Positions 1 to 64,000 of a stretch of DNA of 64,000 bases are shown here, one piece after another. Numbering within the stretch: position 1 is the first letter of the stretch; each line of letters starts with the position of its first letter. Under the pieces are notes generated by a model. That model worked only from the letters and a program-made list of their open reading frames with translations. It ran no database searches and was not told the origin of the DNA. Source of the DNA: Natronorubrum tibetense GA33 (GTDB lineage Archaea > Halobacteriota > Halobacteria > Halobacteriales > Natrialbaceae); NCBI RefSeq assembly GCF_000383975.1, contig NZ_KB913017.1, positions 2,717,527 to 2,781,526 of the forward strand, given 5' to 3'. The translations under genes were made by a program, and so were the position numbers.

Positions 1-1410
1 CTCACGCAGGTAGTCGCCCAACGCTCGCACGAACGTCTTCGCCGTGATCACTGGCGGTGACCGGATCGGCTCGTCGAGCGCGACCTTGATCAGGTAGTCC
101 GTTAGCCGCCACAGATTGTAGATCAGCGTCGACAGCGCGAAGTTGCACAGTCGAAGCCGGTAGCCCGTCGACGACGTCTTTGGCATGAAATCCTTGAGCG
201 ACTTGTACTGGTTCTCGATGTCCCACCGTCGACTGCATCCGTTCACGACACTCGAGATTTCTTCGGGTTCAACGCGGTCCTCGTTCGTCACGAACACCGC
301 GTACTTGCCGTCGGCATCGTTGCTCGTACTCGGCGCGTAGAGGAACTCCGCCTCGTGATGGACCTCACCATCGATTCCGAACGGGACATCGTTTTTAACA
401 GCTTCATCCGCCGTTGAATGCTCCTGAATATCCTGGATCGCCGCTAAATCATCCTCGTACGTCGGAACCGGTGAGAGATACGTGAGCCCGCGATCGTCAA
501 CGTCTGCGTACATTCGGTTGACGTAGAATCCGCGATCGAACATCACCAGATCCAGATCGACGAACTACTCAGCACGGTCAAACAATCGACTCACTAAATC
601 GGCTTTCGAGTACGATGGAGAACAGTCGGGCTCCCACGCGGAATTCTCTTTGACCGGCTCAATACCGAGAACGATCGGTGCGTGGTCGCCAACCAGCGTG
701 ATAGTAGCGTACTTATACCCGCGCTTGTACTCGCCGTCTTTCTTGTACCCGCTCACCATTTTCGGGCAGTCTGGCTTCGCGATCCCCGCCTCCTTGTCCT
801 CCCACGGCCAGACGTGAAACTGCTCGTGGGTTATGTCGATTGCCGAAACGGTCTGACGAGAGTCGAAGGAATCGTCACCACGGATCGAGTTGATGATGTT
901 TTCCGTGGCAGCGTTGAATGCCGTCATAATCGCGTCCCGAACCTGGTCGATCTCGGCCATCGAATCATCGTCCTCGAAATCCTCGAATGTGAGCTGGCCA
1001 TCCGAACCCTTGGACGTGGCGATCTTCTTGATTGCACGAATGAACGTCGAATCGTCACAGATGAGGTTATCGTCGGTGGGCCAGCCGTACTCGGCTTCTG
1101 AGTGGGCACTGCTGGAGATCTGCAAGATGGTGATCGACGTAGACCCACTAGAGAACGTGAACGTAGAGCCGCCTGAGAGTACATCTGTCGTACAGAGAGA
1201 ACCATCAGAGGAAGCGCTTCGTAAGCTCATTTCGAACGGATGGAAGAATCCCTTGAGCCAATCACAGACGACCAATCCGAAGAGAATTGTGAGTGAAGAG
1301 ACTCTGTCGGAACCGTATTTTTTAGATATGAAATCGTATGAAATAGCCGGTTGCTGAAGACTGCTTATTGAGCAAAAGCACTTACCTTCATTTGGCATAA
1401 CAAAATGCAT
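1..1410 (-). pseudogene. IS4-superfamily DDE transposase, nonsense-interrupted, 3' part off window
   Basis: The reading frame runs leftwards from about 1410 to base 1 and continues past the edge. It shows an AIDIT segment near 840 (probable first catalytic Asp), FDRGFY just after the break (second Asp), and near 190-225 the R-x3-E-x6-K signature of IS4-type enzymes (RWDIE then KSLK); the usual preceding Tyr is Cys. An in-frame TAG near 567, between DRAE and FVDLD, splits the protein before the second catalytic Asp, so it is probably inactive unless read through. The codons above about 1100 (residues 1-100) look less protein-like and may lie outside the true gene; the real start may be a later Met. 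No inverted repeats or target duplication could be defined. Confidence 0.7.
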
Positions 1411-1620
1411 GGGTAAGGCAAAGCAGCTATATTATTGGGTGGATGACTTGGCACGGAATCTATATTGTGCAAAAATGCTGCTCTGGCTGGTCTCGTATCC
1501 GCTCTGTCTGTATTCGTGGTTCGTCACTTGCTGTCTGAACCAATGATTTTACAGCCAGTCATAATGGGGGCTACAACGGCTGTAGTATTCTACGCGATGA
1601 ACCCGAACCAGCAGAAGTAA
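1409..1620 (+). pseudogene. Small membrane protein gene with apparent frameshift
   Basis: An ATG at 1409 opens a frame (MGKAKQLYYWVDDLARN...) that stops at 1546. The next frame, open from 1447 to a TAA at 1620, encodes a hydrophobic stretch (AALAGLVSALSVFVV, later VIMGATTAVVFYAM). The frames join naturally if the A5 run near 1475 had one more A, giving a protein of about 70 residues with two membrane segments. I infer a one-base loss in a homopolymer, either real decay or a sequencing error. No family is recognised. Confidence 0.35.
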
Positions 1621-2077
1621 AAATGCTGTACTATCCTCTCATCTCTTCCACTGTGAGACCAATCTCCATTATAATTGCATGCGCTCGCTGTAGCAAAGAG
1701 ACACTACACCGACCGATGTGTTAGTTCCCCGTATAGACCGGACTCGGATCAGATTTTATCACCTGATGAGGATTTCAACAGAACCATTCAAATCCTCTTC
1801 ACGTATGGGTATTTGCCGTGACCACTCTTTGAACGAGTCAGCCAAAAACCGATAGAATCCCTGTCAGAGTAACATCTGCTCACCAATAGCAATATCACCA
1901 CACATTCAAGAGTGTTAATGTATCTTGGAAAATTACCACTTTTTGAAAGTTTGTTCTTCAATTAAGCATATATGTCTGAGAAAAATATCTGAAGATAGAA
2001 AGTCAGGGAATATAGAACATCACTGGATACCGATCAGTGGAATAGAATGACAACAACAAGCAAATCAAGCAGATAAC
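1621..2077. other. AT-rich intergenic stretch, no gene seen
   Basis: About 450 bases of clearly AT-richer DNA with no convincing coding frame on either strand. It should contain the promoter of the secreted protein at 2078; several AT-rich blocks between 1920 and 2000 could serve as TATA elements, but none sits at the usual 27-base spacing. Nothing else was recognised. Confidence 0.5.
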
Positions 2078-3103
2078 ATGGACCAGAAGAAACCGCGATC
2101 AACGAAAGGAGCCTCAAGAAGAACCGTTATGAAGACTCTTGGAGTCGCCACTCTCACAGGAATTGGTGCATCAGGTGTTGCTGGTGCCGCCACTGATGGT
2201 GAAGTTGCTTCTGACGACCTCCACAGCGATGACAAGCATGTCTTTGACGCCGAGAAGCTGGAATCTGACGATGCCATGTCGGAGGTCTATAGGGAATCTC
2301 CACTGTACCTCATAGAGGAGGTGAGTAATGGGTTCCTAGTGTACTACGATGTTGAAGAAGTCGAAGAGGAGTTCGAGACCGTCTCATACGAAAAGGACGG
2401 CCCCTCGATTACAGAACAATTGCAGTCGGACCCCAAAACAAAGAAAGCCAAGGAAGAAAGCAGTAATACTATTGACGAGATCAAAGAAGAGGGACGATCG
2501 AGCATTCGACCTCAGTCAAGCCACAACTTCACAGTCTACCTTGGTAGTGATCGATCCCGGTCGTTTGTCGACGATGGTGACGCAGATACCTACACAATCT
2601 GGGGGAACAAAAACGCGGAATACTCTGTTTCTGACAGAGAAACCCGAACCGATATCAGCGTTTCTCCCACAGCGTTATCTGACCCAGGTGCATACGCTGA
2701 ACTCAGTTCGGTCTTCCAGGTTTCGGGTAGCGGCACAGAGTCCGCCACTATAACGGTCGAAACGGAACACCAAGGTACTCTGTGGGCAGCAGCAGGTGCG
2801 ACCTCGGAGATCGACATTGAGTTCTCTGTTGAGAATCTGAGTGGGACCGGATCGTGGAGCAGTTCGATTCTCAACGAGGAAGTGTCTGGCATTGTCAACG
2901 ACGAGGATTTCCAAGGCACTGAGGAAACCTCAGTCACGGTCAACCTTCAGGGAGGAAACAGCTACCGTCTAGCTATCGAACAAACGTCGACATGCTATGT
3001 TGGCGGTTACAATGGTGCCACTAACCGCTTCGGCGGTTACTTGTCGGGCGGTAATTTCGACGACGAGTATCTCCAACACCAGAATTGGAGCATCGAATTC
3101 TAA
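2078..3103 (+). CDS. Tat-exported protein of unknown function
   Basis: The 341-residue product begins with a twin-arginine signal: RR near residue 14, then a hydrophobic run (TLGVATLTGIGASGVAGAA) ending in a probable signal peptidase I site near residue 39, with no lipobox Cys. The mature part is acidic and rich in Ser and Thr, with a charged region at about 90-145 and a beta-rich C-terminal half with Gly-rich turns, suggesting a folded extracellular domain. No catalytic motif was recognised. Base composition is lower in GC than the main chromosome and the gene lies beside a transposase remnant, so acquisition by transfer is likely. Confidence 0.7.
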   Translation: MDQKKPRSTKGASRRTVMKTLGVATLTGIGASGVAGAATDGEVASDDLHSDDKHVFDAEKLESDDAMSEVYRESPLYLIEEVSNGFLVYYDVEEVEEEFETVSYEKDGPSITEQLQSDPKTKKAKEESSNTIDEIKEEGRSSIRPQSSHNFTVYLGSDRSRSFVDDGDADTYTIWGNKNAEYSVSDRETRTDISVSPTALSDPGAYAELSSVFQVSGSGTESATITVETEHQGTLWAAAGATSEIDIEFSVENLSGTGSWSSSILNEEVSGIVNDEDFQGTEETSVTVNLQGGNSYRLAIEQTSTCYVGGYNGATNRFGGYLSGGNFDDEYLQHQNWSIEF

Positions 3104-3178
3104 CTTCTCTAAAATATAATTTCACTTCCTGGATCTCCTGCGAACCCGACAAATATTTAGATTAATTAACTAACGGTT

Positions 3179-3400
3179 CTATTCCGATTCGACTATGGAG
3201 CAATAGAGGGTATACACAGCAGCGAATGCGATAAAGACGACAATCATACCGATCGCTACACCGACCCATCCTCCATATGGGAATCCATAGGCAAGGAGAA
3301 GTAATCCGAGCTGTTCACCCACGTATGCCATCATTAGGATTACACCCAACCCTACAAAAAATCGGACAATGAAATTTCGCTCAATGATATTCTGCTCCAT
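3179..3400 (-). CDS. Small two-helix membrane protein, unknown function
   Basis: Starting at the Met encoded at 3400 (MEQNIIERNF) gives 73 residues with two hydrophobic helices, about 9-35 and 46-68, and a short acidic tail. The same frame is open upstream to 3547, but that part has unusual composition, so the later start is preferred. It faces the secreted-protein gene convergently. No family is recognised; it could be a small accessory-island membrane protein. Confidence 0.45.
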   Translation of the reverse strand: MEQNIIERNFIVRFFVGLGVILMMAYVGEQLGLLLLAYGFPYGGWVGVAIGMIVVFIAFAAVYTLYCSIVESE

Positions 3401-3725
3401 ATGTACCCCGTCCCCACCGATCCACATAAATTTTATCTCTGTGATCTCCGGAAATCGGTGGGGGACCCACCTTCTGATGAATGATTCGAGTGATGAACAG
3501 AAGGTATTAGTGGTGAATGCCATTTCGTGGTGACAAGTGGCGGCCACTGGTTGTCACTCGCCGACTCAAGAGACTAGCAGAATGTGAGCAGTCGAATTGC
3601 GTCTCACAGAGGGTTCATTTCAAGTGGGTCGCGATGCTTCTAAACGGTAGCATCGCAGCGAGCCTCTTACCATAGATGATCACCCGGAATGTTCAATATT
3701 TACCGTTCACGTACTTACATTTATT

Positions 3726-4535
3726 ATGGTTAGTCAAACAACGTGTAATATGGCTAACGAGGATAGCGCAGAACTTCGGTCAACGCTCCACAAACGACAC
3801 AACGTACTCGCCGCCCTCGCAACCGAACCCCGGACGAAACCAGATCTCGTCGACGCCATCGCCCCGTCCCGCTCGACAATTGATCGCGCCATTAGCGCCC
3901 TCAAAGACGCAGGCTGTATTGAGCGACGTGACAGCACCTACTACCTTACCCAACTCGGCCGTGTATCTCTCGCTGAACATAACCGACACACGAAGACTAT
4001 TGACGGTATCGCTCGCGCCAGTGATGTCCTTGACTCCGTCTCCACAGATGTCCACATCGATCCCGTCTTCTTCAGCGGAGTATCCGTCCAGATCGCCGAT
4101 CCGCATGCCCCAGAATCTGCCCTCAAAGATAGTATCGAGGCGCTCAAGGCAACCGACCGACTAGTTGGTCTCGTTCCCGTCATCCTCTCGGTGTATATTG
4201 AAGCACTTACCGACCTCGTCCGAGAACACGACGTCAAAGCCGAACTCCTCCTCCACGAAAACGCATTTGATTCCCTCCTTGAATCCTATCAGGATCGATT
4301 CGGCAACATTGACACCACTGCTCATGTTGACTTCTACGTGACCGACCAAGACCTTCCTTATGCTCTCTGGATCACGGAACATGACGAGCGCTCGCGAGTT
4401 GATATCACCGCCCATGAGAACGGTGGCGTGCGTGGCGTCCTAATGAATGATTCCCCGACTGCTCTGCAGTGGGCTCGCAACGAGTTCGCTGAGTATCTCG
4501 AAACTGCAGATCCGGTTACAGTTGATCTGATATGA
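3726..4535 (+). CDS. Winged-helix transcription regulator, FilR1-like
   Basis: The 269-residue protein has an N-terminal winged helix (about 20-80; RSTIDRAISALKDAGCIERR is the recognition-helix and wing region) and a longer C-terminal sensor domain (about 100-260) of the kind found in haloarchaeal relatives of the methanogen regulator FilR1. The ligand is unknown. A TATA-like element (TTCAATATTTA, about 3692-3702) lies about 28 bases before the ATG at 3726, favouring that leaderless start; Met9 at 3750 is the alternative. A hairpin of GGCGG/CCGCC arms near 4577 may end transcription. Confidence 0.75.
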   Translation: MVSQTTCNMANEDSAELRSTLHKRHNVLAALATEPRTKPDLVDAIAPSRSTIDRAISALKDAGCIERRDSTYYLTQLGRVSLAEHNRHTKTIDGIARASDVLDSVSTDVHIDPVFFSGVSVQIADPHAPESALKDSIEALKATDRLVGLVPVILSVYIEALTDLVREHDVKAELLLHENAFDSLLESYQDRFGNIDTTAHVDFYVTDQDLPYALWITEHDERSRVDITAHENGGVRGVLMNDSPTALQWARNEFAEYLETADPVTVDLI

Positions 4536-5027
4536 TGACCTCGCACGCCAATCCTGGATGAATCTGAGGACCCGTTGGCGGTATGTCCGCCGCCTAGTCC
4601 AGTCGGCTCACTTATCGGTGAGAATATTATCCAAAGCGGCGGCCAAGTTCTTTGATGACTACAACCCCAGTCATCAATATGCCAAGAAACAATAGTGGTA
4701 ACCATGAACCATCTGGTGGTGCCTGCCCAACAATACACAATTGGATAGTAATAGCATTAGTGTACCGCCTTTTCTAAAGTGCTAATTAGCTCGACACCGA
4801 CGATAAGTGTTGTTGAGTTGGTGGTTTGTAGGAATCCAAACGCAGAATCTGTGGTCGTACAGGCTACCGATTTGCTATCGCGCTCACTAGTTTATCAACC
4901 GGTCGCCGTTCACCGTTCGACGAGACGGCGATGGTGTCCCGACGGCGTCTCGGTTCGGTTTGCGCCGAATCGTCGTCCCTCCTGCCCGTTTGCTGACTCT
5001 TATCTGTCCGACGCTCAATGTGCACGC
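4536..5027. other. Intergenic gap, probable edge of accessory stretch
   Basis: No frame with haloarchaeal protein character is seen. A short hairpin with GGCGG/CCGCC arms lies near 4577. Composition rises from AT-rich to the high GC typical of the rest of the window around 4950, so this gap probably holds the boundary between accessory DNA and core chromosome. A TATA-like CTTATC at about 4999-5004 belongs to the next gene. Confidence 0.4.
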
Positions 5028-5891
5028 ATGGCACTCGAGAAACCGGATCTCTCCGGCCAGACGGCGTTCATCACGGGGACGACCCGCGGCATCGGCAAGT
5101 CGATCGCACTCGCCCTCGCGGAGCAGGGCTGCAACATCGTCTCGACGGGCAAGACGAGCGAGGACGACGACGATTACGAGGACCGCGACCTCGAAGGATC
5201 AATCGAACAGACGGCCCGCGAAGCGGAAGAACACGGAGTCGAGGCGCTTGCGATCAAACTCGACGTCCGCGACGAGGCGGCCGTCGAGGCGGCGGCCGAC
5301 CGCGCGATCGACGAGTTCGGCGAGGTCAACATCGTCATCAACAACGCGAGCGCGATCCAGCTCGCGGCCGTCGAGGATCTGCCGCCCAAGCGGTTCGACC
5401 TCATGACCGATGTCAACGTTCGGGGAACGTACCTGACCTCGAGGGTCTTCGCGGACCATCTCCGCGAGGTGGATAACGCGTGGCTACTCACGAATTCGCC
5501 ACCGGTCGGCATCGACCGCTCCCCCGGGTCGGGTCCGTACGCGTGGTCGAAACTCGGGATGAGCTTCATCACGCTCTCGCTTGCGAGCGAACTCGGCGGC
5601 GACGATGTCGGCTGTAACACCTTCTGGCCCGTTACGGCGATCGACACGCGCGCGACGCGATACTTCGGGATGGGCACCGAAGAGGACTGGCGAACCCCCG
5701 AGATCGTCAGCGACACCGTTCTCGAGATACTCACTCGCGACCCTGCGGAGTTCACCGGGAATGCGGTCTACGACGAGGATGTGCTTCGAGAAGCCGGCGT
5801 GGACGATTTCTCGCGGTACAACCTGACGGAAGGCGATCCGGCGCCCGGATCGGCGCAGCTGTTCGATCCCGAGTATTCTCGGCCCGAGTGA
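5028..5891 (+). CDS. Short-chain dehydrogenase/reductase (HSDL2-like)
   Basis: A 287-residue SDR. The Rossmann cofactor motif TGTTRGIG lies near residue 17, the structural motif NNAS near 106, and the catalytic YAWSK in the second half with a Ser in the preceding NSPPVG segment. A long Asp-rich insertion after the second strand (DDDDYEDRD) resembles HSDL2-type and related short-chain oxidoreductases. The ATG at 5028 is chosen because a TATA-like CTTATC lies about 27 bases upstream; the frame is open further upstream but without protein-like sequence. The substrate is not predictable. Confidence 0.8.
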   Translation: MALEKPDLSGQTAFITGTTRGIGKSIALALAEQGCNIVSTGKTSEDDDDYEDRDLEGSIEQTAREAEEHGVEALAIKLDVRDEAAVEAAADRAIDEFGEVNIVINNASAIQLAAVEDLPPKRFDLMTDVNVRGTYLTSRVFADHLREVDNAWLLTNSPPVGIDRSPGSGPYAWSKLGMSFITLSLASELGGDDVGCNTFWPVTAIDTRATRYFGMGTEEDWRTPEIVSDTVLEILTRDPAEFTGNAVYDEDVLREAGVDDFSRYNLTEGDPAPGSAQLFDPEYSRPE

Positions 5892-6003
5892 GTTTCGGCT
5901 ATCGCTCGTACGACGAGGACGACCGACCGTTCGACCCGGTTGCCAGGGGCGTAGAACCGTCGGAACGACTATTTTTGGCCACGTTGAAGTGCTAGATGAG
6001 ATC

Positions 6004-6447
6004 ATGTACGATCACATACTCGTGCCCACCGACGGGAGTAACCCGGCAACGGCCGCAGTCGAAGAGGGAATCGAACTTGCCCGGCAAAACGACGCCGCGA
6101 TCCACGCGCTGTACGTAGTCGAACCGATTCCGCTCGGTCAATTCTCCGCCGGTCCCGGCCCGGCCTCCTCGGAGTGGGGCGATGTCGTAGAGGAACAGCG
6201 AAACGAAGGTGATGCGGCCACGTCCGACGTTGCCGACCGTGCGAGCGAGTACGACCTCGAGGTCGTCGAGGCGATCGAGCACGGCAAGCCACACGTCCAG
6301 ATCATCGAGTACGCCAACGAACACGATATCGATGCGATCGTCATGGGCACCCACGGTCGTTCCGGGGCGAATCGACTCGTTCTCGGAAGCGTCACCGAAA
6401 ACGTCGTGCGAAAGAGCGAGGTTCCAGTCCTTACCGTCCGAGAGTGA
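6004..6447 (+). CDS. Universal stress protein, UspA family
   Basis: A 147-residue single-domain Usp. It begins YDHILVPTDGS, the first strand and loop of the nucleotide-binding fold, and ends with the ATP-binding G-x2-G-x9-G-S pattern (GTHGRSG then LGS) followed by VPVLTV. The start at 6004 matches the family; an in-frame start at 5989 would add five residues. It stands alone, transcribed towards the convergent spermidine-synthase-like gene, with a palindromic repeat between them. A general stress role is the family expectation. Confidence 0.85.
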   Translation: MYDHILVPTDGSNPATAAVEEGIELARQNDAAIHALYVVEPIPLGQFSAGPGPASSEWGDVVEEQRNEGDAATSDVADRASEYDLEVVEAIEHGKPHVQIIEYANEHDIDAIVMGTHGRSGANRLVLGSVTENVVRKSEVPVLTVRE

Positions 6448-6462
6448 CGCGGCGATCCAGCA

Positions 6463-6546
6463 CTAGTAGTCACTGAAAATCGCTGCACACCCGATCGCAC
6501 GAGGGCGTTTCGATCGGTGTCTCAATCGTTTCAGTTGTTACTATAC
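6463..6546. repeat. 84 bp imperfect palindrome, copy A of a dispersed element
   Basis: The left arm (6463-6497) pairs with the right arm (6511-6546) around a 13-base loop; outer ends read CTAGTAGTCACTG and, on the other strand, GTATAGTAACAACTG. A closely related palindrome lies at 32373-32458. It sits between two convergent gene ends, where it could form a cruciform or stop both transcripts. It resembles small non-coding mobile repeats (MITE-like) in haloarchaeal genomes; the parent transposon is not identified. Confidence 0.7.
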
Positions 6547-6557
6547 TCGTGTGACCG

Positions 6558-8141
6558 TCACGCTACCGGCGCGAGTGCGGCCGGCGGCTCACTCGAGGGA
6601 CTCCCGCCCGTCTCCTCGATCACGTATCGCTGTCCGAGCATCGGATCGAGTAAGCTGTCGACCTCGCCGCGGTCGTCCCGGAGGACCGGTGCGTCGGGGT
6701 CCGGATCGCCCAGGTGGTTGTCGATCTGGTCCGCGAGGTCGACGCTCAGTTCGCGGTCCTCGTTGCGCTCTTGGAGGTCGGCCTCGGCGAACCCGTTCTC
6801 CTCGTTCGTCGCCACGATCTGGATGTTCTGGATGGCACTCGAGTCGGAGGTCCGGAAGGCGTACGTGTCGGGGAAGACCTCGTCCATCGTCCCCTGCTGG
6901 GCGTGATAGAACTCCGCGGCCGGCCCGTTCGGCGCGGCGATAACGTTAGCGTGGAAGATGCCGTCGTCGGTCAGCCGCTCGCTCACGAGGTCCATGAACT
7001 CCACGGTGGTCAGGTGGAAGGGGACCTGATCCTGTTTGTAGGCGTCGAGGACGATCAGGTCGTAGGTTTCGTCGGTGTTCTGGAGGAACTGCCGACCGTC
7101 GTAGACGTGTGAGGTCATGTTCTCGTCGTGCTCGAGGCCGAAGTAGTCCTCGGCGGCGTCGGTGACCTCGGGATCGATTTCGACCACGTCGATGTCGACG
7201 TCGTACTGTTCCTCGAAGTCCTGCGGGCCGGTGTAGCCACCGCCGCCGATGAACAGGACGTTATCGACGTCTTCGACGTCGTCGGTCATGAGCATCGGCA
7301 GGTGAAAATAGGTCGTGTACTCGAAGACGTGTCGGTCGGGGTCCTCGAGGTCCACCGCGCTATGTCGCGCGCCGTCTAAGTACATCGTCCGCTCGTTGCC
7401 GTCGTCGACGATCTCGAGTTCCTGATGGGCCGTCTGGGTCTGGTAGACGACGTCGCCGCGGTGGTCGATGGCGACCGGCCCGGCACCGGTCGCGGCGACC
7501 AGCAGGAGGAGGACGACGACGCTCGTGAGGACGGGTTTCCGCGGGAGCGTGGGGAGGTTGAGTACGACCGCCGTGCCGACGAGGATGAGTCCGAACAGGA
7601 GCCCGATCCCGTCGATACTCAGCCCCGGAATAAGGACGAACGTGGTCGCTCCCGAGCCGAGGATGCTGCCGATCGTCCCCAGCGCGTAGACGTGTCCCGA
7701 CGCCTCGCCGGTTCCGCGCTTCTGTGAGAGTTCCGCGGCGTAGGGGCTGATGAAGCCGAGCAGGTACGTCGGCGGCCCGAAGAGGATGATCGCTGCCGGG
7801 AGCGCGGCGTACCGCGGGGGCAACGCGAGCGTCGCCGTATACCGCAGGAGAAAGTCGCTCGCGTAGATCACAACCGCGACGTACACCGCCGTTCCGAGCA
7901 ACAGCCACGACATCTCCCGGTTCGTCGCGGTGCTGGCTCGCTTCCCGCCCTGCCAGTAGCCGAGGCTCAACGCGGCGAGGACGACCGTCAGAATCCCGCC
8001 GACGGTGTAGATGTGGCTGCCGAACTGCGGGGCGATGAGTCGGACGGCCAGAATCTCGAGACCCATGCTGGTGACCCCCGAGACGAAGACGGCGAGTTCG
8101 GGTTTCGTGGGTCGATAGTTCGCGGCGGTCCGCACGTCCAT
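6558..8141 (-). CDS. Membrane-fused spermidine synthase-like protein
   Basis: A 527-residue fusion. The first 250 residues hold about seven to eight hydrophobic helices, starting with the segment around ELAVFVSGVTSMGLEILAVR; the C-terminal part is a Rossmann methyltransferase-like domain of the spermidine synthase family (glycine loop FIGGGGYTGP, acidic VVEIDP, and YDLIVLDAYKQD at the active-site loop). Whether it makes polyamines is unclear: these membrane fusions are uncharacterised as far as I know. The start at 8141 gives MDVRTAANYRP; the upstream extension lacks protein character. Confidence 0.8.
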   Translation of the reverse strand: MDVRTAANYRPTKPELAVFVSGVTSMGLEILAVRLIAPQFGSHIYTVGGILTVVLAALSLGYWQGGKRASTATNREMSWLLLGTAVYVAVVIYASDFLLRYTATLALPPRYAALPAAIILFGPPTYLLGFISPYAAELSQKRGTGEASGHVYALGTIGSILGSGATTFVLIPGLSIDGIGLLFGLILVGTAVVLNLPTLPRKPVLTSVVVLLLLVAATGAGPVAIDHRGDVVYQTQTAHQELEIVDDGNERTMYLDGARHSAVDLEDPDRHVFEYTTYFHLPMLMTDDVEDVDNVLFIGGGGYTGPQDFEEQYDVDIDVVEIDPEVTDAAEDYFGLEHDENMTSHVYDGRQFLQNTDETYDLIVLDAYKQDQVPFHLTTVEFMDLVSERLTDDGIFHANVIAAPNGPAAEFYHAQQGTMDEVFPDTYAFRTSDSSAIQNIQIVATNEENGFAEADLQERNEDRELSVDLADQIDNHLGDPDPDAPVLRDDRGEVDSLLDPMLGQRYVIEETGGSPSSEPPAALAPVA

Positions 8142-8214
8142 TACCCGATCGGAATGGGTCCCGCCGTGAGTACTTGTCGTCTCGGTAGCGGTCCGGGACG
8201 CTTTGCGGGGTCCA

Positions 8215-8439
8215 TTACGGCCGCGTGATAACGTGCGTGAGCACGAACACCGCAATCGCGACGACGGCGACGGTCACGACGCCGAACTCGAGGGCCCCGA
8301 CGAGATCCGCACCCCAGACGAACATGGCGGCGAACAGCGCCGACAGCACCGCGTTCAGCAGGACCAGTACACGCGGGTCACCCTCCGAAGACTCGAGTCC
8401 CTCTTTCAACCCGTCCGGGTCGGCGTCAGGGTCTGCCAT
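8215..8439 (-). CDS. Small two-helix membrane protein
   Basis: A 74-residue product: an acidic N-terminus (MADPDADPDGLKEG) followed by two hydrophobic helices at about 27-45 and 49-70. A start at 8493 would add 18 residues. It is transcribed divergently from the SRPBCC gene, the two starts being about 107 bases apart and sharing a promoter region. No family was recognised. Confidence 0.6.
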   Translation of the reverse strand: MADPDADPDGLKEGLESSEGDPRVLVLLNAVLSALFAAMFVWGADLVGALEFGVVTVAVVAIAVFVLTHVITRP

Positions 8440-8545
8440 GGCTGAATACGCGAACGTCGCCCACTTATCCGTTTCCCTGTCGGAGTCGGCCATCGCACAC
8501 TCGGCGACACGGGCATTTATATCGGTTCCCACGAAGGTGGCCGAT

Positions 8546-8962
8546 ATGCGCGAGGTGACGGTCTCTCGAGTCCTCGATGCCTCACCGGTCGTGGTGGCCC
8601 GGTGGCTCGATCCGCCGACCATCGTCGAAGCCGAGGGAAGTTTCACCGTCGAGACGATCGACGAGCAAGGGAACGCGACGGTCGTCGTCGCCAGCGGTCC
8701 CGGCATGCAACTGCCGCTGCGGTTCGAGGAGCGCGACGAATCGATCTATTACACCCAGGAGGGCGAACAGGGACCGTTCTCCCACATGGAGACGTGGATC
8801 GACCTCGAGGACGTGCCCTCGGGCACGCGGGTCACGATTCGGTCGTCGGTCTCGCTCGCCGCACCGATTCCTTTCGGGGATCGATTGGCCGCCTGGAAAC
8901 GGAAGGGCGAACTGAAACGAGCGCTCGACGCGCTCGTCGAGGAGTTCGGCGACGTCGAATAA
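8546..8962 (+). CDS. SRPBCC (START-like) domain protein
   Basis: A 138-residue protein of the polyketide cyclase/CoxG-like ligand-binding fold: beta-rich, opening MREVTVSRVLDASPVVVARWL and ending in a long helix (FGDRLAAWKRKGELKRALDAL) typical of the family. A TATA-like TTTATAT at about 8516-8522 lies 26 bases before the ATG, supporting this leaderless start. The ligand is unknown. Confidence 0.75.
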   Translation: MREVTVSRVLDASPVVVARWLDPPTIVEAEGSFTVETIDEQGNATVVVASGPGMQLPLRFEERDESIYYTQEGEQGPFSHMETWIDLEDVPSGTRVTIRSSVSLAAPIPFGDRLAAWKRKGELKRALDALVEEFGDVE

Positions 8963-9012
8963 ATCGCGGCCGCGAAATCGATTCGGGGCTCTTGTAGCAC
9001 CACCGAAACCGG

Positions 9013-10302
9013 TCAGGGTTCTCGGAGGACGACACCGTCGCCGTCGTCCGCCTCGCTCGGGAACGGGTTCTCGAGAACGTTTTCCTCGCCCCACTCTTCG
9101 TCCGTGACGAGACAGTCTTCGAGCGACGCCTCGAGACGATCCTCGTCGGTGTCGGTGCCGATGAAGACCAGTTCCGTCCGTCGGTCGCCGTGCTCGTCGT
9201 GCCACTCGAGGGTCGGTCGGTTGGAGCGGTAGAGATCCTGTTGCACCTCCGGGAGGGCGGCGATCCACGGACCGCTGGTGGTCGCGCGGACGGACGGTCC
9301 CGCGTGGGAAACGTCTATTTTGACGTCTCGCCCGGCGATCCAGACGACTCCCTTCGAGCGGACGATCCCGTCGGAAAGCTCCCGGAGGAACGACGCGAAC
9401 CGTTCGGGGTGGAACGGCCGTCGGGCGCGGAAGACGACGGAGTCGACGCCGTAGACCTCGTCGGGGTGGCGGTGACCGTGGTCGTGGCCGTGGCCGTGTT
9501 CCTCGTGCGTATGGTCGTGGCCGTCTGCTCCGTGGTCGTGGGCGCTGTCTCCATCCTCACTCTCGTCCGCCAGCGCGCGCTGCCAGCCGGCAATCTCCCC
9601 CATTCGATCCGGATCGAAGAGGTCGACGCCGAGCACCCGGTCGGGATCGACGGCGCTGAACTCCGTGCGGACGATCTCGGCGTCCGGCTGGAGCGCTCGG
9701 ACCAGCGCTTCGGCCTCCTCGAGTTCCGCGGCCGAACAGAGGTCGGTCTTGTTGCACAAGACGAGGTTCGCGACCTCGAGTTGCTCGATCATGAGGTCCG
9801 AGAGCGGTCGCGTCGCCTCGTCGTCTTCGTCGCCCGCGACCGACCCCTGCCGTTCGGGCACCTCGTCGCCGGCGAAGCAGTCGAGAAAGCGCCGAGTGTC
9901 GAGGACGGTCACGAGCGCGTCGATATCGTAGCTGGCGGCCACTCGCGAGGTGGTCGTAAACAGCCGCGCGACCGGTTCGGGCTCCGAGATTCCCGAGGAC
10001 TCGACGAGCAGGTGATTGAAGTCGCGCTCGCGGGCGAGTCGAACCACCGCGGTCTCGAGGTCGTCCTGCAGTTCACAGCAGATACAGCCGTTCGAGAGTT
10101 CGGCGACGCCGTCCTCGAGATCGAGGTCGGAGCCCTCGGCGACCAGTTCGGCGTCGACGTTGACCTCGCCCATATCGTTGACCAGGACGGCGAGGTCGCG
10201 TTCGCCCGCGTTCTTCAGCAGGTGGTTGAGGAGCGTCGTTTTCCCCGCGCCGAGGTTCCCCGAGAGTACGGTGACGGGAATGCCGCCGGATTCGGATGAC
10301 AT
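9013..10302 (-). CDS. CobW/COG0523 G3E-family GTPase metallochaperone
   Basis: A 429-residue G3E GTPase. Walker A is GNLGAGKTT near residues 15-23; the family metal motif CxCC is present as GCICCELQ near 73-80; NKTDL is the G4-type motif. A His-rich loop near 240-270 (many HDH and HGH repeats) precedes the CobW C-terminal domain, as in zinc-linked members. These proteins deliver metal to client enzymes with GTP hydrolysis; the client is not identifiable here. Alternative: a nitrile hydratase activator or P47K relative. Confidence 0.88.
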   Translation of the reverse strand: MSSESGGIPVTVLSGNLGAGKTTLLNHLLKNAGERDLAVLVNDMGEVNVDAELVAEGSDLDLEDGVAELSNGCICCELQDDLETAVVRLARERDFNHLLVESSGISEPEPVARLFTTTSRVAASYDIDALVTVLDTRRFLDCFAGDEVPERQGSVAGDEDDEATRPLSDLMIEQLEVANLVLCNKTDLCSAAELEEAEALVRALQPDAEIVRTEFSAVDPDRVLGVDLFDPDRMGEIAGWQRALADESEDGDSAHDHGADGHDHTHEEHGHGHDHGHRHPDEVYGVDSVVFRARRPFHPERFASFLRELSDGIVRSKGVVWIAGRDVKIDVSHAGPSVRATTSGPWIAALPEVQQDLYRSNRPTLEWHDEHGDRRTELVFIGTDTDEDRLEASLEDCLVTDEEWGEENVLENPFPSEADDGDGVVLREP

Positions 10303-10416
10303 ACCCGAGAGGTTGTGACTCGAGGGTCAAGAAGCGTCGTGTTGTGGCCGATACGCCTCGCAGAGGAGGGGACCGACGCGACAGCTTTTTGCCTTCGGGC
10401 CCGAGCATGACCGACG

Positions 10417-10713
10417 ATGACACTCGCCGATCGGATCGCGTCGTTCCGGGAGACACTCGAGGAGTGGCTTCGCGGACTCTTCCACGGGATGTTCACGCAC
10501 CCGGCCTACGAGAAGATCGAGGCCGAAGCCGAAGACACGGAGGACGCGTTCATGTTGGCGTGTTTCCCCGACGCCTTCGGCATTCCGAGTCCCGTCTCCT
10601 ACTACACGGCCGAACTGCTGCCCTACCTCGAGGACGAGTATCAGGCCTGGGAACGGCGCATGTGGGACCGCCAATCCGTAATCGAGCGCAAGGGCCACCA
10701 GTACCACTTCTGA
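10417..10713 (+). CDS. Conserved-looking small protein ahead of arsA
   Basis: A 98-residue acidic, mostly helical protein without membrane segments. It ends three bases before the ArsA ATPase start, so the two are surely cotranscribed. Notable residues are an aromatic-rich middle (SYYTAELLPYLEDEY) and a His/Tyr-rich tail. No named family was recognised. The position suggests it assists or feeds the ArsA-type ATPase, which is inference only. Confidence 0.75.
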   Translation: MTLADRIASFRETLEEWLRGLFHGMFTHPAYEKIEAEAEDTEDAFMLACFPDAFGIPSPVSYYTAELLPYLEDEYQAWERRMWDRQSVIERKGHQYHF

Positions 10714-10716
10714 TCG

Positions 10717-11691
10717 ATGGCAACGTTCACCTTCTTCGGCGGCAAGGGCGGCGTCGGCAAGACGACCGTCTCGAGTGCCTACGCACTCGAGTGCGTCGAG
10801 GCCGGACTCGAGACGCTCGTCGTCTCGACGGACCCGGCCCACAGCACGGCCGACGTCTTCGATCAGGAGTTCAGCGACGAGCCACAGCCCGTCGAGGGTT
10901 ACGACGGGCTCTCGGCGATGGAGATCGATCCGGAACAGGAGGTCCAGGACCACCTGATGGACCTGCGCCGACAGTTGAACTCGCAACTGTCGGCGGCGAT
11001 GGTCAACGAGGTCGACATCCAACTCGAGATGGCTCACCAGACGCCGGGGGCCTACGAGGCTGCCCTCTTCGACCGGTTCGTCGAGGTCATGCGGAACGCC
11101 GATCCCTACGACCGGGTGGTGTTCGACACCTCGCCGACCGGGTCGACGCTCCGCCTGCTCGCCCTGCCGGAGCTCCTCGAGCGCTGGATCGACCGGCTGA
11201 TGGACAAACGCCGGCGCAGCATCGATCTCTTCGAGAAGGCCGCGATCGGCAATCAGGAGCCCCGGCGCGTGATGGAGGGCGACCCGATCCTCGCGCGCCT
11301 GCAGGGGCGCAAAGAACGCTTCGAGTTCGCCGGCGAGGTGCTGCGCGAGGACGCCTCCTTTTACCTCGTCCTCAATCCTGACGAGCTCTCGATCCGGGAA
11401 ACCGCCCGGTCGCTCGAAACGCTCGGCGAGGCCGAGTTGCCCGTGCGCGGGCTCGTCGTCAACCGATTGACGCCCGAACCGGAGCCCCACGAGGAGGGCC
11501 GCGGTGCGACCTACCTCCGCGATCGGGTCGAGACCGAACGCGAGCGTCTGGAGTACATCGAACGGGAGTTCGACACGCCAGTGGTTGCGACCATCGAGAC
11601 GCGCGTCGCGGAAGTTCGAGGGAGTATCCTCGAGGACGTCGCCGGCGAACTCGAGATTTCGGTCGGTGATGACCAACCGCGGACGACCTGA
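10717..11691 (+). CDS. ArsA/Get3-family ATPase
   Basis: A 324-residue single-domain ATPase. It has the deviant P-loop GGKGGVGKTT at residues 8-17, the Switch I motif DPAHS and the DTSPTGSTLRLL motif (DTAPTGH in classical members). There is no CxxC pair as used by Get3 to dimerise on zinc and no arsenite-binding Cys cluster, so arsenite export is unlikely. Membrane-protein targeting or another MinD-like partitioning role is the family expectation. It follows the small gene at 10417 by three bases. Confidence 0.85.
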   Translation: MATFTFFGGKGGVGKTTVSSAYALECVEAGLETLVVSTDPAHSTADVFDQEFSDEPQPVEGYDGLSAMEIDPEQEVQDHLMDLRRQLNSQLSAAMVNEVDIQLEMAHQTPGAYEAALFDRFVEVMRNADPYDRVVFDTSPTGSTLRLLALPELLERWIDRLMDKRRRSIDLFEKAAIGNQEPRRVMEGDPILARLQGRKERFEFAGEVLREDASFYLVLNPDELSIRETARSLETLGEAELPVRGLVVNRLTPEPEPHEEGRGATYLRDRVETERERLEYIEREFDTPVVATIETRVAEVRGSILEDVAGELEISVGDDQPRTT

Positions 11692-11805
11692 TCGGGCTGT
11701 TCGAACGCACGATCGTCCGGCTCTTTCGAACGAGAGTGTCCAGTCGTTTTACAGAAATCGGCGTTTTCGGCGGTAACTGGTCATATGATCAGGGCTAGAG
11801 CAAAC

Positions 11806-11830
11806 CACAATAAATTATATTTATAATGCT
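11806..11830 (+). promoter_or_regulatory. TATA/BRE region of cstA
   Basis: A very AT-rich block (AATAAATTATATTTATAAT) precedes cstA. Transcription would start near 11840-11850, leaving a short leader that contains a purine-rich GGGAG sequence before the ATG, so this gene may use Shine-Dalgarno initiation rather than leaderless starts. Confidence 0.5.
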
Positions 11831-11862
11831 CCCGTTCAACAGACGGTTAGGGAGACAATACC

Positions 11863-13728
11863 ATGGCAGGTGTAATCTGGATCGTGGCACTGGTGCTGAC
11901 GACGTTTACCGTCGCGTACATCGGGTACGGTCGGTACCTCTCGCAGTTCGTGGGGTTAGACGACAGTCGGGAGACGCCAGCACACAAGTACCAAGACGGA
12001 CAGGAGTACGTCCCGGCGAAGAAGCCGGTACTACTGGGGCATCACTATTCGAGTATTGCGGGCGGCGCACCCGTCGTCGGGCCGATCACGGCCGCACTGG
12101 TCTGGGGCTGGATCCCGGCCGTGCTGTGGGTCGCGATCGGGAACCCGCTGATGGGCGCGGTTCACGACTTCATCTCGCTGTCGAGCAGCCTTCGACACGA
12201 GGGGAAGTCGATCGGCTACATCATCGGCGAGTACGTCGGTGAACGGGGCAAAAACATGCTCCTGTGGTTCGCGTTCTTACTGACGATCCTCGTCGTGGCG
12301 GTGTTCGCACTCGTCATCGGGGTCGTGCTGAACGCGTACCCGTCGGCAGCGACCGCGAGCCTGCTGTACATTACGCTCGCGTTCATCTTCGGGATCTGGC
12401 TGTACCAGATGGGGCTGCCGTTCTCGGTCGGGACGGTCGTCTTCGTTGCGGGCGTCTTCGCGTCGGTCTGGGTCGGCATCCAGTACCCGCTCGCGATCGT
12501 CCCTGGCGAGTATCCCGAGGGCACGATTGTTCTGCTCGAGTCGGCGCTGTTCTTCCCGGAACTGCTCGACAGCGCGAACATCGGTGCGTGGGTGCTGATA
12601 ATACTCGTATACGGGGCCGCTGCGAGCGTCCTACCGGTATGGATGCTGTTGCAGCCGCGTGACTACCTTTCGTCGTTTCTCCTGTACACAGGGGTCGGCG
12701 GGAGCCTGCTGGCGGTCATCGTCGGCACGTTCATCACCGGGATGGGCAGTGACGCGGTTCACCCCGATACCGGGAATCAGCTGAGCTTCGATATCGCAAC
12801 CGGAGCTTGGTACGGCTTCACCGGACAGGGCGGGCCGCTCGCCGAGATGCTGCCGCTCATGCCGTTGTTCCCACTCTTGTTCCTCACCATCGCGTGTGGG
12901 ACCATCAGCGGCTTCCACTCGCTGGTGTCCTCGGGGACGACCTCGAAACAACTGAACAAGGAAACCGACGCCAAACTGATCGGCTACGGCGGGATGCTCG
13001 CGGAGGGACTGCTCGCGGCAGTCGCCCTCTGTGCGGTGACGATCGTCGCGATTCCCGCTGCTGACGGCGGGATCGGTCTCGCGTTGCCGAACTTCGCGAC
13101 CGGCGGTGGGGCGATCCTCACCGCGCTCGGCATTCCGTTCGAGTACGCCGCGCCGTTCATGGCGCTCGTGCTCGCGAGTTTCCTGTTGACGAGCATGGAC
13201 ACGGCCGTTCGACTGGGCCGGTACATGTTAGAGGAGATCGTCGGCACGCCGGAAACGCCGGTCGAAGAGTACGCATCTAACCGCTACATCAACACGACGT
13301 TCATCGCGATCGCGGCGTTCCTCCTGCTCGGTAGCGGTCGATGGGAGGACCTCTGGACGCTGTTCGGCGGCGCGAACCAGCTGCTGGCGTCGCTGGCGCT
13401 GCTCTCTGGCACCGTCTGGCTGGCCAACTGGAGCAAATCCAAGCAGCTGATCTCGACCGGCGGTCCGATGGTGTTGATGGGCTTCATCACGGTGATCGGT
13501 CTCAGCTGGGTCGGGATCTATCAGATCCTGGCCGGCCGGCTGCTCGGTATCACTGCCGAGGCGGAGACGGGACTGGTCGGGCAGCTGTCGGCGGTCGCCC
13601 AGATCATCATCATCGCGATCCTGCTCTACCTCGCGCTCTCGCTGTTCAAGATCGGCTACGACAACATGCAGACGGCTCGAGAGACCGGTGACGGCGTTGC
13701 AGCCGACGTGAGTACGGACGACGACTGA
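11863..13728 (+). CDS. cstA: CstA-family carbon starvation/peptide or pyruvate transporter
   Basis: A 621-residue polytopic protein with about 15 to 16 hydrophobic helices. CstA hallmarks are GHHYSSIAGGAPVVGPI in the second segment, GNPLMGAVHDF soon after, and the conserved SGFHSLVSSGTTSKQ near residues 345-365. Bacterial CstA relatives import pyruvate or peptides on carbon starvation; the substrate here is not proven. It is monocistronic: its own TATA region lies upstream and a hairpin with a T tract directly downstream. Confidence 0.88.
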   Translation: MAGVIWIVALVLTTFTVAYIGYGRYLSQFVGLDDSRETPAHKYQDGQEYVPAKKPVLLGHHYSSIAGGAPVVGPITAALVWGWIPAVLWVAIGNPLMGAVHDFISLSSSLRHEGKSIGYIIGEYVGERGKNMLLWFAFLLTILVVAVFALVIGVVLNAYPSAATASLLYITLAFIFGIWLYQMGLPFSVGTVVFVAGVFASVWVGIQYPLAIVPGEYPEGTIVLLESALFFPELLDSANIGAWVLIILVYGAAASVLPVWMLLQPRDYLSSFLLYTGVGGSLLAVIVGTFITGMGSDAVHPDTGNQLSFDIATGAWYGFTGQGGPLAEMLPLMPLFPLLFLTIACGTISGFHSLVSSGTTSKQLNKETDAKLIGYGGMLAEGLLAAVALCAVTIVAIPAADGGIGLALPNFATGGGAILTALGIPFEYAAPFMALVLASFLLTSMDTAVRLGRYMLEEIVGTPETPVEEYASNRYINTTFIAIAAFLLLGSGRWEDLWTLFGGANQLLASLALLSGTVWLANWSKSKQLISTGGPMVLMGFITVIGLSWVGIYQILAGRLLGITAEAETGLVGQLSAVAQIIIIAILLYLALSLFKIGYDNMQTARETGDGVAADVSTDDD

Positions 13729-13771
13729 TCGCGACTCGACGTCGCGATTTCGACTGCGATTTTGCTTTTTT
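13728..13771 (+). terminator. Hairpin plus T tract after cstA
   Basis: Perfect 8 bp arms ATCGCGAC and GTCGCGAT (13728-13748) around a 5-base loop start in the cstA stop codon and are followed by a T-rich run (ATTTTGCTTTTTT, about 13759-13771). Confidence 0.55.
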
Positions 13772-13849
13772 GACTCGAGTAAGAGCGACTGTAACAGCTC
13801 GTCGCGCGGATTCGAAGCGAAAAAGACGACCGTCGCGTGGTGGTCGCGA

Positions 13850-14518
13850 CTACAGCTGTAACCGTCGGGAGATCAGGTCGAGAATGCCCGGCTCCTCGCG
13901 TTCGATCGAGTCCCAAAGGCGAAAGGCGGTCGCGACGTCGGCGTTCTCGCTCGCGACGAGAGCCTCGCTCTCGGGGGAGACGACGGCCAGATTGATCTCG
14001 TAGTGGCCGTGGTAGCCGTACTTCAGCAGCGTTCTCCCGTCGAATCCCGAGACGCGGTCGCGGACTTCGTCGGGGATCGAGGGTGCGACCGCGACGAACG
14101 TAAAGTCCGTCGAGAAGTGTTCCTCGTCGGGATCGATCCACTCGTCGGCCAGCCGCTCGCCGAGGTCGACGAACCGGTCGAGCGTCCGGTCGTCGACCCG
14201 GTCGACCCGTCTGACGAACAGGTGTTCGGTCGACTCGTGTTCAGCCAGCGACAGCGCGGGATGGAGGAAGTGTTTCTTGCTCGAGAGCGCCATCTGGCCG
14301 TACAGCGTGAACGTCTCACCCTCGACCGAGTAGTCCTTCTCGAGGTCGTAGTTGTGCATGAGTCGGTCGCTCACCCGATCGACGTACTCGTCGTCCCAGT
14401 CGGGAACGCCCTCGAGCGTCTCGCTCGGGGGCGTTTCGGCGTCCGAACTCGACGGTGCGGTCTTGAGCGGCTCTCCGGCGGTCTCGCCGTCGTCGGGGTC
14501 GCGTGTGCGGTCACTCAT
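13850..14518 (-). CDS. Conserved-looking soluble protein, unknown function
   Basis: A 222-residue acidic protein without signal or membrane segments. The first 45 residues are disordered and rich in Asp, Ser and Pro; the rest is a mixed alpha/beta domain (MHNYDLEKDYSVEGETFTLYG to LLKYGYHGHYEINLAVVSPE). The start at 14518 is preferred over 14527. No family name can be given. It is convergent with cstA. Confidence 0.7.
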   Translation of the reverse strand: MSDRTRDPDDGETAGEPLKTAPSSSDAETPPSETLEGVPDWDDEYVDRVSDRLMHNYDLEKDYSVEGETFTLYGQMALSSKKHFLHPALSLAEHESTEHLFVRRVDRVDDRTLDRFVDLGERLADEWIDPDEEHFSTDFTFVAVAPSIPDEVRDRVSGFDGRTLLKYGYHGHYEINLAVVSPESEALVASENADVATAFRLWDSIEREEPGILDLISRRLQL

Positions 14519-14692
14519 ATCGGTCACCGGTTCGATCGTTCAGAGCGTGCCAGCCGAGGGGTGGCGACTCGGCGCGTGGCCGGTCCATGTGGGCTGATGG
14601 CACGACGACTCCAAAAGTCCGTCGGCACCGCTCCGCGGATGGATGCCTCCGTGATAGCACTTAAGCCTCCGTATCGCCAATATGGGACCACT

Positions 14693-14917
14693 ATGGCCAA
14701 AGACCGCGAAGCGTGCGGCCGCTGTTCGATGTCGGTCGCCACCGAGGTCGCGAACGCAGACCGGTCCGCCGAGGAGCGGGCCGATCGAGATCCGTACGGC
14801 GAGCACCGGATCGAGGTCGACGAAGACCAATTGCGAACGTTCTCGCCGGGCGCGTGGCTCTCGGGCGTCTCGAGCCGTCTCGACGACGCCGCTCAGCGCG
14901 TGATCTGGGGACGGTAG
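14693..14917 (+). CDS. Small protein with one CxxC pair
   Basis: A 74-residue hydrophilic protein. The only Cys pair (CGRC near residues 8-11) could bind metal with a partner, but there is no second pair. A TATA-like CACTTAAG lies about 30 bases upstream, consistent with a leaderless ATG at 14693. Function unknown. Confidence 0.55.
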   Translation: MAKDREACGRCSMSVATEVANADRSAEERADRDPYGEHRIEVDEDQLRTFSPGAWLSGVSSRLDDAAQRVIWGR

Positions 14918-15042
14918 TCCGAACCGACGAGACGCGACGGTGACTCGAGCGGCTAGCACTTGTTCAGGCGGCCGACACTCGTGGCGTTTCCACGAGCGGA
15001 GAATACGCTTTTCGTCGTCGGTACGGATTACTCTCGAGAGCC

Positions 15043-16242
15043 TCAGTTCGTCGTGATGACTTCGATCACGTCCCGCGACTCGACCTCGTAGTCCTTGCCG
15101 AGTTGCCGGTTCGATCGGCAGTCAATGGCGTGGAGGAAGCCGTCGCCGATATCGGAGTGGAGGCTGTACGCGAAGTCCTCTGCGGTCGAGTTCGGCGGGA
15201 TCAGATAGCAGTCGGGGAGCACCTCGCCGCGTTCGTTGCCGAGGCCGTTCGCGCCGCCGGGGAATACCGGCGTTACTTCGAGGACGTCGAACAGCGCGGT
15301 CTCGATGGCCGCCTGCACGCCGCTCGCGCCGTACTCGGAGAGGAAGTCGCGGATCTGCTCTAACCCCTGTTCTTGCTCGTCCGAGATGTCGCCGACGATC
15401 TCGAAGTCCTCGTCGCCGGGTCGGTAGTCGACGACGCCCGCCTGATCCGCCGATTTGAGCGCCTTCTCGGCGTGGGCGCTGCAGGGGACGATCGTCAGGT
15501 GCTCGTACTCCGGATCGTTCGTGATCTCCTCGTAGTTGTCCTGGGCTTCGGGCGTGTCCATCTTGTTCGCCGCGATGACCATCGGCTTGGTCTCCTTGCG
15601 GATCTCGCGGGCCAACTCGAGTTTGTCCGCGTCCTCCCACCCCTCGGGGTCGAAGCCGACATCCGTGCGCCGAATGAGTCGCTTGATCTCGTCCTCGTTG
15701 GTCTTGAACGCGCTCATCTGGACGGCGAGTTCCTCCTCGATGGCGTCGTCTTCGGTCGTGTAGCCGGAGGCGTAGCGGTCGATCCCTTTCTCGAGGACGC
15801 CGAGATACCACTGGTCGAGTTCTTCCTCTAAGAAGGCGATGTCCTTGCGCGGATCGTGGCCCTCGGTGGGTTCGCCTTCGAGGTCGGTCTCACCGGAGAA
15901 GTCGACGACGTGGACGAGCACGTCGGTCTCGTTTAAGTCCGAGAGGAACTGGTTCCCGAGACCGTTACCCTCGTGAGCGCCGGGGATCAGCCCGGCGACG
16001 TCGACGAGTTTCGTCGGGACGAAGCGGGTACCGTGGTCGCAGTAGCCGACGTTCGGGGTACACTCCTCGTCGAACTCGGGGGCGGCGCAGTCGACGCGCA
16101 CGTAGGCCTCGCCCACGCTGGGGTCGATGGTCGTGAAGGGGTAGGCGCCTTCGGGAACGTCGTTCATCGTCGCTGCATTGAAGAAGGAGGACTTGCCGAC
16201 GGAGGGTTTGCCGACGAGTCCGATCCGATAGCTCGTACTCAT
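15043..16242 (-). CDS. ychF: Obg-family GTPase/ATPase YchF
   Basis: A 399-residue P-loop protein. Walker A GKPSVGKSS is at residues 11-19, DVAGLIPGAHEGNGLGNQFL is the Switch II region typical of Obg/YchF, and NKMDT takes the place of the usual specificity motif. The C-terminal TGS domain ends with DVIEVITTN. YchF is a ribosome-associated ATPase whose role is still debated. The Met at 16242 (MSTSYRIGLVG) is the start; the frame is open upstream to 16314 without family similarity. A damaged copy of its first codons and leader lies just upstream. Confidence 0.9.
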   Translation of the reverse strand: MSTSYRIGLVGKPSVGKSSFFNAATMNDVPEGAYPFTTIDPSVGEAYVRVDCAAPEFDEECTPNVGYCDHGTRFVPTKLVDVAGLIPGAHEGNGLGNQFLSDLNETDVLVHVVDFSGETDLEGEPTEGHDPRKDIAFLEEELDQWYLGVLEKGIDRYASGYTTEDDAIEEELAVQMSAFKTNEDEIKRLIRRTDVGFDPEGWEDADKLELAREIRKETKPMVIAANKMDTPEAQDNYEEITNDPEYEHLTIVPCSAHAEKALKSADQAGVVDYRPGDEDFEIVGDISDEQEQGLEQIRDFLSEYGASGVQAAIETALFDVLEVTPVFPGGANGLGNERGEVLPDCYLIPPNSTAEDFAYSLHSDIGDGFLHAIDCRSNRQLGKDYEVESRDVIEVITTN

Positions 16243-16365
16243 TATCTGTCCCTCGAGCGGCCCGGCTAAACGGGTTTCCTTCCGTTTCGAGAATGCTACG
16301 TGTGACCCTGCCATACAGTTATTCGAACCGCCGGCCGCTCGGCGACCGTCGCACTAAACGGGTAC

Positions 16366-16590
16366 GACGCAGGCGCTCTCGGGCACGTCGTTCATCGTCG
16401 CCGTCGCAGAATCGCACAGCGATTCTGCGGCCCGTCAGCGCGAAGCGCTGACGACGGCATTGAAGAAGGAGGACTTGCTGACGGAGGGTTTGCCGACGAG
16501 TCCGATTCGGTAACTCGTACTCATTGTCCGTCCCACGAGCGGGGCCACTAAACGGGTTTCCTTCCGCTCTCGCAGTGTGATGCGTGTACG
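16366..16590 (-). pseudogene. Decayed duplicate of the ychF 5' end with a double-hairpin insert
   Basis: On the minus strand a start at 16524 is followed by the first residues of YchF (MSTSYRIGLVGKPSV) with the P-loop changed to SVSKSS. The similarity covers about 40 codons and also about 60 bases of the leader, matching 16145-16305. After FFNA the copy is interrupted by about 55 bases made of two perfect hairpins: CGCAGAATCG/CGATTCTGCG (16405-16429) and CGTCAGCGC/GCGCTGACG (16433-16453); the ychF similarity then resumes (TTCATCGTCG). It cannot make a working enzyme. Confidence 0.8.
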
Positions 16591-16693
16591 TGGCACAGGA
16601 ATCGGTCGGCTGCACATGGCTCGAGACCATCGTTCGTCGGCGCCGTCGTCGCACTGTTTCGTACTCTCGCACTGTCCCGTCTCCGGCAGTCGG

Positions 16694-17005
16694 TTAGAGC
16701 CGTTCGCTCTCGTCTGCATCTCGGATGCGCCACCAGTGGACCAACAGCCCGACGCCGGCCACGAAGAGTCCGAGACTGAGGAGGTCGATAATCGTGGCCA
16801 CACCGCCACTGAAGGCGGTGACGACCTGGAGGAGACTCCACGCCAGCCACATGAGCGCGCCACCGCCAGCCAGAGACAGTTCTCGTCGGGTGATCCGCTC
16901 GCGGTCGTATCGGTACAGTGCGACGCCAATCGCAACGATCCAGGCTACAACGAAGACAGCACCGAGCGCCGCACTCGAGAGTCCGAGTGTCTCGGGAATG
17001 CTCAT
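16694..17005 (-). CDS. Three-helix membrane protein, unknown function
   Basis: A 103-residue protein with three hydrophobic helices at about 12-30, 46-64 and 70-90 and a charged C-terminus (RIRDADESERL). The start at 17005 (MSIPETLGLSSAALG) gives a typical membrane N-terminus; upstream in-frame sequence is not protein-like. No family is recognised. Confidence 0.6.
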   Translation of the reverse strand: MSIPETLGLSSAALGAVFVVAWIVAIGVALYRYDRERITRRELSLAGGGALMWLAWSLLQVVTAFSGGVATIIDLLSLGLFVAGVGLLVHWWRIRDADESERL

Positions 17006-17165
17006 TAGTCTCGGTTCGAGAACGTATCGACACGTGTTAAAGATGTTGGTGACGATGAACGACGGAGTCGGTGTCGTTCCCGCGAACTCCCTGTGGGGCC
17101 TTCCCAATCGTGATACCACGACCCTCGCAACCCTTATCTGGGGGCCATCCATACGTTTGGTTGTA

Positions 17166-17360
17166 ATGGCAAACGGTAAGGTTGATTTCTTCAACGACAC
17201 AGGCGGCTACGGTTTCATTGAGACGGACGATGCGGACGATGACGTTTTCTTCCACATGGAAGACGTTGGCGGTCCGGACCTCGAGGAAGGCACAGAGATC
17301 GAATTCGATATCGAACAGGCCCCCAAGGGTCCGCGCGCGACCAACGTCGAGCGTCTATAA
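17166..17360 (+). CDS. Cold-shock domain protein (CspA family)
   Basis: A 64-residue OB-fold protein with both RNA-binding motifs: GYGFIE (RNP1) near 14-19 and VFFHM (RNP2) near 28-32, and an acidic haloadapted surface. It binds single-stranded RNA or DNA as an RNA chaperone. A TATA-like CCTTATC sits about 30 bases before the ATG, and a tetraloop hairpin follows the stop, so it is a single-gene transcript. Confidence 0.93.
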   Translation: MANGKVDFFNDTGGYGFIETDDADDDVFFHMEDVGGPDLEEGTEIEFDIEQAPKGPRATNVERL

Positions 17361-17371
17361 TATCGGTTTCA

Positions 17372-17408
17372 CGTCGCCTTCGGGCGACGCTGACTACTAA
17401 TTCATTTT
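17372..17408 (+). terminator. Hairpin and T tract after cspA-like gene
   Basis: Arms CGTCGCC and GGCGACG close a TTCG tetraloop at 17372-17389, followed about 10 bases on by a T-rich stretch (TTCATTTTTC). This looks like an intrinsic terminator. Confidence 0.55.
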
Positions 17409-17555
17409 TCGCACCGCTACACTCCAGCCACTGGTGACTCCGTCGCTCGAGCCGTGCTCCGGTGGTCAGCGCCGGCTGTGAGAGACGGACGAGCGACGGT
17501 CGCTCTCGGCTCCGAAATCAGTATCCCTATCACGAATCGGTACTGACGGGAGTCC

Positions 17556-18428
17556 ATGAAGGTCGGCGCACACGTCTCAATCTCCGGCTCGCGCGTCTCG
17601 TCCGACGACGAAACACCGCCGTACGACGACATGCGGAACGCGATTCACCGACAACTCGCCTTCGGCGGCAACTGCGGCCAGGTCTTTACGACTTCGCCGC
17701 AGGTCTGGGCCCAGCCCGAACTCAGCGACGAGGCCGCCGAGGGCTTTCGGGAAGAAACCGACGAACAACTCGAGGGGCCGTGGGTGATCCACTCGTCTTA
17801 CTTGGTCAACCTCTGTACCCCTAAAGACGACCTCCGCCGGAAGTCCAAGGAGAGCATGCAGGCTGAGCTCGATGCAGCCGAGCGCCTCGACATTCCGTAC
17901 GTCAACGTCCACCTCGGCGCGCACACGGGAGCCGGCGTCGAGGGTGGCCTCGACAACGCGGCGAGTCTGATCGACGAACTCGAGGTTCCCGATGGCGTCG
18001 AGATTCTCATCGAGTCCGACGCGGGCAGCGGCACAAAACTCGGCGGCGAGTTCGCCCACCTCGCGGGGATCATCGAACGAACCGAGACCGAGATCGGCAT
18101 TTGTATCGACACCGCCCACACGCTGGTCGCGGGCAACGACCTGACGACGCCCGAAGCGGTCGACGAGACCGTGGGACGATTCGACGACGAAGTGGGCCTC
18201 GAGTACCTCAAATACATCCACCTCAACGACTCGAAACACGACGTCGGCACCCACAAGGACGAACACGCCCACGTCGGCGAGGGCTACATCGGCGAGGACG
18301 GCATGAAGGCAATCGTGAACCACCCGGATCTGCGTGAACTGCCGTTCGCGCTCGAGACGCCCACCGAGGACGGCCGCGGCTTCGCGTGGAACATCGAGAA
18401 GGTGAAAGAGCTGCGCGACTCGGAGTGA
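17556..18428 (+). CDS. nfo: Endonuclease IV (AP endonuclease, Nfo family)
   Basis: A 290-residue TIM-barrel metalloenzyme for base-excision repair at abasic sites. Candidate zinc ligands in family order are visible: AHVSISG (start), WVIHSSY, VHLGAH, LIESDAG, CIDTAH, IHLNDSK, the DEHAHVGEG segment and LETP near the end. The length is normal. It is preceded by its own intergenic region. A hairpin with CGCGACTC/GAGTCGCG arms overlaps the stop codon and may end transcription. Confidence 0.9.
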
Positions 18429-18519
18429 GCGGAGCGAACGAGAGTCGCGAGATTGGGAGCGGTGCGGCCAGCGAGCCGCGTAAGCGTCTCGAGATTCGAA
18501 CGCGTCTTTTTCCACCGAA

Positions 18520-19335
18520 TTACGGTACTTCCGACGGGAGCGTAGCGAGATACGTGCCCGCGAATACGACACCGAGAAACGGCGGCAGGATCGTTCCGAC
18601 GAGGATCGGCACCGAGATCTCGATCCCGCCGTAAAGATCCACTACCGTAATCGCGGTCAGTACCGGTGCGACGAGCGCGGCGAACACGAGTAACACGCCG
18701 GCGAACACGTACCCCCACCGCCGCTCCCGCCAGAGCCAGCGGGCGCTGATGGCGAGGGCGGGGACGAGAACGCCGAGATCGACGACGTAGGTGTACGCGG
18801 CTTCGTCGCCGAGTTGATCGATCGCCGACGGAAGCGTCCCCGCACTGAGAGCGGGAAGGATGTCCGACAGCCACATGGCCGCGAGTCCGACCGCGGCGAC
18901 CGCGAGGAATCCCGCGTAGACGCGTACCGGCAGCGCACCGCGTGCTGCGTCGCCGATTGCGGTCGCGTCCGTTCTGGCGGAGCCGCTGATCAGCGTAAAC
19001 GTCGAGAGGGCGAAGAGCGCGACGTAGCCGAGGAAGAACTCGTTGTACGCGACGACGAACGCGTAATGCGTCCACATGTACGTCATGAACGCGAGCGAGC
19101 CGAGCCACGCGATGCGACCGCGTACCGACCCGCGCGTCGCGTACAGTAGGCTGATCGCGAGCACGGGAACGCCGATTACGAGGACGACGGCGTCCTGTGC
19201 GTGTATTCGCAGCAGTTCCCCAGCGGGCTCGGCGTAGTGACCGTCCCGGAACAAACCGAGAAGGCACGACGTACTCGCGAGCGCGAGGATCGCCACCGAG
19301 GATGCAACCTCCCAACGGTTCGGCGAGGCATTCAT
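18520..19335 (-). CDS. Polytopic membrane protein, unknown function
   Basis: A 271-residue protein with about eight hydrophobic helices spread over its whole length and short charged loops. No transporter motif is recognised. Its start lies six bases after the end of the four-helix protein encoded upstream on the same strand (19342-19788), so the two form an operon and may make one membrane complex. Confidence 0.65.
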   Translation of the reverse strand: MNASPNRWEVASSVAILALASTSCLLGLFRDGHYAEPAGELLRIHAQDAVVLVIGVPVLAISLLYATRGSVRGRIAWLGSLAFMTYMWTHYAFVVAYNEFFLGYVALFALSTFTLISGSARTDATAIGDAARGALPVRVYAGFLAVAAVGLAAMWLSDILPALSAGTLPSAIDQLGDEAAYTYVVDLGVLVPALAISARWLWRERRWGYVFAGVLLVFAALVAPVLTAITVVDLYGGIEISVPILVGTILPPFLGVVFAGTYLATLPSEVP

Positions 19336-19341
19336 GCGAGA

Positions 19342-19788
19342 TCACTCTCGAGCGAAATACGCGCCGAAGAGCAGCGGTGCGGCGAGCAGCGTTATCGGGA
19401 CGACGATCCAAACCTGCCCCCCGAGCACGTCGTACTGTGCGATAGTCTCGCTGACGGGAACTCCCTCGAGGTAGCCGATCAGGAACTCGAAGCCGACCGT
19501 CAACACGACCCAGATCATTCCGACGAGTAGTCGTTCCGTTCGAGTGTAGTCGATCGACGTATATGCGAAATAGCCGGCCGAAACGGCGAGAATCGCGACG
19601 ACCAGGAGGGCCGTACTGAGTAGATGGCCGGGATACGTTCCGATCCGCGGAATGAGCATCGTCTCCCTGAAGATCCCGTTGATGACGGCGAGGACGGCCA
19701 TCACTACCCAGAGGCCGAGCGGGTAGACGATGGCCGTCGGCTGTACGGAGTGGCGCTGTGCGGCCGGCGTCTGGCTCGGCGAACCCAT
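19342..19788 (-). CDS. Four-helix membrane protein, unknown function
   Basis: A 148-residue protein: a polar N-terminus of about 18 residues, then four hydrophobic helices (about 20-40, 52-72, 84-104, 122-144). First gene of a two-gene operon with the larger membrane protein at 18520. Helices one and two carry an NGIFRETMLIPRIG loop that looks conserved in character, but the family is unknown to me. Confidence 0.65.
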   Translation of the reverse strand: MGSPSQTPAAQRHSVQPTAIVYPLGLWVVMAVLAVINGIFRETMLIPRIGTYPGHLLSTALLVVAILAVSAGYFAYTSIDYTRTERLLVGMIWVVLTVGFEFLIGYLEGVPVSETIAQYDVLGGQVWIVVPITLLAAPLLFGAYFARE

Positions 19789-20005
19789 GTTCCCACGGTT
19801 ACGCCGAGGTGCCTGAAAAATCGACGGGGTCCGCCGTCGACCGACGTATCGGATCGAACTACGCCACTCGAGCGAGTGAAACGAACGAGCGCAGTGTCGC
19901 TGCGGGCGGCGAGCGGCGCGATCCGTAGCCCATCGTGCATCGGTCGGTATCGCGTTTGCGACTGTCAGAGGAAGGTATAGGATTCGCCGCTGCTAACGGT
20001 CAGAT

Positions 20006-20383
20006 ATGAGCGACCCTAACAGGACGCCAGCACTCGGGATCGGACTCGGAATCGCCCTCGTCGCCGTGGGTATCGGTGCCTATGTGCTCTCCGACTTCGC
20101 GAGCGTCACGGCGCTCATTCCGGCCGTCTTCGGCGTCGCCATCGCGGTGCTCGGCGTTGTCGGTTGGCAAACGGATCGCCAACGGCTCGCGATCTACGGA
20201 ATCGGCGCACTCGCGTTGCTCGGCGTGTTGGGGTCCGCTCGCGGGATTCCGGACGTCGTCGCGCTGCTGACGCGGGGGGCGGTCGAGTCGACCGTCGCCG
20301 CCGTTGCACAGGGATCGATGATCCTCATCGGGCTCGTCCTGCTCGTCGCCGTGGGACGAGACCTGCGGAACAATTCTCGATAA
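20006..20383 (+). CDS. Four-helix membrane protein, unknown function
   Basis: A 125-residue hydrophobic protein with helices at about 10-30, 36-53, 62-78 and 97-117 and a short basic C-terminus. It stands alone between a divergent membrane operon and the methyltransferase. No motif identifies a function. Confidence 0.6.
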   Translation: MSDPNRTPALGIGLGIALVAVGIGAYVLSDFASVTALIPAVFGVAIAVLGVVGWQTDRQRLAIYGIGALALLGVLGSARGIPDVVALLTRGAVESTVAAVAQGSMILIGLVLLVAVGRDLRNNSR

Positions 20384-20455
20384 GGTGATCTTCGGCCACG
20401 CCGGCCAGAACCGCGAATCGACCCGTTTTTACTCGACCCATTCGTACCCCGTCCC

Positions 20456-21274
20456 GTGCGCGAGTTCTCCGAATCCTACCTCGAGCGGACCCGCGAGGGT
20501 ATGTGGGACGACTCCCGCGAGGCCCTCGAGCCGCTCGCTCTCGAGACCAGGTCCCGAATCCTCGATGTCGGTTGTGGCACCGGCGAACTGAGCCGCGTCC
20601 TGCGCGAAGAGGCGGCAGACGACGCCACGGTGGTCGGCTGTGATGTCGACCTCGATCTGCTCGCGGCCGCAGCCGATCGCGATTCGGCTGGCAACTCGAT
20701 CCCGCTTGTCGCCGGCGACGCCCTCCGATTACCGTTTCCCGACGATACCTTCGACCTCGTGGTCTGTCAGGCACTGTTGATCAACCTCCCCGATCCCTCC
20801 GCCGCGCTCTGCGAGTTCGCGCGCGTCTCGACCGACCTCGTCGCGGCCGTCGAACCCGACAACGCCGCCGTCGAGATCGATTCGAGCGTCGAGCGCGAAG
20901 GTCGACTCGAGCGCCGGGCCCGACGAGCCTACCTCGCGGGCGTCTCAACCGATGTCGCGCTCGGCGCCGACGCTCGCGAGGCGTTCGAGCGAGCGGGCCT
21001 CGAGGTGTGCGAGACCCAGCGGTACGACCACGTTCGGACGGTCGCCCCACCCTACAGCGAGGGGGCGCTGCTCGCGGCCCGGCGGAAGGCGACCGGGGCG
21101 GGGCTGGCCGACGATCGGGAGACGATGCTCTCGGGGGCGTTGAGCGAGTCCGGGTACGACGACCTCCGAAGCGCGTGGCGGGAGATGGGTCGAGACGTGA
21201 TCGAACAGATGGAGTCGCGGGAGTATCGCCGCGAGGAAGCGGTTCCGTTTTTCGTCGTCGTCGGCCGCGTCTAG
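20456..21274 (+). CDS. Class I SAM-dependent methyltransferase
   Basis: A 272-residue protein with the SAM-binding loop LDVGCGTGELS at about 36-46, acidic motif II (GCDVDL) and motif post-III (FDLVVCQALLINLP). The substrate is not predictable. The start is GTG at 20456, supported by a T-rich element (GTTTTTACT) about 28 bases upstream. Confidence 0.82.
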   Translation: MREFSESYLERTREGMWDDSREALEPLALETRSRILDVGCGTGELSRVLREEAADDATVVGCDVDLDLLAAAADRDSAGNSIPLVAGDALRLPFPDDTFDLVVCQALLINLPDPSAALCEFARVSTDLVAAVEPDNAAVEIDSSVEREGRLERRARRAYLAGVSTDVALGADAREAFERAGLEVCETQRYDHVRTVAPPYSEGALLAARRKATGAGLADDRETMLSGALSESGYDDLRSAWREMGRDVIEQMESREYRREEAVPFFVVVGRV

Positions 21275-21294
21275 CTCGACGGATCCACCCCGTA

Positions 21295-21501
21295 TCAGTC
21301 GTGCCCGGCGTCGCCTTCGGAACGGTAACCGACGAGAGAGACGAGGACGCCGGTGAACCCGATCGTGACGAGCAGCATGCCGGTGACGATGTCGATGACC
21401 GAAAGCAGGGCGAGCACCGACCCCGTCATCACGAGAGCGAGATTGGCGATCATCGCAGTACGCGGCGAACGGATCCGGTCGGCGAGTGACGGCGCGCTCA
21501 T
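21295..21501 (-). CDS. Small two-helix membrane protein
   Basis: A 68-residue product with two hydrophobic helices (about 18-35 and 39-57) and an acidic tail ending in DAGHD. The start at 21501 is chosen because the upstream in-frame sequence is out of character. It ends only 20 bases from the convergent methyltransferase. Function unknown. Confidence 0.55.
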   Translation of the reverse strand: MSAPSLADRIRSPRTAMIANLALVMTGSVLALLSVIDIVTGMLLVTIGFTGVLVSLVGYRSEGDAGHD

Positions 21502-21647
21502 ACCGCCGACACTGGACCCGACGGATATAGCCGTTCTCCTCGAGGCTCGGCCTGGGAGAGATGTCGGGCCGTCGGTCGGATCGAGCCGACCGATTTCCGC
21601 GGACAGTGTCGTCGGGTTACATGTACTTCGGCGACTAACAACTCGGT

Positions 21648-22649
21648 ATGGCCGCAATCGAACTCGAGGGACTCACGAAGGATTACGGGGAGGTGCTCGC
21701 CAACGACGACGTGACGTTTTCCGTCGAGCGCGGCGAAATATTCGGCTATCTCGGCCCGAACGGAGCCGGGAAGACGACGACGATTCGGACGCTGCTCGGC
21801 CTCCTCTCGCCGACCGATGGCTCGGCCCGACTGCTCGGTCACGACATCGCCGACGAGGGCGAACTCATCGAGGCCAAACGCCGCCTCGGCTACCTCCCCG
21901 ACAGTCCCGCGTTCGACGAGACCGCGACGGGCCGGGAGGTCCTCGAGTTACACGCCTCGATCAAGGGCGACGAGCGCAGCGACGAATTGCTCGAGCTGTT
22001 CGACCCGCCGCTCGATCGCCTGGTCCGGGACTACTCCCGCGGCAACGTCCGAAAGCTCGGGCTCGTGACGACGTTCATGCACGAACCGGAGCTGGTGATC
22101 CTCGACGAGCCGACGGGCGGGCTCGACCCGCTGATGCAACACCGGTTCGCCGAGTTCCTTCGCGACGAGCGAGAACGGGGCGTAACTGTCTTCTTTTCCT
22201 CGCACATTCTCGGCGAGGTGCGCCGGCTCTGCGATCGAGTGGGAATAATCCGCAACGGCCGACTCGTCACGGTCGAACCCGTCGAATCCCTGCTCGACCG
22301 CAGCGGAAAGGTGGTCCGGCTGCGCGCCGCCGATCCGATCCCGCGCGACACCCTCGAGATCGACGGCGTCCACGACCTCGAGGCGACGCTGGATCGCGGC
22401 GCGGACTCGAGTAGGGAATCCGCTCGTGACGACTCGAAATCGACGTTTACGGAGTGTACGTTTACGTTCACCGGCGACGTTAATGCGTTGCTCGAGCGCC
22501 TACGGGAGTATCCCTTGCTCGACCTCTCGATCGAGGAAGCGCCGCTCGAGGACGTGTTTATGCGATTTTACGGCGGCGAGGTGGACGGGGAAGAGAGCAC
22601 CGCGGCCGGTCGTCAGGGGACCCCCACGGAGGTGACCGACGATGTTTGA
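21648..22649 (+). CDS. ABC-2 type transporter ATP-binding protein
   Basis: A 333-residue ABC ATPase: Walker A GPNGAGKTT near 40-48, signature YSRGNVRK near 127, Walker B LVILDEPTGGLDP near 150 and a switch His (SSHILGE). The first 220 residues are the ATPase; the C-terminal 110 form an extension common in NatA/CcmA-type exporters, here with a Ser/Asp-rich linker (about 250-265). Its last eight bases overlap the permease start, so the two are translated together. The substrate is unknown. Confidence 0.87.
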   Translation: MAAIELEGLTKDYGEVLANDDVTFSVERGEIFGYLGPNGAGKTTTIRTLLGLLSPTDGSARLLGHDIADEGELIEAKRRLGYLPDSPAFDETATGREVLELHASIKGDERSDELLELFDPPLDRLVRDYSRGNVRKLGLVTTFMHEPELVILDEPTGGLDPLMQHRFAEFLRDERERGVTVFFSSHILGEVRRLCDRVGIIRNGRLVTVEPVESLLDRSGKVVRLRAADPIPRDTLEIDGVHDLEATLDRGADSSRESARDDSKSTFTECTFTFTGDVNALLERLREYPLLDLSIEEAPLEDVFMRFYGGEVDGEESTAAGRQGTPTEVTDDV

Positions 22650-23436
22650 ACTCACCCGCTACGACGGTCGCCACCGTCTGAAGGGCAGCGTCTACCTCTC
22701 GATTGCGATGTCGCTGCTGGCGGTCGTCGTGATCTGGATCTACCCCTCGTTCAGCGGCTCCTTCGAGAACGTCGACGAGGAGTTCCTGCAGGCCTATCCC
22801 GACCAGATCATCCAGATGTTCAACATTCAGACGATGGCTTCCCTCGAGGGCTTTCTCGCGTTCGAGCTCTACGTCTTCGGGTGGATCATCCTGCTCGGGC
22901 TCTATCTGGCGTACCTCGCGGCTGGAGCGATCGCCGGCGACGTCGAGTGCGGTCGGATGGACATCCTGCTCTCGATGCCCATTTCGCGGGCCCGAACTGT
23001 CGGCGAGAAGTTCGCCTCGCTCGCCGTTCCCATCGTCGTCGTCAACCTCATCACGCCGTTCGTCGTTTACGTGGCGGCGGTTCTGGTCGGCGAGCCGCTT
23101 TCGGCCGCGGATCTGGCGGCCGTCCACCTCCTCTCGATTCCGTACCTGTTCGCCTGCGCCGGCATCGGGCTGATCGCCTCCGTCGCTGTCGACCGGACGA
23201 GCATCGCCCAGCGAATCGCCCTCGGCGTCACGTTCGGGCTGTTCATGCTCGAGTCGCTGCTTTCGGGGACTGACTACGAGGTGATCGGGGCGGTCGCACC
23301 GATGCGGTACTTCGATCCGAACGAGATCCTGCTCGAGAGCACCTACGACCTCACCGGCGCCGGCGTTCTGATCGTGATGACCGTCGCGTGCGTCGTCGCT
23401 AGCCAGCTTTGGTTCAGGCGGCGAGACATCCAGTAG
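22642..23436 (+). CDS. ABC-2 type transporter permease
   Basis: A 264-residue membrane protein with six hydrophobic helices, the usual number for ABC-2 permeases; the first large external loop (about 40-70) lies between helices one and two. It overlaps the ATPase gene by eight bases. Together they form an exporter for an unidentified substrate, possibly a drug or lipid. Confidence 0.85.
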   Translation: MFELTRYDGRHRLKGSVYLSIAMSLLAVVVIWIYPSFSGSFENVDEEFLQAYPDQIIQMFNIQTMASLEGFLAFELYVFGWIILLGLYLAYLAAGAIAGDVECGRMDILLSMPISRARTVGEKFASLAVPIVVVNLITPFVVYVAAVLVGEPLSAADLAAVHLLSIPYLFACAGIGLIASVAVDRTSIAQRIALGVTFGLFMLESLLSGTDYEVIGAVAPMRYFDPNEILLESTYDLTGAGVLIVMTVACVVASQLWFRRRDIQ

Positions 23437-23483
23437 CGGATTCCAGTTTTCATCGCCCGGGACGGCACGTCCCGGTACGCGAG

Positions 23484-23663
23484 CTACGGGTCGTCGCGAC
23501 GGTGTTCGTCGTCGAGTTCTCCGAGTCGATCGAGTTCGCGCTCCGCCTCCGGAGAGCGTCGGTGCTGGGGCGACGTGATCGCCTCGCCGGAGCCTTCGAT
23601 ACGCTCCTCGGCGTCTTCGACGGCGATCCACTCGCGGAGTCGGGCGATAACCCCTCGAACCAT
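23484..23663 (-). CDS. Short acidic protein, unknown function
   Basis: A 59-residue frame (starting MVRGVIARLREWIAVEDAEE, stop at 23484) with strong haloarchaeal character: rich in Glu, Asp and Arg and predicted helical. It fills the gap between convergent neighbours with no better frame on the other strand. No family is recognised. Confidence 0.5.
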   Translation of the reverse strand: MVRGVIARLREWIAVEDAEERIEGSGEAITSPQHRRSPEAERELDRLGELDDEHRRDDP

Positions 23664-23738
23664 ACTGACACTTCGTGTGGGGGCGATGAAAAGTATCAGG
23701 TTCGTACGAGTGCTCGCCCATGCCGACCCCCGTACCGA

Positions 23739-24401
23739 TCAGACCACGTCGCCGCGCACCGTCACGCCCTCTTGCTCCTCGCGCCAGGCGTGCAGTTCCC
23801 CGGCCGCGTCCGCGGCAGCTTCTGCGTCCATCCCGAGCATCTCGAGTGCGCTCGAGAGCGCCGGGAGCGCCAGTTCGCTCTCGCGAAGCTTTCGGAACGC
23901 CTCGTCGCTGCGGGTTCCCTCGGCCCAGAGACAGACCCCGCGGGGGTCGAGCAACTGGGTGTAATCCTCGCGCATCGTCGCGCCGCGCAGGCGCTGGGTG
24001 ACGTTATCCTCGAAGGGGGCGTTGCAAACCTCGAGATGGATCGGCTCCTCCTGACCGGAATCGCCCAGCAGGTGGGCGGCGAGACACTTCTCGGGGGCGG
24101 CATGTCCGTTCGCGTTTGCCCGGAGGTACTCCGGGTGGTCGGCGGCCCAGTCGGCCCGGACGGACTTGCCGACGCCGTCGACGCCGAACGTTGCGTCCGG
24201 ATCGCCGCCGTTGGCGCTGTCGTCACGCATCAGAATGTCCTTCGTCAGGTAGATGTCGAGCCGTTCGACGGGATCGAGCCCGAGCGCGACGTCGCCGAAG
24301 GCCCAGACCTCTCGCACCGGAACGGGCATTCGTTCCTCCTCGACGGTGTCGACGAGTCGCTCGAGCCGGTCGACCGCGTGACTGCGCGCAAAACCACTCA
24401 T
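23739..24401 (-). CDS. Conserved-looking haloarchaeal protein, unknown function
   Basis: A 220-residue soluble acidic protein. An early segment (FGDVALGLDPVERLDIYLTKDIL) looks like a beta-strand domain; later come a Cys/His-containing region (EKCLAAHLLG) and a helical C-terminus rich in Ala. I remember similar proteins in other haloarchaea but no activity. The start at 24401 (MSGFARSHAVDRLERLVD) is preferred over 24428. Confidence 0.7.
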   Translation of the reverse strand: MSGFARSHAVDRLERLVDTVEEERMPVPVREVWAFGDVALGLDPVERLDIYLTKDILMRDDSANGGDPDATFGVDGVGKSVRADWAADHPEYLRANANGHAAPEKCLAAHLLGDSGQEEPIHLEVCNAPFEDNVTQRLRGATMREDYTQLLDPRGVCLWAEGTRSDEAFRKLRESELALPALSSALEMLGMDAEAAADAAGELHAWREEQEGVTVRGDVV

Positions 24402-24437
24402 TACCGGACATGGGGTCTCGAGTAGCAAAACGGTTTG

Positions 24438-24911
24438 TCACGCCGTCTTCGATTCGTCGGTCGAGATGTGGATCGTCTTCCGGACGGTCGCGTGGACGGT
24501 TCCTGCTGCGTCGACGAGATCGACAGTGTAGTGACGATCGATTGACTCCGTTCCATCGGTCGAGAGTTCGGCACGGATCGCCTCGAGTTCTTCGTCGGTC
24601 AGACGGAATCGTGCGTATAACGTCTCGGTACCGGGCTTTTTGAAGCGAATATCGGCTTCTTTGTCCCAGACGACGTACCCGTCACCGAGCGTTTTCAGTA
24701 GCATCATCATGTAGAACGGGTCGATTGCGCCGTAGAGGCTGCCGCCGAAGGTCGTCCCGACGTAGTTGCGTGTCCGCCAGTTGTGTGGGACTTTTATACG
24801 AATTTCTTGCCAGTCGGGGGCGATGTAGGTGACCCGACCGCCGGTTCCGCGGTAGGCCGGAAACAGATTGAACCCCAGTTTGTAGAGCCGTGAACGGAGC
24901 GTCGCGAACAT
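24438..24911 (-). CDS. Hotdog-fold protein, DUF4442 family
   Basis: A 157-residue protein with the DUF4442 pattern: LGFNLFPAYRGTGGRV near the N-terminus, the hotdog helix region YVGTTFGGSLYGAIDPFYMMML, then DKEADIRFKKPG. Hotdog proteins are usually acyl-CoA thioesterases or dehydratases; this subfamily lacks a proven substrate. An ATG at 24911 fits the family; a GTG at 24965 would add 18 residues. Confidence 0.8.
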   Translation of the reverse strand: MFATLRSRLYKLGFNLFPAYRGTGGRVTYIAPDWQEIRIKVPHNWRTRNYVGTTFGGSLYGAIDPFYMMMLLKTLGDGYVVWDKEADIRFKKPGTETLYARFRLTDEELEAIRAELSTDGTESIDRHYTVDLVDAAGTVHATVRKTIHISTDESKTA

Positions 24912-25090
24912 AACTGCAGTCGTGGGTGGCTCCCGAAAGCTATTCGGAAACGACTGGGCCGTCACTGGCCGTTGTCGTCGGATCGCCCGGAGAGTGAGGG
25001 TTGTCCCCCGCTATCGAGCCCCCGAACCATGATACACACTCACGTGTCAAGAGAGCACCTTTTTTATTGGTTCCCGGCGAACGAATCCCT

Positions 25091-25834
25091 ATGAGACACC
25101 GAATCTTCAACGAGGACGGCGACGAAGAGCTCGTCTTCGTCATGGGCTGGGGCAACCGCTGGACCCACGAGAACGTCAGCTGGCTCATCGGCAAGCTGAC
25201 CGAGGCCGACTACCGGGTGCATGCGTTCGAACTTCCCACCAACATCGACGATTTCAAAGCCGACTGGCTCGAGCCGATCGCCGAGTACGTCGTCGAGTTC
25301 GACGAGCAGTACCAGCTGCTGGGCCACAGCGCGGGCGCGCTCGTCGGACAGGCTCTCGACGGCGCGGAGAACCACGTCTACCTGAGCCCGTGGTGGGGGT
25401 ACGGCGCGGACTACGCGGAGCCGCTGCTCGATCTCGCCTCGAAACTGCCGACGACGCTCCCCTGTCTCCCGGCCGGCGAGATGGGCCGCGAGGCCCTCGG
25501 CGAACTGGCGACCGACCACCAGATCGCGACGACGCCGGACTGGGTGTCGCCCGCGTTCGTCCGGGAGACCCGTCGGGCACAAGACGAGTTGCTGACGATC
25601 GACCACGACGCGGTCGTCTTCTGCTCGCTGCGCGATCCTGTGGTCAGCCTCCGCCCGATCGGCGAGCGCGTCCCCGCCGAACACGTCGTCCTCTACGACG
25701 GCGGCCACGAACTGTTCTCCTCTGCGAGCCGCGATCGCCACATCGAGACGTTGCTCGCCGCGCTCGAGGATGGCGCCGACGCCGTCGAAGACGACGAGGA
25801 CGAAGCGGACGAAGAAGAGCCGGTTCCGGCCTGA
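25091..25834 (+). CDS. Alpha/beta hydrolase
   Basis: A 247-residue alpha/beta-hydrolase: nucleophile elbow GHSAG near residue 80, probable acid in the RDPVV segment and catalytic His in GGHEL near 215. The cap is short. The last 20 residues are almost entirely acidic. A T-rich TATA box (TTTTTTATT, about 25060-25068) lies 27 bases before the ATG, giving a leaderless start. The substrate is unknown. Confidence 0.82.
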   Translation: MRHRIFNEDGDEELVFVMGWGNRWTHENVSWLIGKLTEADYRVHAFELPTNIDDFKADWLEPIAEYVVEFDEQYQLLGHSAGALVGQALDGAENHVYLSPWWGYGADYAEPLLDLASKLPTTLPCLPAGEMGREALGELATDHQIATTPDWVSPAFVRETRRAQDELLTIDHDAVVFCSLRDPVVSLRPIGERVPAEHVVLYDGGHELFSSASRDRHIETLLAALEDGADAVEDDEDEADEEEPVPA

Positions 25835-25899
25835 GATGCCTGGTTCGGCGCTGTACGTATCGTGATTCGCCGCGCTCAGAGCGCATCAATAGGGAACCC

Positions 25900-26439
25900 A
25901 TGACATCGAAACCAACGGACGAGACCACAACGAGCAGTGCCGTCGAATCGGTCACCGACCTCGAGCGCCTTCGCGACCGTCCCGACGTTCAGTTTCACGA
26001 CGAGACGGAATGCGTCGACAGCGAACTATTCGAAACGCTCGAGGGCCTGGACGATATGGCCGTCGTCGGCGTTACGAACGGCGATGGCGACGTCTTGCTG
26101 ATGCGCGTCACCGAGGAGTGTGCGCGGAAACTTCCGACGCCGGAGGTCGGCCCCGGTGAGGACTACGCTGCAGCCGCACGGAACTGGGTCGAATCGCAAG
26201 CGGGCCTCGCGATCACGCTCGATTCGCTGGAGGGCGTGTGGTGCCACGAGGCGCGACTCGAGGGCACCGAACGAACGACGACGCGGGCCTTCGTCGTCTT
26301 CGGTGCCACGCCGGGAGTCGACGAGGACGGTGTCGTCGAGACGACGGCCGAACACCCCGAGGCACACGCTGTCGGCTGGTTCGCGGAACTTCCGGACGAT
26401 GCAGCCGTGGCTCCGGGGACCCGTCTCTTCTTCGAGTGA
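25900..26439 (+). CDS. Nudix-like protein with degenerate Nudix box
   Basis: A 179-residue protein with the overall Nudix layout: a strand with DGDVLLMRV, then at about 84-103 a helix-loop segment (RNWVESQAGL) where the Nudix box should be. Compared with G-x5-E-x7-R-E-U-x-E-E-x-G-U, at least one of the metal-binding Glu pair is missing. It may bind a nucleotide without hydrolysing it or use other residues. It lies just upstream of ncsA in the same direction. Confidence 0.6.
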   Translation: MTSKPTDETTTSSAVESVTDLERLRDRPDVQFHDETECVDSELFETLEGLDDMAVVGVTNGDGDVLLMRVTEECARKLPTPEVGPGEDYAAAARNWVESQAGLAITLDSLEGVWCHEARLEGTERTTTRAFVVFGATPGVDEDGVVETTAEHPEAHAVGWFAELPDDAAVAPGTRLFFE

Positions 26440-26496
26440 CGGCGATCCCTCGCGCAGACGAAACCGTGATGCGTACAGCCCGTCAACGGACCCCTA

Positions 26497-27456
26497 ATGG
26501 ACTGTAACCGGTGTGACGAGGAGGCAATCATGCACGCCGCCTACTCCGGGGCACACCTCTGTACCGATCACTTTCGGGAGTCGGTCGAAAAGCGGGTTCG
26601 CCGACGGGTCCGACGGGACGACCTCGTTCCCCACGGTGTCACACCCGAGGACCCCCTGACGTGGGTAATCGGCCTCTCCGGGGGGAAAGACAGCGTTGTC
26701 CTCACCGAAATCCTCCACGAGACGTTCGCGGAGGACCCCCGAATCGAACTCGTCGGGCTGACGATCCACGAGGGGATCGAGGGTTACCGAGACAAGAGCC
26801 TCGAGGCCTGCGTCGAACTGACCGACGAGCTCGGCATCCACCACGAGGTCGTCAGCTACGAGGAGGAGTTCGGGGTTCGGATGGACGACGTCGTCGAGGA
26901 CGACCCCGAGAACATGGCCGCCTGCGCCTACTGTGGCGTCTTTCGTCGAGACCTGCTGTCGAACTACGCCGACGAACTCGAGGCAGACCTCCTGCTGACG
27001 GGCCACAACTTAGACGACGAGGCCCAGACGGCGATGATGAACTTCCTCGAGGGCGACGTCGAACAGATGGCGAAACACTTCGACGCCAGCCTCGGCCCCC
27101 TCTCCGAACGCGACGAGCAGGACGAGTTCGTCCCGCGGGCGAAGCCCCTGCGAGACGTCCCGGAAAAGGAAGTCGCCCTTTACGCACACGTCAACGACCT
27201 TCCGGCCCACATCACGGAGTGTCCCCACTCGAGCGAGGCCTATCGCGGCGAGATCCAGCAGTTGCTCTACGGGTTAGAGGAGAACCATCCCGGCACCCGC
27301 CACTCGATTCTCTCGGGCTACGAGGAGCTGGCCAACATCATGTCCGACGAGTTCAGCGGCGACGATGGGGCCAACCTGCAGGACTGTGCTGAGTGTGGCT
27401 CGACGACGACCCGCGAGGTCTGTCGGAAGTGCTCGCTGCTCGAGTCGCTCGTCTGA
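26497..27456 (+). CDS. ncsA: tRNA 2-thiolation enzyme NcsA (Ncs6/TtuA family)
   Basis: A 319-residue PP-loop adenylyltransferase that thiolates wobble U34 in tRNAs, using a ubiquitin-like SAMP as sulfur carrier in haloarchaea. Visible: an N-terminal Cys/His zinc site (CNRC...HLC), PP-loop SGGKDS near 65-70, CAYCGVFRR near 145 and a C-terminal CAEC...CRKC zinc pair. The gene lies near ftsZ2, as I recall in Haloferax. Confidence 0.9.
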   Translation: MDCNRCDEEAIMHAAYSGAHLCTDHFRESVEKRVRRRVRRDDLVPHGVTPEDPLTWVIGLSGGKDSVVLTEILHETFAEDPRIELVGLTIHEGIEGYRDKSLEACVELTDELGIHHEVVSYEEEFGVRMDDVVEDDPENMAACAYCGVFRRDLLSNYADELEADLLLTGHNLDDEAQTAMMNFLEGDVEQMAKHFDASLGPLSERDEQDEFVPRAKPLRDVPEKEVALYAHVNDLPAHITECPHSSEAYRGEIQQLLYGLEENHPGTRHSILSGYEELANIMSDEFSGDDGANLQDCAECGSTTTREVCRKCSLLESLV

Positions 27457-27479
27457 TCGGAGCTGCAACCCGGCGGCTG

Positions 27480-27908
27480 TCACAACGCAGCGTCGCAGTG
27501 TGTACACGTCGTTCGATCCGGATCGTTCGGTGCGCCGCAGTCGGCGCAGTTCTTCGGCCGGCCGGCAGTCCCGTCGGCCGTGTCGGCCTCGCGGTCGGAT
27601 TCCGTCGCGGACTCGAGCGGCGCACCACAGTTCGAACAGTGTCGAACCTTCCACTGGTCGTCCTCATGCTCGCCGCCGAAGGCGTCCGTATCGATCGCTT
27701 CGCCACAGTGCCGACAGTAGTTCGGGCCCTCGGAGCCGGAGTCAGAGCCGTCCCGCTGGGTCCGATTTCGGTACACCTGCACAGCACCGATCGCGAGCAA
27801 CGGTCCGAAACCGAACAGCCCGATCGGCCCCATCGCGAGGAGCACCACGATCAGGAGGTAGCCAGCGGCGAGGAGTCCGACGACCTGGAGGGCGGTACGG
27901 AGGGACAT
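27480..27908 (-). CDS. Zinc-ribbon membrane protein
   Basis: A 142-residue protein with two N-terminal hydrophobic helices (about 8-26 and 28-45) followed by three CxxC pairs (CRHC, CSNC) and CADC...CTHC. The final pairs form a typical zinc ribbon. The soluble part would lie in the cytoplasm. It may tether a nucleic-acid or protein-binding module to the membrane; no more specific function can be given. Confidence 0.75.
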   Translation of the reverse strand: MSLRTALQVVGLLAAGYLLIVVLLAMGPIGLFGFGPLLAIGAVQVYRNRTQRDGSDSGSEGPNYCRHCGEAIDTDAFGGEHEDDQWKVRHCSNCGAPLESATESDREADTADGTAGRPKNCADCGAPNDPDRTTCTHCDAAL

Positions 27909-28005
27909 ACTGTATGGTGTTTATTGAATATCATTAAACAGTTTCGACCGAACAGATTCCCGGCCATCGACTCCGCAACCGGCCGGTCGATGGCGCTGGC
28001 GGTCG

Positions 28006-28791
28006 CTACCCCGTCGAACCGTCCGCACCGAGATACTTCCGCGCCTGCTTGAGGTCCGCCGGCGTGTTGACGTTCAGGTGCCAGCCCTCGAAGTCGACGC
28101 CGACGTACCGGTTGCCGTCGGCGATCAGGTCCTCGAGTGCGTCCGCGAGTTCGTACTCTCCGGTGTCGCTCCGCTCGACCGTGTGACACGCCTCGAACAA
28201 CGTCCGGGCGTCGTGGGTCTGGACGCCACCGGCAATATACCCTGATTCGGGTTCGCTGGTCGAGGACTCGAGCGACCGAACCGTTCCGTCGTCGTCGAGC
28301 ACGCAGCGGGCCGTCGTCTCGGCCTCGTTTCTTGCGACGCGATCGAGCAAGAGCGTTCCGTCGACGTCGGGTTCGTGATGGCGGTCGACGAGCCGGGAGA
28401 GATCGCAGTCGTCGTCGAAGACGTTGTCGCCGTTGACGGTCAGTACGTCGGTGGGGAGGGCTCCGTCCTCGTCCTCTTCAATGGTATCCGGATCAAAGAC
28501 GCCGTAGCCCTCCTCGAACGCCGTACAAACCGCGTGGGCGAGTCCCTCCCGATCGTCTTGCACGGCATACCTGATCGGAACGCCATCGATCACGCTGCCG
28601 ACGGTGTCGATCACGTCGCCGGCCCGATAGCCGACGACGATGACGATTCCGTCGACCCCGGCGTCGACAACCGAGCGCAGCGTCCGAACGAGCAGCGGTT
28701 CGCCCGCGATCTCGAGGAGCGGTTTCGGCGTCCGGTCCGTATACGGGCGTAAACGGGTTCCTCGGCCGGCGGCGAAGACGAGTGCGTGCAT
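28006..28791 (-). CDS. Sugar-phosphate nucleotidyltransferase
   Basis: A 261-residue nucleotidyltransferase of the GlmU/RfbA type. The signature FAAGRGTRLRPYTDRTPKPL is at the N-terminus, with the metal-binding VNGDNVF in the middle. No C-terminal left-handed beta-helix is present, so it is a single-domain enzyme making an NDP-sugar. The start at 28791 (MHALVFAAG) fits the family. Sugar and nucleotide specificity cannot be read from sequence. Confidence 0.85.
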   Translation of the reverse strand: MHALVFAAGRGTRLRPYTDRTPKPLLEIAGEPLLVRTLRSVVDAGVDGIVIVVGYRAGDVIDTVGSVIDGVPIRYAVQDDREGLAHAVCTAFEEGYGVFDPDTIEEDEDGALPTDVLTVNGDNVFDDDCDLSRLVDRHHEPDVDGTLLLDRVARNEAETTARCVLDDDGTVRSLESSTSEPESGYIAGGVQTHDARTLFEACHTVERSDTGEYELADALEDLIADGNRYVGVDFEGWHLNVNTPADLKQARKYLGADGSTG

Positions 28792-28968
28792 CGGATGGTC
28801 GGCGGGATAGTACACGACACGGGGTGTTGTGACTATCGGACTCGAGTTCTCGTAGGATCCGTCGCGAACGGCAAAAACGGCGGTCGAACGGCACGCAGGT
28901 GGTGTGTCGAGTGGTGTGTCGCGTACCGCTCGTCTGCCGTGACTGCAGTGGTGTGTCAGTCGCGCCGA

Positions 28969-30144
28969 TTACCGGATGACGTCGACGCCGTTCTGTTTGT
29001 CGAGTTCCTCGCGGCCGCCGTCGCTGTGGGCGTTGAACTCGTTGTCGACGTTCTTGCTCGCGTCGAAGTCGGTGTTTTTGACGCCTTCGATGCTCTGTCG
29101 CGACTTGTCGGCCTGCTTCTGGGTCGTCGGACCGAGCACCTGTGCGCTCTGGACGCCGGTCATGATCGCCATGACGCGGACCTTGCCCTTGTAGTTCTCC
29201 TGGATCCGGGCGCCCCAGATCACGTTCGCCGAGGCCTCGAGGCGCTCGGTGATGTTGTCTGCGATTCCTTCGGCCTCTTTGAGGGTGAGGTCAGGACCGC
29301 CGGTGATGTGGACGAGGCCACCCGACGCGCCGCGGTAGTCGACGTCCAGCAGCGGGTGGTTCATCGCGTCCTTGACGACCTCGTCGGTCTTGTTCTTGTC
29401 CTGGGTCTCACCGACCAGCATGACAGCGACGCCGCCCTGGTTCATGATGGTGGACATGTCCGCGTAGTCCAGGTTGATCAACGAGGGTTGGGTGATGGTC
29501 TCCGAGATCCCTTTGACGGTTTCGGCGATGATCTGGTCCATCACCGAGAACGCCTTGCCGATTGGGAGGTTCGGGACGTAATCGAGCAGTCGGTTGTTGT
29601 CGAGGACGATGATCGAGTCGGCCTGGTCTCGCAGCTTCTCGAGACCCTCTTCGGCCTTGACCGTCCGGGCACGCTCGACGTTGAACGGCGTCGAGACCAT
29701 CCCGACGACGATCGCACCCTGCTCTTTGGCGATTTCGGAGACGACGGGGGCGGCACCGGTACCGGTTCCGCCACCCATGCCTGCGGTCACGAACACGAGG
29801 TCTGCATCCCCGAGGACCTCTTTGACCGTGCCCTGGGCCATCTCGGTCGCGCGTTCGCCCATCGAGGGATCGCCGCCAGCGCCGAGCCCGTTCGTGAGCG
29901 ACTTGCCGACGAGGATCTTCGTGTCGGCCTCGATCATCTTGAGGTGCTGTTTGTCCGTGTTGATCGCGACGGTGTCAGCCCCGTCGACGCCGATGTTGTA
30001 CAGCCGGTTGATGGTGTTGTTACCGGCACCGCCACAGCCGACGATGACGATCCGCGGATCGCCGAACTCGTCGTCGTCCATGTCTTCCATCTCCCGGGAC
30101 TCCTGTTCGGCGTTTTCGAGGGCGTCTTGTACGATGTCCTGCAT
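28969..30144 (-). CDS. ftsZ2: Cell division protein FtsZ2
   Basis: A 391-residue tubulin homologue. The nucleotide-binding GGGTGTG motif and the T7-loop NLDYADM are intact. The N-terminus [13 protein letters not shown] and the ncsA neighbourhood match what I recall for haloarchaeal FtsZ2, the constriction-driving paralogue, rather than FtsZ1. The C-terminal tail is acidic (about 360-391). It starts two bases after the small RHH gene, so the two are cotranscribed; the motif-rich region at 30345-30514 is their probable promoter. Confidence 0.95.
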
Positions 30145-30146
30145 CG

Positions 30147-30326
30147 TTACACCTTGGCCCAGTTTCGTTTGCCGGTCTGTTCGCTCGGTGCGTCCTGTTG
30201 TTCGTTGATCATCTCTCGGACGGCCGACCGGATCGCCTCGCTCCGGTTCGGGAACTCGCCCGAGTCGACCAACTGCTCTACCTCGTCGATCTGCTGCTTC
30301 GGAATTCGCAGTGTCACACGCTCCAT
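30147..30326 (-). CDS. Ribbon-helix-helix (CopG-like) protein upstream of ftsZ2
   Basis: A 59-residue RHH protein: strand [12 protein letters not shown], helix [12 protein letters not shown], then [15 protein letters not shown], the standard fold that dimerises and binds DNA through the strands. Stop at 30147, two bases before ftsZ2, so it is the first gene of the ftsZ2 operon. It is a natural candidate for autoregulation through the repeated GTAAGAC motifs in front of it, which is inference. Confidence 0.85.
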
Positions 30327-30344
30327 AGTTGTATTCCCTTTGGG

Positions 30345-30514
30345 GTAAGACGGCGCGCGCCCCTGTCAGACGCGGCGTGTCTTACACGGAGTTGCCCGAC
30401 ATCGGGCGTTTTTCGGCGTTTGCCGACCGTTGTAAGACGACCGTCTTACGCGAATAAGTGAAATACTGGCATAGACAATAAAGCTTTCGTCGGACACGAC
30501 TTTCTGTGTCTTAC
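30345..30514. promoter_or_regulatory. Cluster of five GTAAGAC/GTCTTAC motifs before RHH-ftsZ2
   Basis: The 7-mer occurs at 30345-30351, 30379-30385, 30432-30438, 30443-30449 and 30508-30514, alternating orientation. The central two form a perfect palindrome with a 4-base spacer (GTAAGACGACCGTCTTAC); two others sit in the context GTGTCTTACACGG. The copy at 30345 overlaps the expected TATA position for the RHH-ftsZ2 operon. An operator array is the simplest reading. Confidence 0.6.
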
Positions 30515-30522
30515 ACGGGTCG

Positions 30523-31185
30523 TTATGTATGACTGTCTTGGCCGAGGACGTCTGCGGCCGGCGTTCGACGCCCACAGCCCGGACAGAACGCCCAGTCCGA
30601 CCGAATTTCGTCGCCGCAGTCACAGAACAGTCGTCGCGAGGTCTTCTCGCCGCAGTTCGGACAGTAAACGTGGTCGTCGTCGACGTGTTCTCCACACTGG
30701 TCGCAGTGACTAGTCGGATCGTCCTCGAGCGACTGCGGCTCGTCGGCGTCCTCACGAGCGGGCCGTTTGGCCCCGTCGCCGTGAACGGCGTGGCCGTCTC
30801 CGCGCGCGTGTGCATCAGTCTGGACCCGCTGGTCGTCTCGAGCCGACCGCTCCGGAATCGGGCGGTCGTCCTCGAGTGAGACACTGATCGTGACGTCGCC
30901 CGTATTTCGTCCGCGCGTACGGGACTCCCGCAGTCGGCTCTCGTCGAGTCCGTACTCGTGGAGCCGATCCGCGAGCAGTTCGTCGACACGCGTTCGGATC
31001 AGGTCGTCGATGGCACCGGTTGACTCCGGCTCACCAATCGACGCACGCCCCGCACCTCGGTCGGCCCCCGTGGAGCCGTCGAGGTACGCTCGCAGCGCCT
31101 CACGCATCGCTTCGCTCTTCGATACGTCGAGGCGCTCGAGTTGCTCGACGAGGTCATCGTCGGCGCGGAACGTGATCTTGCTCAT
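30523..31185 (-). CDS. RHH protein with C-terminal double zinc ribbon
   Basis: A 220-residue protein. Residues 1-40 are a ribbon-helix-helix domain (MSKITFRADDDLVEQLERLD, then KSEAMREALRAYL). A long acidic, disordered linker (about 40-160) leads to two zinc-ribbon units: CDQC...CPNC and CDCG...CPGC. It lies directly upstream of the ftsZ2 operon on the same strand, separated by the motif array. I infer a DNA-binding regulator. Confidence 0.8.
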   Translation of the reverse strand: MSKITFRADDDLVEQLERLDVSKSEAMREALRAYLDGSTGADRGAGRASIGEPESTGAIDDLIRTRVDELLADRLHEYGLDESRLRESRTRGRNTGDVTISVSLEDDRPIPERSARDDQRVQTDAHARGDGHAVHGDGAKRPAREDADEPQSLEDDPTSHCDQCGEHVDDDHVYCPNCGEKTSRRLFCDCGDEIRSDWAFCPGCGRRTPAADVLGQDSHT

Positions 31186-31314
31186 GTCCGAGATATACGT
31201 GGTATTGTAACTCTATCCATATCAATCATTCTACCGTATGCCAGCCGTCACACGCCTCCCGTCGCCGAGAATAACAACCCTTATGTTATCCAGAGCGGCT
31301 ACGTTGAAATGCGA

Positions 31315-31388
31315 CCGCCCTTAGCTCAGACTGGTAGAGCAGTCGACTGTAGATCGACTTGCCCCCCGTTCAAATCGGGGAGGGCGGA
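31315..31388 (+). tRNA. tRNA-Tyr (GTA anticodon)
   Basis: A 74-base cloverleaf: acceptor arms CCGCCCT and AGGGCGG with discriminator A, D-loop AGACTGGTAGA, anticodon stem GTCGA/TCGAC around CTGTAGA (anticodon GTA) and T arm CCCCG-TTCAAAT-CGGGG. No intron and no encoded CCA. A TATA-like TTATGTTA lies about 30 bases upstream. Confidence 0.95.
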
Positions 31389-31505
31389 TTTCTCCTGCGA
31401 ACGACGTGAGCAGTGAGAAACCTATCCTGAGCCGATTTGAACACGGAAGTCGCAGCCGCCGAGCGAAGCGAGGCGGATCGTCTTCCAACTGTTCAAATCG
31501 GGGAG
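31370..31505 (+). repeat. 15 bp direct repeat of the tRNA-Tyr T arm
   Basis: GTTCAAATCGGGGAG from the tRNA T arm (31370-31384) recurs at 31491-31505; a related inverted segment (CCGATTTGAACACGG) lies between them near 31433. This looks like the remains of one or more tRNA-targeted integration events or an att site; no integrase gene is present. Confidence 0.5.
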
Positions 31506-31603
31506 AAACAGCGTTCGAGCGGCCGTTCAAACGAAAGAGTTCTCGAGCCCCACTGCTGTGAGACACTCGTCTTACAGACCGATCTGCCGACTCGCCCGCC
31601 GGA

Positions 31604-31804
31604 TCACTCGTCAGTTACGTCGTCCTTGAGGCCGAGAGCCGAGACCGACTTGTCGACGGGCGTAAACTCCAGGCTCCCGCACTGACAGCCGTCGCGTCTG
31701 CCGATGGGGCGGAAATCGTCCTCGGCGATCTCGAGAGCGGCATAGAGGGCACCGCATTCCTTACACATGGCGATACTCCGTCGGTTCTCGTCGCCGTCTG
31801 CCAT
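31604..31804 (-). CDS. Small zinc-ribbon protein
   Basis: A 66-residue protein with a MCKECGAL knuckle near 13-19 and a second CQCG knuckle near 40-44, enough for one zinc ribbon. The C-terminus is acidic. Small rubredoxin-like zinc proteins are common in haloarchaea; the role is unknown. It is convergent with the tRNA region. Confidence 0.6.
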   Translation of the reverse strand: MADGDENRRSIAMCKECGALYAALEIAEDDFRPIGRRDGCQCGSLEFTPVDKSVSALGLKDDVTDE

Positions 31805-31976
31805 AGCGTGGTGTCGAGTATCGAGAGATCACTCAAGAGTGTACTCGGAGGATGCAGGCGACAACACTCCTGTTACGAGTAGTGTGACAACACCCCGATG
31901 ATGTCTCACGTGGGTGTGTTCGAACACAGGCGATCGCTGGCCGGCCGCTTTTCCGTCGGCCGCAGATACCACCGGT

Positions 31977-32363
31977 ATGAGCAACGAGGGTCCGAGCCGC
32001 GACCGCGCACAGGATCGCGCCGAACAGCGCAAGTCCGAGCGGGCCGACGAGACCGAGTCGATCCTCGACGATGTCGAACGCCACCTCGGCGACCTCGAGT
32101 ATCCCACCACGAGCGAGGAGATCGCCGCGGAGTACGGAAACGAACCGATCGACATGCCCAACGAGACGGAGTCGCTGGGGAGCGTCTTCGATCGGCTGGC
32201 GGGCGAGCAGTACGACACTCCCGAGGAACTCCGGGAGGCAGTCTACGGCGAGATCACCGGCCAGGCGGGGAGTCCGAACGAGGCCAACACCGAGCGAGAT
32301 CTCACCGGTCTGGACGAGGAGAGTACGGGATCGATCGGCGAGAGCGGCGGCGACTCGCTCTGA
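31977..32363 (+). CDS. Haloarchaeal DUF5789-like protein
   Basis: A 128-residue, strongly acidic protein. After a charged disordered N-terminus (about 1-30) comes a small domain (HLGDLEYPTTSEEIAAEYG then LGSVFDRLAGEQYDTPEELREAVYG) that matches the DUF5789 pattern as I remember it. The function is unknown. A palindromic element begins ten bases after its stop codon. Confidence 0.7.
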   Translation: MSNEGPSRDRAQDRAEQRKSERADETESILDDVERHLGDLEYPTTSEEIAAEYGNEPIDMPNETESLGSVFDRLAGEQYDTPEELREAVYGEITGQAGSPNEANTERDLTGLDEESTGSIGESGGDSL

Positions 32364-32372
32364 GCCGGTGAG

Positions 32373-32458
32373 CTATAGTAGCCACTGCAAGTCATTGCAT
32401 ACCTGATCGCCAGACGGTTCGGCGATCAGTATGTAAATCGTTGCAGTTGTTACTATAC
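32373..32458. repeat. 86 bp near-perfect palindrome, copy B of a dispersed element
   Basis: Left arm 32373-32411 and right arm 32421-32458 pair around a 9-base loop. The outer ends read CTATAGTAGCCACTGCAA and, on the other strand, GTATAGTAACAACTGCAA; the inner ends are CTGATCGCC and GGCGATCAG. Copy A is at 6463-6546. It lies between two genes of the same direction, 50 bases before the aIF2-beta TATA box, so it might affect that promoter or end the upstream transcript. Confidence 0.75.
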
Positions 32459-32536
32459 AGGGTCTCGAGCGACGCCACGCCCGCCCCCGATCGTGATAGC
32501 AGAACCGATTTACGTCAGCGTCGTCTGTTCTCGAGT

Positions 32537-33148
32537 ATGGATTACGAAGCGAGTCTCGACCGAGCGATGGACGATGTTCCGGACATCGGCGGCGACGAGG
32601 AACGACTGCAGATTCCGGACGCCGAGGCCCAGAAAGACGGCGCATTTACGCGCTTTACGAACCTCGGAGAGATCGCCGACGTGCTCTCGCGCGAGGACGA
32701 ACACCTGCACCGATTCATCCAGCGAGAGATGGGGACCAGCGGTAAGTTCGAGGAGGGCCGCGGCCGGTACAACGGGACGTTCTCCGAGCAGGACTTCGAT
32801 GTCGCCGTCGAGGCCTACATCGACGAGTACGTGCTCTGTTCGGAGTGTGGCCTGCCGGACACCCGTCTCGTCCGCGAGGATCGGACGCCGATGTTGCGCT
32901 GTGACGCCTGTGGTGCGTTCCGTCCCGTCACCAAGCGCTCGACGAGCAGCCAACAACAGCAGCAGGCCGACGCCGTCGAGGAGGGCAAGACCTACACCGT
33001 CGAGATCACCGGCACCGGCCGCAAGGGCGACGGTGTCGCCGAGAAAGGCAAGTACACCATCTTCGTCCCCGGCGCCGAGGAGGGCGACGTCGTCGAAATC
33101 TACATCAAGAACATCTCCGGCAACCTCGCGTTCTCTCGTCTCGCCTGA
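32537..33148 (+). CDS. Translation initiation factor aIF2 subunit beta
   Basis: A 203-residue protein. The N-terminal alpha-beta domain (about 1-100) is followed by the aIF2-beta zinc ribbon CSECG...CDACG near 108-134 and a C-terminal TRAM domain (GKTYTVEITGTGRKGDGV to NISGNLAFSRLA) joined by a Gln-rich linker. It helps to carry initiator tRNA to the ribosome as part of aIF2. A TATA-like GATTTACG lies about 27 bases before the ATG. The TRAM fusion is common in haloarchaea. Confidence 0.92.
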   Translation: MDYEASLDRAMDDVPDIGGDEERLQIPDAEAQKDGAFTRFTNLGEIADVLSREDEHLHRFIQREMGTSGKFEEGRGRYNGTFSEQDFDVAVEAYIDEYVLCSECGLPDTRLVREDRTPMLRCDACGAFRPVTKRSTSSQQQQQADAVEEGKTYTVEITGTGRKGDGVAEKGKYTIFVPGAEEGDVVEIYIKNISGNLAFSRLA

Positions 33149-33773
33149 TCGATCGGACGAGTCGGTTTCGATCGGTTACGCCGACGGATTTTCTGGGGTT
33201 CGCTCGTTTCCTGAGCGGCGGCTTCCGTCTGGAGGAGCTGTACGACTTTTTCATGCCCGATTCGGTATCGCTCGATTACGTCGCGTTCCCCGAGCTCCGA
33301 AAGGAGTCGGCTGGTCGTCCTCGACGATCAGCCGTACTCGTCGGTGAACCGGCACTGTTTGACCCGGCCACCGTGTTCGGTTACCACCGCGCGAACGCAC
33401 GCTGCAGGCAAGAGGCGGTACTCGAGGATCTCACCGCGGCTCGTGGGTCCCGTCTCGGGATCGATGACGCTGCCCGATGTCGATCGATCCGTCGCTCGGT
33501 GACGTGTGCCGGGCGTCGATTCGCCGTCAACGGTCCGTTCGGTGTGCGCTCCGCTCTCGGTTGCGGGGTCCAACGATCCGATCGCCTCGAGTCCGCGCCG
33601 AACGAGATGACGGAGTCTGTCGACCAGGATGAAGGGTGGTCGTCGATGGCCCACGGTGGCTGAACGAGGCCATTGAGGATTGACAGAGATATTCACAGCA
33701 CCATCCAATAGCGATGGCAGGCGGCACACGGTGGATCGCGAAATTAAAGAGAGCTTGTGCTAGTCACACGTAC
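33149..33773. other. Intergenic gap with no convincing gene
   Basis: Two long frames overlap here (plus 33253-33663, minus 33328-33729), but both are Arg-rich and lack the acidic composition of real genes nearby; neither has a clear promoter or family motif. It may hold a degraded gene. An AT-rich element (AAATTAAAG, 33741-33749) belongs to the HAD gene. Confidence 0.4.
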
Positions 33774-34412
33774 GTGGGAGTATCGTTCGACCTCTTCGGG
33801 ACGCTCGTGACCGCCGACAGACCGACCGACCCGGCCGCAGCCGTCGCGACCGAACTCGAGAAGCGAGATGTCGATGTGCCGGACGACTGGGCTGACGCCT
33901 ACGCCGAGCCACACGTCGACGCGCCCGAGGGTGCGGAGGTGCCGTTGCCCGCTCACGTCTCGCACGCGCTCGCGAGCCGCGGGGTCAGCTACGAGCACAA
34001 CGCGGTTCGACGGGCGATCGTTGCCGCGTTCGATCCCGACGTCGAGACCAGAACCGGTGCCAGAGGGGCCGTCGACGCCGCCAGCGAGCGAGGTCCCGTC
34101 GCGATCTGCTCGAACTGCAGCGTCCCGGAACTGGTCGGTCGGACGCTCGTCCGATCCGCGTTTGACCGCGACGAGTTCGACGCCATCGTGACGAGCGTCG
34201 GCTGTGGCTGGCGCAAACCCGCCGCCGAAATCTTCGAACTCACCGCCGCCGAGCTCGATGTCGACCCCGACCAACTCGTCCACGTCGGCGACGATTCTCG
34301 GACCGACGGCGGAATCGAGGCAGTCGGCGGGACCGCGCTGTTGCTCGAGGAACATCCACTCGAGACGATCCCCTCGAAGCTGGCGGTGCCCTCGGAGTCA
34401 GAGGAGTCATGA
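33774..34412 (+). CDS. HAD-family hydrolase of the cobalamin operon
   Basis: A 212-residue HAD phosphatase: motif I DLFGTLV, motif II SNCS, motif III Lys (WRKPA) and motif IV HVGDD. The GTG at 33774 is preferred because it puts the HAD motif near the N-terminus and lies about 30 bases after an AT-rich TATA-like element; the frame extends upstream to an ATG at 33714. As first gene of the cobalamin cluster it may dephosphorylate a corrinoid or ribazole intermediate, an inference from position. Confidence 0.78.
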   Translation: MGVSFDLFGTLVTADRPTDPAAAVATELEKRDVDVPDDWADAYAEPHVDAPEGAEVPLPAHVSHALASRGVSYEHNAVRRAIVAAFDPDVETRTGARGAVDAASERGPVAICSNCSVPELVGRTLVRSAFDRDEFDAIVTSVGCGWRKPAAEIFELTAAELDVDPDQLVHVGDDSRTDGGIEAVGGTALLLEEHPLETIPSKLAVPSESEES

Positions 34413-34479
34413 CCGCGCGACTGGACGGGGACGGTGTGAGCGGAGCGCGCCACCTCGCCGAGCCCCGGGAGGGACGACC

Positions 34480-35652
34480 GTGATACTGACGACGATCGCG
34501 CTGTTCGGACTGGCGTTCAGCCTGGACCTGTTGATCGGCGAGCCCCCGAACGCGCTCCATCCGGTGGCATGGTTCGGCCGTCTGGTCGACACGCTCGACA
34601 GGGAGTGGGCCGATACCGACGGTGGCCAGCGACTGGCTGGTGTCGGGATCGCCCTTTTTGCACCGTTGATTCCGGCCGTTGTCGCGGGTGGATCCGTCGT
34701 CCTGGCGAGTGCAGCGTCTCCGCTCGCGGGTGCGATCGTCGCCGGCCTCGTGCTCTTTCTGACCACGAGCCTGCGCTCGCTGCTCGAGTTGACGCAGACG
34801 GTCGTGGCCGCAACCGACGTCGGTGACGAGTTCCGTACCGGTGGGAGCGACGTGGCCGGCACCGACGGACGGGCTGCCGACACTGACGAACGGACTGCTG
34901 ACACTGACGGACGGGCTGCCGACACCGACGGAACGACTGACGTTACCGACGACGGCCTCGAGACGGCCCGCGATCGGGTCCGCGGCCTCGTCGGTCGTGA
35001 TACCTCGACGCTCTCGCCTGCTGAAATCCGCAGTGCAGCCGTCGAGAGTGTCGGCGAGAATCTTGCAGACGGCCTGGTCGCAACGTTGCTTCCGTTCGCT
35101 CTGCTTGCCCCGGTTTCGCTGCCGGCGGCCGCGGCGGCCGCGGCGTGGGTCAAGGGCGTCAACACGTTGGACTCGATGCTCGGCTACCCCTCGAAACCCC
35201 ACGGCACCGCCAGCGCGCGACTCGACGATCTCGTGATGTGGCTCCCCGCCCGAATCACCGCGATCGCGATCGCCGTCGCCGGAGCCGACCCGTTCGCGGT
35301 GCTTCGCGCACGCGAGTGGGCGCGTGATCCGCCGTCGCCCAACTCGGGATGGCCAATGGCGACCCTCGCCTGCGCGCTCTCAGTTCGACTTACCAAGCCG
35401 GGCGTCTACGATCTGAACACCGCCGCCGACCTGCCGACCGTCGACGACGGCGACCGAGCCGTCTCCGTGGTCGGACTGGCCGCCGTTCTGTCGGTGCTCC
35501 TCGCTATCGCTCTCGCCGCGGGGGTGGCGATCGCCGTGACGACGCTCGAGGGAACGCAGGTTGAACCGGCGGTCGTCGGCACGCTCCTCGAGCCGACTGC
35601 AGACACTGCTATCGAGACGGTTACGCGGCTCCTCCGGGAGGTGAGCCGATGA
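34480..35652 (+). CDS. cbiB: Adenosylcobinamide-phosphate synthase CbiB
   Basis: A 390-residue membrane enzyme attaching aminopropanol phosphate to adenosylcobyric acid. Family motifs include GEPPNALHPVAWFG at the N-terminus, SVGENLADGLVATL and VKGVNTLDSMLGY in the middle. Starts at GTG 34480 after GGGAGGGA. A cytoplasmic or periplasmic loop (about residues 119-157) is expanded by an Asp/Thr-rich tandem repeat, absent from typical members. It overlaps cobS by four bases (ATGA). Confidence 0.9.
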   Translation: MILTTIALFGLAFSLDLLIGEPPNALHPVAWFGRLVDTLDREWADTDGGQRLAGVGIALFAPLIPAVVAGGSVVLASAASPLAGAIVAGLVLFLTTSLRSLLELTQTVVAATDVGDEFRTGGSDVAGTDGRAADTDERTADTDGRAADTDGTTDVTDDGLETARDRVRGLVGRDTSTLSPAEIRSAAVESVGENLADGLVATLLPFALLAPVSLPAAAAAAAWVKGVNTLDSMLGYPSKPHGTASARLDDLVMWLPARITAIAIAVAGADPFAVLRAREWARDPPSPNSGWPMATLACALSVRLTKPGVYDLNTAADLPTVDDGDRAVSVVGLAAVLSVLLAIALAAGVAIAVTTLEGTQVEPAVVGTLLEPTADTAIETVTRLLREVSR

Positions 35653-36404
35653 GCCGGCTCGCCGCCGTCCGCGGTGCGCTCGGCTTCCTGACGCGGCTGC
35701 CAGTCGGCCATCACGACGGCGATTGGGAGGCGTTTCGCACGCGGCCGGCGGCGTTCCCCGTCGTCGGGTTCGTCGCTGGCGCGATCGCGGCGATTCCGTT
35801 GCTGGCGACCGAGACGCTAGCCGCGCCGACCGTCGCGTTCGGTTATTTGCTCGCGGTGTACGCCGTAATGGGAATCCATCATCTCGACGGCGTGGCAGAT
35901 CTGGGCGATGCGCTCGTCGTCCACGGCGACGCTGACCGCCGCCGCGAGGTTCTGAAGGACACGACGACGGGCGTCGGCGCGGTGCTCGCGGTGGCAGTCA
36001 CCGTCGCGGGGCTCGCACTGGCCGGTCTCGGACTCGCCGGACTCCCCGTCTTCGTCGCGGTTGCCGTTGCGATCGCCGCCGAAGTCGGGACGAAACTCGG
36101 GATGGCGGCGATGGCGTGTTTCGGTCACGCGAGCCACGACGGTATGGGACGGCAGTTTACGACCGCGGCCGTCCCAACATCGTTCGTCGCACCCGCCGGC
36201 GTCGCGCTCCCGGCAGCCCTCCTCTCCTGGCCCCACCCGGTCGCTGCGGTCGCGCTCTCGGGAGCCGTCGCCGGCGTTGCCCTCCCCTGGTACTGGGCGA
36301 ACCGCCACCTCGGCGGTATCAACGGCGATGTCTTCGGTGCGGCCAACGAGATCGGCCGCGTCGCCGGCGTCCATCTGGGGGTGATCGCGTGGACGCTATC
36401 GTAA
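35649..36404 (+). CDS. cobS: Cobalamin synthase CobS (adenosylcobinamide-GDP ribazoletransferase)
   Basis: A 251-residue polytopic membrane enzyme joining the nucleotide loop to adenosylcobinamide-GDP. It has the N-terminal FLTRLPVG motif, HHLDGVADLGDAL near 77-90 with acidic metal ligands, and the C-terminal NRHLGGINGDVFGAANE signature. Its start overlaps the cbiB stop, and cobY begins inside its last codons. Confidence 0.93.
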   Translation: MSRLAAVRGALGFLTRLPVGHHDGDWEAFRTRPAAFPVVGFVAGAIAAIPLLATETLAAPTVAFGYLLAVYAVMGIHHLDGVADLGDALVVHGDADRRREVLKDTTTGVGAVLAVAVTVAGLALAGLGLAGLPVFVAVAVAIAAEVGTKLGMAAMACFGHASHDGMGRQFTTAAVPTSFVAPAGVALPAALLSWPHPVAAVALSGAVAGVALPWYWANRHLGGINGDVFGAANEIGRVAGVHLGVIAWTLS

Positions 36405-37003
36405 TGTGCGGCGGGAAGGGCACCCGACTCGAGAGCGCCCACGAGAAGCCGCTCCACCCGATCGACGGCGTCGCGATGGTCGATCGGGTGCTGGCGGCGC
36501 TCGAGTCAAGCCGCGCGGAGACGGTCTACGCCGCCGTCTCGCCGGACGCCCCGAAAAGCCGCGCTCACCTCGAGTGTGGCGACGGCGAAACCCCAAGCGT
36601 GACGATCCTCGAGACGGCCGGCGACGGCTACGTGGCTGATCTGATGACTCTCCTCGATCGACCCGCCATCTCGCCGCCAGTGCTGACCGTCGCCGCGGAT
36701 CTCCCGTTGCTCGAGGCACCCGTTATCGACCGCATCCTCGCTACTCACGGCGAGTGCGACGTCTCGCGGACTGTCTGCGTCCCCGTCGCGCTCAAACGCC
36801 GGCTCGGCGCGAGCGTCGACTCGACGCTCGAGCCCGAAACTCACCTCGCGCCGACCGGAGTCAACGTCGTCGGCGACGCATCCGATTCCCAGACTATGAC
36901 AGACGTACACTACGACCCACGACTCGCAATCAACGTGAACCGACCCGAAGACGCTCGTCTCGCGGCGAACGAACTACAGCGTCCCGGCGCGGAGGAGCGA
37001 TAA
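36389..37003 (+). CDS. cobY: GTP:adenosylcobinamide-phosphate guanylyltransferase CobY
   Basis: A 204-residue nucleotidyltransferase, the archaeal replacement for bacterial CobU. The signature CGGKGTRLESAHEKPL is at residues 7-22. The start is GTG at 36389, overlapping the end of cobS by 16 bases. The product activates adenosylcobinamide phosphate to the GDP form used by CobS. Confidence 0.88.
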   Translation: MDAIVMCGGKGTRLESAHEKPLHPIDGVAMVDRVLAALESSRAETVYAAVSPDAPKSRAHLECGDGETPSVTILETAGDGYVADLMTLLDRPAISPPVLTVAADLPLLEAPVIDRILATHGECDVSRTVCVPVALKRRLGASVDSTLEPETHLAPTGVNVVGDASDSQTMTDVHYDPRLAINVNRPEDARLAANELQRPGAEER

Positions 37004-37004
37004 G

Positions 37005-38069
37005 ATGCGCGTGATCCTCCCCGCCGGCACGACCGAGACCGCGCTGATCGACGGTATCAGCGCCGCCGGAGCGTCACCGGACCTGATGGAACACACGCCC
37101 TCTGCGGATGTCGAGATCCTCGCGTACGGCAAGCCGACGATGGCTCCCGTCACGCCGGTGAGTCCGAACGGCTGTCCGACGCCGGCCGCGGTGACGCGAG
37201 CCGTCCGCGAGGTGATCGACTTCGACGTGTCGGTCGTCGACGCGGGTCTCGCACAGCCGACGGGCGCACCGACTGTCGGTCTCGGCGTCGAGCCGGGAGC
37301 AGATATCCGCAATACCGTCGCCGTCCCCGACGCACAGGCGATTTTCGACCGCGCCCACGCCTACGGCGCGAGCCTGCCGGACGACGAACTTCTGGTCGGC
37401 GAGACGGTCCCCGGCGGCACGACGACCGCACTCGGCGTCCTCACCGCACTCGGCGAGCCGGCCGGCGTCTCCTCGTCGCTGCCGAAAAACCCCATCGAGC
37501 GCAAACGGCAGGTCGTCGACGAGGCCCTCACCGCGAGCGGCGGTTCGGCCGGGAGCTTCGACGGCCGCCCGATCGAGGCGATCCACGCCGTCGGCGACCC
37601 CGTGCAGGCGACCGTCGCAGGGATCGCCGCCGGCGCGCTCGAGTCGGGTATCGACGTCACCCTTGCCGGCGGCACCCAGATGGTGGCCGTCGCAACCGTC
37701 TTACGCCACGCCGGCGTCGACGCGCCGCTGTCGATCGCGACCACCTCGTTCGTCGATCGCGAGCAGGGCGACCGGCTCGGCGAGGCCTGCTACCGGCTGA
37801 ACTGCGCGTTGACCGTTACTGATCCCGGCTTCGACGCGCGCGAGCACGTCTCCATGGCGCGTTACTGCGCGGGCGTGGCCAAGGAGGGCGTCGCGATGGG
37901 CGGCGCGCTCTCGCTCGTACCCGACGACCGAATGGAGGCGGTGCTGGATCGATTCGAGGCGGTTTGCGGACGTCTCGGCATCGAAGACGAGGACGACGGG
38001 AACGGGAGCGGAAACGGAAACGCAGACGACCCCGCGAACTCGAGCCCGGAGGATGATCGTGCACCCTGA
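37005..38069 (+). CDS. cobT: Archaeal CobT-like nicotinate-nucleotide phosphoribosyltransferase homologue
   Basis: A 354-residue protein of the archaeal CobT-related family (UPF0284). It has GETVPGGTTTALGVLTALG near 130-150, AGGTQMVAVATVL near 225, and a Gly/Asn/Asp-rich, low-complexity tail (about 325-354). In bacteria CobT makes alpha-ribazole phosphate from dimethylbenzimidazole; the archaeal base may differ. It begins two bases after cobY and its tail overlaps cobD by 17 bases. Confidence 0.85.
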   Translation: MRVILPAGTTETALIDGISAAGASPDLMEHTPSADVEILAYGKPTMAPVTPVSPNGCPTPAAVTRAVREVIDFDVSVVDAGLAQPTGAPTVGLGVEPGADIRNTVAVPDAQAIFDRAHAYGASLPDDELLVGETVPGGTTTALGVLTALGEPAGVSSSLPKNPIERKRQVVDEALTASGGSAGSFDGRPIEAIHAVGDPVQATVAGIAAGALESGIDVTLAGGTQMVAVATVLRHAGVDAPLSIATTSFVDREQGDRLGEACYRLNCALTVTDPGFDAREHVSMARYCAGVAKEGVAMGGALSLVPDDRMEAVLDRFEAVCGRLGIEDEDDGNGSGNGNADDPANSSPEDDRAP

Positions 38070-39144
38070 CTCGATACGAACCGGGGACCGCGTCCCCCAC
38101 GGCGGCGAGACCGACCGGACCGTCCTTGACTTCTCGGCTAACACGAATCCGTACACGCCCGACGGCGTCGAAGCGGTGTACGAAGGTGCGCTCGAGGCGT
38201 CCCGCAGGTACCCCGACGACGACTATCCCGACTTCCGTGCCGCCGCGGCAACGTTCGTCGACTGCGAGCCGGAACGCGTGATCCCAACACCCGGCGGACT
38301 GGCCGCGATTCGACTGGCGATGGAGTGCACCCTCGAGCCCGGCGACGAGGCCCTGATTCCGTACCCGAGTTTTGGCGAGTACGCTCGCGAGGTGCGGCTT
38401 CAGGGTGCATCGCCCCGATTCGTCTCGCACGACGAGCTACTGGCGGTGGGCGACGGGCTGCTTGAGGAGTGTCGGCTCGCGGTGGTCTGTACGCCGAACA
38501 ACCCCACCGGGGAGGCGGCCGACCCGGACGCGCTAGCGGCGTTCGCGGCCCGCTGTGGAGAGGCGGGAACGACGTTGTTAGTCGACGAGGCGTTTCTCGG
38601 CTTCACGGACCTCCCGTCGGCGGCCCGACTCGAGGCCGAGCACGTGATCGTCGCCCGTTCGTTGACCAAGCTGTTCGGCCTGCCGGGTCTACGAGCGGGA
38701 TTTGCGGTCACGACCGGCGAGCAGCGCGATGCGCTCGAGACGGCCCGTCGAGCGTGGTCGCTCGGCACGCCGGCCGCGTGCGTCGGTGCGCACTGTTTGC
38801 GCCAGGACGCGTTCGTCCGCGAAACCCGGAAACGCGTCGAACGCGAGCGCGAGCGGATGCGCCAGGCGCTCGAGGGACGGTTCGATGTCGTGCCGTCTGA
38901 TGCGCCGTACCTGTTGTGTGACGTCGGCGACCGAAGTGTCGACGACGTAATCGCGTCCGCCCGCGAGGACGGTGTCGCCATCCGCGACGCGAGGACCTTC
39001 CGGAGCCTCGAGTCGCACGTCCGCGTCGCCGTCAAGGACCGAGAGCGAAACGACCGGCTGCTCGCGGCGCTCGGGGTGCTCGAGGACGGCGCACGTCGTG
39101 TCGACGCGGGCGACGACACCGACGAGGGGACGACATCCGAATGA
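38053..39144 (+). CDS. cobD: PLP-dependent CobD-like L-threonine-O-3-phosphate decarboxylase
   Basis: A 363-residue class I/II aminotransferase-fold protein: LDFSANTNPY near the start, the CTPNNPTG loop, VDEAFLGF and PLP lysine in RSLTKLFGLPGLRAG near 205-219. The sequence resembles histidinol-phosphate aminotransferase, but the cobalamin context points to CobD, which supplies aminopropanol phosphate to CbiB. It overlaps both neighbours by a few bases. Confidence 0.87.
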   Translation: MIVHPDSIRTGDRVPHGGETDRTVLDFSANTNPYTPDGVEAVYEGALEASRRYPDDDYPDFRAAAATFVDCEPERVIPTPGGLAAIRLAMECTLEPGDEALIPYPSFGEYAREVRLQGASPRFVSHDELLAVGDGLLEECRLAVVCTPNNPTGEAADPDALAAFAARCGEAGTTLLVDEAFLGFTDLPSAARLEAEHVIVARSLTKLFGLPGLRAGFAVTTGEQRDALETARRAWSLGTPAACVGAHCLRQDAFVRETRKRVERERERMRQALEGRFDVVPSDAPYLLCDVGDRSVDDVIASAREDGVAIRDARTFRSLESHVRVAVKDRERNDRLLAALGVLEDGARRVDAGDDTDEGTTSE

Positions 39145-39890
39145 TGGATTCCGATCCAGCGTACGGTTCAGTTCGTCGGGACGGCGTCCTCCGGGTACAC
39201 CGGCCCGAAACCGAATGGCTCTCTACTGGGTGGAACGGCGGCCGCCGAACGGCCGACTGCGCGTACAACGTCTCGGTACCCGAGGGATGGGACCGGACGG
39301 ATCTCGGGGCGTACGTCGACGAGCGCCTCGAGGCGGCGGGATTCGATCGCGGCAGCGACCGCCCGGTCTTGCTTACCGGCGTCGAACAGTCCGACGCCCG
39401 CGGGGCCCAGTACGGTCCCGTCACGGCCTACGCGACAGCCGGCATCTCGAATCCGGCCGCGTTGCCGATGGACCCCGACGAACAGTCGGTGGTCGACGAC
39501 TCGGCTTCGGACTCGCGCTCCCACTCGGGACCCGGAACGGTCAACGTGATCGTCGGGACGACGCGGGCGCTCGCACCCGGCGCGCTGGCGAACCTGATCG
39601 CCGTCGCCGCGGAGGCGAAGGCCGCGACGCTGCTCGCCGAGACCGGGTTTCCCGGCACGACGACGGACGCAATCGTCGTCGGCCACGATCCGTCGGGCGA
39701 GCGCGTCGAGTTCTCCGGAAGCGGCACCGATGTCGGCGCGGCAACCCGCGCCTGCGTTCGGGAGGCCGTCTCCGCCTCGCTTCGGGCCCACTACGAGGAT
39801 CGCGACGAGACCCTTCCCGACTCGTTCGCGGACGCGACGTACGGCGTCTCGACCGACGTTCGGGCGACAGTGTTCCGACCGACGCGGTGA
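39141..39890 (+). CDS. cbiZ: Adenosylcobinamide amidohydrolase CbiZ
   Basis: A 249-residue enzyme that removes the side chain of imported cobinamide so it can re-enter the archaeal pathway as cobyric acid. Family-like segments are STGWNGGRRTADCAYNV, LLTGVEQSDARGAQYG and TVNVIVGTTRALAPGALANLI, with GFPGTTTDAIVVG. It overlaps cobD by four bases and closes the cluster, showing that the organism can salvage corrinoids. Confidence 0.88.
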   Translation: MMDSDPAYGSVRRDGVLRVHRPETEWLSTGWNGGRRTADCAYNVSVPEGWDRTDLGAYVDERLEAAGFDRGSDRPVLLTGVEQSDARGAQYGPVTAYATAGISNPAALPMDPDEQSVVDDSASDSRSHSGPGTVNVIVGTTRALAPGALANLIAVAAEAKAATLLAETGFPGTTTDAIVVGHDPSGERVEFSGSGTDVGAATRACVREAVSASLRAHYEDRDETLPDSFADATYGVSTDVRATVFRPTR

Positions 39891-39948
39891 GCGCGCTGTC
39901 ACGTTCCGCCTCGAAACGTTAACCCGTCTCGAGGCGAACATCCCGACA

Positions 39949-40371
39949 ATGGCCGGGGACGAAGCCGACGATCCGACGGCGATCCGTTCGCTCGCGCTCT
40001 CGCCGGCGGACGCCGCCGACGCCTACGCGTATACCCAGGAGAATCCGGGCGAGGCCGTGCTCCGGGTGACGCCGCCGTTTCACGGCCGGATGCGGGCACG
40101 CATCCACGTGTACCACCTCGACGACACCGAACTGACCGGTGCCGTTCACGTCGCCCCGGCGGCCGTCATCGCCGACGACGTCGTCGCCGACTATCCTACG
40201 CTCGAGACCGAACTCGAGGATGTCGATCCGAGCGAAACGGATCGCGTTCGAAAGCGACACGGCGAGGCGGTCGCGGCGTGGCAGGAACGCGCGCGGGAGG
40301 CGATCGTCGACGAGATCACGCTCGAGACCGACGGCGGACCCCATTCGGTCGAGATCAAACGGGTCGGGTAG
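39949..40371 (+). CDS. Conserved-looking soluble protein, unknown function
   Basis: A 140-residue acidic protein. The middle (EAVLRVTPPFHGRMRARIHVY) looks like a beta-sheet core, and a charged helix follows (about 85-120). It comes 59 bases after cbiZ in the same direction and might be part of the same transcript, but nothing links it to cobalamin chemistry. Confidence 0.65.
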   Translation: MAGDEADDPTAIRSLALSPADAADAYAYTQENPGEAVLRVTPPFHGRMRARIHVYHLDDTELTGAVHVAPAAVIADDVVADYPTLETELEDVDPSETDRVRKRHGEAVAAWQERAREAIVDEITLETDGGPHSVEIKRVG

Positions 40372-40498
40372 CGCGACCTGAACTGAGATCCGTTCTCGGC
40401 GCGCCTCTCGATTATCCGCGGCATACGCACGCTGTCCTGCACTTTCACTTTCACTCTGGGTGGATCGGATTAACGTACTATCCGTCTTATTGACTGGT

Positions 40499-40714
40499 AT
40501 GGCACTGATCGTCGACCGGAGTGAGGACCGAACCGAGCAGACCGAAAGCACCGACACGGCAACCACACTCGAGCCGGAGCCTGAACGACGCCGTATCGAC
40601 GTCACCGACCTACACGCCGCCGGAATCGAGGAGTTCGTCGAGTCGAACGTCGACACCGAGTTCGTCTCACTCGAGCACCGTGGTACGCGGACCTATCTCG
40701 TCCTCGAGGACTGA
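40499..40714 (+). CDS. Small acidic protein, unknown function
   Basis: A 71-residue protein with a Glu/Thr-rich, disordered first half and a compact second half (VESNVDTEFVSLEHRGTRTY). The start at 40499 (MALIVDRSEDRTEQ) is chosen over an earlier in-frame one at 40460 because the extra residues look like translated promoter. No family recognised. Confidence 0.55.
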   Translation: MALIVDRSEDRTEQTESTDTATTLEPEPERRRIDVTDLHAAGIEEFVESNVDTEFVSLEHRGTRTYLVLED

Positions 40715-40793
40715 GCGAAAACCACGCCGCGAATCGGTCGGACGCACGACTGGTACCCCCACCGTTTTCACCGGGACCGTGGGAGGTGGGCGC

Positions 40794-41878
40794 ATGACCG
40801 ACACTCGAGATCGAGAGGGTGGACGCTCGCGCGGTCCGACGACGCGGCGACGCGTCCTCGGGAGCGGCGCCGGCCTCGTCGGTATCACTGGTGTCGCCGG
40901 AGTCGACCACTCGTCGGCATCACTGGTGTCGCCGGAGTCGACCACTCGTCGGCAGGTGGGACGGGCCGCGGGACCGAGTCGGGCGGCGACGAGACGCCCC
41001 CTCGAGTCGACACGACGCAGGACGACTCCGCTGCAGACCTGCCACTGATCGACGCGCACACGCACCTGATACCCGAGCAAACGCTTGATCGGGATCCGTT
41101 GAGCGCCAACGAACTGGTGGCGTGGATGGACGCCCACGGCATCGATTACGCGGTTGTTCAGGCGCTCGATTCGCCCGAGAGCTATCCCGTCCAGGCGCCG
41201 AGCTGGTGGGTCCTCGAGCAGGTCGAGGCGTATCCCGATCGGCTGCTCGCCTTCTGTACGGTCGATCCCCGAACGCTGGTCTACGAGGAGGATTTCGGGG
41301 CCGTAACGGAGCTTCTCGAGCGATACGTTGAGCGCGGCGCGCGCGGCTTCGGCGAGCTCAAAGCCGGACTGGCGATCGATGATCCGCGGCTCGAGCGTCT
41401 CTACGAGCTGTGTGCCGACCACGAGCTCCCGATCCTCTTTCACACCGACGAGAAGGCGATGATGGACGAGGTCGGACTGCCGCGACTCGAGGACGTGCTA
41501 GCCTCGTTCCCGTCGGTCGACTTCGTCGCCCACGCCCACGCATGGTGGGCCCACATCTCCGCGGATGTAAGTTGGGAGGACCGGGGCGACTACCCGTCGG
41601 GGCCGATCGAACCCGGCGGGCGCGTCCCCGAACTGCTGTCCGAGTACGAGAACATCTACGGCGACGTCTCGGCCGGTTCGGGCTGGAACGCGCTCACACG
41701 CGACGAGGAGTACGCTCAGGGGTTTCTCGAGGACCACCACGAGCAGTTGGTGTTCGGGACGGACTTCCTCGCTCCGGACCAGGAGGTGCCACAGCTCGAG
41801 CTGTTCGACCGGTTCGAGCTGTCGACGGAGGCGTGGGCGAACGTCCGGTATCGAAATATCGAGGAACTCCTCCGGTGA
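40794..41878 (+). pseudogene. Tat-exported amidohydrolase (PF04909 type) split by a 35 bp duplication
   Basis: From the ATG at 40794 the frame gives a twin-arginine signal (TRRRVLGSGAGLVGITGVAG) and then runs out at 41048. The downstream frame encodes a metal-dependent amidohydrolase: DAHTHL, GELKAG, LFHTDEKAM, AHAHAWWAH and GTDFL are the expected metal and substrate residues. Removing one copy of the 35 bp tandem repeat (40876-40945) joins both frames into one exported enzyme of about 350 residues. As written, no intact export-competent protein is made; an unexported form lacking the signal could still start internally. Confidence 0.75.
40876..40945 (+). repeat. 35 bp tandem duplication inside the amidohydrolase signal region
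   Basis: Two head-to-tail copies (40876-40910 and 40911-40945) differ at a single base (GGTATC versus GGCATC). Since 35 is not a multiple of three, the second copy shifts the reading frame. The start of a third copy (TCGTCGGCA) follows. Confidence 0.9.
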
Positions 41879-41897
41879 TATCCGGGGCGAAGCCGGA

Positions 41898-42146
41898 TCA
41901 GAAGCGTTGGAGTCGGATTTCGTCCGCCGTTACCTCGTCGACGTATTCCTCGTCGAGCTGGTAGTTCTCTATCCCGTCGGCGGCCTCTCGATCCCGCCGG
42001 AGTCACGATTTGATCGAGTCGGTCATCTCGGCTCCGGGCTCGACGTAGGCGACGCCCGCGTCGACGTCCTGGACGACGCCGATTTCCTTTCCGTTCGTGT
42101 TGACGACCGGCTTTCCCTCGTCGTCGACCGTGAAGGTGGCGCACAT
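41898..42146 (-). pseudogene. PRC-barrel-like small protein, nonsense-interrupted
   Basis: The frame from the ATG at 42146 encodes MCATFTVDDEGKPVVNTNG...GVVQDVDAGVAYVEPG, a PRC-barrel-like sequence, then meets TGA at 42003-42005 after 47 residues. Beyond the stop the same frame continues with acidic, haloarchaeal-looking sequence (NYQLDEEYVDEVTADEIRL) to a second stop at 41898, for a total of 82 residues plus the stop. The two halves suit a single small protein, so a nonsense mutation (or sequence error) is inferred. Confidence 0.65.
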
Positions 42147-42314
42147 ACTTCCCCGTTATCGAGCGAGGAGGATGTCATATGTGCCTGTGTTCGTCAGTCG
42201 ACGTGATCGACGGCGAGATGGAACGATGGGCCGATCCGTCTCGAGTCGAGACCGATTCGACCGGAGCGGGACCGAACCGATATCACTACTGTTCTGGACT
42301 CGAGACCGCCGATA

Positions 42315-43046
42315 ATGAAACTCGCGCGGATCGCGACGGACGACGGACCAGTCAGTGGCCAGTATGAGGACGGCGTCGTTCACGGGGACGACGGCGTGTA
42401 CGAAGTCGGCGTCGACGGAACCTTCCTGCCGCCCTGTGACCCCTCGGCGCTGTACTGCGTCGGTCGGAACTACGCGGCGACGCTCGATCAGATGGAGTAC
42501 GAACGGCCCGACGAACCCGACTTCTTCATCAAGCCGCCGGCCTCGGTGCTGGGCCACCGGGACCCCATTCCCTACCCCGATTTCACTGGCGAACTCACCT
42601 ACGCCGGCGAACTCGCGGCGGTCATCGACGAACCCTGCCGAAACCTCTCGGCAGACGAGGTGTCGGACGTCGTGCGCGGCTATACGATCATGAACGATAT
42701 GGACGCGCTCGATCAGCAGGGTCGAACCGCCCGCAAGGCGTTCGACGGCTCCGGCCCGCTCGGACCGTGGATCGAAACCGCGGTCGACCCCACGGGAATC
42801 GACATGTGGACCGACGTGGCGGGCGAACGTCGACAGGAAGCCAACACCGAACTGATGCTGTTCGGTCCCCACGAGATCATCTCGTATCTCTCGCGACGAT
42901 TTACCTTCCGACCCGGCGACGTAATCGCGTTCGGGAGTCCCGCCAACCCCGGACTGGTCGAACCCGGTGACACCGTCGAGATCACCTACGACGGTGTCGG
43001 GACGCTTCGAAACACGATCGTGGACGCTGCGTCCGTCGACGATTAG
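42315..43046 (+). CDS. Fumarylacetoacetate hydrolase-family protein
   Basis: A 243-residue FAH-fold protein: YCVGRNYAATLDQM, FFIKPPASVLG, GYTIMNDMDALD and FRPGDVIAFGSPANPG are family segments. The usual metal-binding motif (ExE, as in YEGELA) reads YAGELA here, so the first Glu ligand is Ala. Members cleave carbon-carbon bonds or decarboxylate oxoacids; activity may be altered. Length and start are normal. Confidence 0.8.
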   Translation: MKLARIATDDGPVSGQYEDGVVHGDDGVYEVGVDGTFLPPCDPSALYCVGRNYAATLDQMEYERPDEPDFFIKPPASVLGHRDPIPYPDFTGELTYAGELAAVIDEPCRNLSADEVSDVVRGYTIMNDMDALDQQGRTARKAFDGSGPLGPWIETAVDPTGIDMWTDVAGERRQEANTELMLFGPHEIISYLSRRFTFRPGDVIAFGSPANPGLVEPGDTVEITYDGVGTLRNTIVDAASVDD

Positions 43047-43120
43047 GAGGGGGCCACCGACGCAGAAACCCCGGTTTCTTGACGCGTGTCTTATACGCCT
43101 GTGACCCGTTGTCCCAGTCG

Positions 43121-43411
43121 ATGACCGAGACCATCTACGTCAGTCGGAAGGACCTCACTTCGCGGGAGATTCTGCGGGAACTCGGAAACGGGAACCGCGT
43201 GATCATCGAGGTCGAAATCCTCGGCAAGACGTTGCGGATGGCACTTCGTCGTCAGGGAGAAACCTACTACTGCGACACGCCGATGAAACTGCTCACGTTC
43301 GAAAGCGAGGAGGAGATGCGTCAGTGTCTCGAGCGGTATCGACTCGCCAGAGCGGACTCCGCCGACGAATCCGACGAACGCGAAGAAACGCCGCCCTCCG
43401 TCGGCGAGTGA
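43121..43411 (+). CDS. Small conserved-looking protein, unknown function
   Basis: A 96-residue protein. The first two thirds form a compact alpha/beta unit (TIYVSRKDLTSREILRELG, then VIIEVEILGKTLRMALRRQ); the last third is acidic and disordered. A TATA-like CTTATA (43090-43095) lies about 28 bases before the ATG, supporting a leaderless start at 43121. No named family recognised. Confidence 0.65.
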   Translation: MTETIYVSRKDLTSREILRELGNGNRVIIEVEILGKTLRMALRRQGETYYCDTPMKLLTFESEEEMRQCLERYRLARADSADESDEREETPPSVGE

Positions 43412-43488
43412 GGTGCCGTCCGCGGTCTCGATCGCGGCGCGGGGATTCCCAACGTATAGGTCGTTCCCTGCCGTCCCTTTACTATCCG

Positions 43489-43860
43489 ATGACCGATCCC
43501 GATCAGGGCATGGAAGCGCTGATGCTCGTCGACAGCCCGGAGTTCGAGCGGATAATGGAGTGTGTCTTCGGGATTCAGCCCCACGAAACGCGCACGTATT
43601 TTCGGCTCCTCGAGTTGCCGGGAAGTACGGTCTCCGAACTCGCGGACGCCCTCGAGCGCGACAGGAGTAACGTAAACCGCTCGCTTTCCACCTTGTGTGA
43701 GACAGGGCTGGTGGAGCGAGAGCGCCGACTCCTCGAGGGCGGCGGCTACGTCTATCAGTACTTCGCCGTACCCGTACCCGAGGCACAGGAGTCGATGCAC
43801 GAGGCGGTCGACGAGTGGGCGGAGACCGTACACGGACGCATTGACGAGTTCGGTCCGTGA
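43489..43860 (+). CDS. TrmB/MarR-like winged-helix regulator
   Basis: A 123-residue DNA-binding protein. A helix-turn-helix is clear (GSTVSELADALERDRSNVNRS) with the wing following (GLVERERRLLEGGG), flanked by helices for dimerisation. It lacks the sugar-binding domain of full TrmB, so its signal is unknown. The start ATG at 43489 is chosen to match the protein character. Confidence 0.8.
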   Translation: MTDPDQGMEALMLVDSPEFERIMECVFGIQPHETRTYFRLLELPGSTVSELADALERDRSNVNRSLSTLCETGLVERERRLLEGGGYVYQYFAVPVPEAQESMHEAVDEWAETVHGRIDEFGP

Positions 43861-44057
43861 GCGGGACGACCGCGAGTTGGCTCGGGCGGGGAGCCGCTCA
43901 GAGCGTCCAGCATCTCAGCCACCGATCGGCAACCGCCGAACGCTGGATCGACAGAGTGGGCACCGATCCTGTTACGGTTGCATCCACGAACTGACTCCCG
44001 GTAATTCTGCTGATCGTAACCAGCTACTGACTGTCGTATTCCAGACACTGGCTTTTC

Positions 44058-44666
44058 TCACGACGATACCGCCGTGCTGTCAATTTTTCCGGCGACGTAC
44101 ACCTGACTCACGAGCAGCAGGCCGATTCCCACCGGTAACAACCAAGCGAACATGGTCAACATGAGACCACTCGCCTGGATTCCAAGGGCGATCAGCACGA
44201 CAGGACCACAACAGATCGTTCCGGACAGCAGCGCCGGAAACGAGGCCAGAAGCCCCGATCCAGCGCCAATGCCACAGGCGGCCGGCTGTACGACCGCGAG
44301 ATACGTCAGGCCGAGATTGACGCCGACGAGGCCGGCAAGGAGGAGTCCGATGGCTACGTTCACCGGCGACACCAGAATCCGAACGACACCAGTATCGACC
44401 ATTGCGACGGCCTCGAACGATGCCGGACCGGTTCGGTCGAACATCCGGCCCAGCGGATCGTCGACCACGATCAGATCGGCCGCCACGTCAGGTCGAACTG
44501 CGAGGTCGCCGACGGCCCAGAGGAACGCGACGAGGTAGCCGATCATCACGACGGTTGCGACCGCCAGCGAGTCGTATCGACGGACGACGAGCAGCGTTGC
44601 GGCTTTCGTCTCTCGGATCCGTGACCGTGGGCGCAGCCGCTTGGTAAGTCGGCCGATGGCGCTCAT
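44058..44666 (-). CDS. Polytopic membrane protein paired with DUF3179 lipoprotein
   Basis: A 202-residue protein with a basic cytoplasmic N-terminus (RLTKRLRPRSRIRE) and about five hydrophobic helices. A TICCGPVVLIALGI segment has adjacent Cys residues within a helix, a possible redox or metal site. The start at 44666 overlaps the DUF3179 gene end by four bases, so they are translationally coupled and probably work together at the membrane. No family was recognised. Confidence 0.7.
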   Translation of the reverse strand: MSAIGRLTKRLRPRSRIRETKAATLLVVRRYDSLAVATVVMIGYLVAFLWAVGDLAVRPDVAADLIVVDDPLGRMFDRTGPASFEAVAMVDTGVVRILVSPVNVAIGLLLAGLVGVNLGLTYLAVVQPAACGIGAGSGLLASFPALLSGTICCGPVVLIALGIQASGLMLTMFAWLLPVGIGLLLVSQVYVAGKIDSTAVSS

Positions 44667-45763
44667 TCGTGGACCACCGTAGACGGGTAGTAGCCGTACC
44701 AGGCGAACCACATCGCGTCGAAACCGATCTCTCGCTCGAGGGGAAGTGAGTCGGGTTCGTGTGGTTCGCCGTCGACGCCAACTCCTCCGCCGTCCGCCTC
44801 GACCGATCTTTCGTCCGGGTTTCGATACACGTATCCCGTGTCGAGGGACCCGTCGTAGACCGTCACGTACGACGTTTCACTCATCGTCCCGTTGACGACC
44901 AGCCGCTCACGCAAGGTCTCCTTGGGGACGGCCATCGCGCCATCGGCAGTCCGGACTCCGATGACGACCGCTTTCATTGGGAACCGATCGTCGGTCTCCA
45001 GCGGGCTGAACAGCGTATTTTCGTTCTCGTAGTACCCGCTCCGCGGATTGTATTCCCCGTAAGGGTCGTCGCCGTAGTTGCGGATGTGGCCGGTGTCTTC
45101 TGTGAGGACGACTGTCTCCGGATACTGCTCGCGCCAGCGATCCCACGTCGTCCAGATCACCTGAAACTCCTCTAGGTACTCGCCTTCGTGTGGACCGCGG
45201 ATACCCAACGCGAGTATCTGGGGCCACCACGTCTCCGTCCCGCGGTCGAACATGACGAGGTTGCTGTTGATCAACCGGCCGGAGACGCCGAGTTCGCTCT
45301 CGCCACGGTAGAATCCCTGTGCCGTCCCGGTCAACGGGCAGTAGGTCACCGAAACCGACTCTCCGCCAACGGTGTCGTTGACGATCTCGTGCCACACGAG
45401 GTTGTATTGCGGGTAGGCCTTCGCGTCCCCGTTCAGTTCGACGCCGAAGACCGGATCGCCTCCGTCGAGGTTTGCTGGTGGAGTGTCGGACGAAGCGAAC
45501 TGCGGATCGTCGACCGAGGGGATTCCGTCCTGGCCCGGTCCACCGGATAGATTCGCTTCGTTCAGTTCTTCGATCGTGTACTCCTGGGGAAGCAACCGGT
45601 CAACCGTCGGTGGACCGGTGGTCACAGCGTTTTCGTCGTCCGTCACACGACCGAGGATGCCGGAATTACCGAGACAGCCTGCGACGGCAGCCAGACCGAC
45701 AGCCGCCGCGGAACCGAGAACGTACCGTCTAGAACTGCCGTTCGTTGTGGGACTGTCTCGCAT
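44663..45763 (-). CDS. DUF3179 twin-arginine lipoprotein
   Basis: A 366-residue exported protein. SRRYVLGSAAAVGLAAVAGC combines twin Arg with a lipobox Cys near residue 28, so it is anchored outside by lipid. The rest carries DUF3179 segments: YPQYNLVWHEIVND, VSVTYCPLTGTAQGF, FDRGTETWWPQ. The single conserved Cys in VTYCPLTG is a possible functional residue. The role of DUF3179 is unknown; the operon includes the membrane protein at 44058. Confidence 0.85.
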   Translation of the reverse strand: MRDSPTTNGSSRRYVLGSAAAVGLAAVAGCLGNSGILGRVTDDENAVTTGPPTVDRLLPQEYTIEELNEANLSGGPGQDGIPSVDDPQFASSDTPPANLDGGDPVFGVELNGDAKAYPQYNLVWHEIVNDTVGGESVSVTYCPLTGTAQGFYRGESELGVSGRLINSNLVMFDRGTETWWPQILALGIRGPHEGEYLEEFQVIWTTWDRWREQYPETVVLTEDTGHIRNYGDDPYGEYNPRSGYYENENTLFSPLETDDRFPMKAVVIGVRTADGAMAVPKETLRERLVVNGTMSETSYVTVYDGSLDTGYVYRNPDERSVEADGGGVGVDGEPHEPDSLPLEREIGFDAMWFAWYGYYPSTVVHE

Positions 45764-46199
45764 ACGCATCGGTAGGCTCGGCTTCGAAATAACCCGATGG
45801 CGGCTGTGTACCCGGCACACACACCCGCTGTCGACCCGTACGACGAGCACTCATTGCGGCAATCGCTATCGGGAAACCGTCAATGAGATCGATCTTGATG
45901 GGTGGCCCGATGACGGCAGTTTCAAATCCTATTCTCGACGGGTTTGACGTCGTGTAGCGTATGGCAACGAGTATGAGTGTTGATCGACCCGGACACGGAA
46001 ACCGATTCAGAGAAACTGCACGTCTGGACAGGAACGGCCGGCTAGTTACGAGAATCACATCGGTAACGGGCACGCGCTCGAGTCGACTGTTCGGCTGTCA
46101 GTCGCTCAGTAACTGCCCCTATATAACTGATATGGGCTGTGCGCGGCGCATACATCACCGCCATAGGGACATTATCCGATGGCCCGTTCGTTCGCTTGT
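45764..46199. other. Divergent promoter region, 436 bases
   Basis: No convincing gene is present. On the plus strand a strong TATA box (CCTATATAACTG, about 46118-46129) would start transcription near 46147 and leave a leader of about 53 bases before the lipoprotein ATG at 46200; a weaker CATTAT near 46170 could give a leaderless message. A very short frame at about 45891-45959 (24 codons) was seen but cannot be supported. Confidence 0.45.
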
Positions 46200-47318
46200 A
46201 TGTCACGCAATACCACTCGAGCGATCGACCGGCGACGTGTAATTCAGGCGCTTGGTGCAGGCGGCGCGATCGCACTTGCAGGCTGTCTCGGCGGTGACGA
46301 TGAAACGGCGGATGACGCAAATGGTGATGACGAGGAGGTGAACGATGACGAAGAAGAAATAAACGGCGACGAGGAGGAGACCGACCTCGCGAGCCTGGAT
46401 CCCACTCCGGAGGGCGAGTCGCTCTCCGAGGACGACATCCACGCGCTCGTCGATCTCTTCGACGACCAGCCGATGAACGAGGACCAGCACGAAGTCGAAG
46501 GCGACGACCGGGAGTACACCCCGCGACACGTCTGGATGTGGGTCAGCGACGAGAACCTCATCGGGCTCCATTTCAACGAGCCGAATCCCGAGGACGCGAC
46601 CGAACTCGACTATATCACGATCGGACAGAAGGGGCTCTTTACCGAGGAAAGCCAGCCCAGCGAGGAGTTCTCGCACTTCCACAAGCACACGGCCGACGGC
46701 TGGGAGGACGGCCACGGAGGCGAAACGGGCGACGAAGGCTACTGGCTGACTCACATCGCGGTTCGGGAGATCGAGTACCCGTTCCACGACGAGCCGATCG
46801 AGCCGCAGGTCGACTACGGCTTCATGCCGACCCCGCCCGAGGAGGGAAGTGAGGGACACGAGACGGATTGGGAAGCCCCCGACGGCGGCGAGGGGGATCT
46901 CTCGGACGACCAACGCGACGCGCTCATCGAAATCTTCGACGACCACTGGACGAACGAGGACCAGCAAGAAGCGCCCCACGGCACGCCGGCACACCTCTGG
47001 AAGTGGGTCAGCGAGGAGACCTTCCTGTTGCTCCACTTCGACGAGCCAGCCGTCGAGGAAGCCGACAATCTCATCTACTTCGGGATCGGCCAGCGCGGGC
47101 AGTTCACGAGCGACGACATCCCGGCGGGACAGGCCGACGAGTTCACGCACTTCCACAAGCACGAGGCCGACAGCTGGGACGCGGGTCACGGCGGACAGGA
47201 CGCCGAGCAGTGGGGTGCCTGGCTCGTCCACCACGCCACCCGCGACCACGAGATGCCGTGGGGTGAGGTCGAGGTCGGCATCGATCGCGAGTTCATGCCC
47301 ACCGAACCGCCCCAGTAA
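46200..47318 (+). CDS. Lipoprotein with two copies of a His-rich HFHKH domain
   Basis: A 372-residue exported protein: twin Arg (DRRRVIQALG), lipobox LAGC near residue 29, then a highly acidic spacer (about 30-65). Two homologous domains follow (about 75-215 and 235-370). Each has a WVS(D/E)E motif, then a cluster HFHKH, a GHGG loop, a WLxH segment and an FMPT end. The repeated His residues suggest paired metal sites outside the cell. No known family. It is followed three bases later by the double-halocyanin gene. Confidence 0.75.
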   Translation: MSRNTTRAIDRRRVIQALGAGGAIALAGCLGGDDETADDANGDDEEVNDDEEEINGDEEETDLASLDPTPEGESLSEDDIHALVDLFDDQPMNEDQHEVEGDDREYTPRHVWMWVSDENLIGLHFNEPNPEDATELDYITIGQKGLFTEESQPSEEFSHFHKHTADGWEDGHGGETGDEGYWLTHIAVREIEYPFHDEPIEPQVDYGFMPTPPEEGSEGHETDWEAPDGGEGDLSDDQRDALIEIFDDHWTNEDQQEAPHGTPAHLWKWVSEETFLLLHFDEPAVEEADNLIYFGIGQRGQFTSDDIPAGQADEFTHFHKHEADSWDAGHGGQDAEQWGAWLVHHATRDHEMPWGEVEVGIDREFMPTEPPQ

Positions 47319-47321
47319 CTC

Positions 47322-48197
47322 ATGGACACACACCGTCTGAGCCGTCGACGACTGCTCGCGGTCGCCGCCAGCGGGAGTGCCCTGTCCGCGACCCTCGCCG
47401 GCTGCCTCGGAGAAAGTGACGGCGGAAGCGGTGACGACGAGGCCAACGACGACGAAAACGGTACCGACGACGCCGCAGACGACGAGGACGTCGTCGAAAT
47501 CGTCACTCGAGAAGGCGACGAGGACGAAGACGAACCGAACTTCGTGTTCGATCCCGACCACGTCGAAATCGAACCCGGTACGACCGTTCGCTGGATCAAC
47601 ACCGACGGCGTCTTCCACACCGTTACGTCGACTGACTCGCTCGAGGACAAATCACCGAGCGAGGTGTTCGACGAGACCCTCAGCAGTGAGGGTGACGAAT
47701 TCGAGTGGACGCCCGAGGAGGAGGGTGTCCAGCACTACTACTGCGAACCCCACGCCGAGTTCATGGACGGGACGATCGAAATCGGCGACGGTGATCCAGA
47801 CGAGACCGACCCTGACGAAGACGATAGCGAAGAGGACACGGCCGACGACAACGGCGAAGTCGACGAGGAGTTCGTCGATATGACTGGCGAAGATAGCATC
47901 GAGATCGAGACTCGAGCAGGCGACGACGACCAGGGCGAACCAAGCTTCGTCTTCGATCCCGCGTTCGTCCGTCTCGACGAGGGGACGACCGTTGAATGGG
48001 TCAACACCGACGGCGTCTTCCACACCGTCACGTCGGCCGACTCGATCGACAGCCGCAGCGGTGGTGGCGACGAATTCGACGCGACGATCGCCAGCGAGGG
48101 AGATACGTTCGAGTGGGATGCCGAGGAAACCGGCACGCAGCCGTACTACTGCTCGCCCCACGCGGGCTTTATGTACGGTGCACTCGAGACCGAGTGA
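47322..48197 (+). CDS. Double-domain halocyanin-like blue copper lipoprotein
   Basis: A 291-residue exported lipoprotein: SRRRLLAVAAS signal, LAGC lipobox near residue 28, then two cupredoxin domains (about 55-152 and 185-291) joined by an Asp/Glu-rich linker. Both keep the type 1 copper ligands: His in GVFHTVT, then Cys, His and Met in YYCEPHAEFM and YYCSPHAGFM. Such proteins carry electrons at the membrane surface. The tight spacing to the His-rich lipoprotein upstream suggests one functional module. Confidence 0.88.
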   Translation: MDTHRLSRRRLLAVAASGSALSATLAGCLGESDGGSGDDEANDDENGTDDAADDEDVVEIVTREGDEDEDEPNFVFDPDHVEIEPGTTVRWINTDGVFHTVTSTDSLEDKSPSEVFDETLSSEGDEFEWTPEEEGVQHYYCEPHAEFMDGTIEIGDGDPDETDPDEDDSEEDTADDNGEVDEEFVDMTGEDSIEIETRAGDDDQGEPSFVFDPAFVRLDEGTTVEWVNTDGVFHTVTSADSIDSRSGGGDEFDATIASEGDTFEWDAEETGTQPYYCSPHAGFMYGALETE

Positions 48198-48287
48198 CGC
48201 TCCCCGTCGCCGTTCGCCGCGGTCCCCGCTGGCGCGGTCCGCCTGCGAGCAGAAACACACTTCCGCGCGCACCCCCTCCGAGCCGAT

Positions 48288-48800
48288 GTGAGCGCTGATG
48301 CGACGCGACGCGTCGAAGTCTACCCCGACCGAGAGGTCGTCGTCGAGTTCGATCCCGACCTCACCTTCGAGTGCGTCGAAGAGTGTACCTGGTGTTGCCA
48401 GCACGGGGTCTTGCTCTACGATCAGGACTTACTCGAGTTAGCCCAGCGAGCGAACCTCGCCGAGACCACGACCGACTTTCGCGGCGAGAAGTTCGTCACC
48501 CGCGAACAGAAGAATCGGGACGACCACGTCGCGGACGACGGTTGTGCCTGTGCCTTCCTCCGCGAGGACGGCCTCTGCTCGCTGCATCTCGAGGAGGACT
48601 GGAAACCGACCAGGTGCTCCGTCTTCCCGCTCGGCGTCTGGCTCGAGGACGGCGACCTTCACGTCGACATTCGGGACTCGGCCCACGAGCACTGCGAGGG
48701 ACTGGACGTCAGCGACCGGAGCGTCATCGACAACCTCGAGGCGTTTCTGCCGGAGGTGCTGTGGGAACTCGAGAACCCGGATTCGGATCGAGAGCTGTAG
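48288..48800 (+). CDS. YkgJ-family cysteine-cluster protein
   Basis: A 170-residue soluble protein with the CxnCCxC cluster: CVEECTWCC near 28-36, then CACAF and GLCSLH in the middle and TRCSVFPLGV further on. YkgJ-type proteins bind zinc or iron-sulfur clusters; their function is unclear. It starts with GTG at 48288, about 90 bases after the double halocyanin, and may belong to the same region by chance. Confidence 0.78.
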   Translation: MSADATRRVEVYPDREVVVEFDPDLTFECVEECTWCCQHGVLLYDQDLLELAQRANLAETTTDFRGEKFVTREQKNRDDHVADDGCACAFLREDGLCSLHLEEDWKPTRCSVFPLGVWLEDGDLHVDIRDSAHEHCEGLDVSDRSVIDNLEAFLPEVLWELENPDSDREL

Positions 48801-48948
48801 CGCCGTTTTCCGTTCCGAAGTAACGACCTCCACACAGGTAACCCGGCAGAACGGTTACAGTTTGGTTAGGTGTCTGAATGGTTACGGTTGGGTCAGATGT
48901 TACCACGGCTCTCCAATGTTTTAAACGTCTGCCTCACGTAGTGAGACT

Positions 48949-49233
48949 GTGACAGAAGAATCCGGGCGACGGAATCTCCGTATGCCCAACAGCGATGAAG
49001 TATTCGCCGTCGTAACCGAACACCTCGGAGGGAACCACGTGCAACTCCGCTGTGAGGACGGCGAGGAACGGCTCGGCCGCATCCCAGGTCGCATGAAGTA
49101 CCGCACCTGGATCGAACAAGACGACATCGTCGTCGCCGAGCCATGGGACTGGCAAGACGAGAAGGCCACAATCGAGTGGCGCTACACCAGCCAAGACGCA
49201 GATCAACTGCGTCGCGAAGGCCACATCGATTGA
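48949..49233 (+). CDS. Translation initiation factor eIF-1A
   Basis: A 94-residue OB-fold factor with the family segments [21 protein letters not shown] and [16 protein letters not shown]. It helps initiator tRNA and mRNA placement on the small subunit. A TATA-like GTTTTAAAC (about 48919-48927) lies about 27 bases before the GTG start, indicating a leaderless message; an internal ATG at 48982 would remove conserved residues. Confidence 0.92.
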
Positions 49234-49413
49234 ACCTCGGTTCCGGCCACTAAACGAGATTTCTCCGCGCACTCTGCGACACTGAGCGACGGCGTTCGCG
49301 CTGTTCGGACTGACCGCAATGTTCTCTCGATCGAAACGGCTTCTGCGGCGAGTCTAATCCGTCCGAGCCTCGCCTGTAGTTCGAACCAATAAACCAATGG
49401 CTGCGATAGCAAT

Positions 49414-50133
49414 TCACCGCGTCGCCTGCTTCCAGGTTCGAAGGTCGACCACCGTTCCGTCGATCGCGTCCGGATCGGCGTCGGTCGCCGCCCAGACGAA
49501 CATTCCCGTGATGGATTCCGGATCACGTCCCTGGCCGCCCGAGAGCGCCGTCGCAACCTGCCCGAGATCCAGACAGCCAACGGTGTAGTCGGTGTCGGCG
49601 GCGAACCCGCGAGCCACCGCCTCGGCGGTCGCCTTCGAAATCGCGTACGAGCCGTAGCCCGATTTGGCTTCGCGAGCGACAGCCCCCGTCGGGACGAGCA
49701 CGCGAGCGCCGTCGTTCAGGTGGGGCAACGCCTCGAGGATCGTTCCGAAGACCCCGCGGGCGTTGATCCGCCAGTGATCGTCGAACGCCGAGTACGACTC
49801 GCCGTCGGTCGGCGTACTCCCTGGGTTCCCGTGATAGACGCCTGCCGCGGGGACAACGACATCGATTCCACCAGACGGACCGGTCCGCGACGCGGTTTCG
49901 ACGAGTCGCTCGAGGTCGAACTCGTCGCGCACGTCGGTCCGGAGCCCTGCCGCGGCGGCATCCGTGCTCTCGGACGACTCGAGCCGGTCTTCGAGTGCGT
50001 CGACCGTTTCCGCCACGCCGTCGCCGTCTCGAGCGCCGACGACGACCGTTGCACCCTCGTCGACGAACGTTTCGGCGACGGCGCGTCCGATCCCGCGAGT
50101 TCCACCGGTGACGACCGCTGTCGTTCCGTTCAT
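49414..50133 (-). CDS. Short-chain dehydrogenase/reductase
   Basis: A 239-residue SDR: cofactor motif TGGTRGIG near residues 9-16, catalytic YAISK near 175. The usual catalytic Ser position reads PTGAV, so it is Thr here, which could lower or change activity. An Ala/Asp-rich stretch (about 55-65) is not in typical members. It is divergent from the carotenoid genes and shares their upstream region. Confidence 0.8.
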   Translation of the reverse strand: MNGTTAVVTGGTRGIGRAVAETFVDEGATVVVGARDGDGVAETVDALEDRLESSESTDAAAAGLRTDVRDEFDLERLVETASRTGPSGGIDVVVPAAGVYHGNPGSTPTDGESYSAFDDHWRINARGVFGTILEALPHLNDGARVLVPTGAVAREAKSGYGSYAISKATAEAVARGFAADTDYTVGCLDLGQVATALSGGQGRDPESITGMFVWAATDADPDAIDGTVVDLRTWKQATR

Positions 50134-50288
50134 ACGGGCCGTACGGGTGGCTGACACAGATATCCATCGACGACAACGACCACTCGTTCGCTTCGTGCTT
50201 GCACGGCGTTCCTGCCGCAACTCGAAATTGCGGTCCCCTACGTAGGTATGGCGTACGTTTATGACCACGCCGACAGTCACGGTGATAT

Positions 50289-51785
50289 ATGCAATCGCTG
50301 GCCGACGAGTCCGTCGTCGTGATCGGGGCCGGCGTCGGCGGGCTCTCGACGGCCTGTTACCTCGCGAATCGGGGTGCCGACGTCCACGTCATCGAAAAGA
50401 ACGAACAGCTCGGCGGCCGTGCGAGTCGGCTCGAGGAGGATGGCTTCCGGTTCGACATGGGTCCGTCCTGGTACCTCATGCCCGACGTTTTCGAGCGTTT
50501 TTTCGCCGAGTTCGATCGCACGCCGTCGGACTACTACGAACTGACTCATCTCGACCCGCACTACCGACTCTTCTTCAAGGATGGCGATCAGGTCGATATC
50601 ACGCCCGACCTCGAGCGAACGAAGGCCGTCTTCGAGGAGTACGAGACGGGTGCGGGCGACGCGCTCGAGCGCTACCTCGACAAATCGCGGGAGAACTACG
50701 AGGTAGGGATGGAACACTTCGTCTACGAGGACCGGGAGCGGCTGCGAGACTACGTCGACCTCGACGTGGCTCGGCAGGCCCGCGGTCTCTCCCTGTTGGG
50801 GTCGATGCAGGGCCACGTCGAGAACTACTTCGAACATCCGAAACTCCAGCAGATCATGCAGTACACGCTGGTGTTCCTCGGTGGCTCGCCGACGAACACG
50901 CCGGCGCTCTACAACCTGATGAGCCACGTCGATTTCAACCTCGGCGTCTGGTATCCCGAGGACGGCATCGGCGGCGTCATCGACGGGATCACGGAACTGG
51001 GACGCGAACTGGGCGTCACGTACGACACCGACCGACCGGCGACGGCGATCAAGGGTCGCGAGGGGGCGTTTCTCGTCGAGACTCCCCGAGGGCCGCTGCG
51101 TCCCGATCTGGTTGTCAGCAACGCCAGTTACGCCCACACCGAGCAGGAACTGCTCCCGGCCGAACGGCGGGGCTACGACGCCGACTACTGGGAGTCGCGA
51201 ACCTACGCTCCCTCCGCCTTCTTACTCTACCTCGGGGTCGAGGGCGAGGTGGATGAACTGGCTCATCACACCCTGGTCCTCCCGACGGACTGGCAGGGAC
51301 ACTTCGACCAGATCTTCGAGGACCCGCAGTGGCCCGACGACCCCGCCTACTATTGCTGTGTCCCCTCCGAAACCGACGACACGGTCGCTCCCGACGGCCA
51401 CAGCGCCCTATTCGTGCTCGTGCCAATCGCGCCGGGGCTCGAGGACACGCCCGAGATTCGTGAAACCTACCGCGAGAAGATTCTCACGGACATCGCCACG
51501 AACACCGGCGAAGAGCTACGCGATCGGATCGTCTTCGAAGAACAATTCTGCGTCCGGGACTTCGCCGATCGATACAACAGCTACGACGGGACGGCACTGG
51601 GGTTGGCCCACACGCTCCGACAGACCTCGCTCTTCCGGCCGCCCCACCGGGCGAAGGGCGTCGACGGACTCTACTTCGTCGGCGGCGACACCACGCCCGG
51701 GATCGGCGTCCCGATGTGTCTCATCAGCGGCGAACTGACCGCAGAGAAGGTACTCGAGGACCACGGCCAGTCGGGAGAACAGTGA
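50289..51785 (+). CDS. crtD: Carotenoid 3,4-desaturase (CrtD, CrtI family)
   Basis: A 498-residue FAD enzyme of the phytoene desaturase family: dinucleotide-binding GAGVGGLSTA near 13-22, LGGRASR, and C-terminal FVGGDTTPGIGVPM. Its place directly before lyeJ and cruF matches the bacterioruberin cluster, where this enzyme acts as the 3,4-desaturase rather than a phytoene desaturase. A TATA-like CGTTTATGAC lies about 30 bases upstream. Confidence 0.88.
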   Translation: MQSLADESVVVIGAGVGGLSTACYLANRGADVHVIEKNEQLGGRASRLEEDGFRFDMGPSWYLMPDVFERFFAEFDRTPSDYYELTHLDPHYRLFFKDGDQVDITPDLERTKAVFEEYETGAGDALERYLDKSRENYEVGMEHFVYEDRERLRDYVDLDVARQARGLSLLGSMQGHVENYFEHPKLQQIMQYTLVFLGGSPTNTPALYNLMSHVDFNLGVWYPEDGIGGVIDGITELGRELGVTYDTDRPATAIKGREGAFLVETPRGPLRPDLVVSNASYAHTEQELLPAERRGYDADYWESRTYAPSAFLLYLGVEGEVDELAHHTLVLPTDWQGHFDQIFEDPQWPDDPAYYCCVPSETDDTVAPDGHSALFVLVPIAPGLEDTPEIRETYREKILTDIATNTGEELRDRIVFEEQFCVRDFADRYNSYDGTALGLAHTLRQTSLFRPPHRAKGVDGLYFVGGDTTPGIGVPMCLISGELTAEKVLEDHGQSGEQ

Positions 51786-51852
51786 TCCAGCGAGCGATCG
51801 ATCCGGTTCGAATCCAGACAGCGGCGACTGTAGGTGCCACGCTCAGACGACC

Positions 51853-52719
51853 ATGACATCGGAGTCGACGTCCGCGAACGGTGGCAGTCTCGGGGGGGAG
51901 CTATCGTATCTGCTGACGCTCTCGAGACCTCGGTTCTGGCTCTATCTGGCGGGACCTGTGCTCGTCGGCGTCGCGTATGCCGCGAGTTCGGTCGACGACC
52001 TGTTCGCACCCGCCGCAGTCGCGTTGTTCGCCTACTTCCTCGTGCCGGCGAACGTTTTCCTCTACGGGATCAACGACGTCTACGACCGCGAGATCGATGT
52101 CGCGAATCCGAAGAAAGACGAACAGGAGACACGGTATCGGGGCCAACGATTCGTTCCGGCCGCGGTCGTCGGCTGCGTCCTTCTGGGGCTGGCGCTCGTC
52201 CCGTTCCTGCCGCGGGCGGCCTGGCCCTGGCTCGCGATCTTTCTCGTCCTCGGGGCGGCCTACAGCGCGCCGCCGGTTCGGTTCAAAACGACGCCGATCC
52301 TCGATTCGGTCTCGAACGGGCTCTATATCGCGCCGGGTGCGGCAGCCTACGCCGCCGTCGCGGGGGGTCAGCCACCCCTGCTCGCCGTCCTCGGCGGCTG
52401 GCTGTGGGCGATGGGAATGCACACCTTTTCGGCCATTCCCGACATCGAACCCGATCGCGAGACTGGGATTCGGACGACCGCGACGATGCTCGGCGAGTCG
52501 CAAACTTACGCCTACTGCGGCGCGTGCTGGCTCGCGAGCGCGCTCGCGTTCGCCGTGCTCGACGTCCGCCTCGGTGCGCTCATGCTGGTCTACCCCGCAC
52601 TCGTCGCGGCGCTCGTCACCTCGAGCGTCGCCGTCGATCGGGCCTACTGGTGGTTCCCGGCGATCAACACGGTCGTCGGTGCACTCCTGACGATGGGCGG
52701 ACTCTGGAGGTTAGTCTGA
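51853..52719 (+). CDS. lyeJ: Lycopene elongase/1,2-hydratase LyeJ (UbiA family)
   Basis: A 288-residue membrane prenyltransferase with about eight helices. The first Asp-rich motif is GINDVYDREID, with NPKKDEQ next; the second is SAIPDIEPDRETGI. In haloarchaea this enzyme adds C5 units to lycopene to make C50 carotenoids. It lies between crtD and cruF. Confidence 0.9.
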   Translation: MTSESTSANGGSLGGELSYLLTLSRPRFWLYLAGPVLVGVAYAASSVDDLFAPAAVALFAYFLVPANVFLYGINDVYDREIDVANPKKDEQETRYRGQRFVPAAVVGCVLLGLALVPFLPRAAWPWLAIFLVLGAAYSAPPVRFKTTPILDSVSNGLYIAPGAAAYAAVAGGQPPLLAVLGGWLWAMGMHTFSAIPDIEPDRETGIRTTATMLGESQTYAYCGACWLASALAFAVLDVRLGALMLVYPALVAALVTSSVAVDRAYWWFPAINTVVGALLTMGGLWRLV

Positions 52720-52747
52720 GATGAGCGACGACAGGAGGCTGATCTGA

Positions 52748-53632
52748 ATGGATACATCGAACTCGACGACACGGCCGAGCGAGACCAGAACGCGGATTCA
52801 GCGCCGCCTCGAGACCATCATTCGCGAGAATCGGTTTACGATCGCGGTCGTCTTTCCGTTCGTCGGCGCGGTGACGCTGGTCGCCAGCGCAGAGGGACTG
52901 ATGCCGGAGCCGTTGGCGTACAATCCGCTGTTCATCCTCTTCGGGACGATGGTGATGCGCTCGCCGTTGGTCGTCGGTCTGCTTCCGCGGATCGGCTGGT
53001 GGGCGCTCGGCTGTCTGGGCCTGCTGACGGCGTACACGTACGCGATCGAGATCGTCGGGGTGCGAACCGACTGGCCGTACGGCGCGTTCGAGTACACCAT
53101 CCAACTCGGGCCGATGCTGTTGGGAGAGGTGCCGCTGGCGCTACCGCTGTTTTTCATTCCGCTGGTGTTGAACGCCTATCTGCTCACGCTGCTCGTTCTC
53201 GAGGACTGGAGTGCAAATCCGTTCGTCAGAGTTCCGGCGGCTATCGCGGCCGTCGTTGCGATCGACCTCGTGCTCGATCCTGCCGCCGTCGCCATCGGCT
53301 TTTGGGCGTTCGTCCCCCCGGGCGTCTACTACGGCGTCCCCGTTTCGAACTACGTCGGCTGGCTGCTCTCGGGCACCGTCGCCGTTCTCCTCGTGGATCT
53401 CGCATTCGATCGGGCGTCGCTGCTCGAGCGGGTCCGAAACTGCGAGTTCATTCTCGACGATCTGGTGAGCTTCGTCCTGCTCTGGGGAACGATCAACCTG
53501 CTCTACGGCAACTGGCTGGCGGCTGGCGTCGCCGGATTGTTTTGTCTCGGTCTGTTCCGAACGGATCGCTACGACCGCGAGATGATCCGACGCTCGCTCC
53601 CCTCGAGCGGCGTCGGGAGCCGTAATTCGTGA
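52748..53632 (+). CDS. cruF: Bisanhydrobacterioruberin hydratase CruF
   Basis: A 294-residue polytopic membrane protein with seven to eight helices and the CruF-typical segments YAIEIVGVRTDWPYGAFEYT, GEVPLALPLFFIPL, DLVLDPAAVAIGFW and GVYYGVPVSNYVGW. It hydrates the ends of the C50 chain to finish bacterioruberin. Third gene of the pathway operon. Confidence 0.9.
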   Translation: MDTSNSTTRPSETRTRIQRRLETIIRENRFTIAVVFPFVGAVTLVASAEGLMPEPLAYNPLFILFGTMVMRSPLVVGLLPRIGWWALGCLGLLTAYTYAIEIVGVRTDWPYGAFEYTIQLGPMLLGEVPLALPLFFIPLVLNAYLLTLLVLEDWSANPFVRVPAAIAAVVAIDLVLDPAAVAIGFWAFVPPGVYYGVPVSNYVGWLLSGTVAVLLVDLAFDRASLLERVRNCEFILDDLVSFVLLWGTINLLYGNWLAAGVAGLFCLGLFRTDRYDREMIRRSLPSSGVGSRNS

Positions 53633-53759
53633 CGCGAATCCGTTCCTGAAGACCGCTACGGCAGGTGATTCGGTCACCGTCCGTCGATTCTCCAGGCTGA
53701 GATCCGGAGAGGGAACATGCTTGCTGTAGGCTTTTGCTCGCGCCGCTACTGGAAAATGT

Positions 53760-53920
53760 ATGGCAACTATCGCACCGGTCGAGTGCCCGCTCTGTCACGA
53801 CGAGTTGACGCGCGACCAGAACCTCGAGGATCACCTCGTCGCAACGCACTCGAAGCAGACGTTAGGAAGTTCGTCGTCGCCGAAACGAAGGTGGTGGGCG
53901 AAGCGGACATCTCGGAGTGA
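53760..53920 (+). pseudogene. C2H2 zinc-finger small protein with apparent frameshift
   Basis: The ATG at 53760 gives a clean C2H2 finger (CPLCHDELTRDQ then DHLVATH), after which that frame becomes Ser/Arg-rich. The adjacent frame holds an acidic, natural-looking tail (RKFVVAETKVVGEADISE) that ends at TGA 53920. One base lost near 53855-53862 would join them into a protein of about 54 residues. A T-rich promoter element lies about 29 bases upstream. It may be a real lesion or a sequence error. Confidence 0.55.
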
Positions 53921-53943
53921 CGCCGATCGGGACTCGACGGCGG

Positions 53944-54096
53944 TCAGACGAAGATGGACGTGAGTGTGCTCCCGAACAGGAACAAGAGGAGCACGGCGGC
54001 CAACGTGATCGTCAGCCAGACGCCGAGTCCGATCGCAGTGGTGCGGGCGTTTCGACGGTCGGTAGCGAGCGGATCGTGTGAATCGCCAGTTGACAT
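53944..54096 (-). CDS. Single-helix membrane peptide
   Basis: A 50-residue product: polar N-terminus (MSTGDSHDPLATDRRNA) and one hydrophobic helix (about 22-45). It is convergent with the zinc-finger gene. No family is recognised, and the small size keeps confidence moderate. Confidence 0.45.
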   Translation of the reverse strand: MSTGDSHDPLATDRRNARTTAIGLGVWLTITLAAVLLLFLFGSTLTSIFV

Positions 54097-54176
54097 ACGG
54101 GAATGACTACGTTCCGAGAGCTCACAACAGGAAATCCACAATATAGTGGGAGTTGATAAGCGGCCGCTCGGCGGCG

Positions 54177-55127
54177 TCACTGTGTCGGCACGTGACCGCC
54201 GTGACCGGAGTCGTGCCGATCGGTATCGAGTGCGGGGACGGCGGAAACGCGTCGGAAGACGGCCTCGGGATCGCGATTCCAGTGCCAGTGCCAGCGGGTC
54301 TTCGTGAGACACCACAGCTTTCGAGTCGATGACAGCGCGGGGTCCCGACTGAGGACGTCGTAGTTTTGGGACCGAATAACGGTGTGGTGTTCCGCGTAGA
54401 GGACGGCCGCGAGCAACACGGGTAGCTGGCAGTCTTCGGGGAGATACCGAATCCCCGCGACGCCCTCCCGATACAGATCCTCCGTTCGCTTGAGTTCTGC
54501 AGCCATCGCGGCGGCGAACGAGTCCGAGTACTCGAGTCGTTCGATCTGTTCCGGTGAGACGCCGTGTGTATCGAGCGTCTCCTGGGGGAGGTAGATCCGA
54601 TCGCGTTCGAGAATGTCCTCGCGGACGTCCCGCAGGAAATTCGTCATCTGGAATGCCTCGCCGAGTTTGACGGCGTGTGGGAGCGCGGCCGCCCGGTCCT
54701 CGGGCTCCATGATCGCAGTCATCATCACGCCGACCGCGGACGCCGACCCTCGCATGTACGACTCGAGATCGGCGTAGCTCTCGTAGCGGTCGGTGTCGAT
54801 ATCCGACTGCATCGCGTCGATGAAGGAGTTGATTTCGGCGTCGGAGATATCGTACTCGCGGCGAAGTTCGCCGAACGCTTCGAGCACGGGACCGTCAGGG
54901 TCGGTCTCGCCGAGGGCCTGGGCACGGAGGTCCTCGAGTTCAGCGCGTTGTTCGTCGGGCGGAGTACCGTTCGCATCGTCGACAACCTCGTCTGCGATCC
55001 TGAAAAACGCGTAGAGAACGTGTGTGGCGTGGCGAACGCGTTCCGGAAGGAACCGCGTTGCGAGATAGAACGTTTTCCCGGTTTGCCGCTGTATCGCCTT
55101 GCCTACGTCGATATGTTCCTGTTGCAT
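54177..55127 (-). CDS. crtB: Phytoene synthase CrtB
   Basis: A 316-residue squalene/phytoene synthase. Two Asp-rich substrate-binding motifs are present: DEVVDD at 46-51 and DVREDILERDRIYLP near 165-180. It makes phytoene from two geranylgeranyl diphosphates, the entry to carotenoids and to bacterioruberin. It lies directly downstream of a Bat-like regulator on the same strand, with its own TATA box between them and GAGGAGAG before the start. Confidence 0.92.
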   Translation of the reverse strand: MQQEHIDVGKAIQRQTGKTFYLATRFLPERVRHATHVLYAFFRIADEVVDDANGTPPDEQRAELEDLRAQALGETDPDGPVLEAFGELRREYDISDAEINSFIDAMQSDIDTDRYESYADLESYMRGSASAVGVMMTAIMEPEDRAAALPHAVKLGEAFQMTNFLRDVREDILERDRIYLPQETLDTHGVSPEQIERLEYSDSFAAAMAAELKRTEDLYREGVAGIRYLPEDCQLPVLLAAVLYAEHHTVIRSQNYDVLSRDPALSSTRKLWCLTKTRWHWHWNRDPEAVFRRVSAVPALDTDRHDSGHGGHVPTQ

Positions 55128-55177
55128 TCTCTCCTCATGCCCAACTGACGACTGTGGGGTGTAAAGGGTACGACAGA

Positions 55178-55204
55178 TGCATATAAAACGATTAGCCCTT
55201 ACTA
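55178..55204 (-). promoter_or_regulatory. crtB promoter: TATA box and Bat-UAS-like site
   Basis: Reading the minus strand, ACCCGCTTAGTAAG (55204-55191) matches nine of twelve defined positions of the Halobacterium Bat UAS as I remember it (ACCCnACTAGTTnG). It is followed 9 bases later by TTTTATATG, a TATA box about 28 bases before a start site near 55155. The UAS-like site overlaps the last five codons of bat. Confidence 0.45.
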
Positions 55205-56850
55205 AGCGGGTCGCCGTCGAACAGTTCGTCGAGGAGCTTTCGCTGCGCCGACCGGAGATGCTGGTGAAACGTGGACCGAGAGATGTCCATCGACTGTGCC
55301 AGATCCTCGCCCGAGACGTTCCGCGGCCACTCGAAGTAGTCCGCGTAGTAGGCCTTCCGGAGGGCCGTAAACTGGCGATCGGTAAGCGACGACTCTAGCC
55401 GCGCCGTCACGTCCTGTCGCGACCGCGGCGGCCGATCCGTCTCGTGGTAGCTGAGCAGTTCGACGCTGGCCGCGCGCTCCTCGAGCAAATCGTACACCGA
55501 TCGGGCAGACTGACCGTTCGGAACGTTGACGGTGAGATCGACGACGGGAACGCTCGTCCCGGTTCGATGTGCCGTCTGGTCGGCCGCGTCGCTGGCATCG
55601 AATCGGCGAATATCGGCGCCTCGTCCCGAGAGCGTCGTCACGATCGTCTCGTCGACGGCGAGTTCCAGCAGCGCCCCCTCGTCGTACGTCGACAGGATCG
55701 TACAGTCGGTTACCCCTTCGAACGCCGCCGCCGGTGGAACGGCATCGATGGGGCGGTCGACGTGGTAGAACGCGAGCGGCGTCCCGTCCCCGTCGTAAGT
55801 CAACCCCCGGTAGGTGATCGTCGCCTCGAGTTCGGCCGCGAGTGCCGCCACGAACAGCGACGAGTCCTCGATCGCGATCTCGAGTTCGACGACCGTGTCG
55901 GTGGTGAGCATCTGCTGGGTTTCGATTGCGTTCATCGCGGTCGCGATCGTGCCGGCGAGCGAGTCGAGGACGAGTCGCTCTCGTTCCGCGAAGGCGTCTG
56001 GCTCCGTCGCGAACAGCACGAGCACGCCGTAGGTAATGTCGCCGTAGGTGAGGGGGAGTGCGGCGAGCGACTGGTACCGCTCGACGCCCGTGGGCCACCA
56101 GCGGGCCGCGCCGTCGACCGTCTCGAGATTTTGAATCACCTGCGGCTCTCCCGTCTCGAGCGCCCGAACGGCCGGATGGCTCCTGTCCGACTCGAGACAG
56201 AGGTCGTCGTCCTCGAGCGGGACGTCGCCGTCGTGGGACCACTCGTGGGGCGTGAGCTGACTATTTCCGATGTCTGCCCGACCGATCCAGGCGAGGTCGT
56301 ACGGATCGGTGTCGGTGAGACGCGAACAGACCCGGCGTTCGACTTCGTTGCGTGTCCTCGCACTGAGTGCGGCGGCGGTCACGTCGCGAAGAAGTCCGTC
56401 GATTCGGTCGAGGAGGTGTTCGAGCGTGCGGTGTTCCTCGCGAAGCTCCGCTGCCGTTTCCTCGGCGGCGATCTCGGCCAGTTTTCGCTCGGTGATCTCG
56501 AGGTGGACGACGGAGACGCGAACCTCGCCGGCCACGGTGAACCGACTGGCTCGCATCATGAACCACTGCTTTCGCTCGGGAGAGTGACACGGATACTCCA
56601 TCGCAAACGTCTCTTGACCGCCCTCGATGACGGTTTCGATTCCCTCCACAGCACGTTTGGCGTGTTCATCGTCACCTATCTGGGCGGTTGCGATGTAGTT
56701 GAGGCCAACGTGGTCGTCTCGGTAATCGTCAGGACCGAACTCGCGCCAGGATCGGTTGGTCAGCAGGATTTCCCCGTCGCTATCGATCACACCGACGATA
56801 ACCGGGAGCGTCTCGAGGGTCGCGTCGGCGAGTGCCTTCCCGGAGTGCAT
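55192..56850 (-). CDS. bat: Bat-like bacterio-opsin activator, PAS-GAF-HTH
   Basis: A 552-residue regulator: an N-terminal PAS domain (about 10-120, LPVIVGVIDSDGEILLTNRSW), a GAF domain (about 155-310), a second sensor module and a C-terminal HTH_10 (DLAQSMDISRSTFHQHLRSAQRKLL near 515-540). Bat of Halobacterium senses oxygen and light and activates bop, brp and crtB. The position directly upstream of crtB fits that role; opsin genes are not in this window. Confidence 0.85.
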   Translation of the reverse strand: MHSGKALADATLETLPVIVGVIDSDGEILLTNRSWREFGPDDYRDDHVGLNYIATAQIGDDEHAKRAVEGIETVIEGGQETFAMEYPCHSPERKQWFMMRASRFTVAGEVRVSVVHLEITERKLAEIAAEETAAELREEHRTLEHLLDRIDGLLRDVTAAALSARTRNEVERRVCSRLTDTDPYDLAWIGRADIGNSQLTPHEWSHDGDVPLEDDDLCLESDRSHPAVRALETGEPQVIQNLETVDGAARWWPTGVERYQSLAALPLTYGDITYGVLVLFATEPDAFAERERLVLDSLAGTIATAMNAIETQQMLTTDTVVELEIAIEDSSLFVAALAAELEATITYRGLTYDGDGTPLAFYHVDRPIDAVPPAAAFEGVTDCTILSTYDEGALLELAVDETIVTTLSGRGADIRRFDASDAADQTAHRTGTSVPVVDLTVNVPNGQSARSVYDLLEERAASVELLSYHETDRPPRSRQDVTARLESSLTDRQFTALRKAYYADYFEWPRNVSGEDLAQSMDISRSTFHQHLRSAQRKLLDELFDGDPLSKG

Positions 56851-56926
56851 CGACTAGCGGTTCGTGCTTGAACCACATAACGAAAGTGGGTGACTCGTGT
56901 CGAGACCGTGCGACGCTCGCACGTCG

Positions 56927-58081
56927 TCAGTGCAAAGAGAGGGTGATCTCGTCGTGGTCACACCGTTCCGCTGCGCTTTCGCCCTCTGCAAAGTACGATT
57001 GGCCGCGTTCGTACTCCCCATTCCCGAACGCCTCAGCCCCGAGCGCGTAGTACTCAGTCGCATCCTCCAGTGCGTCCATCTGACAGGTCATCTCGATCAG
57101 GTCGCTCTGGAACGACACCGGAACGTCGTCCTCACCCTCGTCGAACGTTCGATAGGCCTCCTCGAACCCGTCGGACGACGCCGAAAACGCCGACGAAGCG
57201 GCGTCGAACCGGTCCTCCTCGAGCGCGTCGATACCGTCTACGAACGGCTCCATCGCGGCGGCCATCTGTCCGCTTCCCGTGAACAGCACGTCGAACATCT
57301 CGAGGAGTCCACTGATCTTCTCGAGCGAGGCTTCCATCTCGACGCGGTCGACCTCGTCGATTCCGTCGAGCGCCTCCGCGTCGATCTCATCGAAGGTCGA
57401 TCGGGTGATCGTGAGCCGCTCTATCGCGTCGTCGTTGTAGTCGATCGCTTGCTCGGCCGCACTGGCCGCATCGTCCCAGCGGTCGACTTCCAGGTACTGT
57501 TCCCACCGTTCGAACTCGTCCATCGCGTCGCCCAATGCGGAAAAGACGGCAACGAAGTCACGGAAGAACTCGACGACGCCCTCGAGCGCCTCGATCGTCT
57601 CGCGTTGCTCGGCTGATGCGTCAGCGCGTGCGGCCGACAGATCGTCCGCGGCCGCGTCGAGGTGCGCATCGATCGGTCGGGTCTCGACCTCGTGGGACCC
57701 GTCGTCCATCGGATCGTCAGTTTCCTCGAATGCTGTATCGAACTCGTCGCCGGCCGCGTCGAGTTCGGCTTCGGCTGATTCGATCAGGGCGGCTGCCTCG
57801 CCGTTGGCCGCGAGTTCGTCGGTTTCGTCGCCCTCGTCCTCGAGATCGTCAGCGTGCTCGTCGCCGTCATCAGTAGCTGTATCCCCACCGTCGCCGGTGC
57901 TGCTGTTCGCCTCGTCGTCGTGCTCGTCACTGCTCTTGGGCTCGTCGTCTTCGACCTCAGAACCGTCGTCGCCTGCGGCCCCGTCGTCCGAATCGTCGGT
58001 GCCGAGATCCGTCGTACAGCCGGCGAGCGAGAGTGTTCCAGCCGATACACCGACAGCAGCCAGCACCCGTCTCCGATGCAT
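56927..58081 (-). CDS. Acidic helical twin-arginine lipoprotein
   Basis: A 384-residue exported protein: HRRRVLAAVGVSAGTLSLAGC holds twin Arg and a lipobox Cys at about residue 22. A disordered acidic linker (about 25-105) precedes a long helical region rich in Ala, Asp and Glu, probably coiled-coil or helical-repeat. The last residues (CDHDEITLSLH) contain the only other Cys/His cluster. No family name is available. Confidence 0.72.
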   Translation of the reverse strand: MHRRRVLAAVGVSAGTLSLAGCTTDLGTDDSDDGAAGDDGSEVEDDEPKSSDEHDDEANSSTGDGGDTATDDGDEHADDLEDEGDETDELAANGEAAALIESAEAELDAAGDEFDTAFEETDDPMDDGSHEVETRPIDAHLDAAADDLSAARADASAEQRETIEALEGVVEFFRDFVAVFSALGDAMDEFERWEQYLEVDRWDDAASAAEQAIDYNDDAIERLTITRSTFDEIDAEALDGIDEVDRVEMEASLEKISGLLEMFDVLFTGSGQMAAAMEPFVDGIDALEEDRFDAASSAFSASSDGFEEAYRTFDEGEDDVPVSFQSDLIEMTCQMDALEDATEYYALGAEAFGNGEYERGQSYFAEGESAAERCDHDEITLSLH

Positions 58082-58280
58082 GCACGTATCGTGCGTCTCC
58101 GCTCACAAATACGTTCATATCGACTGACGTGTCGAGAGCACTGTCCGATCGATGCCGGCTCAGATGAGCCCGGTTCCCCTGGGACGACCGGAAGTAGCCG
58201 TCAACCCGCCGTTCGCGTTCGTCGAACTGATTTCGTTCTCACATCTGAAGTTTAAATACTAGCACGCGGCCACAGTGGAC

Positions 58281-59336
58281 ATGGACTGGGAAGCCCCCGC
58301 CGACGCCTGGTACGTGTGGGTAGCAGTCGCCATCGTCAGTTTCGCGATGGCCGGCATCGTGCTCGGGCTCCCGACGGCGCCACCGCCGGACGCCGATGGA
58401 ACGGCGAACGCGATCGAGGAGACGTCCGGTAGTTCCTACGAGGCCGCCTCGACCTACGGCTACGATGCCGACGAGATCAAGATCGACGGGACAACCATCG
58501 AACTGCGAAACGAGGAGGGAACGGATCGCTCGAGTCTCAGGTACGAGCAGGTCGTCGTCGTCAACGGCGACGATCGACTCGAGCGACTCGTCTACGGCGA
58601 GACGTTCGAGGAGGAGTTCGAGGACGAAATCGACGAGCCGCACGAAGACGCAGCGACGGTGTTCATGGATCGCCTCGCTGCTGCCGAGGAGGACAACGCC
58701 GGCGAGTGGCTGACCGCGTCGGAGGAACTAACCGTTCGGCAGGTCGCCGTAGAACCCAACGAGGTCCGTGATATTCACGTTGAAGCCACCGACCACCAGA
58801 CCGTCGACATCATCACCGACGAGTACACCGTTCCTCGAAAGATCGACGCTTCATTCTCGGGGTTCGGTGACGAAAGTACTGATGTCCACTACACTGTCAC
58901 CGGAACGTCGATCGTAGAGGAGGAATATGATGGTTCCAGTTCGTTCTGGAGCGAGGTTGCGGATACGTTTTCGGACTGGGTCGACTCGGCACGCTGCTGG
59001 TTGAGCGACTGTGAGGACGAGACCGACCCGGAAGACGAACTCAACCCGCTCTACGAGACGGAGCGAGAGTGGACTCATAGGGGAACCAGTACGCAATATG
59101 TCCATTTGGATTACGAATATCGTGGGGAAGACGAGGACGTCTGGGTCGGCGACTATCCACTCACCGTCACTGCCGAGTTCGACGGGACTACGTGCAGCGC
59201 GACGCTCGATTCCTCGTCGGACGATGCGCATCTCTGTCCGCTCGGTACGGACTCCGAGGAGCGCGCAGACGAACTGAACTGGATCGAACTAAACGACGAG
59301 ACGGAGAAATACCATGTTACACTCGTCGTCGTCTAA
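58281..59336 (+). CDS. Membrane-anchored surface protein, first gene of pilin-like locus
   Basis: A 351-residue protein with one N-terminal membrane helix (WYVWVAVAIVSFAMAGIVLG, about 10-29) and a large acidic extracellular domain; a Cys pair (ARCWLSDCED) and two later Cys (TTCSA, HLCPL) may form disulfides. It resembles a haloarchaeal family I remember as DUF7283. A clear TATA box (TTTAAATAC, about 58250) is 27 bases before the ATG at 58281. The next gene overlaps its end by 23 bases. Confidence 0.72.
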   Translation: MDWEAPADAWYVWVAVAIVSFAMAGIVLGLPTAPPPDADGTANAIEETSGSSYEAASTYGYDADEIKIDGTTIELRNEEGTDRSSLRYEQVVVVNGDDRLERLVYGETFEEEFEDEIDEPHEDAATVFMDRLAAAEEDNAGEWLTASEELTVRQVAVEPNEVRDIHVEATDHQTVDIITDEYTVPRKIDASFSGFGDESTDVHYTVTGTSIVEEEYDGSSSFWSEVADTFSDWVDSARCWLSDCEDETDPEDELNPLYETEREWTHRGTSTQYVHLDYEYRGEDEDVWVGDYPLTVTAEFDGTTCSATLDSSSDDAHLCPLGTDSEERADELNWIELNDETEKYHVTLVVV

Positions 59337-59790
59337 GGGCCAGACGGAGCCGCTCGCGGCACTGGTTGCCATCATCGTCGTGGGGATGGCGATCGTCCTC
59401 TACGGCGGGTTCGTTACCGACGTACTCACGGACCGGACCGATCGAACCTCCGACGACGTCGCGATCGATCTCATCTGGGACGACATCTCTCACGATGGCG
59501 TCTACTCATCCGATCGCGGTACCGATCTCTCCGATATCGAGATGTCGTCGTTGCCACAGGGACAGAACGTCTACGTCGAGGTGACGATAATCGATGATGA
59601 CGGCCACGAACGTGTCGTCGACGACGTGCATTTCGACTCGGATGGAACGAGAGCGTCCCCACAGGAGGGCCCACCCGAGGACGGCTCCGGGATCGAGACA
59701 CAGGTCAGCGAGCGTCCCATCCCCGTCGAGACCGACGTCGCCGGTGACGTTCGTGGCGGAACCCTTCACGTTGAGGTGTGGTCGCCGTGA
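59314..59790 (+). CDS. Pilin-like protein with type III signal peptide
   Basis: A 158-residue protein. A short basic leader ends KGQTEPLAAL, followed by one hydrophobic helix (about 13-31), the layout of archaeal type IV pilins cleaved after Gly (or near it) by PibD-type peptidase. The remaining domain is acidic. I recall related haloarchaeal proteins as DUF7285. The next gene starts within its last four bases. Confidence 0.72.
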   Translation: MLHSSSSKGQTEPLAALVAIIVVGMAIVLYGGFVTDVLTDRTDRTSDDVAIDLIWDDISHDGVYSSDRGTDLSDIEMSSLPQGQNVYVEVTIIDDDGHERVVDDVHFDSDGTRASPQEGPPEDGSGIETQVSERPIPVETDVAGDVRGGTLHVEVWSP

Positions 59791-60764
59791 GAGCCGATCG
59801 AGTCGTTCGCACCGAACCGGTGACATCCGACCGCGCCGTCAGTACCGTTCTCGACATCGCCCTGGCGCTGTTGTTGATCACGGCAAGCGTCCTCGTGATC
59901 GGGCTTTACCTCAACGACGATGAGGACGGTCTCGAGGCCGATCGGGCCGATCACACCGCCGAAACCCTCAGCGGGTCGACCGTCTCGGTCGTCTACGGTG
60001 TCGAGAACGTGACGAACAGCAGTCACTACGACGAACCCGAAGGGATCGAGAGCTACGAGCGAACGATGTACGGCCCAGCGGTCGGCACGATCGCCGAAGC
60101 GGCGGTCGTGAACGCGGAATTCGACGGAGCGCAGTTGATTCTGTACGCAGACTCGTTCGGCGAGAGCGTCGCCGCACACGTCGAGAGCCGTCTCGTCGGG
60201 GCCACCCACCAGGTCTACGTCACCGCTACCTGGCAGCCCTACGACGAGGCGTCGATCCACGGCAACACTACCGTCGGTAGCCAACCGCCGGTTACCGACG
60301 ACTTCAGTGCCGTCACCATGACCGCAGACAGCGGCATGCCGACCGTCGACGACGGCGCGTTGGCCGATACCTACGCCAACGAGGGTGCCGACGAGGCCGC
60401 CGAACTGATCGCGGCGTCGATCGTCGAGGGCTACTTCCCCACCGAGCGATCGCAACTGGCCCTCGAGCGTCAGAACCTCGATCGGGCAATCAAGTCCACG
60501 CACTACCTTCGAATGGCCGACCTCGTTGGCGCCGATCTCGACCGGGACGAGGCTCCGCTGGCTCGATCCGAGGCTCGAGCCGACGACGCCAACGAGGAAC
60601 TGGTCGACGGTCTTGCCGACCTGATCGCCGACGACCTCCAGTCGGGCCAGACCGGCGACGACCTCGACGAAATCGGTTCCGACGAGGACGAACTGGAGTC
60701 GTACTTCGAAGAGACAGTCTCGCCGGGAACCGTCGAACTGGCCGTTTATACGTGGGATCCATGA
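59787..60764 (+). CDS. Membrane-anchored surface protein of the pilin-like locus
   Basis: A 325-residue protein. After DRAVSTVLDIALALL comes one membrane helix (about 20-42); DRAVSTVL is a pilin-like pattern (charged residue before a hydrophobic run). The outer domain is acidic and helical in its second half. GTG at 59787 is chosen for the GTGA overlap with the preceding stop. I recall this type as DUF7284. It overlaps the next gene by four bases. Confidence 0.72.
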   Translation: MRADRVVRTEPVTSDRAVSTVLDIALALLLITASVLVIGLYLNDDEDGLEADRADHTAETLSGSTVSVVYGVENVTNSSHYDEPEGIESYERTMYGPAVGTIAEAAVVNAEFDGAQLILYADSFGESVAAHVESRLVGATHQVYVTATWQPYDEASIHGNTTVGSQPPVTDDFSAVTMTADSGMPTVDDGALADTYANEGADEAAELIAASIVEGYFPTERSQLALERQNLDRAIKSTHYLRMADLVGADLDRDEAPLARSEARADDANEELVDGLADLIADDLQSGQTGDDLDEIGSDEDELESYFEETVSPGTVELAVYTWDP

Positions 60765-63700
60765 CACGACACCGACCACACACCATCTCGATCGACGACC
60801 GAGCACGAGTTCCGTTCGCGATCATCGGCGTCCTGATGCTCGTCAGCAGCATCATGATCGTAGGAGTCCTCGAGTCGCGCGATACGCCCGAAACGAACGT
60901 CGATCAGACGCTCGCGATGGAGCAGACCGAATCGGCAGCCCAGAACGAACTCCGTGGTGCGGTCGTCGACGCGACCCATCAGGCTGCGGCCCAGCCGGTG
61001 ACAACGTCCGAACTGGACGCCCTCGATGGCGATCCGGACGACGTGTTCGAGACGTATCTCAAACTTCTGATCCACCTGCGGGCCGAGCAGGCGCTGCCGA
61101 ACGCGGGCCAGACGATCGGCGACGCCGAAACGACGGTGTCCATCGACGGCCTCTCAGCCACTCCCAACACCGCAGTCGGCGATGCCGACGAGAGGGTCGA
61201 CATCGCCCACCCCGATACCGGTACGATCGAGGTCACACTCGAGGAGGTGACGATCACGCTCGAGGACGGCGATCGAGTCATCAGCGAGCGGACGCTCGAG
61301 GAGCTTACCGTCACCGTCGGCACGCCGATCTTCGAGCTACAGGAGAAGACCCAGGAGTTCAACGAGAGCCTCAACGAGGGCTTCTTCGAAGGGAGTCCGT
61401 CCGATCTCGACAATTTCGCTCACAAGACGGCCGTGCGTCTCTACCCGATGGCGTACTTCAAGTCGGTTATCAATCGCCTGGATTCAGGTACCGGGGATGA
61501 CCGGGATCCATGGACGTTCGACGAAATCCTCAAACACGATCATACAGAGGTGATGGCGAACGACGCCATCTTCGGCGTCCAGAAAGAGGTGTTCGGCGAC
61601 GATGCCGTCGATCCGTACGCCGACCGTGTGATGCGTCCTGCGTGGGCGTGTTTTGCCGCAGATATGATGGACGAGATGGTCGGCGACGATGACGACGAAG
61701 ACGAGTCGTTCGGGTCGTCGGTCTCCGTCTTAGAGGGAAGCGGTGCAACCGTCTCGGTTGACGGCGAGAACCGGGGAACGACGGACGCCTCCGGCGACGT
61801 TTCGTTCGAACTGGACGAGCCGGGGTCGTACGATGTCGTGGTCGTGAAAGACGATCACGAGCGCCTCGAGCGGAGTGTGGAGTTCGACGAGACGGACAAC
61901 CGGACGACGGTCAGTCTCTCCTGGTCGACGGACCGTTCGATCGATATCTACAGTCCGACGGGGGAGCCGATCGAAGACGCTGATGTTCACCTCTGGACGG
62001 ACGACGGACTCGTCTACGAGGAGGGCGTCGACGGATCGTTCGCCCTCGATGACGGACAGACGGAGTTTACCCTCGAGATCTTCGCCGAAGGCTACGAGGA
62101 CTACTCAGAGATGGTCGAGGTCGATCAGTCACGTGCCGTGATACTCACGCCGGAAGATGACGCGGCGCTCGACGAGCTCGAATCGGACGCAGGGATATTC
62201 GATCATCTCGAGGATCCGGATATCCAGGAGAGTATCTGTGATGAGTACCGGGACTATATCTTCGGTGACAAAGACGGAGATCTCCCGGACGCACCGTCGT
62301 TAGCTGAGATCATCGATAGTCTGTTCGGCGATATGGATCCACTGACTGCAGAAGAGGAGATTACGCCGAACGATATGGCGGATATCGCGTACTACGAGCT
62401 GATCGGTGTCGACTTGCTGACCGACGAACTGGGCGAACTACCCGGCGCGATGAATCCAGGCGAGATCGACGGCAGTGAGTCGCCGATCGGGTACGACGAG
62501 AGCTTTCCCGGCAGTTCCATGGAGGACGAGTACATTGATAGGATATACGATGTCGACGTCGAGCGAACGACGAGCACGTCGCCTTGGTCGCTTCCGACAA
62601 ACCGGAGCGGGTCACCGGAGAACTACTCGTATGAGTACTCGGAGTACAGCTCCGAGGGGATCGAGGACGTCGACGTCTCGTTGTCCCAAGACTGGCAAAC
62701 CACTCAGGGCGAGTACTCCGATCGTGACATCCACAGTCTCGATATCAACGTCGAGTTCGAGTATCAGGAGCGATCGGTCTTCGAAAATAGCACGGAAAAC
62801 GGAAGCGACACGATAACCGAACTCCGATCGCCTGAGACGCAAACGGTCTCGGTCAGTGTCGATATCGACGCCGATCCCGTGGACGACCTCGAGGTCCCCG
62901 AGAGTCGGATCCACGACGATTTCGAAGCCGGTGAGGGGTACGACGACCGTGGCGCTATTGCCGGACTTTCGGACCCAGATAACTTCGAACCCGTCGTCGT
63001 CGATTCACTGGAAACGTTGCTCAACGTCGGCTCGCTCGATTCGGGAGACGATCTCGAAGACCAGATCGAAGCCGAGATCAACGATTCGATATCGATCAGA
63101 CACATTCCGGATTCCGACGACTCTCCCGAGGAGGAGGTCGAGAGCACGATCGAAAGCTCGATCAACGGAGCCAGTTCGACGAGCTACGACTTCAGTGATC
63201 TCGAGCGCGGATCCGATCTCGACATGGACGAACTCGAGACGTGGCTGAAAGACGACCTTTACGAGATAAACGCGCTCGTCAAGAAAGACGTTGAGCCGGT
63301 AACAGAAGAGCGAGTCGAGTTCCTGAGTGGGGACTCGCCGTTCAGGGAGTTGGAAAAAAACGTCTTAGCGTTCGAAGACGAGATCATGGCGACGGGGTCG
63401 TACGATAACGTTCCGGACCTGATTCGAATGGCGGTTCGACAGGCCTACTTCGACAGCCTCACCGATCGGATCGAGGAGATGGCAGAGTTCCACGAGGAGA
63501 CGGTCGAGGACGTCGACGACGCGATGTCCACCGGTGATGGTGCACTCGACGACTCCCTCGGGTTCATTCAGGATATCTTCGCCGGGGATGTCGAGGAACG
63601 CAACGGTCATCTCGAGGGATCGGCGCTCATGGAAGAGATGGAGTTTGAAGTCTCCGGGTCACCGACGTATATGGACCTCGAGACGGTCGACAATAGTGAA

Positions 63701-64000
63701 GTGCCGTCGGTTCGTCCGCCGGGCTCTACGGTGATGGATAACGATATCGCCGGCGAGCACGCGGCGCTCGGAGCCGAATACAACCAGCGGCTTCCGACAC
63801 CCGGGCTGCCGCTGATTCCGTGGCCACCGGCGCTGTACGTCTTGCAACTTAATAGCTACAATCTCGATCTCGAGGGCGAGTACTCTCGGTTCGAGATCAG
63901 TGCGACGGCGGGTGGTCCAGCCAACGGTGAGAGTACGACATACGTTCGCGATCGGATGGATGTTGACATTGATCTCGGAAACGGTAACGAGCGGAAAATC
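60761..64000 (+). CDS. Large surface protein with Ig-like insert, 3' end off window
   Basis: The frame is open from ATG 60761 to the window end without a stop (1080 codons). An N-terminal membrane helix (VPFAIIGVLMLVSSIMIVGVL, residues 16-36) leads to a long acidic extracellular region. Residues about 318-467 look like two carboxypeptidase-regulatory or PEGA-type Ig domains (GATVSVDGENRGTTDASGDV and GEPIEDADVHLW), an uncommon insertion. The remainder is helical and Asp/Glu-rich. I recall the family as DUF7286. The gene continues downstream. Confidence 0.75.
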   Translation, partial: MTRHRPHTISIDDRARVPFAIIGVLMLVSSIMIVGVLESRDTPETNVDQTLAMEQTESAAQNELRGAVVDATHQAAAQPVTTSELDALDGDPDDVFETYLKLLIHLRAEQALPNAGQTIGDAETTVSIDGLSATPNTAVGDADERVDIAHPDTGTIEVTLEEVTITLEDGDRVISERTLEELTVTVGTPIFELQEKTQEFNESLNEGFFEGSPSDLDNFAHKTAVRLYPMAYFKSVINRLDSGTGDDRDPWTFDEILKHDHTEVMANDAIFGVQKEVFGDDAVDPYADRVMRPAWACFAADMMDEMVGDDDDEDESFGSSVSVLEGSGATVSVDGENRGTTDASGDVSFELDEPGSYDVVVVKDDHERLERSVEFDETDNRTTVSLSWSTDRSIDIYSPTGEPIEDADVHLWTDDGLVYEEGVDGSFALDDGQTEFTLEIFAEGYEDYSEMVEVDQSRAVILTPEDDAALDELESDAGIFDHLEDPDIQESICDEYRDYIFGDKDGDLPDAPSLAEIIDSLFGDMDPLTAEEEITPNDMADIAYYELIGVDLLTDELGELPGAMNPGEIDGSESPIGYDESFPGSSMEDEYIDRIYDVDVERTTSTSPWSLPTNRSGSPENYSYEYSEYSSEGIEDVDVSLSQDWQTTQGEYSDRDIHSLDINVEFEYQERSVFENSTENGSDTITELRSPETQTVSVSVDIDADPVDDLEVPESRIHDDFEAGEGYDDRGAIAGLSDPDNFEPVVVDSLETLLNVGSLDSGDDLEDQIEAEINDSISIRHIPDSDDSPEEEVESTIESSINGASSTSYDFSDLERGSDLDMDELETWLKDDLYEINALVKKDVEPVTEERVEFLSGDSPFRELEKNVLAFEDEIMATGSYDNVPDLIRMAVRQAYFDSLTDRIEEMAEFHEETVEDVDDAMSTGDGALDDSLGFIQDIFAGDVEERNGHLEGSALMEEMEFEVSGSPTYMDLETVDNSEVPSVRPPGSTVMDNDIAGEHAALGAEYNQRLPTPGLPLIPWPPALYVLQLNSYNLDLEGEYSRFEISATAGGPANGESTTYVRDRMDVDIDLGNGNERKI

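Follow-up and report, generated by a model that had tools for sequence, protein, structure and literature searches.

The genes cdrL (30523–31185), cdrS (30147–30326) and ftsZ2 (28969–30144) lie on the minus strand of the 64-kb window, by which we mean the whole stretch of DNA that was analysed. cdrS encodes a ribbon-helix-helix (RHH) regulator of 59 amino acids, which matches Pfam RHH_1 and the NCBIfam equivalog NF058555 (E 3.7e-35, 119.7 bits, cut-off 100). The preliminary description of this DNA had correctly noted that only two bases (30145–30146) separate it from ftsZ2, which scores 400 bits against TIGR00065, over the cut-off. The 220-residue product of cdrL combines an RHH domain with a C-terminal double zinc ribbon (PF01402, RHH_1, and PF12773, DZR, both above their cut-offs; orthologues aligned), and this combination is the published description of cdrL. 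With a CdrS equivalog directly 5' of ftsZ2 and an RHH-double zinc ribbon gene upstream, the locus belongs to the CdrS-CdrL-FtsZ2 type and has the same genes in the same order as the published CdrS/CdrL system (Darnell 2020, PMC7439475; Liao 2021, PMC8406309). The DNA-contact strands of the two regulators are alike, namely MERVTLRI in CdrS (R-V-T-L-R) and MSKITFRA in CdrL (K-I-T-F-R). This similarity would be in keeping with related DNA specificities. Among solved structures, we found no close relative of CdrS, while NikR and a CopG-family protein are weakly like CdrL.

A tRNA-Tyr gene (31315–31388) is divergent from cdrL. Words of this tRNA gene recur just 5' of cdrL in about 53 of 79 regions, and the neighbourhood is therefore old. 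Positions 32373–32458 hold an imperfect long inverted repeat (TATAGTAGCCACTGCAA ... TTGCAGTTGTTACTATA), which resembles a small transposable element. Several species of genus g35 (G112, G155, G189, G078) have a single in-frame TGA or TAG stop within their cdrL match, possibly due to decay or sequencing error; the palindrome described below is present there.

The 7-mer array and the cdrS-ftsZ2 promoter

Exact search of the window returned five copies of GTAAGAC/GTCTTAC between cdrL and cdrS, where they had been placed before. On the window strand they are at 30345–30351 (plus), 30379–30385 (minus), 30432–30438 (plus), 30443–30449 (minus) and 30508–30514 (minus), and the rest of the window contains just three further exact copies. 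We designate the sites as they are met along the cdrS (minus) strand. Site D (30508–30514) is the distal copy, located upstream of the BRE/TATA region between the end of cdrL and the promoter. Site P (30432–30449; GTAAGACGGTCGTCTTAC on the cdrS strand) is a pair of copies, 11 bp apart from centre to centre, at the predicted transcription start. It is followed by U1 (GTAAGAC, 30379–30385) and by U2 (GTCTTAC, 30345–30351), the latter about 20–25 bp before the cdrS start codon. The pair had been called a perfect 18 bp palindrome, GTAAGACGACCGTCTTAC; this is true of its 8-bp arms but not of the central AC, which is asymmetric.

The promoter was recognised by a TATA-like TTTATT (30477–30482, minus) in a conserved alignment and by a BRE-like purine-rich stretch (about 30483–30491, minus). 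Of 151 distinct promoters, 148 have a TATA box that begins 32–33 bp ahead of P, so that P falls on the predicted transcription start (near 30450–30453, minus). A copy had been thought to cover the core promoter. Instead, TTTATT has the copy at 30508 on one side and the palindrome on the other, and it is the palindrome itself that sits on the predicted start. The spacer within P is N4 (11 bp) in 117 of the 151 promoters, N5 in 32 and N6 in two. U1 and U2 are inside the predicted leader, whose expected length of about 100–125 nt is compatible with the size published for the bicistronic mRNA in Haloferax, about 1,500 nt.

The leader has other elements as well. A few bases 5' of the start codon of cdrS is GGGAATA (30332–30338), which most relatives have as GGGGAATA; it hardly varies within the class and differs from a standard Shine-Dalgarno sequence. 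Between P and U1, a putative GC-rich hairpin, GCCCGATGTCGGGC, is found in Natrialbaceae (about 30394–30408 in the window), and its sequence changes in other genera. Between U1 and U2, there is a single GTCTGAC half-site (30365–30371) of the type discussed below for ftsZ1 (CdrS); about 40 of 154 loci have it at about −46 from the cdrS start codon.

When the 196-bp interval was shuffled under a first-order Markov model, more than two copies of this 7-mer were reached in none of 20,000 cases, and any 7-mer at all reached at least five copies in 12 of 3,000. Since other, GC-rich 7-mers in the 64-kb window also attain five copies in ≤177 bp, the cluster on its own is less striking, and the comparative evidence decides. 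Across the whole genome of 4.93 Mb, this interval is the only place where the 7-mer forms inverted pairs within 30 bp.

Conservation across the haloarchaea

Conservation in orthologous regions had been set as the test that could refute the motif, and the motif passes it overwhelmingly: all 80 orthologous loci from named haloarchaea, with the window counted in addition, have three to five exact copies, and these are at matching positions. The 7-mers are invariant in the aligned loci while the flanking bases drift. Counted from the start of cdrS, the copies in most genera are at about −190, −125/−113, −60 and −25, except that Halorubrum and its relatives have the distal copy at about −170 and on the opposite strand. 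The commonest variant of D is GTATGAC, in which the central base is altered. GTAAGAC upstream of cdrL, as a possible means of cdrL autoregulation, was rejected because it is found in only three of 79 loci.

Of 194 Halobacteria genomes, 188 have P exactly once, covering 63 of 65 genera, versus two of 194 for a reversed-pattern control. On inspection, the six exceptions hold near forms of P. In G060 and G134 the spacer is 2 bp long, in G018 a single base is substituted, and in G014, G124 and G174 the second half is altered. Outside Halobacteriales, one of 124 genomes of the same phylum matches P, and no cdrS-like gene is within the 3-kb locus of that match. We conclude that the array is a real, strongly conserved cis-element of a known regulatory circuit.

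The layout, in which short inverted half-sites follow each other at a distance of about one helical turn within the target promoter, is that of an RHH operator. In bacteria, the operators of Arc, MetJ, NikR and CopG likewise consist of short half-sites and hold neighbouring dimers at roughly this distance, although their half-site sequences differ from those of the array. Another RHH regulator of a division gene is aCcr1, the cell-cycle repressor of Sulfolobales. The RHH domain of CdrL hits the NCBIfam aCcr1 model only weakly (27.6 bits) and stays under its 60-bit cut-off, so CdrL is not placed in that family, and the hosts of aCcr1 use a different division machinery (CdvA/ESCRT-III).

A related element at ftsZ1

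Many genomes have GTCNGAC-N4-GTCNGAC upstream of ftsZ1, with half-sites 11 bp apart, just before BRE/TATA and about 50–65 bp upstream (loci L091–L120; in this genome G000:C1:493163-493180). In Haloferax, ftsZ1 is a ChIP target of CdrS and has a motif some 50 bp ahead of the start site; there and at 17 other sites, this motif is a symmetric paired element, like the array (Liao 2021, PMC8406309). Because its position fits that motif, the GTCNGAC pair is probably a CdrS site; its identity with the published logo is judged from this position. The pairs at ftsZ1 and cdrS-ftsZ2 have the 11-bp spacing in common but differ in base 3 of each half, and the former lies upstream of BRE/TATA whereas P is on the predicted start. 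GTAAGAC was looked for at ftsZ1 in this genome and is absent; a GTCAGAC/GTCTGAC pair is there instead. Exact GTCNGAC pairs number three in the genome, with one at ftsZ1 and none at the cdrS-ftsZ2 array. With its GTAAGAC sites, the array is thus not a CdrS operator of the ftsZ1 type. The search for exact pairs thus missed the published CdrS regulon, in which the remaining sites may have degenerate forms.

Candidate readers of the array

We interpret the five 7-mers as RHH operators of the cdrS-ftsZ2 operon that are probably read by CdrL and likely also by CdrS, and we give this reading a probability of about 70%. Two RHH dimers would sit one helical turn apart on P (GTAAGAC-N4-GTCTTAC). As P covers the predicted transcription start, its occupation should limit initiation. 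The single copies D, U1 and U2 may hold extra dimers, so that the response would be graded or cooperative. CdrL would be one reader of the array, and the most likely second reader is CdrS, the product of the operon itself, which would provide feedback on the FtsZ2 level. Direct binding to the 7-mer, the sign of regulation and the role of CdrS are what we infer here. The location of P on the predicted start suggests repression. In published data, ftsZ2 mRNA is lowered 1.3- to 2.2-fold in a cdrS deletion, which suggests activation by CdrS. Both effects could occur if the copies differ in what they do.

The array would explain the published binding of CdrL, which in Halobacterium salinarum has its sole reproducible ChIP-seq site upstream of cdrS-ftsZ2 (Darnell 2020, PMC7439475). 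A single site also matches a palindrome that occurs once per genome, as would be expected if CdrL were the only reader, the whole array being CdrL-specific and CdrS being confined to GTCNGAC-type sites elsewhere. We regard this as unlikely, though several observations favour it. In Haloferax, cdrS-ftsZ2 is missing from the list of 18 CdrS ChIP sites (PMC8406309), which counts against CdrS as a reader; in that experiment, CdrS was expressed from a plasmid and had an N-terminal FLAG tag, beside the DNA-binding strand. The different base 3 of the ftsZ1 half-sites points the same way. Furthermore, CdrL (PMC7439475) and the palindrome are both nearly restricted to Halobacteria.

Genomes that have no detectable CdrL bear directly on this point. 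There are eight of them (G001, G002, G007, G026, G093, G136, G138, G183), all near-complete and from seven genera in four families. In these genomes, the full-length CdrL profile finds nothing better than E 3.7e-5 and the CdrL RHH domain nothing better than E 4e-4, versus 8e-23 or better where CdrL is present. They contradict the statement that CdrL occurs in all sequenced Halobacteria (Darnell 2020, PMC7439475). If CdrL were the only reader, its operator should be lost with it. P and U2, however, are exact upstream of cdrS in all eight (U2 also in 137 of 146 loci with CdrL). Hence, P and U2 are independent of CdrL, and CdrL is probably not the sole reader, a departure from a model in which CdrL acts alone. 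D and U1 behave differently, in favour of a CdrL-specific role: each is exact in one of the eight CdrL-less loci, versus 113 of 146 (D, Fisher p about 3e-4) and 108 of 146 (U1, p about 8e-4) loci with CdrL, where both p values ignore kinship. Within family f3, the U1 contrast disappears, as just nine of 33 CdrL-bearing genomes have U1 exact. The link between intact D and U1 and the presence of CdrL is therefore suggestive. A search of the CdrL-less genomes for a stand-alone RHH substitute gave none with a CdrL-like RHH domain. In all eight, cdrS adjoins the array, and its product is the foremost candidate for a second reader.

A more specific scheme is possible, which we put forward tentatively. 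CdrS and CdrL may read two operator types, GTCNGAC at ftsZ1 and GTAAGAC at cdrS-ftsZ2, with equal 11-bp spacing of the dimers. CdrS, alone or mixed with CdrL, would read the start-site pair as a class-wide feedback on FtsZ2, and CdrL would be a dispensable layer acting mainly on D and U1.

The array could instead be read by a third DNA-binding protein besides CdrS and CdrL. Such a protein would account both for the persistence of the sites without CdrL and for their absence from the CdrS ChIP list. It is a rather improbable solution: we know of no third protein that binds the array, the published CdrL peak would have to be explained in some other way, and the paired 11-bp architecture agrees with that of the ftsZ1 element.

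The repeats might also act in RNA, with P folding into a hairpin where the leader begins and U1 and U2 pairing as a stem. P, U1 and U2 are indeed inverted, each of them within or bordering the predicted leader, and P would give a stem of 7 bp with a loop of four bases. Yet U1 is off-consensus in 45 loci, in 43 of which U2 is unchanged and in none of which it has the matching variant, and the arms of P are nearly invariant without covariation. Moreover, D, being upstream of TATA, is not part of the transcript, and its strand varies between clades. We rejected the RNA stems for lack of compensation; they are very improbable, and a DNA operator is a much better reading. Chance, or shared ancestry without function, has in its favour that other 7-mers cluster in the window too, but it is already refuted by the conservation of P (63 of 65 genera, control 2 of 194) amid drifting flanks and has a negligible probability.

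The preliminary description had proposed a dedicated RHH circuit acting on ftsZ2 and had taken the motif and its link to FtsZ2 to be undescribed. An operator array of the RHH-ftsZ2 operon is supported by our data; the circuit, however, is not new, as it has been published with CdrS and CdrL (PMC7439475). The sequence of the operator is a different matter. The words "motif" and "palindrom" are absent from the text of PMC7439475, and neither this text nor that of PMC8406309 gives the 7-mer or the array. We found no published description of the operator in the literature searched, beyond which a paper may have one, and the sequence is thus apparently new.

The control of division protein amounts in archaea is a largely open field. 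An operator defined in sequence, with a paired core that occurs once per genome, offers a concrete target of the CdrL/CdrS circuit, open to mutation in Haloferax or Halobacterium. The ftsZ1 element suggests that both ftsZ genes are linked by operators of related design. The core of the array outlives CdrL, which revises the simple model of a CdrL operator, and the genomes without CdrL point to where the primary regulator may be sought.
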